IMG/VR virus record: IMGVR_UViG_3300027978_000308
Location: 1 to 24,020 of that record
DNA length: 24,020 bases
DNA from: a virus
Strand: one strand, 5' to 3'
The notes under the pieces are model-generated. The model was not told where the DNA came from. It made no database searches and saw only the letters and a list, made by a program, of their open reading frames with translations. A program made the position numbers and the translations under genes. Shown piece after piece: positions 1 through 24,020 of this stretch (position 1 is the stretch's first letter; the number at the start of each line of letters is the position of its first letter).

Positions 1-162
1 TACAGCTGTATTTATCGGCGTATAGAGCAAGCTAACCAATATCGTAAAGGCTGGGATAGTGTCAGTGCCATAGATATTGATATAGCCGTGAAAAAGGTGG
101 AATCAGGCCAAACAAAACTGTTATCCGAAACTGCTCGAAAACTAAAAGAAGGAAAACAATAG
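1..162 (+). CDS. C-terminal fragment of an unknown phage protein
   Basis: The first reading frame is open from the window edge to a TAG at 160-162, giving 53 residues that begin YSCIYRRIEQ and end ARKLKEGKQ. The fragment is charged and probably helical. I do not recognise a family. It ends one base before the holin start, so it belongs to the same transcription unit. An endolysin or other lysis/accessory protein would be the usual gene here in a Mu-like phage, but no catalytic motif is visible in this piece, so that is only positional inference. Confidence 0.55.
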   Translation, partial: YSCIYRRIEQANQYRKGWDSVSAIDIDIAVKKVESGQTKLLSETARKLKEGKQ

Positions 163-163
163 T

Positions 164-715
164 ATGTCAATCATCGCCGCATTAGGTATTGCACAGGCTG
201 TAGGGCTTACAGACTGGGTTAAAGGTAAATTAGAAAGGAGTGATTCAAGCGCTGCCAAAGTTGCTAGCAAGGTGCTTGATTTTGCCGCAAGTAAAACAGG
301 GGAAAGTGATCCTAAAAAAATAGAAGCAGCACTAAGCTCCAACCCCGAATTAGCTGCTCAATTAAAGCAAACCTTAATGGCCAATGAGCATGAGCTTGAT
401 ATGGCACCGTACCTTGATCGACAAGATGCCAGAGCTATGCATAACAAACACCCCGAACAAGCCGACAAAATAGCTGACGGTATTATGAAATACAACCTGC
501 CTTATATTTTTGTTTTGCTTGTTGCCAATGTACTGGCCATGTTTTTCCTCAAAGACTACAGCGCCATTTTAGCCATTGTTTCAAACCTACTGGGTATGAC
601 TATTAAGTCGCTTTTTGATGAGCGTAATTGTGTAACGGGTTTTTACTTTGGTTCAAGCATGGGCAGTAAAAACAAAGATGTAAATCAGGTTAAGGGAGCT
701 GTTAAGCATGACTGA
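164..715 (+). CDS. Putative phage holin, 3TM-type
   Basis: This 183-residue protein looks like a holin of the 3TM_holin family, inner-membrane proteins that time lysis or release endolysin. Two hydrophobic segments are clear, at about residues 113-129 (YIFVLLVANVLAMFFL) and 132-148. The N-terminal helix (residues 2-18) is weakly hydrophobic and may be amphipathic. The soluble middle carries YLDRQDARAM, and after the second segment comes an ER...FYFGSSMGSKNKD stretch, which is typical of the family. AAGGA at 149-153 lies 10 bases before ATG 164. The neighbours (unknown fragment upstream, TraR/DksA finger and gp25-like gene downstream) match the start of the late region in Mu-like prophages. 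The assignment is by pattern only; the lysis role is known for the family, not shown here. Confidence 0.7.
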   Translation: MSIIAALGIAQAVGLTDWVKGKLERSDSSAAKVASKVLDFAASKTGESDPKKIEAALSSNPELAAQLKQTLMANEHELDMAPYLDRQDARAMHNKHPEQADKIADGIMKYNLPYIFVLLVANVLAMFFLKDYSAILAIVSNLLGMTIKSLFDERNCVTGFYFGSSMGSKNKDVNQVKGAVKHD

Positions 716-944
716 TACAGTAGATAGAGCGTGTGAACTTGAGCAAAAGCAACGCGAGCAGGCGCTGGCTGCTGCTAAGCAGCCAGTAGAGCAGCCAAAT
801 GAATTAGAAGGCCATCGTTATTGTCTTGATTGTGATATTGAATTAAGCGTAAAGCGCTTAGTTGCTAACCCAAATGCCGTTCGTTGTGTTGATTGCCAAA
901 CATTACATGAACACCAACAAAAACAGTTTAGAGGGCGTTATTAA
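708..944 (+). CDS. TraR/DksA-type C4 zinc finger protein
   Basis: This is a 78-residue protein with an acidic and glutamine-rich helical N-terminus and a C4 zinc finger: C39-x2-C42, 17 residues, C60-x2-C63. That spacing matches the DksA/TraR finger. TraR-like proteins bind the RNA polymerase secondary channel and mimic DksA with ppGpp, and such genes are frequent in Mu-like late regions. The N-terminal helix is short, as in TraR, and lacks a full DksA coiled coil. The start overlaps the holin stop by 8 bases, and AGGGAG at 693-698 is a good ribosome binding site. Whether this copy modulates host or phage transcription is inferred. Confidence 0.8.
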   Translation: MTDTVDRACELEQKQREQALAAAKQPVEQPNELEGHRYCLDCDIELSVKRLVANPNAVRCVDCQTLHEHQQKQFRGRY

Positions 945-1258
945 TGCTGGCTTGGTTTTTAGAATATTGGAAATTACTGGCTTTAGTGATCAACGGGGTT
1001 TTCATTGTTGGCGTATGGGCTATGAGTAAAACTTTTGCCAAAAAAGATGCCGTTAATGAAAGTTTAACCAACTTGGATAAGCGTATTGATTTACTTGATG
1101 CCGCAATAGAAAGCCTGCCAGATAAAGATTTAACACACAAGTTAGAGTTACGCATAGAGCAGCTTAGTGGCGATATTAAGCGTATAGAGCCCAGCCTTGT
1201 GTCAGTTAAAACCCTGTCAGATATGTTGTTAGAAAATGAGCTTAAAGGTAAAGGATAA
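944..1258 (+). CDS. DUF2730 family protein, Mu gp25-like
   Basis: The 104-residue product has one N-terminal membrane segment (about residues 3-25, rich in W, F, L and V) followed by a charged, coiled-coil-like region (about 40-95) with heptad leucines. This is the architecture of the DUF2730 family, the protein at the Mu gp25 position. The start ATG shares a base with the upstream TAA (TAATG at 942-946), which suggests translational coupling. The function is unknown in the family; a spanin-like or other envelope role is possible but not shown. The identity rests on architecture plus gene order before gp26- and gp27-like genes. Confidence 0.75.
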   Translation: MLAWFLEYWKLLALVINGVFIVGVWAMSKTFAKKDAVNESLTNLDKRIDLLDAAIESLPDKDLTHKLELRIEQLSGDIKRIEPSLVSVKTLSDMLLENELKGKG

Positions 1259-1270
1259 AGGAAAAGAGCA

Positions 1271-1564
1271 ATGGCGATAAATAAAGTAATGAGTGAACAC
1301 CAGCGGTTATCTATTTTATTAGCTTTAGCAGCAATGAATGGCTATCAAACCAACGACTCTATGTTGCAAAGCGCCTGTGCTGCTTATGGCCACACCATGA
1401 GTAGTGATAAAGTTTTAGGTCACTTAGCTTGGCTATCTGAACAAAGCTTAGTTTCACTAGAAACCAATGGTAATTACACCATGGCAACGCTCACTAGCCG
1501 TGGCCAAGATGTTTCGGAAGGTGTTGCAACCTGTCCAGGTGTTAAAAAGCCACGCGCCAAGTAA
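1271..1564 (+). CDS. Mu gp26-position protein (VpaChn25_0724-like)
   Basis: This small 97-residue protein begins MAINKVMSEHQRLSILLALA and has a helix-rich first two thirds with a winged-helix feel (LGHLAWLSEQSLVSL followed by a short strand pair), then a basic tail ending KKPRAK. It resembles the small protein that Mu-like phages carry immediately before the DUF3486 gene, annotated as the VpaChn25_0724 family. The role is unknown; a DNA-binding packaging accessory would fit the fold impression and the position next to terminase, but that is inference. AAAGGA at 1256-1261 precedes the ATG. Confidence 0.65.
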   Translation: MAINKVMSEHQRLSILLALAAMNGYQTNDSMLQSACAAYGHTMSSDKVLGHLAWLSEQSLVSLETNGNYTMATLTSRGQDVSEGVATCPGVKKPRAK

Positions 1565-1575
1565 GGGGCTAAGTA

Positions 1576-2157
1576 ATGTCAGCTAATAAGGAACGTAAAA
1601 CGCGCGGTAAACCGTCAAAGGTACATCAGCTGCCCGACAACATCAAAGCCAAACTTGATGAATTATTACGTGAAGGCAAGCTTACCCAGTCTACTATATT
1701 AGACAAGGTAAATAGGCTTATTGAAGAGGCTGGGCTTGATGATTCAGACAAACTTAGCAAGTCAGGTATTAATCGCTACTCAACCAATATGCAAACCGTA
1801 GGGCAACGAATTGCCGAGGCGAGAGCTGTTTCAGAGCAATGGGTCGCAAAGCTAGGTGATAAGCCCAGTGGTGATGTCAGTAAAATACTCATTGAAATGG
1901 TTCGAACTATTGCCTTTGATAGTGTGTTAGATGCTTCAAACTCAGCCGAACCTGTACACCCTAAGTTCATTAAAGACCTTGCTATAGGTATTGAGAAACT
2001 TGAAAAAGCGGCTACGGAATCAACCAAGCGTGAAAAAGAAATACGTAAAGCGTTTGCAGAAGAAGCGGCGGCACTGGTGGAAGGTGCAGCGCAACAAGCA
2101 GGATTAACCAGCGATGGTGCTGATGCTATAAAGCGTGAAATTTTAGGAATTGCTTAA
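1576..2157 (+). CDS. DUF3486 family protein, Mu gp27-like small terminase
   Basis: This 193-residue protein matches the Mu gp27/DUF3486 pattern. It has a basic start (residues 1-20), a helix-turn-helix-like region with the family's PDNIKAKLDELLREGKLTQ-type opening, a KSGINRYSTNM stretch near residues 62-72, and a long helical second half. In Mu-like phages this gene lies directly before the large terminase and is taken to be the small terminase that recognises phage DNA for headful packaging. AAGGGG at 1563-1568 precedes the ATG, and the stop overlaps the next start as TAATG. The family call is strong; the DNA-recognition role is family inference. Confidence 0.85.
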   Translation: MSANKERKTRGKPSKVHQLPDNIKAKLDELLREGKLTQSTILDKVNRLIEEAGLDDSDKLSKSGINRYSTNMQTVGQRIAEARAVSEQWVAKLGDKPSGDVSKILIEMVRTIAFDSVLDASNSAEPVHPKFIKDLAIGIEKLEKAATESTKREKEIRKAFAEEAAALVEGAAQQAGLTSDGADAIKREILGIA

Positions 2158-3734
2158 TGCCAACTGATACGCCTGAACTAAGTCCTTTTGATGAAAATGA
2201 ATTGTTACTCGGTTATCAAAAACGTTGGATAGCTGATGATTCCCCGTTAAAAATTGCTGAAAAGTCTCGTCGTACAGGTTTAACCTGGGCAGAGGCTGCA
2301 GATGCCGTTTTATGTGCTAGTAAAGCTAAAAGTGCTCATGGTACCAACCATTTTTATGTTGGCTCCAATAAAGAAATGGCGAGAGAGTTTATTGATGCGG
2401 CTGCCATGTGGGCAAAAGCCTTTGATAAAGCGGCAGGCGATATTCAAGAAGAAATTTTTATTGATGCAGGGCAAGACGGTAAAGAAATTTTAACTTTTGC
2501 TATTCACTTTGCCAGTGGTTTTAAAATTCAAGCGTTAAGTTCTAACCCGTCAAACCTTCGTGGTATGCAAGGTAATGTCACCATTGATGAGGCGGCGTTT
2601 CATGATCGTTTAGCCGAAGTACTCAAAGCCGCTTTGGCATTAACCATGTGGGGCGCGAAGGTACGTTTAATCTCAACCCACAACGGCACTGACAACTTAT
2701 TTAATAACATTATTCAAGACAGTCGAGCGGGTAAAAAACGTTATTCTGTGCATCGTATTACCTTAGATGATGCCTGTACTGAAGGCTTATATAAGCGTAT
2801 TTGCCAAATAAAAGGTGATACCTGGTCAGAAGAAAATGAGCAAGCTTGGAAAGATGGTTTGCTTAATGACACGGCCACTGAAGAAGATGCTCTAGAAGAG
2901 TACTTTTGTGTGCCTAAGCAGGGTGGTGGTGTTTATATCAAACGTGTTTTGGTTGATGCAGCCATGAAAGCAGATATTCCTATTTTACGTTTTACAGCAG
3001 ATAAAGACTTTTTATCCTGGTCTGCTCGTCATAAACAAATGCAAATTAAAGAATGGTTTGAAGCATTAAACCCGCATTTAACTGCGCTTAAAAAAGATTT
3101 AAATCATGCTTTTGGGGAAGATTTTGCCCGTAAGGGAGATTTATCGGTATTTGTACCGCTGCAAATTAATAAAGACTTAACCAAACGCGTGCCGTTCTTA
3201 CTTGAAATGAGCAACCTCACTTACGATGCACAAAAAGAGCTATTGTTTTTTATTTGTGATCGCTTGCCCCGTTTACAAGGTTTAGCCTTTGATGCCACGG
3301 GTAATGGTGGTTACTTGGCTGAAGCCGCTGCCGAGCATTATGGAACTGAAATGGTTGAACAAGTGATGCTTACCGATAAATGGTACATGGAATGGATGCC
3401 AAAACTTAAAGCAGAATTTGAAGACTTCAATATAGAAATTCCTCGTCACCAAGATGTACAAGATGATCTTAACCAAATTCAAACCGTGCGTGGCATTCCC
3501 AAGATAGACAAAGGCAGTACCAAGGGCAGTGATGGCCGTCAACGCCATGGGGATACTGCAGTAGGTTTTGCTATGGCCATTCGTGCTAGCTGGATGGATG
3601 GCGGTGTTATTGAGTTTACTCAACTTGCACAAAAGGCGGGTACTTGGCACCAAAAAGAAAAAACCTCAAAAGATTATATGCGCCCTGATCATAGTGGCGA
3701 CTTACTACAGAATTATGACCAAGGAGCCTATTAA
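2157..3734 (+). CDS. Terminase large subunit, Mu gp28-like
   Basis: The 525-residue protein is the packaging ATPase and nuclease that drives DNA into the prohead. A Walker A-like motif is at about residues 36-44 (KSRRTGLTW, the R-rich variant used by terminases), Walker B is VTIDEAAF with D144 and E145, and a coupling motif ISTH lies near 172-175. The C-terminal RNase H-like nuclease is visible as GEDFARKGD around 320-328, LAFDATGNGG with D379, and RHGDTAVG with D466. The length is normal for the family. The gene overlaps DUF3486 by one base and is followed two bases later by the portal gene, the conserved Mu order. Confidence 0.92.
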   Translation: MPTDTPELSPFDENELLLGYQKRWIADDSPLKIAEKSRRTGLTWAEAADAVLCASKAKSAHGTNHFYVGSNKEMAREFIDAAAMWAKAFDKAAGDIQEEIFIDAGQDGKEILTFAIHFASGFKIQALSSNPSNLRGMQGNVTIDEAAFHDRLAEVLKAALALTMWGAKVRLISTHNGTDNLFNNIIQDSRAGKKRYSVHRITLDDACTEGLYKRICQIKGDTWSEENEQAWKDGLLNDTATEEDALEEYFCVPKQGGGVYIKRVLVDAAMKADIPILRFTADKDFLSWSARHKQMQIKEWFEALNPHLTALKKDLNHAFGEDFARKGDLSVFVPLQINKDLTKRVPFLLEMSNLTYDAQKELLFFICDRLPRLQGLAFDATGNGGYLAEAAAEHYGTEMVEQVMLTDKWYMEWMPKLKAEFEDFNIEIPRHQDVQDDLNQIQTVRGIPKIDKGSTKGSDGRQRHGDTAVGFAMAIRASWMDGGVIEFTQLAQKAGTWHQKEKTSKDYMRPDHSGDLLQNYDQGAY

Positions 3735-3736
3735 CT

Positions 3737-5398
3737 ATGGCTACACAAGCAGCTAACCCAATCCAAACTGATAGTAAAGGCAATAAGTTCCGCATTAAAT
3801 ATTTAAAGAAGCAGCAAACGGATGATGCCAAGCTTGGCCATTTGCGTACTCATTTTAGTGATCACCCAAGCCGAGCATTAACGCCACAAAAACTAGCCGA
3901 TATTTTAATTGGTGCAGAGCAGGGTAATATTATTGCCCAATGCGAACTAGCCGAAGATATGGAAGAAAAAGACGGCCACGTATTTGCTGAATTGCAAAAG
4001 CGCCGCCGTGCGCTATTAGGCGTTGATTGGAAAATAGTGCCGCCACGTAATGCCAGTGCAGCTGAGATAAAAGATACTGAAATGCTGCAAGAGCATTTTG
4101 AAGACATGACCTTTTTAGATGATGTTATTTTTGATGCCTCAGATGCGATATTAAAAGGTTTTTCTAATCAAGAGATCACTTGGCAGCAACTGGGTGCAGG
4201 TACCAGTAAAATATGGTTGCCACAGCAAGTTGAATTTAAAGATCCGAGCTGGTTTATGACACATCCAGCATTAGAGCCTGGACAAAACCGTAATGAACTG
4301 CGCTTACGTGATAACAGTGTAAACGGTGAAGCACTACAACCTTTTGGTTGGATAAGCCACACCCATAAAACTAAATCAGGTTATTTAGCGCGTTCTGGTT
4401 TAGCGCGTGTTTTAGCTTGGCCCTACTTATTTAAAAATTATAGTGTGCGCGATTTGGCTGAATTTTTAGAGATTTATGGCTTACCGCTTCGTTTGGGTAA
4501 ATACCCTACAGGAGCAAGTCAGGAAGAGAAAAACACCTTGCTTAATGCGGTAATGAGTATTGGTCATAATGCGGGTGGTATTATCCCCAAAGGTATGGAA
4601 ATAGACTTTCAAGAAACAGCCAAAGGCACGCAACAACCTTTTGAATATATGGTTGGTTTGATGGAAAAAACCATCTCTAAAGCCATTCTTGGCGGTACAC
4701 TTACCAGCCAAGCAGATGGTAAAAGCTCAACTAATGCTTTAGGTAATGTGCATAATGAAGTTCGCCAAGAGCTACGCGATAGTGACTTAAAGCAAATAGC
4801 AAACACCATTACTCGTGACCTTGTTTTTCCGCAGTACTATTTAAATGGTAAAAGTTTTCAGCATCCAAGCCGTTCTCCACGCTTTGAATTTGATATTACT
4901 GAAGCTGAAGATTTGAAAACCTTTTCTGATTCACTACCTAACTTAGTTGATATTGGCTTTAAAATTCCACTTAACTGGGCGCAAGACAAACTGCAAATAC
5001 CTGAACCTCAAGAAAATGAAGCTGTATTAGCGCGAGCAGCTGCTACATCAAAAGAAGAGCAAACTGCCAAGTCAGAGCAAGAAGTAAAACTTAAAGCTAT
5101 TCGTAAGATTACAGCCTTAAAGTTAAAACAAGAAAAAGCAAAGTCAGTTAACGCTAAAGATGAGGTAGATGATTTCAGTGCTCAACTCGCTAACGAAATG
5201 TCACCCGTTCTTGAGCAATTCACCAATGAAGTGCAGCAGCTGGTGGAGCAAGCGGATTCATTAGAAACATTACAAACCTTGTTAACTGACATTGATTTAT
5301 CAGTAGATGAAGCCAGTGAGGTGATGCAGCAAGCATTCATTGTTGCAGAGCTTAGTGGCCGTTTTGATGTTAATAAAGAATCAGGCGAAGGTGAATAA
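3737..5398 (+). CDS. Portal protein, DUF935 (Mu gp29-like)
   Basis: This 553-residue protein fits the DUF935 family, the Mu-type portal through which DNA enters and leaves the head. Recognisable parts are the N-terminal FSDHPSRALTPQKLADIL region, a central HTHKTKSGYLARSGLARVL block, the PLRLGKYPTGAS segment and a GTLTSQADGKSS segment. The last 150 residues are charged and helical, as usual for the stem/crown region. AAGGAG at 3721-3726 is a strong ribosome binding site 10 bases before the ATG. The stop overlaps the MuF gene start (TAATG). The length and order terminase-portal-MuF are as in Mu. Confidence 0.92.
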   Translation: MATQAANPIQTDSKGNKFRIKYLKKQQTDDAKLGHLRTHFSDHPSRALTPQKLADILIGAEQGNIIAQCELAEDMEEKDGHVFAELQKRRRALLGVDWKIVPPRNASAAEIKDTEMLQEHFEDMTFLDDVIFDASDAILKGFSNQEITWQQLGAGTSKIWLPQQVEFKDPSWFMTHPALEPGQNRNELRLRDNSVNGEALQPFGWISHTHKTKSGYLARSGLARVLAWPYLFKNYSVRDLAEFLEIYGLPLRLGKYPTGASQEEKNTLLNAVMSIGHNAGGIIPKGMEIDFQETAKGTQQPFEYMVGLMEKTISKAILGGTLTSQADGKSSTNALGNVHNEVRQELRDSDLKQIANTITRDLVFPQYYLNGKSFQHPSRSPRFEFDITEAEDLKTFSDSLPNLVDIGFKIPLNWAQDKLQIPEPQENEAVLARAAATSKEEQTAKSEQEVKLKAIRKITALKLKQEKAKSVNAKDEVDDFSAQLANEMSPVLEQFTNEVQQLVEQADSLETLQTLLTDIDLSVDEASEVMQQAFIVAELSGRFDVNKESGEGE

Positions 5399-6810
5399 TG
5401 ACAGTTCGCTATGGCTCTTTACCTTTTAAAGAGGCGATGAGCTTCTTTAAAAACAAGTTAAATATGCCCTCAGAGCGTTGGGCAGATATTTGGCGTGACG
5501 GTCATAACTCAGGCTTTATGGTGGCAGGCGCACTTAAAAATGACTTGCTTAATGATTTTCGCAGGGCAGTTGATAGTGCCATAGCTGAAGGTAAAAGCAT
5601 TGGCTGGTTTCAAAAAGAGTTTAACACCATTGTAGCCAAACACGGTTGGAGCCATACGGGTGAAGCAAACTGGCGCTCAAAAGTGATTTACGACACTAAC
5701 ATGAGGCAAAGTTATAACGCTGGCCGTTATGAGCAATTACAGCACTTTGACTTTTGGGAGTATCAACATGGTGACAGCTTACACCCAAGACCCATGCATT
5801 TATCCTGGCATGGCACAGTGTTACCCAAAGAGCATGGCTTTTGGCAAACGCATTTCCCTCAAAACGGTTGGGGCTGTAAATGTAAAGTACGGGGCAGAAC
5901 GGCGAAACAACTTGAGCGCCAAGGTAAAAAGGTAAAGTTACCACCCAAAGCAGAAATAATTGAGTGGACGGATAAAGCCACAGGTGAAATACATATAATC
6001 CCTAAAGGTATTGACCCTGGCTTTGACTATGCCCCTAAAAAGGTAGCGGTAGCACAGCAGCAAAAAAAGCTTAGCACTGAAAAAGCAGCGCCTTTTATAT
6101 CGCCACAGCGTATAGCTCCTAGTGCTTTTAGTACCGTGAAAGGGGCTGATGTTCATAGCTTAAATGCTAAGTTAGCTGAATTTAAAACAGCTAAACCTCA
6201 GTTTGATTTACTGAGCCAGTTTTTAGCTAAGCATGAGATTAAAACTCTATTTGTTAAAGCCAGTGAAATGGTGCCCCGTGGCAAAGCATCAAGAAAAATT
6301 AATGATGCTGTTATGGCCTATTTACCTGATGCAGTTAAAAAATATGGTCATAATAACTATACTTATCGTGCAAAACGAAACGCTATGCCTAACGGTTGGA
6401 CGGCAGCAGAGCTTAACCACATAACGGTAAAGCTTGAAAGCCATGCTAATTTTAATAAGGTTAATGTTAGTGAACTGATTAACGCGGTTGAGCTTGCTAT
6501 ACTGCAAGGTAAGGATAATATTCCGCGTACTTTGTCTGCAATCATTAGGCATTGGGGAGATAGCGGTAACCATGGTGGTGCAATTATTACTTGGTTGCAT
6601 GAGCTTGGCCACCAAGTACACTTTAAGGCGGGTAGCCCAATACAGCCTTTTAACCGTGCTATTAGTTTAACTCGCTACGGCAGTGATATAGATGTTGAGT
6701 GGCATGCTGAGCACTTTGCTGCTTGGGTGCTTAATCGTGAAGCCTTAGCTCGATGGAATAATGATATAGCTATGTATTTTGATAATTTAATGAAAAAGGC
6801 GTTAATATGA
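5398..6810 (+). CDS. Phage head morphogenesis protein (MuF) with C-terminal zincin-like domain
   Basis: The first 200 residues are a Mu gpF (gp30) minor head protein domain, with HPRPMHLSWHG from residue 129 and GWGCKCKV with C160 and C162. MuF proteins join portal and head and are packaged in small numbers. After a linker (about 205-260) comes an extra domain with HELGH at 401-405 and, 29 residues later, E434 in an ExxAxxFA pattern (E434, A437, F440, A441). This is the metal-ligand layout of gluzincin/ImmA-IrrE-type metallopeptidases. Similar C-terminal domains occur in other Mu-like F proteins. MuF proteins with variable C-terminal enzymatic domains are known as phage polymorphic toxins. 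Protease activity and target are inferred; a virion maturation enzyme is the alternative. Confidence 0.88.
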   Translation: MTVRYGSLPFKEAMSFFKNKLNMPSERWADIWRDGHNSGFMVAGALKNDLLNDFRRAVDSAIAEGKSIGWFQKEFNTIVAKHGWSHTGEANWRSKVIYDTNMRQSYNAGRYEQLQHFDFWEYQHGDSLHPRPMHLSWHGTVLPKEHGFWQTHFPQNGWGCKCKVRGRTAKQLERQGKKVKLPPKAEIIEWTDKATGEIHIIPKGIDPGFDYAPKKVAVAQQQKKLSTEKAAPFISPQRIAPSAFSTVKGADVHSLNAKLAEFKTAKPQFDLLSQFLAKHEIKTLFVKASEMVPRGKASRKINDAVMAYLPDAVKKYGHNNYTYRAKRNAMPNGWTAAELNHITVKLESHANFNKVNVSELINAVELAILQGKDNIPRTLSAIIRHWGDSGNHGGAIITWLHELGHQVHFKAGSPIQPFNRAISLTRYGSDIDVEWHAEHFAAWVLNREALARWNNDIAMYFDNLMKKALI

Positions 6811-7067
6811 ATTCGCTTGAAAAAATGCTACAAAAAGCAAAACAAGATCCCATCGACCATAGCGCACCCTTGCCGTTAGTAGATAAAGCATTTGATGTTA
6901 TTAATAACGATGATTTAACTTTTACTGAAAAGAAAATAAAAATTGATGTTCTAGAGCAGCAGGCCAGTGGCTATGAGTTAACTTGTTTTAGTGACGTGCA
7001 TGAGGCACTACTAGTTAACGCAAGCATGGCAGAGTTATCAGCATTAGATGAAGCTGAACAAGATTAA
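6807..7067 (+). CDS. Small acidic protein between MuF and gpG
   Basis: I do not recognise this 86-residue protein. It is strongly acidic (18 Asp/Glu against 7 Lys, no Arg), has no membrane segment, and appears mostly helical. Its ATG overlaps the MuF stop by four bases (ATGA), so its translation is probably coupled to MuF. Its own stop overlaps the gpG start (TAATG). Mu itself has no gene here. The position right behind a MuF protein with an extra enzymatic domain, the small size and the acidity would fit an immunity protein for that domain. It could equally be a head assembly accessory. Confidence 0.75.
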   Translation: MNSLEKMLQKAKQDPIDHSAPLPLVDKAFDVINNDDLTFTEKKIKIDVLEQQASGYELTCFSDVHEALLVNASMAELSALDEAEQD

Positions 7068-7507
7068 TGGCAGGCTCGTTTGTTAGTGTTGATATTCGTG
7101 GTCAAAAGCAAGTAGCCCAAGCGTTAAATCGCTTGTTAAAGCAGGGGGGGGATCTTGAACCAGCCTTCCGAGACATTGGTGAATACTTATTAGAATCAAC
7201 CCAGCAGCGCTTTATTGACCAACAAGCTCCAGACGGTGAGCCGTGGGAACCACTTTCACCACAAACACTGAAAAACAAAAAGCGTCAAGACAGAGTATTA
7301 ACTGAAACAGGTACGCTTGCCGATACCTTGAATTATCAACTAGGTAATAATCAACTAATGCTTGGCTCTAATCTTGAGTATGCAGCAACTCATCAATTTG
7401 GTCGTGAAGCTGATGGTATACCCGCACGACCTTTTTTAGGGGTAGCCCCATTTGAACAAGCTGAAATACTCTATATTCTCCGTGATCATTTAGCAGATGG
7501 TATTTAA
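7067..7507 (+). CDS. Phage virion morphogenesis protein, Mu gpG-like (gp31)
   Basis: The 146-residue protein matches the phage virion morphogenesis family (Mu gpG): a QRFIDQQAPDGEPWEPLSP block near residues 48-66, then KKRQDRVLTETGTLADTL, and a C-terminal YAATHQFGREADGIPARPFLG stretch around 105-125 that is the family signature. It acts in head or head-tail completion. The start overlaps the upstream stop by one base. It is the last structural gene before the accessory insertion at 7508-9425. In Mu the next gene would be the protease I, which here follows only at 9485. Confidence 0.92.
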   Translation: MAGSFVSVDIRGQKQVAQALNRLLKQGGDLEPAFRDIGEYLLESTQQRFIDQQAPDGEPWEPLSPQTLKNKKRQDRVLTETGTLADTLNYQLGNNQLMLGSNLEYAATHQFGREADGIPARPFLGVAPFEQAEILYILRDHLADGI

Positions 7508-7568
7508 TCATAATTCAATGATTTACCTCAAAGCCCTGTAAGCTATTTTCTCGCCTTAAATTGTGAAT

Positions 7569-7643
7569 CTGGTATATTGCCCCAAGAAATTCAAATAAAT
7601 TCAACAGTGAAGTTTTTAAACGGGTGTTAAATGGGTATGGAAG
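7569..7643 (+). repeat. Leader repeat, copy 1 (direct repeat with 8506-8580)
   Basis: This 75-base segment precedes and enters the first putAbiC-like gene. It aligns without gaps to 8506-8580 with 69 of 75 bases identical. The last 51 bases (7593-7643) are a perfect match and include the ATGGGTATGGAAG start. The noncoding part is AT-rich. It may carry promoter and 5' untranslated region. Confidence 0.9.
7570..7578 (+). promoter_or_regulatory. Candidate extended -10 promoter element
   Basis: TGGTATATT reads as an extended -10 (TGn plus TATATT, five of six bases of TATAAT). No convincing -35 is seen 16-18 bases upstream. The second leader has TATACT at the same place (8510-8515), without the TG. 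If used, transcription would start near 7585 and the perfectly conserved block would be the 5' untranslated region. Weak call. Confidence 0.3.
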
Positions 7644-8509
7644 TGGTAAAAGGTAATAGGGAGTTCGACTATAAAAAGTTGGTCGTTAATATGCTATGGT
7701 TTGTAGTAATCATTTTTTTGTTAGCAATAAGTATTTATATCGATAGGTTTGGTTTTTTCTTTCCACTTGAGACACTCGGAACGCTTGAGCAGTTTGGCTC
7801 ATTTGGTGACTTTGTTGGTGGGATGATGAATCCTTTGTTGCAATTTATTGTAATAGCTATGTTGTTTTGGAGTATTCAAATTCAACAAAGAGAATTAGCT
7901 CTGACTAACGAGACATTACAGGCAACCAGAGAAGAGATTAAAGAAAGTCGTGAAGCTACACAGGCAAGTGCTGCAGCATTACAGGCTCAGGCTAAATTTC
8001 AACGCACTCAATTAGAACTAACTGCTATTGAAGGTGTTTTAAGTAAGTTGTTACTTGATTTAGAAGATAATAGTAAGAGAGGCCGGTTTGCTATAGGTTT
8101 GATAAATGAGGAGTCATTGTTTGATCTAAATATTAATGAAATAGTTTTACATATTAATAAAAAAGGATATAGGGCTATATGTGAAGCAACATCTTACAAC
8201 GATGATGAGGAAAACCAACAAATATTATTTAGGGTTCATGATCTTTTGGCGGAACTTCAAGGTTTATTGTTGAAATACGTACAAGAAGATGGCTCTCAAT
8301 ACGTTGTAGAACATTGGTTGAAAAATATATTTCCTTATCTGGTGTTTTTAAATAAATATGCCATTGTTGCTCCGTATTCTTGTGTTAATGAGCATGATAA
8401 AATTCTTGATGCTATGATTGATTTTTTTGCCTGTAGGGGCGTTGATTTTGGTTTTATTAAAGATAAATATTCAATGCGCTCACTTTTATATTCTGAGTTC
8501 TGTAACTAG
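7631..8509 (+). CDS. putAbiC-like membrane protein, copy 1 (putative phage abortive infection)
   Basis: This 292-residue protein has a membrane segment at about 17-38, a glycine-rich motif FGSFGDFVGGMMNPLLQF at 55-72, a second membrane segment (to about 83), a charged coiled coil (about 84-130) and a helical C-terminal domain. Membrane proteins with a GDFxGGxxNPLLxF motif followed by a coiled coil are annotated as putative phage abortive infection proteins (putAbiC). A defence or superinfection-exclusion role is inferred. The start sits inside the leader repeat; GGTG at 7623-7626 is the only Shine-Dalgarno-like site, and the ATG at 7637 is an alternative. The gene is AT-rich and lies between gpG and gpI, where Mu has no gene. 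Confidence 0.85.
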   Translation: MGMEVVKGNREFDYKKLVVNMLWFVVIIFLLAISIYIDRFGFFFPLETLGTLEQFGSFGDFVGGMMNPLLQFIVIAMLFWSIQIQQRELALTNETLQATREEIKESREATQASAAALQAQAKFQRTQLELTAIEGVLSKLLLDLEDNSKRGRFAIGLINEESLFDLNINEIVLHINKKGYRAICEATSYNDDEENQQILFRVHDLLAELQGLLLKYVQEDGSQYVVEHWLKNIFPYLVFLNKYAIVAPYSCVNEHDKILDAMIDFFACRGVDFGFIKDKYSMRSLLYSEFCN

Positions 8510-8580
8510 TATACTGCCAGAAGAAATCTAAATAAATTCAACAGTGAAGTTTTTAAACGGGTGTTAAATGGGTATGGAAG
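8506..8580 (+). repeat. Leader repeat, copy 2 (direct repeat with 7569-7643)
   Basis: Second copy of the 75-base leader, offset by exactly 937 bases. It begins inside the end of the first putAbiC-like gene, whose TAG stop (8507-8509) lies within the repeat. It then runs through the noncoding spacer into the start of the second gene. Bases 8530-8580 are identical to 7593-7643; the six mismatches lie at 8508, 8514, 8519, 8520, 8528 and 8529. Confidence 0.9.
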
Positions 8581-9425
8581 AAGTTGAAAAGAGCGTTAAA
8601 GATGATGAAACAGAATATAGTAATAAACCTTGGGATATTATTGTTTATTTTGCTTTAGTTGCTGTAACTCTTATTGGGGCTTTAGAGCTTTACAATTTTT
8701 TTAATTTTTTCCCTGGAAGTGAACATAGCCATGAGGCGTGGGGAACAACGGGAGATTTTTTTGGAGGTACATTAAACCCTCTGTTGCAGTTTGTTGTGAT
8801 TGCGATGTTGTTTTTGAGCATTCATATTCAAAAGAATGAATTGAAGATTTCTAACGCCACCTTACGTGCTACTCAAGCTGATCTAGCAGAAACTCAAAAA
8901 ACAAGCGTGAAACAAGCTGAAGAATTAGAGAAGCAAACTGAAATCCTAAAGCAACAACAACAAGATAATTTAGAACAAATTAAAGTTGCTCAAGAAATCT
9001 CAATATTAGACAAGCAAAAAGAAGTTCTAGAGAAACTTCTTTACAAACCAATCTCTCACTGGAGAGAAGAAAAAACTACTATTAATATGGTAATAAATGA
9101 CCCTACATTAATTAAAGATGACTTTTTTTTAGGATCAGAGGAAACTAGCTATCAGAGAAAGATCTCGGCAAACATATCAGTGGTTTTACATCGCTTATCT
9201 ATGAGTTTATGCGCATTGTTAGAATGCAAAAATATACCAGTTACTACAGCTACTATTGAAACAGAGTGGCTTATCGGTAATTTATATAAATTGAATAAAA
9301 CCAATGTAGTAGGTAACAAAGTGTTGGTTGAAATTAAAAATGACCTCTATAACAAAGTACATGGTTCAACATTAGATATTAAAAATAAAGAGTTATTAGA
9401 AGATATCATGAGCGTTCTAACTTAA
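8568..9425 (+). CDS. putAbiC-like membrane protein, copy 2
   Basis: The 285-residue paralogue of the preceding gene has the same plan: polar N-terminus, membrane segment at about 22-42, motif GTTGDFFGGTLNPLLQF at 59-75, second membrane segment to about 88, and a long glutamine- and lysine-rich coiled coil (about 90-150) with a different helical C-terminal domain. The motif and second membrane segment (NPLLQFxVIAMLFxSIxIQ) are nearly identical to copy 1, but the C-terminal halves show little visible similarity. The start lies in the second leader repeat, giving the same MGMEE/MGMEV opening. Sampled 60-base lines are near 30 percent GC, against about 45 percent in a sampled portal line, which suggests a different origin. 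The two may form a hetero-oligomer or have different triggers. Confidence 0.85.
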   Translation: MGMEEVEKSVKDDETEYSNKPWDIIVYFALVAVTLIGALELYNFFNFFPGSEHSHEAWGTTGDFFGGTLNPLLQFVVIAMLFLSIHIQKNELKISNATLRATQADLAETQKTSVKQAEELEKQTEILKQQQQDNLEQIKVAQEISILDKQKEVLEKLLYKPISHWREEKTTINMVINDPTLIKDDFFLGSEETSYQRKISANISVVLHRLSMSLCALLECKNIPVTTATIETEWLIGNLYKLNKTNVVGNKVLVEIKNDLYNKVHGSTLDIKNKELLEDIMSVLT

Positions 9426-9462
9426 ATTTAAGCATTAACCCCCCTGAATCTCAGTAATTAAC

Positions 9463-9489
9463 TTCATAACGCCATACTGGCGTTATGAA
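9463..9489 (+). promoter_or_regulatory. Perfect 11-bp hairpin covering the gpI start codon
   Basis: TTCATAACGCC (9463-9473), loop ATACT (9474-9478) and GGCGTTATGAA (9479-9489) form a perfect 11-bp stem. The ATG at 9485-9487 lies in the 3' arm. There is no T-run, so it is not a standard terminator. It could limit initiation on the protease gene or mark an insertion boundary. Confidence 0.6.
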
Positions 9490-10696
9490 AACATTCCCAA
9501 GCAAAAAATCACTCAGCCGAAACCTTGGCTTAGCCATTCTGACAAAACAAGTGCCAGCCAATGTTGCGGTACTTACCTTTGCTGATAGTGCAATTGAGCC
9601 AAGCGCAAGCAATCGTGTGCAAATTTTACCTGATGGCTATTTCACCCCAACTGACAATAGAGATATTGATGTTGAGGGCGGCAAATGGCTAATGGATGCT
9701 CAAGCATTCACCTCATTAACTGCAAACCTAAACCAACGTAAAAATGACTTGATGTTTGATTACGAACATCAAACCCTTTATACCGAAGAGAACGGACAGC
9801 CAGCTCCTGCTGCAGGATGGTTTAAAAAATTAGACTATGTGCCTGGTGAAGGTTTATTTGCTGTAGATGTTGACTGGACAAAAACAGCCGCCAAACACAT
9901 TAATGATAAAGAATATCGTTATACCTCAGCGGTATTTTCATATGACCTTAAAACAGGTCGTCCCCTTGAGTTAATGCATGTTGCTTTAACCAATGACCCC
10001 GCGCTTGATGGCATGAAAGCTATTGCTGCCTTAAAGAGTGCCCTAAAAACAAAGAATCACTTAACTGGCCACGCTGCCACCCCAACCGGAGAAATCCCCA
10101 TGAATGAAGCATTAAAACTCATGCTTGATTTGCTTGGTATTGCGCATACCGACGACGAACTGTCGAATACTGCTGCTTTAACTGCAATTCAAGATAAAGC
10201 CAAGGTGGCTATAGCTGCGCTTAAAAGCAAAGCAGATAAAGCTGGCCAACTTGAAAAAGATTTAAATACCGCACAAACCTCGGTTACTGCACTTAAAGCA
10301 CAAGCCACTGCAGCAGGGAGCAATGTTGATTTAAGTAAATTTGTACCTAAAGCAACTTACGATGCTGCTATTAACCAAGTAGCTACTTTAAAAGCCAAGG
10401 GTGATAACAACTCGGTTGAGCAGTTACTAAAAGACAATAGCGATAAGGTGTTTGAGTCTGAAATTGACTACTTAACTGATTTTGGTAAGCAACAAGGTTT
10501 TGCTGCACTTAAAGCCATGGTTGATGCACGCCCAGCAATTGCGGCATTAAAAACCACTCAAACTAAAGGCAAAGAAAAGCCTGATAACACTATCACAGGC
10601 ACAGCTGCATTGACCGCTGAGCAAAAATATACCGCTGATCAACTTGGCCTTAGCCATAAAGATTATTTAGCGCAACTTAACAAGACCAATACCTAA
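9485..10696 (+). CDS. Phage protease with scaffold region, Mu gpI-like
   Basis: The 403-residue protein is the head maturation protease of Mu-like phages (gp32/I). The N-terminal half (to about 180) carries the protease, with VQILPDGYFTP, FDYEHQTLYTEENGQPAPAAGW and KEYRYTSAVFSYD; the conserved H and S within these blocks are the likely catalytic residues. The C-terminal half (from about 206) is alanine- and lysine-rich and coiled coil, typical of the scaffold. No good Shine-Dalgarno precedes ATG 9485, which is buried in a hairpin. The family protease cleaves the scaffold and itself during prohead maturation. The capsid gene follows directly. Confidence 0.88.
   Translation: MKTFPSKKSLSRNLGLAILTKQVPANVAVLTFADSAIEPSASNRVQILPDGYFTPTDNRDIDVEGGKWLMDAQAFTSLTANLNQRKNDLMFDYEHQTLYTEENGQPAPAAGWFKKLDYVPGEGLFAVDVDWTKTAAKHINDKEYRYTSAVFSYDLKTGRPLELMHVALTNDPALDGMKAIAALKSALKTKNHLTGHAATPTGEIPMNEALKLMLDLLGIAHTDDELSNTAALTAIQDKAKVAIAALKSKADKAGQLEKDLNTAQTSVTALKAQATAAGSNVDLSKFVPKATYDAAINQVATLKAKGDNNSVEQLLKDNSDKVFESEIDYLTDFGKQQGFAALKAMVDARPAIAALKTTQTKGKEKPDNTITGTAALTAEQKYTADQLGLSHKDYLAQLNKTNT
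10100..10696 (+). CDS. Internal in-frame scaffold protein, Mu gpZ-like
   Basis: An in-frame ATG (M206 of the protease) is preceded by GGAG at 10088-10091 with an 8-base spacer, a better initiation site than the one at the gene's own start. Initiation here gives a 198-residue protein with only the coiled-coil scaffold part (MNEALKLMLDLLG onwards). Mu makes its scaffold Z from an internal start in I in the same way, so a separately translated scaffold is likely. This rests on site quality and analogy; no product is observed. Confidence 0.55.
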   Translation: MNEALKLMLDLLGIAHTDDELSNTAALTAIQDKAKVAIAALKSKADKAGQLEKDLNTAQTSVTALKAQATAAGSNVDLSKFVPKATYDAAINQVATLKAKGDNNSVEQLLKDNSDKVFESEIDYLTDFGKQQGFAALKAMVDARPAIAALKTTQTKGKEKPDNTITGTAALTAEQKYTADQLGLSHKDYLAQLNKTNT

Positions 10697-10710
10697 AAGG
10701 AACGTAAATA

Positions 10711-11622
10711 ATGGCTATTATTACCCCAGCGTTAATCGCCTCGCTTTTTACTGGCTATCAAGCCAATTTTGAAGCGGGCAAATCAGAAGCCCAACCGCAA
10801 TTTAGCAAAATTGCCTCTGTTATTAAGTCAACCACAGCATCAAATACTTACGGTTGGTTAGGTAAATTCCCTAGCTTAAAGGCTTGGGTTGGCGATAGAG
10901 ATATTCAGTCGATGCAAGCCCATGGTTACACCATAGTGAATGAAGATTATGAGTCAACTGTTGGTGTTGATCGTAACGACATTGAAGATGATAACTTAGG
11001 TATTTATGCGCCTATTTTTAAAGAAATGGGTAATGCCGCTGCTATTCATCCTGATGAGATGTGCTTTCCCTTATTAAATGCAGGTTTTACGACTGCTTGT
11101 TACGATGGTCAGTTCTTCTTTGATACCGACCATCCCGTTAACCCTAAAGCTGATGGCTCAGGTGTTGATGTGTCGATGGCCAATATGGTTGATGACGGTG
11201 TTGGTTATACAGGCGAACCATGGTTCTTACTTGATACCAGTAAAGCTATTAAACCAATTATTTTCCAGGAACGTAAAAAACCTGCACTTATTGCCATGAC
11301 AAAAACCGATGATGAAGCGGTTTTTATGAGTAAGCAATTTCGTTATGGCGTGGATTGTCGTGATAAGGCGGGTTATGGATTTTGGCAAATGGCCTTTGCT
11401 AATAAGCGCGAGTTAACCGCTGATAACTTGTGGGATAGCATCGCTAAGATGCGTGCCTTTACTGCCGATGGTGGTCGTAAATTAGCCATTAAGCCAACCT
11501 TATTAGTTGTGCCACCAAGCTTAGAGAAAGTTGCACGTCGTTTACTTGAGCGTGAGTTAGACGCTAATAGCTCTAATGAGTTAAAAGGTCGCTTAGAAAT
11601 ACTAGTAGCTGATTACCTATAG
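10711..11622 (+). CDS. Major capsid protein, Mu gpT-like
   Basis: The 303-residue protein matches the Mu-like prophage major head subunit (gpT), the HK97-fold shell protein. Features are ITPALIASLFTGYQANFEAG at the start, YGWLGKFPSLKAWVGDR near 48-64, FFDTDHPVNPKADG around 131-144, and the C-terminal KPTLLVVPPSLEKVARRLLE block. The length is typical. AAAGGAACG just before ATG 10711 contains a strong AAGGA ribosome binding site. An intrinsic terminator follows the stop, as often seen behind highly expressed capsid genes. Confidence 0.94.
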   Translation: MAIITPALIASLFTGYQANFEAGKSEAQPQFSKIASVIKSTTASNTYGWLGKFPSLKAWVGDRDIQSMQAHGYTIVNEDYESTVGVDRNDIEDDNLGIYAPIFKEMGNAAAIHPDEMCFPLLNAGFTTACYDGQFFFDTDHPVNPKADGSGVDVSMANMVDDGVGYTGEPWFLLDTSKAIKPIIFQERKKPALIAMTKTDDEAVFMSKQFRYGVDCRDKAGYGFWQMAFANKRELTADNLWDSIAKMRAFTADGGRKLAIKPTLLVVPPSLEKVARRLLERELDANSSNELKGRLEILVADYL

Positions 11623-11633
11623 TTCTTCCCTTT

Positions 11634-11673
11634 GGTTAGTTCTGTTTGGACAAAGGCAGAACTAACCTTTTTT
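11634..11673 (+). terminator. Rho-independent terminator after the capsid gene
   Basis: GGTTAGTTCTG (11634-11644) and CAGAACTAACC (11657-11667) form a perfect 11-bp stem, followed by six T (11668-11673). The 12-base loop can pair further (TTTG with CAAA). It lies between the capsid and gp35-like genes. Only 26 bases remain before the next ATG, so there is no obvious room for a new promoter. Confidence 0.88.
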
Positions 11674-11699
11674 ATTCATAAATTTAAAGAGTAAATATT

Positions 11700-11918
11700 A
11701 TGTCTGATCTTGTAAAAGTAAATGTTAAATCGCTAAAGCCTGATGGTTATCGTCGTGCGGGTGTAGCTTTAAAACAAGGTGAAAATGAAATTGAAGTAAC
11801 CCCTGAGCAATTTAAGCAAATGGATGCAGATGCCAATTTAATTGTTGAAGCTGTGGACTTAGATGCTGCAGAGCAAAAAGTCACTAAAAAAGCTCCTGCT
11901 AAACAGGCAGCTAAGTAG
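11700..11918 (+). CDS. gp35-like small protein (FluMu HI1506-type)
   Basis: This 72-residue protein opens VKVNVKSLKPDGYRRAGVALKQGENEIEV, then EQFKQMDAD and a lysine/alanine-rich tail (KKAPAKQAAK). The N-terminal strand-rich part with GYRRAG resembles the domain in the small protein found just after the capsid gene in Mu-like prophages (Mu gp35, Haemophilus FluMu HI1506). The basic tail is shorter than the HeH DNA-binding extension in some homologues. A head-decoration or connector role is possible. The call rests on position and a short motif. Confidence 0.6.
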   Translation: MSDLVKVNVKSLKPDGYRRAGVALKQGENEIEVTPEQFKQMDADANLIVEAVDLDAAEQKVTKKAPAKQAAK

Positions 11919-11920
11919 GT

Positions 11921-12340
11921 ATGTATTGCACTAAACAAGATTTAATAGACAGGTTTGGTCAAGACGAGTTAGTTGATTTAACTGATCGTGTTAATGCTGA
12001 TGTTATTGATGACTCCGTACTTGGCCAAGCTATAGCTGACGCTGGTGCTGAAATGGACGGTTACTTAGGTGGCCGTTATCAATTACCACTGGCAACAGTG
12101 CCGCCAGTACTTAAAGCGCTTTGTTGCAATATTGCTCGTTACAAGTTGTATGACGAACAAGCTAGCGAGCAAGTAATCAAACGTTACGACAGTGCTATTA
12201 AATTCTTATTTAGTGTGTCTAAAGGTGAAATTAGTTTAGGTGTTGATGGCACAGGAGCAAAGGCGACCAGTACGGATTTAGCAGACATACAAAGTGCTGG
12301 CAGTGTCTTTGCTCGCAGCAAGTCAACTGGGTTTATCTAA
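11921..12340 (+). CDS. DUF1320 family protein, Mu gp36-like
   Basis: The 139-residue protein begins MYCTKQDLIDRFGQDELVDLTDR and carries AIADAGAEMDGYLGGRYQLPL, the clear signature of the DUF1320/Mu gp36 family (adaptor-like, gp6 fold in related phages). It probably sits on the portal side of the head-tail connector. The last residues (FARSKSTGFI) match the usual family ending. It starts two bases after the gp35-like stop and is followed ten bases later by a tail terminator-like gene with a good AAGGAG site. Confidence 0.9.
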   Translation: MYCTKQDLIDRFGQDELVDLTDRVNADVIDDSVLGQAIADAGAEMDGYLGGRYQLPLATVPPVLKALCCNIARYKLYDEQASEQVIKRYDSAIKFLFSVSKGEISLGVDGTGAKATSTDLADIQSAGSVFARSKSTGFI

Positions 12341-12350
12341 GGAGTAGCTA

Positions 12351-12788
12351 ATGATTGACGCTGTTATCGCTAAATTATCAGCTGCTCAGTTAAATGGTAA
12401 ACCGCTATTTAACAAGGTTGAAGAGGCTATTGATTTAAGTAGCTCAATGAAAGGTAGGCTTAAACCATCGCCCGTTGCTTTTATTGTTGAAATTAGTCGT
12501 CGCCCTGGTAACAACGCTCGTGATATGGGCATTGCACAGCAAGAAGTCACTACCACTATTGGCGTGGTTATTGGGATTAGCAAAACCAATGATCCACAAG
12601 GCGCTAAAGCAAAAACAGCGGTAGCGCCTATTTTAAGTGAAACAAGAAAAGCCTTATTTGGCTTTAGCCCAACAAGTGAACATTCAGCCTTATTACTAGC
12701 AGCTGCAGACACAGTTGGCGTAACTGAACACGCCCTTTGGCAGTTAGAGCGATTTACCACAACACATTTTGAAGAGGCAAGCCAATGA
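12351..12788 (+). CDS. Tail terminator-like protein, Mu gp37-position
   Basis: The 145-residue protein carries FIVEISRRPGNNARDMGIAQ and a strand pattern (VTTTIGVVIGIS) followed by a helix containing PILSETRKALFGF, seen in tail terminator/gp37-like proteins that close the tail tube and join it to the head. TAAGGAG lies just before the ATG. The position after DUF1320 and before the tail tube supports this. Its stop overlaps the next ATG as ATGA. Family assignment is moderate. Confidence 0.7.
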   Translation: MIDAVIAKLSAAQLNGKPLFNKVEEAIDLSSSMKGRLKPSPVAFIVEISRRPGNNARDMGIAQQEVTTTIGVVIGISKTNDPQGAKAKTAVAPILSETRKALFGFSPTSEHSALLLAAADTVGVTEHALWQLERFTTTHFEEASQ

Positions 12789-12967
12789 GCAAATCCATTG
12801 AATTAAACAAGCGCCAAGGCGGTAGTTACAGCAAAGACCCTACAACAGGTGAAACCAAATTAGTTCAACAAACTAAGCATCAAGAAATAACGGGCTTTGA
12901 GCAACAAGCAGAACAAGTTGGTAAAGCAAAAGTATCGGATAAAGCTAAAAAATCCGTGGCGAAATAA
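12785..12967 (+). CDS. Small basic hypothetical protein
   Basis: This 60-residue product is rich in lysine and glutamine and probably poorly structured (SYSKDPTTGETKLVQQTK, then KAKKSVAK). It overlaps the tail terminator-like gene by four bases and ends 11 bases before the tail tube gene, so it is probably translated. I see no known family. The Mu gp38 position holds a similarly sized protein, but the sequence does not show its motif. Confidence 0.6.
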   Translation: MSKSIELNKRQGGSYSKDPTTGETKLVQQTKHQEITGFEQQAEQVGKAKVSDKAKKSVAK

Positions 12968-12978
12968 GGAGCCTAACA

Positions 12979-13899
12979 ATGAGATTTAGTGAAAAATTAC
13001 TCTTAGCAAAAATTGAAGCTACCTATGGTGTTGATGCTTCACCTAGCGCTGTAAATGCTATTTTAGCAAAAGATGTTGAGCTAACCCCTTTGGAGGCAGA
13101 AGCCCTAGAGCGCGGTTTAGTTAAGCCATACCTTGGTGCTGACGAATCTATTATCAGCGGTGAGCATGTACTCATTAGTTTTAAAGTTGAATATCAAGGT
13201 AGTGGTACTGCCGGAACGGCGCCCGCTTGGGGGCCACTAATGCGTAGTTGTGGTTTTGCTGAAACTATTACCGCACTTACCTCGGTTGAATATGATTTAG
13301 CGGCCAGCAATTATGAAAGTGCCACTATGTATTTCAACATGGGGAAAAACCTACATGCAATGAAAGGTGCCCGGGGCAATGTAAAACTGAGCTTTGAAAA
13401 AGGTATCTCTTATTTAGAGTTTAACTTTATTGGTCTTTGGGTAGACCCAACTGAAGTTGCCCCAGTAACGCCTGATTGGTCGGCTTGGCAAAAACCAACC
13501 CCCGTTGGTGCTGGGCGAACATCAGGTTTTAGCATTAATGGTTTTGCTGCTAAGCCTTACAAGTTATCGGTTGATGTAGGTCAAGACGTAAAGTTTATTG
13601 AAACGCTAACAACTCAAAGCGTCGATATTAATGAGCGTAAGGCGAGTGGCTCAGTCAGTATTGAAGCCCCTGATTTATCGGTTAAAGACTTCTTTAGTGA
13701 TGCTAAAAACTCAATGACAGGTGCATTAACTATTCAACACGGTCAAGTACCAGGACTGATTTGCAAACTTGATTGTCCGAAAGTGCAAGTAACTTCCCCA
13801 AAATACGGTGATAACGAAGGAACAGCTTCACTTGATATGGATTTGATCTTAATTCCAACTGCTGCAGGTAATGACGAAATCAAGTTCACTCTAGAGTAA
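12979..13899 (+). CDS. Major tail tube protein
   Basis: The 306-residue protein resembles siphovirus tail tube proteins of the phage_tube_2 type found in B3/D3112-like phages: LLLAKIEATYGVDASPSAVN at the start, FKVEYQGSGTAGTAPAWGPLMRSCGF at about 75-100, and GARGNVKLSFEKG with the following strand near 130-150. It polymerises into the tube of a non-contractile tail. No sheath gene is found next to it, which separates this tail from the contractile tail of Mu. AAGGAG precedes the ATG. Confidence 0.85.
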   Translation: MRFSEKLLLAKIEATYGVDASPSAVNAILAKDVELTPLEAEALERGLVKPYLGADESIISGEHVLISFKVEYQGSGTAGTAPAWGPLMRSCGFAETITALTSVEYDLAASNYESATMYFNMGKNLHAMKGARGNVKLSFEKGISYLEFNFIGLWVDPTEVAPVTPDWSAWQKPTPVGAGRTSGFSINGFAAKPYKLSVDVGQDVKFIETLTTQSVDINERKASGSVSIEAPDLSVKDFFSDAKNSMTGALTIQHGQVPGLICKLDCPKVQVTSPKYGDNEGTASLDMDLILIPTAAGNDEIKFTLE

Positions 13900-13980
13900 A
13901 ACGCTACGTCAACTAAGGATAGCGCGTTAAGTAAGGATGCTCTTTTATTAATTAAAGCCAATTTAAAGAGACTTTAACCC

Positions 13981-14304
13981 ATGTTTAAACTAAAAAAAGA
14001 AAATGTTGTTTGGTGGCCTGTAACCATTAGTGAGCCAACAGATAATGGCGAAGTGATTGAACATAAATGTCATATGTTATTTGAGCTTGTTACTCAAAAT
14101 CAATTTGATGAATTAGCGGATAAAGGCGATCGCGAATTACTTGCTGTGTTAGTTAAAGGTTGGAAAGAAATCTTAGATGTTGATGAACATCCTCTTACGT
14201 TTAGTAAAGAGCATCTTGATGCGTTATTACAGTTGCCTTATGTGCGAGCAAGCATTTTAAGAGCTTATATGCAGGCAATGTCTGGCGCACCTGCAAAAAA
14301 CTAA
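13981..14304 (+). CDS. Tail assembly chaperone G-like protein
   Basis: The 107-residue protein lies between tail tube and tape measure, the position of lambda gpG. It has two aromatic strands at the N-terminus (VVWWPVTI, HKCHMLFEL) and then a helical part. It ends AMSGAPAKN at a TAA directly after a perfect slippery heptamer. The 81-base gap before it (13900-13980) holds two AAGGAT copies and an AT-rich tract but no gene. G-like chaperones bind the tape measure protein during tail assembly. Function comes from position and the frameshift; sequence similarity is not obvious. Confidence 0.8.
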   Translation: MFKLKKENVVWWPVTISEPTDNGEVIEHKCHMLFELVTQNQFDELADKGDRELLAVLVKGWKEILDVDEHPLTFSKEHLDALLQLPYVRASILRAYMQAMSGAPAKN

Positions 14305-14330
14305 TTGATGCTGCTCAAGGATGGGCAGCA
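14295..14330 (+). promoter_or_regulatory. Programmed -1 frameshift signal (slippery site plus hairpin)
   Basis: A AAA AAC at 14295-14301 is a canonical X XXY YYZ heptamer in the G frame (codons GCA AAA AAC TAA). After a 7-base spacer, TGCTGCTC (14309-14316) pairs with GGGCAGCA (14323-14330) around a 6-base loop, giving an 8-bp stem with one G-T pair. The -1 frame then stays open to 14633. Confidence 0.88.
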
Positions 14331-14633
14331 CCTAACTTGGTGAGTGAGCAAACGCTAAAGGAAATGGCACTAAACGATGCTCCTCAACACATTATTGATG
14401 AACTTAAACAAGACCAGGTAATTGAAATATTGCCTATGAATTGGGAAACCGTACTTTGGTTTAATGATGTTAGCGATTTAATGCGTTTTAAGCCAAACGG
14501 TGCTTGCTTAGGGTTAGATTTACAGCAAGTTAAAATTGAAAGTGATATGAGTCAGCGTAACTTTACCCAAGAGCAGTTCAAGGGATTACGTTTAATGAGT
14601 AAAGCTGCTGCTCAAGTAATTAATAAGGTTTAA
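14301..14633 (+). CDS. T extension of the tail chaperone, made as a -1 frameshift G-T fusion
   Basis: This is the -1 frame segment read after slippage, 110 residues beginning LIDAAQGWAAP. It has no ATG near its start; the only in-frame candidates are TTG 14337 and GTG 14340, without a good ribosome binding site. The product is therefore best read as the C-terminal part of a 217-residue fusion starting at 13981, as lambda gpGT. It is helical, with MNWETVLWFNDVSDLMRF in the middle. GT binds the tape measure protein while it waits for tube assembly. Confidence 0.82.
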   Translation, partial: LIDAAQGWAAPNLVSEQTLKEMALNDAPQHIIDELKQDQVIEILPMNWETVLWFNDVSDLMRFKPNGACLGLDLQQVKIESDMSQRNFTQEQFKGLRLMSKAAAQVINKV

Positions 14634-14635
14634 TC

Positions 14636-16780
14636 ATGAGCGAATATAAGCTTGGTATTGTATTTGACGCTAAAACAGGTCAGTTCAGAACAAATGTTAA
14701 ACAAAGCAGAAAATCACTTACTAACTTTAATAAAAGCGCCAAAGAAACCTCAGTAGTCGCTGGTAAAATGGGGCAAACTATCGCTCGTGCTGGTACTGCT
14801 CTGGCTGGTGTCTTCGGTGCAAGTGCTTTAGTAAAAGGCGTTTCTAGCACAACACGTGAATTCCAAATATTAAAATCAACGCTCCATACAGCTACAGGCA
14901 GTGTTGAAAATGCTAATATTGCTTTTGCAGAGCTACAAAAATTTGCAGCAAGTACTCCGTTTTCAGTTAAAGAAGCAACGTCCGCTTTTATCAAATTACA
15001 AAACCTTGGTTTAACTCCCAGCAAAGCAGCACTTGAAAGCTACGGTAATACTGCGAGCGCCATGGGCAAAAGTCTTGACCAACTTATTGAAGCCGTTGCT
15101 GATGCGAGTGTTGCAGAATTTGAACGATTAAAAGAATTTGGCATTAAAGCCAAAAACCAAGGTGACACAATTGCTTTCACCTTCAGGGGAATTAAAACAG
15201 AAGTTAGTAATAATGCCCAAGCTATTGAAGGATATTTACAAAATTTAGGTAAAAATGAGTTTGGCGGCGCTATGGAGCGTCAAGCTCAAACCTTTGATGG
15301 CGCATTGTCTAACATGGGAGATAGTTGGGATAATCTCAAGTTAACTATCAGTGAAGCTGGTGTTGGTGATGCGATGGAAGATGCTGTTAGAGGAGCTACT
15401 GATATCCTTGATGAATTAACTGCGCGTATTACAAGTGGCCGACTTGCTGCCGAGTTTGGCGCAATTAGTACCATGTATTCTGATGTTTTAAATGAAATGA
15501 TTGTCAACGGTAATAACTATTCCAAGGCCAATGCAGAGCAGTTTTCGTTAATCGGTAAATATGCTCAAAAAACGATTGATTTCATTTCCGATACTATCGC
15601 TTATTTCCCTGTCAATATTCATGCATTAATAAAGATAGGCGTAGCCGAAATAGATAACTTGATTCGTGAAGCTAAGATTAAATATTTAAATTTTAGACTT
15701 TGGTTTAATGAGTTTACTGGAGATGATGAAGAGGCAGGTTTATTTCGTGCTCAACTTAAAGATTTAACTGCGCTCGATAAACGCATGGACGACTTTAAGA
15801 GCAACTATGTTTCTAATGTGCTTGCCGAACGTGATGCAGCTATTCAAAGCTTTGAAGAGCAAATAGCAGCTGCACAAAAGCTTGGTGAAGTGAAAGCCGG
15901 TATAACATCATCAATACCTACTACTCCTACTTTACCTTCAGCAGGTTCAGTGAATCAAAGCGATGAACAAACAGATCCCTTAGCAAAATTTAAACTATCA
16001 CCAGATAAAGTCGAAGAACAAAAAGGTTATTGGGATCAACTTGCTGAACACATGAGAACAACCTCTGATGACTTTGACACCATGTGGGGCAATACATTTG
16101 ATCGCTTTGCTCAAGGCATTGGTGATGCTACTGCAACATCTATTATGGAAGGTGAAAACTTTGGTGATGCGATGAAGAATATCGGCAAGTCGGTCATTAA
16201 AGAAGTTATTTCAGGTCTGGTTCAAATTGGTGTAAAAAAATTAGCTCTATTTGCTATTGAAAAGACAATTAATAAAGGAAGTGCCGCTGGTGCGGCTGGT
16301 GTTATGACCGCTAATGCTGGCGCTACATCAATGCAAGCAGGCTTGGCCGCTTTCGCCTCAACTGCAGCAATTCCAATAGTGGGGCCTGCTTTAGCCCCAG
16401 GCGCAATGACCGCTGCTTTGGCAATTACAAGCCCAATGGTTGGCGCTATTGCTGCCGCTTCAGGTTCAATGGTTGGTATGGCACATGATGGTATTGATGA
16501 AGTACCAAGAGAAGGTACTTGGCTTTTAGATAAAGGTGAGCGAGTTGTTGATAACCGCACTAACCAAGACCTAAAACAAGCCCTAAAAAATGGCGGTATG
16601 AGTGGCGCTAAAATCACTGTTAACCTCATTGAAGATGCCGCCCGTGCTGGTCAAGTTTCTCAAGGCAAAGGATTAAACAATGAAGATGTGATCCGCATCT
16701 TTGTAGCCAATGTGCGAGAAGGTGGCGATAGCGCCGATGCTTTAGAGCTAACCTACGGCTTACAAAGAACGGGAACTTAA
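14636..16780 (+). CDS. Tail tape measure protein
   Basis: The 714-residue protein has the N-terminal tape measure domain at about 75-245 (FAASTPFSVKEATSAFIKLQ, then GNTASAMGKSLDQLIEAVAD and ALSNMGDSWDNLK). A helical middle follows, then an alanine/glycine-rich hydrophobic stretch at about 560-625, and the conserved GIDEVPREGTWLLDKGERVV ending. It sets tail length and is ejected during infection. By the usual rule of about 0.15 nm per residue the tail would be roughly 100 nm, an estimate only. It follows the G/GT chaperones, as in long-tailed phages. Confidence 0.92.
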   Translation: MSEYKLGIVFDAKTGQFRTNVKQSRKSLTNFNKSAKETSVVAGKMGQTIARAGTALAGVFGASALVKGVSSTTREFQILKSTLHTATGSVENANIAFAELQKFAASTPFSVKEATSAFIKLQNLGLTPSKAALESYGNTASAMGKSLDQLIEAVADASVAEFERLKEFGIKAKNQGDTIAFTFRGIKTEVSNNAQAIEGYLQNLGKNEFGGAMERQAQTFDGALSNMGDSWDNLKLTISEAGVGDAMEDAVRGATDILDELTARITSGRLAAEFGAISTMYSDVLNEMIVNGNNYSKANAEQFSLIGKYAQKTIDFISDTIAYFPVNIHALIKIGVAEIDNLIREAKIKYLNFRLWFNEFTGDDEEAGLFRAQLKDLTALDKRMDDFKSNYVSNVLAERDAAIQSFEEQIAAAQKLGEVKAGITSSIPTTPTLPSAGSVNQSDEQTDPLAKFKLSPDKVEEQKGYWDQLAEHMRTTSDDFDTMWGNTFDRFAQGIGDATATSIMEGENFGDAMKNIGKSVIKEVISGLVQIGVKKLALFAIEKTINKGSAAGAAGVMTANAGATSMQAGLAAFASTAAIPIVGPALAPGAMTAALAITSPMVGAIAAASGSMVGMAHDGIDEVPREGTWLLDKGERVVDNRTNQDLKQALKNGGMSGAKITVNLIEDAARAGQVSQGKGLNNEDVIRIFVANVREGGDSADALELTYGLQRTGT

Positions 16781-17260
16781 ATGACTAGTGCAACTTTATT
16801 AAAATTTCCCGCTAATTTACCTGCACCGCTTTTATCTGGCTACGGTTTAAAGCAGCAATCAAACCTATTGCGTACAAAAATGGACTCTGGTCATGCCCGG
16901 GTTCGTCGTCGTTTTAAATCTGTACCCACCATCATGAGCGCCAGTTGGTCATTAAAAAAAGATGAAGCTGCTGCATTTGAAGGGTTTATTGAGCATGCAT
17001 TACAAGGTGGTGCTTCGTGGTTCTTGATGGATATTTTAACCCCACTAGGCATGGTTGAACATGAAGTACGTTTCATCAATTCCCCGCTAGAAGACTACAA
17101 ACCACTTAGTGCCATTTGGTGGGAGTACTCCGCACAAATTGAAATTAAACAACGGGAAATTATTAGTGAAGAAAAAACCGCAGAGGCAGTACTTGCCCCG
17201 AACACAACAACCCAATTCATTGACGGCATAAGTGATGCTGTCGAAAGTTACCAGGAGTAA
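16781..17260 (+). CDS. Distal/minor tail protein
   Basis: The 159-residue protein begins immediately after the tape measure stop. It shows LKQQSNLLRTKMDSGHARVRRRF and SASWSLKKDEAAAFEGFIEH, and a strand-rich second half with WWEYSAQIEIKQRE. Phages of the B3/D3112 group have a similarly sized gene here. The Q..SNLLRT...G..R.RRRF pattern resembles baseplate hub or distal tail proteins. Exact function is not established; the call rests mainly on position. Confidence 0.65.
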   Translation: MTSATLLKFPANLPAPLLSGYGLKQQSNLLRTKMDSGHARVRRRFKSVPTIMSASWSLKKDEAAAFEGFIEHALQGGASWFLMDILTPLGMVEHEVRFINSPLEDYKPLSAIWWEYSAQIEIKQREIISEEKTAEAVLAPNTTTQFIDGISDAVESYQE

Positions 17261-17262
17261 AC

Positions 17263-20046
17263 ATGGCTGAATCTACCTTTTTTCAATTATTAACTAATCT
17301 TCAAACCAGTATTGATGCACTAGACAGTATATTAACTGGTAATGATGACGAAATAGTCAGTGTTAATGGCGTTAATAAAGACACTATATCTAAGGCAATT
17401 AAAGATAACTTTTCCGCTATTCAAGCAATAGTTCAAGGCCGGATAGCTTTTGAGACTAAAGCACTAATGGATGCGGCGGGAGCTCCACCGTCGGGAGAGT
17501 TGGCCGAGGTATGGAATGATAGTGATGATAGTAAGAACGGCTTGTATGGTCATAATGGATCGGTTTGGTCTAAGTCCAAATATGACTATATTGAAGCATT
17601 AAATACGATTAAAGATTCTATCTCAGAAAGTGTATTGCCATTTTTTCAAACAATGATTAGTGACACTTCGACACCTGCTTTTAGTCGTGGCAACTATAAT
17701 CAAGCAGGAAGTAATGGTGTACCCACTATTTTTGGTTGGCGTTCAGCATTCAAACATAATGGCGAGCCATTTAATGCTGTTCAATTATACATTCATAGCG
17801 GTGTTAGCAATCGCGTTGCTGTGGTTATTGAGTCCGAAAATCATACTGTGTTAGCAAGGGGTGTTATTAATATTGATTCTGCAGCGGGTGTTCGCTTAGT
17901 AGCATTAGATAAAATGGTTCGTACTTTGGATGATGGTTCGGTTGGTTTTATTCGCTATCACTCAGTGGACTTAGCTACTACAATCAACTATCCCGCTGGT
18001 GGTGAGTATGAAGCTTCAGATGTTGACCCTCAGACTTACCCTGACGCATATATTGCTGCAGCGGGTAACTGGGTGAACGCTTCACCAGTTAACGCCTATC
18101 GCATCAACTTTCGAGCTTTAAATTTAACGTCTTCTTCAAAAGGCATGAATATTCCTGCCGCACTTACCGATATCAAGTCGAAAGTAAATTTGGCTGATTG
18201 GGCTGACTCTAAGCTACGGCAGTATGGGGGAGATCCTTTAGATGAAGGTTTTAGTTCTAGTTATAGCCGTATAGGTGTTGGCACACAAATGCCTGTGTTA
18301 ACTGAAGACATACAGTTTAACCATGTTAAGGTGTTTGGTGGCATATCAATACCTGGCGATGTTATTTTTAGGGTCTATATTACTGATTCGAGCATTGATG
18401 GTACTCATACCCCTAACAATCAACAGTTGCTTGCTGACGTTGTAGTAAAAGGTTGGGATTCAGAAATTATTGCTAGAGAAATTGATTTTGATGAATTGAT
18501 TACCATTCCAGCAAATAAAAAAGCTTATTTTTTATGGACATCAGCTAATGAATCAGGGGATTCGCTTATTGCTCGCTGGACTTCTGATAATGGTGGTGGA
18601 AATTATCCACTAATGGGGATCCGTTTATCTGTACCAGAAGATAAGTATGGCACAGAAGCTTTTGATATGGACTGGGGAGAAGGCAATTCAAGCTACTTAT
18701 CAGTTCCTCCTATTCTTGAAGTTGTACCAAAGCGTGCAAAAAAGGCAATTAATAATCAATCAAAATTAACACCTCTGTTAACTGTTCCTAGCGTAATTAC
18801 TGCGGTTGTGGGTACTGAGTTGAATATTTATTATGATGGAATTTTGCATGGTGTAAGCAATGGTACGCAAGGTTTAGATGGTATTGATGTACAAATTACA
18901 GGGGCGGTTGGAAAAGCTTTAGAGCGCGAATTTAGAATAAAAGCTACCTCTGAAAAAATTGGCAGTCACGTTATGACTATCAAGGTCTTCGATGGTGTTG
19001 GTGAGCTTGTTTTAACACAAACTTTCATTTTAAAGGTAATTGCAGCAACGTTACCTGACACAGTAAGGCATGTATGTCAGTTAGGCGATAGTTTGAGTAG
19101 CGCTGGACAGATTACAATTCCGTTAGCTGATAATTTTGTTTCGCTAGGTGGTACTACGCCAGTATTTGTCGGCAGCGTAGGTATAGAGCCAATTCAATTT
19201 GAAGCTTATGGCGGATGGAGATTTTCTAGTTTTGCATCATCCGGTGACATTCACTACAGGTTTCAAGTATCAGGTGTTGCCTCGGTTGGCATTGGCGATG
19301 AATATACTAATAATGGTTCAACCTTTACGGTAACTGAAATAAATACTACTTCGGGCGTAGGCAATATAAACACCACTAAAACAGGAGGTAATGAGCCTAC
19401 GGCAAGTGGCACTTTAGCTAAAGCAAGTGGCTCTGGTGATTCGGTTATATCATTTAGTTCATCGAGCAAAGAGGCTGGTAACCCGCTTTGGAATCCAAAC
19501 ACAAATCAGTTAGATGTTGCTTACTACCGTGCAAATATAGGCATGGGCGCGGAAAAAATAGATATTATTACCATGCAGTTAGGTATTAATGACTCTGGCA
19601 TTGGAGATAGCTTGAAAACTGATGCTGACCGGCTAGTAATAATCAATAATGCAAAAGCTATTATTGATGCGTTTGTTGCCGACAATGCCAATTGTAAAAT
19701 AATTATTGCGTTACCATCTATAGGAGGTAATTCAAAAGATGGTTATGGGACAAATTACGGTGCCAATTACAGCAAACAAGCCTACGAAACGAATATATTT
19801 GCTTTGCGTGGCGCTTTACTATCCGCCTTTGATTATGGCGTTTACTCAGCGAACGTGACGATTGGCGCGTCAGGTTTATGTATTGATCGCTATTATGGGT
19901 ATGGTTTTTCCTCTGCACCTGTCTCCGACAGAGTTCCAACGATTATTCAGCGACATAATAATGGGGTTCATCCGGCTACTGTAGGTTATGAGCAGATGGC
20001 AGATGCTTTCTTTCCTGAAGTTTTAGCATTAATAAATAATGTATAA
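17263..20046 (+). CDS. Tail fibre/baseplate protein with SGNH-hydrolase domain
   Basis: The 927-residue protein starts with a phage tail-attachment region (about 1-110: SVNGVNKDTISKAIKDNF, GAPPSGELAEVWNDS). Two beta-rich middle regions follow, then an Ig-like domain near 505-590. The last 330 residues form an SGNH hydrolase: QLGDSLS with S610, MQLGIND with N776, and NGVHPATVGYEQMA with H903. A glycine- and threonine-rich insertion (about 676-735) splits the domain. Such fibres bind and often deacetylate surface glycans. The usual catalytic Asp three residues before His is Asn900. AGGAG precedes the ATG. A host-receptor role is inferred. Confidence 0.85.
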   Translation: MAESTFFQLLTNLQTSIDALDSILTGNDDEIVSVNGVNKDTISKAIKDNFSAIQAIVQGRIAFETKALMDAAGAPPSGELAEVWNDSDDSKNGLYGHNGSVWSKSKYDYIEALNTIKDSISESVLPFFQTMISDTSTPAFSRGNYNQAGSNGVPTIFGWRSAFKHNGEPFNAVQLYIHSGVSNRVAVVIESENHTVLARGVINIDSAAGVRLVALDKMVRTLDDGSVGFIRYHSVDLATTINYPAGGEYEASDVDPQTYPDAYIAAAGNWVNASPVNAYRINFRALNLTSSSKGMNIPAALTDIKSKVNLADWADSKLRQYGGDPLDEGFSSSYSRIGVGTQMPVLTEDIQFNHVKVFGGISIPGDVIFRVYITDSSIDGTHTPNNQQLLADVVVKGWDSEIIAREIDFDELITIPANKKAYFLWTSANESGDSLIARWTSDNGGGNYPLMGIRLSVPEDKYGTEAFDMDWGEGNSSYLSVPPILEVVPKRAKKAINNQSKLTPLLTVPSVITAVVGTELNIYYDGILHGVSNGTQGLDGIDVQITGAVGKALEREFRIKATSEKIGSHVMTIKVFDGVGELVLTQTFILKVIAATLPDTVRHVCQLGDSLSSAGQITIPLADNFVSLGGTTPVFVGSVGIEPIQFEAYGGWRFSSFASSGDIHYRFQVSGVASVGIGDEYTNNGSTFTVTEINTTSGVGNINTTKTGGNEPTASGTLAKASGSGDSVISFSSSSKEAGNPLWNPNTNQLDVAYYRANIGMGAEKIDIITMQLGINDSGIGDSLKTDADRLVIINNAKAIIDAFVADNANCKIIIALPSIGGNSKDGYGTNYGANYSKQAYETNIFALRGALLSAFDYGVYSANVTIGASGLCIDRYYGYGFSSAPVSDRVPTIIQRHNNGVHPATVGYEQMADAFFPEVLALINNV

Positions 20047-20049
20047 CCT

Positions 20050-20562
20050 ATGAGTAACGTACTCCAAACCCTATACGCTTCAGCACCTGTGAATGACATC
20101 ATCATTCACACGTTAGATATAAAGCATGGCGCATTTAATGTAGCTGATCATGCTCCTGGCACTATTCGTTTAGTACAGGGTTTTGATGATGTTACCGCAA
20201 CGCTTGAAGACTCTACTATTGCCAATTTTAAGAAGTCTGGTTTTGGGGTGTCATTACCGCAAAAGAGCGTACGTGGCCGTCAAGACTTAAACTTTTCAAT
20301 TGACAATGTATCAGGCGAAGCCCTTAACGCCATTGGTGATGCTATTGAAGCGGGTGGTAAAATCATTGTTATTTATCGCGCCTATGCGGGCAGTGATTTA
20401 AGCGCACCAGGGCAACCACCTGTGGTGATGACGGCCACTGCAGTAAAAGCTGATTTTTCCTCGGTGAGTATCAGTGCAAGCTTTCATGATTTAGTAAACA
20501 AAGCATGGCCATATCGTCGTTATACACCAAGCTTTGCTCCGGGGCTTAAATATTATGGGTAA
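20050..20562 (+). CDS. DUF1833 family tail protein
   Basis: The 170-residue protein carries the DUF1833 pattern: IRLVQGFDDVTATLED near 49-64, SLPQKSVRGRQDLNFSIDNV near 78-97, EAGGKIIVIYRAY, and the ending WPYRRYTPSFAPGLKYYG. Members lie in siphovirus-type tail tips next to NlpC/P60 and J-like proteins, probably as tail-hub components (lambda gpL position). Its stop overlaps the next gene's ATG by eight bases. The family call is good; its biochemical role is not known. Confidence 0.85.
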   Translation: MSNVLQTLYASAPVNDIIIHTLDIKHGAFNVADHAPGTIRLVQGFDDVTATLEDSTIANFKKSGFGVSLPQKSVRGRQDLNFSIDNVSGEALNAIGDAIEAGGKIIVIYRAYAGSDLSAPGQPPVVMTATAVKADFSSVSISASFHDLVNKAWPYRRYTPSFAPGLKYYG

Positions 20563-20968
20563 CGCTATTTCTTTGGCTAATTGGTCGGATAGTTATTTAA
20601 CCGTACCCTATGTAGATGGTGGCCGTGACGTTGCTACAGGCTTGGATTGTTGGGGCTTAGTTCGTGATGTTTTGCACCAACATTTCAACTTACCTTTGTT
20701 AAATGACTTTGGCAGCATTCACGCAGATGATAAGTCAAATATGACCAACGCATACCACAAAACTAAATCAAATTTTGTTGAGTGCCAACCCAAAGCGGGT
20801 GCCATTATTGCAGGCTTTAAAGGAGAGTTATTAATTCATGTGGGCGTGGTGGTTGAAACCAATGGCTTGTACGTTCTTCATACCAGTAAACGCCACGGCA
20901 TGAGTAAGTGCAGTGTTCGCCACTTCAATCGTTTATTTTCACAAGTGAAATATTATGCGTACAAATAA
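20555..20968 (+). CDS. NlpC/P60 family tail tip peptidase (lambda gpK-like)
   Basis: From ATG 20555 the protein is 137 residues. It has the NlpC/P60 nucleophile motif LDCWGLVRD with C32 and the IHVGVVV motif with H95, followed by YVLHTSKRHG. These papain-like peptidases cut peptidoglycan peptides during DNA entry or act in tail-tip assembly. An upstream TTG in the same frame (20534) would add seven residues, but the ATG is preferred because the NlpC domain starts there and GGGG lies 10 bases upstream. The next gene starts 14 bases before its end. Confidence 0.85.
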   Translation: MGNAISLANWSDSYLTVPYVDGGRDVATGLDCWGLVRDVLHQHFNLPLLNDFGSIHADDKSNMTNAYHKTKSNFVECQPKAGAIIAGFKGELLIHVGVVVETNGLYVLHTSKRHGMSKCSVRHFNRLFSQVKYYAYK

Positions 20969-23465
20969 AACTAATAGCATATTAAAAAAGGCTAACCCTA
21001 AAATAAGGGTGTTTCCCAACAAGCTTGATAATGAGCTTTTTGAAAGTTATATCGGTAATGTTGGCCAAACACTTCATGAGTGGTTAGTAGCTAACGTGCC
21101 CGCTTATGTTGTGCAAGCTGTACCCTTATTTACTGCCACGTTAAACAACCAAGCTTTTGAGCAAGCACAATGGCAAAGTTACAAACTCAACAAAGGTGAT
21201 GAATTAGCATTAACGGTTGAAGCAAAAGACCCTGTTACCGCGCTTTATGTGGTTATTGCGGTGGCCGCTGTGGGCGCAGCTGTGTATATGTCGAATCAAA
21301 TTCCCGACAATTACAACAGCACCACGCCCGATGGTTCATCTATTTATGATGCTAACGTACAAGGCAACAGACCGCGTTTAATGGGTATCATTCCTGAGCT
21401 TGCTGGCCGACATAAAATATTTCCTGATCACTTAAATATGCCACGTCGTGAATACATCAATAATGAACAGTGGATTTATTTAATGATGTCTGTTGGCGCG
21501 GGTGAAATGGAAATTGATCCAGCAGAAATTTTTATCGGTGATACGCCTGTCTCAAATTACGCGGGGGATATTTTTTATAACATCTTTGCACCTGGTGCAG
21601 ATGTTACTAGCCATGAAGCATATAGGAATGTTTACACTAGTGCAGAAGTGGGCGGCACGTCGGGCACTACAGGTATTGAATTAAAAGGTAGTGTTACCTC
21701 TGCGGGTAGCTCTAGTGGTGGTGGTTTACGCTGGGATTTTCTTAGTAATGTTATAACCACTTATCGTGTTAACACAGATGATTATGGCGAGCCAGATATT
21801 AGACAAGCCTCTTTCCCGTTCACAGTTGATGAAATTGTTACCGTAACGGGCACCACGTCAAACGATGGGAATTACCGCGTTGTTTCGGTTGATTACTCAA
21901 AAGGCACTATGCAAAAGGTTGACGGCCAAGGCCAAGATGATGGCACTTGGACAACGTTTACTAACGATTATGAAACAACAGCAAAGCTTGAAGTGCTTGC
22001 GGGTGGTGGTGACGGACAATACAACGGTGCTTTTTTTGCGTGTCCTAAAAATGAAACCACTGAAACACTTTGGCTTGACTTTAAATTACCGCAAGGCTTG
22101 GGAGAGTTAGACGACGACGGCAAATTTTTAAATAAAACGGTGAGTCTAAATATTCAATATCGTCATGAGGGTGATGTTAATTGGACGAATGTAGCTCATT
22201 CTTTTAGTGGTTCAACTAATGACGAAATAGCGCAAACATTAAAGATAGACTTACCTAGTGCCATTCGCCCCGAAGTACAAGTAAAGCGCACCACGGCCGC
22301 CGAAGATAACACAAGAATTTATGACAAAGTTGAATGGACAGCGCTTAAATCTGAATTAGCCAGTGCAACAAGTTACGCTGATATAACAGCAATAGCGGTA
22401 AAGGTGCGAGGCACTAATGCCTTGTCAAAATCAGCTGAAAACAAATTCAATGTTATTGCTACAAGAAAACTACCCGTTTATGAGAACGACGCATGGACAG
22501 CTCCAAAAGCGACCACTGATATCGCCCCATTTTTTGCCCATATTATTAAAGACGTTGGTCACAGTGATGAACAAATAGGATTAACTGAATTGTCACGCTT
22601 ACACGGTGTTTGGCAAGGCCGCAATGATAAATTTAATGCGGTATTTGATAATGACAGCACATTGTTTGAAGCCCTTAAAAGGGTTTTAGCGTCTGGTTTT
22701 GCCGAGCCAACATTAGATTATGGTCAAATTATTCCTGTACGTGATGAACCGCGCACAGGCTTTGATTACATGTATCAGCCTGAGAATATGAAAGCACCAC
22801 TTAAGCGTGATATTAAGCTTTTTGATCCAGACGAACCAGACGGTGTGGAAATAGAATATTTTAGCGATATTACATGGAAACCTGAAACCGTGCTTTGTTT
22901 ATTGGGTGATGAATTAGGTATTAAGCCTAAAAAGATTCGTGCCTTTGGTATCACCAAAAAAAACCACGCATGGCAATACGGTATGCGCAAACGTAGAGAA
23001 ATACGCTATCGCAGAACCAAATACAATTTCTCAACGGAAATGGATGCACTCAACAGTAGTTATTTGAGCTATGACGCATTAGCCGACGATATACCTGGCT
23101 ATTCACAAACAGGTAAAGTCATTGCGGTTAACGGTAGAGAGCTGACCTTAAGTGAGCCACTTGACTGGGATGCAGGCACACACTTTATTTCATTGAGAAA
23201 ACCAAACGGCACGCTTTCGGGGCCATATACCTGTACTGCCGGAAATACTGACTATAGCGTGTTATTAACATCAGATTTAGATTTTATGCCTGACTGCTCA
23301 GGCAAGATGGAATTAGCGCTATTTCAATTTGGTGTCGCTAGCCGATGGTGCTTACCCGCATTAATCAAAGATATTAAGCCAAGCGGCACAGATAAAGTCA
23401 GTGTAACAGCGGTTAATTATGATGAACGGGTTTATGCTGATGATGATAATTTTCCACCTGCTTGA
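20955..23465 (+). CDS. Tail tip host-specificity protein, TipJ/J-like
   Basis: The 836-residue protein resembles the TipJ (host specificity factor) family. It has an N-terminal ubiquitin-like region, a hydrophobic segment at about 93-112 (ALYVVIAVAAVGAAVYM), then GNRPRLMGIIPELAGRHKIFPD, a long beta-rich middle and the family's REIRYRRTKYNFSTEMDALN block near 677-695. J-like proteins form the tail tip and contact the receptor or open the tail on contact. It overlaps the NlpC/P60 gene by 14 bases, the usual tail-tip order. Length is near typical. An AT-rich spacer (23466-23540) follows. Confidence 0.85.
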   Translation: MRTNKTNSILKKANPKIRVFPNKLDNELFESYIGNVGQTLHEWLVANVPAYVVQAVPLFTATLNNQAFEQAQWQSYKLNKGDELALTVEAKDPVTALYVVIAVAAVGAAVYMSNQIPDNYNSTTPDGSSIYDANVQGNRPRLMGIIPELAGRHKIFPDHLNMPRREYINNEQWIYLMMSVGAGEMEIDPAEIFIGDTPVSNYAGDIFYNIFAPGADVTSHEAYRNVYTSAEVGGTSGTTGIELKGSVTSAGSSSGGGLRWDFLSNVITTYRVNTDDYGEPDIRQASFPFTVDEIVTVTGTTSNDGNYRVVSVDYSKGTMQKVDGQGQDDGTWTTFTNDYETTAKLEVLAGGGDGQYNGAFFACPKNETTETLWLDFKLPQGLGELDDDGKFLNKTVSLNIQYRHEGDVNWTNVAHSFSGSTNDEIAQTLKIDLPSAIRPEVQVKRTTAAEDNTRIYDKVEWTALKSELASATSYADITAIAVKVRGTNALSKSAENKFNVIATRKLPVYENDAWTAPKATTDIAPFFAHIIKDVGHSDEQIGLTELSRLHGVWQGRNDKFNAVFDNDSTLFEALKRVLASGFAEPTLDYGQIIPVRDEPRTGFDYMYQPENMKAPLKRDIKLFDPDEPDGVEIEYFSDITWKPETVLCLLGDELGIKPKKIRAFGITKKNHAWQYGMRKRREIRYRRTKYNFSTEMDALNSSYLSYDALADDIPGYSQTGKVIAVNGRELTLSEPLDWDAGTHFISLRKPNGTLSGPYTCTAGNTDYSVLLTSDLDFMPDCSGKMELALFQFGVASRWCLPALIKDIKPSGTDKVSVTAVNYDERVYADDDNFPPA

Positions 23466-23508
23466 ATTATGCCTTACTAGATAAATTGTTTAAATTTTCA
23501 GTTACAAT

Positions 23509-23526
23509 AATATTTTTAAAAATATT
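23509..23526. repeat. 18-bp perfect AT-rich palindrome upstream of the lipoprotein gene
   Basis: AATATTTTTAAAAATATT reads identically on both strands and ends 14 bases before the lipoprotein ATG. It overlaps a weak promoter-like stretch (TTGTTT at 23486-23491, TAATAT at 23508-23513, 16-base spacer). It could be an operator or simply AT-rich sequence. Confidence 0.5.
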
Positions 23527-23540
23527 TAAATGGAGTTTTA

Positions 23541-24020
23541 ATGAAAAATACACTATTAATCTTTGCACTGTTCTTTCTACAGTCTTGTGCAACAGTCGGT
23601 ATGGTACCCGATGATGTATCAAAAATTGATTTTGACGCAGAGGAAGGGAAAACTGGTTGGTCTGAATATCAACAGGTTGAGACTTTTCATGGGTACAATG
23701 CAGAACAAATATATAGTGCAGCTAAAATAGGTTTAGGTAGTAGTGGCTTCTCTCTAAGGAAAGCTAATAAATCTAAAGGCGTTGTTATTGGCGAGCATGG
23801 AGTAACACTACATGATTGGAATGTTATTGCAGCTGTGTACTTTTCTGAATTTGGCGAATCGACTAAGGTAAAGGTAATTGTTGAGGGTTCAAAGGATATA
23901 GGCTTAAGTGGTGATGTAACATCAGACGGATGGACAGGGAAGATCCTCAAAGGTATGAGGCAGCATTTGAATGATACCTATCAATCAATATTAAAAGTTA
24001 ACAAGTCGGACATAAAGTAA
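23541..24020 (+). CDS. Small predicted lipoprotein of unknown function
   Basis: The 159-residue protein has a lipoprotein signal peptide: MKNTLLIFALFFLQSC with lipobox LQSC and the acylated C16. The next residue is Ala, which favours outer-membrane sorting. The mature part has mixed strand/helix character (VVIGEHGVTLHDWNVIAAVYF, then VKVIVEGS) with no family I recognise. GGAG at 23532-23535 lies five bases before the ATG. It follows the tail-tip gene after a 75-base AT-rich gap, which suggests its own control. Phage-encoded lipoproteins often block superinfection, but that is only a possibility here. Confidence 0.8.
   Translation: MKNTLLIFALFFLQSCATVGMVPDDVSKIDFDAEEGKTGWSEYQQVETFHGYNAEQIYSAAKIGLGSSGFSLRKANKSKGVVIGEHGVTLHDWNVIAAVYFSEFGESTKVKVIVEGSKDIGLSGDVTSDGWTGKILKGMRQHLNDTYQSILKVNKSDIK

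Follow-up and report, generated by a model that had tools for sequence, protein, structure and literature searches.

We find that the interval between gpG and gpI of Mu-like phages is an accessory-gene slot. In the 24-kb Mu-like virus record analysed here (IMGVR_UViG_3300027978_000308; all 24,020 nucleotides are referred to as the window), this slot is occupied by two genes only, A1 and A2, each of which is preceded by one copy of an 83-nt direct repeat resembling the strong gyrase site (SGS) of phage Mu. The explanation we favour is that the slot lies at the central SGS and is filled by a tandem of two cargo units, each with an SGS gate, a right arm and a single gene, and that each of the two proteins is probably a superinfection-exclusion or abortive-infection factor. 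The features of the locus are:

7067..7507, plus strand: gpG homologue (Phage_tail_S; Pfam PF05069, E = 2.2e-35), left border of the slot
7561..7643, plus strand: SGS-like element, copy 1 (direct repeat; aligned to the right arm of the Mu SGS; homologues in the G–I interval of relatives), predicted gate at ~7580 and right-arm core at 7612–7636
7631..8509, plus strand: cargo gene A1, 292 aa, two-TM/coiled-coil protein (ORF; PHROG 8999, E = 6e-11; model pLDDT 65)
8498..8580, plus strand: SGS-like element, copy 2 (89% identical to copy 1), predicted gate at ~8517 and core at 8549–8573
8568..9425, plus strand: cargo gene A2, 285 aa, paralogue of A1 with a different C-terminal domain (ORF; PHROG 8999, E = 5e-11; model pLDDT 74)
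9427..9489, plus strand: right border, with trailer, presumed late-promoter region and start-codon hairpin (conserved in L009, L010 and L014)
9485..10696, plus strand: gpI homologue (Mu-like protease; Pfam PF10123, Mu-like_Pro, E = 2.9e-89), right border of the slot

The same locus is present in a near-identical and near-complete record of 36.9 kb (IMGVR_UViG_3300005609_000319), the left end of which carries repressor, MuA-like and MuB-like genes, named by reading the ORFs. In Mu itself, the G–I gap is free of genes and includes the late promoter of I, a terminator and a site cut by gyrase, so that a preliminary description of the window, made from its sequence, correctly placed the two genes where Mu has none. 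By analogy with Mu, we presume that the right border includes the late-promoter region.

A slot with exchangeable cargo

A survey that combined gpG, gpI, named phages and a search for A-type proteins (those with the motif GDFxGGxxNP, as found in A1 and A2) yielded 138 G–I intervals, or 100 after removal of near-duplicates. Among the 88 clusters that were found without reference to cargo, the interval is shorter than 450 nt in 39 and holds cargo in 49, fractions that describe the nearest 79 of 579 gpI relatives and not all Mu-like phages. The flanking intervals exceed 450 nt in 3 of 95 cases (F–G) and 6 of 94 (I–T). The cargo includes DRT RT_VI (E = 3e-96), AbiTii (E = 5e-36), a PP2C phosphatase with two Ser/Thr kinases, a KAP NTPase (PDC-S20), a DUF2971 protein (PDC-S31), a DNA methylase and an AntA antirepressor, and AcrF2 of D3112 and AcrF1 of JBD30 occupy the same place between G and I. 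The presence of recognised defence and counter-defence genes in the slot of related phages agrees with the earlier view of A1 and A2 as an accessory pair.

Turnover of the cargo is evident within the clade of the window, in which gpG is 87–90% identical: every lineage has a different content, the slot holding A1 and A2, one A-type gene, a lipoprotein gene, an AntA gene or nothing. The interval is thus empty or filled with other genes in close relatives, and A1 and A2 are not conserved structural genes. Where near pairs could be compared (the window clade and L029–L031/L055), divergence of the DNA sets in roughly where the SGS core ends, a pattern that would fit exchange at the SGS and, equally, simple functional conservation of the SGS. 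Fixed slots in which antiphage genes are swapped form the defence hotspots of P2 and P4 temperate phages; the window has in common with these the exchange of antiphage genes at a fixed slot, whereas the phage type differs and the slot of the window coincides with a cis-element of replication.

The region corresponds to RGP G of Pseudomonas Mu-like phages, for which no recombination target adjoining the variable regions was reported and the origin was called ‘mysterious’ (PMC4378225). The window resembles this anti-CRISPR locus (D3112 and JBD30; PMC4378225) in the use of the gpG–gpI interval, in its low-GC, horizontally acquired cargo and in its presence/absence polymorphism. It differs in that the cargo consists of two large membrane proteins, with no acr or aca gene named in the slot by family searches (Pfam, PHROG, PADLOC and NCBIfam), and in that the SGS-like element is both recognisable and duplicated. 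An unpublished remark by Pato, in the form quoted in PMC8705779, holds that the acr genes of D3112 sit where the SGS would be expected, and the conservation of gyrase sites among transposable phages is called unclear (PMC8705779).

A duplicated element with probable homology to the Mu gyrase site

The 83-nt repeat, which the preliminary description did not mention, is identical between its two copies at 74 of 83 positions (89%), and its last 51 nt are exact, compared with a longest exact repeat of 14–15 nt in shuffled windows. The copies lie 937 nt apart, one before each gene, with the stop codon of A1 (8507–8509) at the start of copy 2 and the start codon of each gene inside the conserved GTTAAATGG of the repeat. 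Directly after the repeat, the coding DNA of A1 and A2 is 64% identical. A 21-nt piece of this leader, scanned over 84,980 genomes, was found at two loci, both in the G–I interval of related prophages; simple searches with the leader against phage and plasmid sequences returned a 25-nt match at chance level at best, and Rfam gave nothing for the region. The leader is followed by an unrelated lipoprotein gene in Colwellia psychrerythraea ND2E, by a single A-type gene in Gammaproteobacterium 42_54_T18 and by a mere 14-codon remnant in L014, which indicates that the leader belongs to the phage backbone and that the genes behind it are exchangeable.

The Mu SGS is 150 bp long, with an essential right arm that was footprinted from +26 to +85 and of which the first 40 nt are essential (PMC6463007), and with a dispensable left arm (PMC10052514). 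The right arm of Mu (..CCACGGGATTTTTAAACCGGTATTTAACGGTGTATGAA..) aligns with the window (..ACAGTGAAGTTTTTAAACGGGTGTTAAATGGGTATGGAA..), and Mu spacing places the gates of the two copies at ~7580 and ~8517, within a conserved GTATAYTGCC, so that the repeat would span the gate and the right arm, which Mu requires. The copies are located ~20.4 and ~21.4 kb into the 36.9-kb contig, between G and I and roughly midway along the phage genome, as is the case for Mu-type SGS. Both the Mu site and the window element lie just past G, with a gate-to-right-arm spacing of ~33 nt (a value set by the alignment) and the same TTTTTAAAC...GTATTTAA / GTGTTAAA phasing. Unlike the Mu site, the window element occurs in two separate copies with a gene after each, is ~24/40 identical to the Mu arm and is known here from sequence.

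A comparable element is found 50–110 nt past gpG in distant Mu-like phages, in empty and filled slots alike. An SGS matrix (PWM) built from 12 distant Mu-like phages, with neither Mu nor the window included, gives the annotated SGS right arm a score of 25.6 on Mu, where the next best match scores 8.6. Its best match across the locus falls inside the slot in 52 of the 88 slots outside the training set, with 10.8 expected, a set that still includes near relatives of the training phages. The two copies in the window have a core score of 15.3 and rank second and third there, shuffled maxima averaging 13.1, and the occurrence of an SGS-like match within the G–I interval of the window has a P value of 0.012; L017, from the same clade, scores 19.7. 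The full 42-nt matrix did not find the window copies. With the Mu arm alone as the query, the leader copies come out as the two best matches of the window, at 24/40 identity, a level that is not significant genome-wide. Homology therewith supports a reading of the repeat as a putative SGS, strongly across the slots of these phages and moderately for the window taken alone.

The stretch that separates the acr genes from the protease gene in D3112 and JBD30 contains, on the minus strand, GATTTCTAACGGGGTTCTAACGGGG (L088, near 4155, and L089, near 1373), which is possibly a GC-adapted, inverted SGS arm.

Tandem units of SGS-like element and gene

To our reading, SGS-plus-gene units in tandem are a new arrangement. 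It is seen again in two Shewanella-type phages (L092 and L101), in which an SGS with a gene for 211 aa is followed by a further SGS-like copy (~60 nt of which are recognisable in the alignment) with a gene for 309 aa. Recurrence rests on these two cases, the window and L092/L101, the tandem of the window being documented by two near-identical records, possibly derived from a single sample and possibly not independent. In L055, two A-type genes are present without a second SGS, the first of them truncated to 117 aa. Extra second SGS matches in L046, L107, L137, L141 and L142 looked like chance occurrences within genes or like weak neighbouring matches, and were not counted.

The tandem may have arisen by recombination at the SGS. 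A wider proposal, which we put forward tentatively and consider doubtful, is that the SGS is where cargo docks in transposable phages: its sequence conservation or the breaks made by gyrase would drive recombination, SGS–gene units would be gained, lost and stacked in tandem, and the window, as SGS-A1-SGS-A2, and L092/L101 would each capture one moment of this process.

Two membrane proteins with a common anchor and different C termini

A1 and A2 each have two hydrophobic segments followed by a ~100-residue helix, and share the motif GDFxGGxxNPLLQF (GDFVGGMMNPLLQF in A1 and GDFFGGTLNPLLQF in A2). They are 38% identical over residues 1–132 (E = 2e-23), beyond which BLASTP finds nothing meaningful, and their GC contents are 33.8% and 32.5%, respectively, versus 41.1% in the rest of the window. 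The preliminary description of two paralogous, AT-rich genes for two-segment membrane proteins, with a shared membrane module and differing C termini, is confirmed in all these respects. The sole true profile matches of A1 and A2 are PHROGs of unknown function, as is the function class of PHROG 8999; Pfam, PADLOC 2.0.0 and NCBIfam gave no meaningful match, with one spurious weak PADLOC hit for A1 and none for A2. Fold searches with the structure models, which are of modest confidence (pLDDT 65 for A1 and 74 for A2), highlighted nothing significant and long-helix matches only (A2 against the PDB and BFVD, A1 against BFVD), and a profile search of PDB sequences with the window proteins gave nothing significant.

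The two proteins had also been called putAbiC-like, which stands for their N-terminal module and fails for membership of the family. PF16872 (putAbiC) is an 80-position model of a C-terminal domain with a cut-off of 22 bits, and it matches nothing in the window, in A1 or A2 (hmmscan) or in 18 slot homologues, whereas the positive control, WP_224723887.1 from a Vibrio plasmid (‘putative phage abortive infection protein’), matches at 56 bits. The N-terminal two-helix GDFxGGxxNP module is homologous to that of this protein (hhalign 98.6%, E = 8e-16, 86 columns), and tblastn to the putAbiC-annotated protein gives 39% over 99 aa (E = 2e-6); the homology is restricted to the module. The putAbiC proteins thus have the two-helix module in common with A1 and A2 and, unlike them, carry the PF16872 domain at the C terminus. 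As far as such profiles tell, the putAbiC label rests on the common anchor and not on the family-defining domain. A relative with the putAbiC domain is found on the Vibrio parahaemolyticus plasmid pVPTW011 (L006, 4959–5816), in a cassette array of integron-like type that includes attC/VCR-like repeats.

A-type proteins are encoded in 9 of the 49 cargo clusters, and 1.0 Mb of sequence beyond the slots contains no instance of the motif; a position-free profile search added ~14 further slot cases in divergent phages, several of them in reverse orientation. In one group of marine phages, the first ~105 residues are 78–84% identical and the remainder 34–42%. A dN/dS of ~0.24, with synonymous sites near saturation, carries no sign of positive selection, which puts C-terminal replacement or fast divergence on a par with selection acting on individual residues. 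Other viral A-type copies are single and lie among phage genes, and solitary copies in other phages oppose their neighbours; judged by this distribution and by the Vibrio gene in its cassette array, the genes appear to be mobile and stand-alone.

Several slots combine A-type genes with others. In Shewanella phage MuM16-1 (L005, 4014–6837), RT_VI (E = 3e-96) and an HTH gene accompany an A-type gene on the opposite strand, with an SGS-like element between. In L094 (1416–4631), a PP2C phosphatase and two Ser/Thr kinases adjoin the A-type gene and could be a kinase–phosphatase defence cassette. In L095, L098 and L107, the A-type gene is in every case preceded by one for a coiled-coil protein of ~408 aa that has a membrane segment at its C terminus, and the gene pair is possibly a two-gene version of the system.

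Function and alternative explanations

We infer the antiphage function of A1 and A2, of exclusion or Abi type, from a variable sensor joined to a constant anchor, a defence-rich neighbourhood and a single-gene distribution. Each would be an inner-membrane protein with an N-terminal two-helix anchor carrying GDFxGGxxNP, a cytoplasmic coiled coil and a variable C-terminal helical domain. In the lysogen, A1 and A2 would most likely each act alone, the C-terminal domain by recognising a product of an invading phage and the conserved part in the membrane by blocking entry or damaging the membrane.

A role in counter-defence, in which both proteins would shield this phage while it is itself infecting a cell, as do the slot anti-CRISPRs of Pseudomonas phages, would be in line with AcrF1 and AcrF2 in the same slot of JBD30 and D3112 and with the co-orientation of A1 and A2 with the late operon. 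We regard it as unlikely, however, as Acr proteins are small and soluble whereas A1 and A2 are coiled-coil membrane proteins of ~290 aa, and as a Shewanella-type homologue that opposes the late operon, together with the solitary copies that oppose their neighbours elsewhere, suits expression in the lysogen. The preliminary description raised an obligate two-component system, with A1 and A2 as partners in a hetero-oligomer. Their adjacency, common orientation and common N-terminal module, and the occurrence of two such genes in L055, speak for it, but L010 and most relatives have a single gene, the first copy in L055 is truncated and in the window an SGS-like leader stands before each gene separately; two independent units account for the pair better, and we consider an obligate system quite improbable. 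That A1 and A2 serve as virion, morphogenesis or lysis-control proteins would account for their place inside the head-gene cluster, yet is highly improbable given that they are absent or replaced in close relatives with 80–90% identical head genes and that their PHROG matches are of unknown function and not structural.

For the repeat, the main alternative is an expression leader, comprising an extended −10 promoter and a ribosome site, with paralogues that were tandemly duplicated together with their promoter. Its position directly 5′ of each ORF, the inclusion of the start codon in a conserved stretch and the resemblance of TGGTATATT to an extended −10 all suit a leader, but copy 2 has TAGTATACT, in which the TG of the extended −10 is lost, the element is also present in emptied slots (L014, L057, L061 and L063) and is probably homologous to the mapped SGS of Mu, and the 64% identity of the coding DNA past the repeat excludes a recent whole-gene duplication. 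We give this explanation a low probability as a replacement for the gyrase site, and the repeat may serve both roles, as leader and as SGS. It is hardly credible that the genes are integron cassettes and the repeat their attC site. GGGTGTTAAAT does resemble the end of an attC, and the Vibrio plasmid relative lies in the integron-like array with attC/VCR-like repeats, but the repeat stands 5′ of the genes, visual inspection reveals no evident attC pairing, and the element is phage backbone that empty slots contain too. On the basis of position and of this inspection, attC was rejected.

A slot at the SGS joins two literatures, that on the central gyrase site of Mu and that on the locus of anti-CRISPR and defence genes in Mu-like phages. 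The SGS-like element is a concrete candidate for the recombination target lacking in PMC4378225 and bears on the question of SGS conservation in PMC8705779. The slot is also a place in which to seek new antiphage genes, as about half of the sampled Mu-like clusters carry cargo, most of it unnamed, and the two-helix proteins with swapped C termini are a recurring, uncharacterized candidate family.

At the right border of the slot, a perfect 12-nt inverted repeat, TTCATAACGCCA-TAC-TGGCGTTATGAA (9463–9474 and 9478–9489), has a 3′ arm that includes the start codon of gpI. A hairpin at or adjoining the gpI start codon is found in ~20 of the 100 slots, often with compensatory changes, and possibly provides translational control of the protease/scaffold gene.
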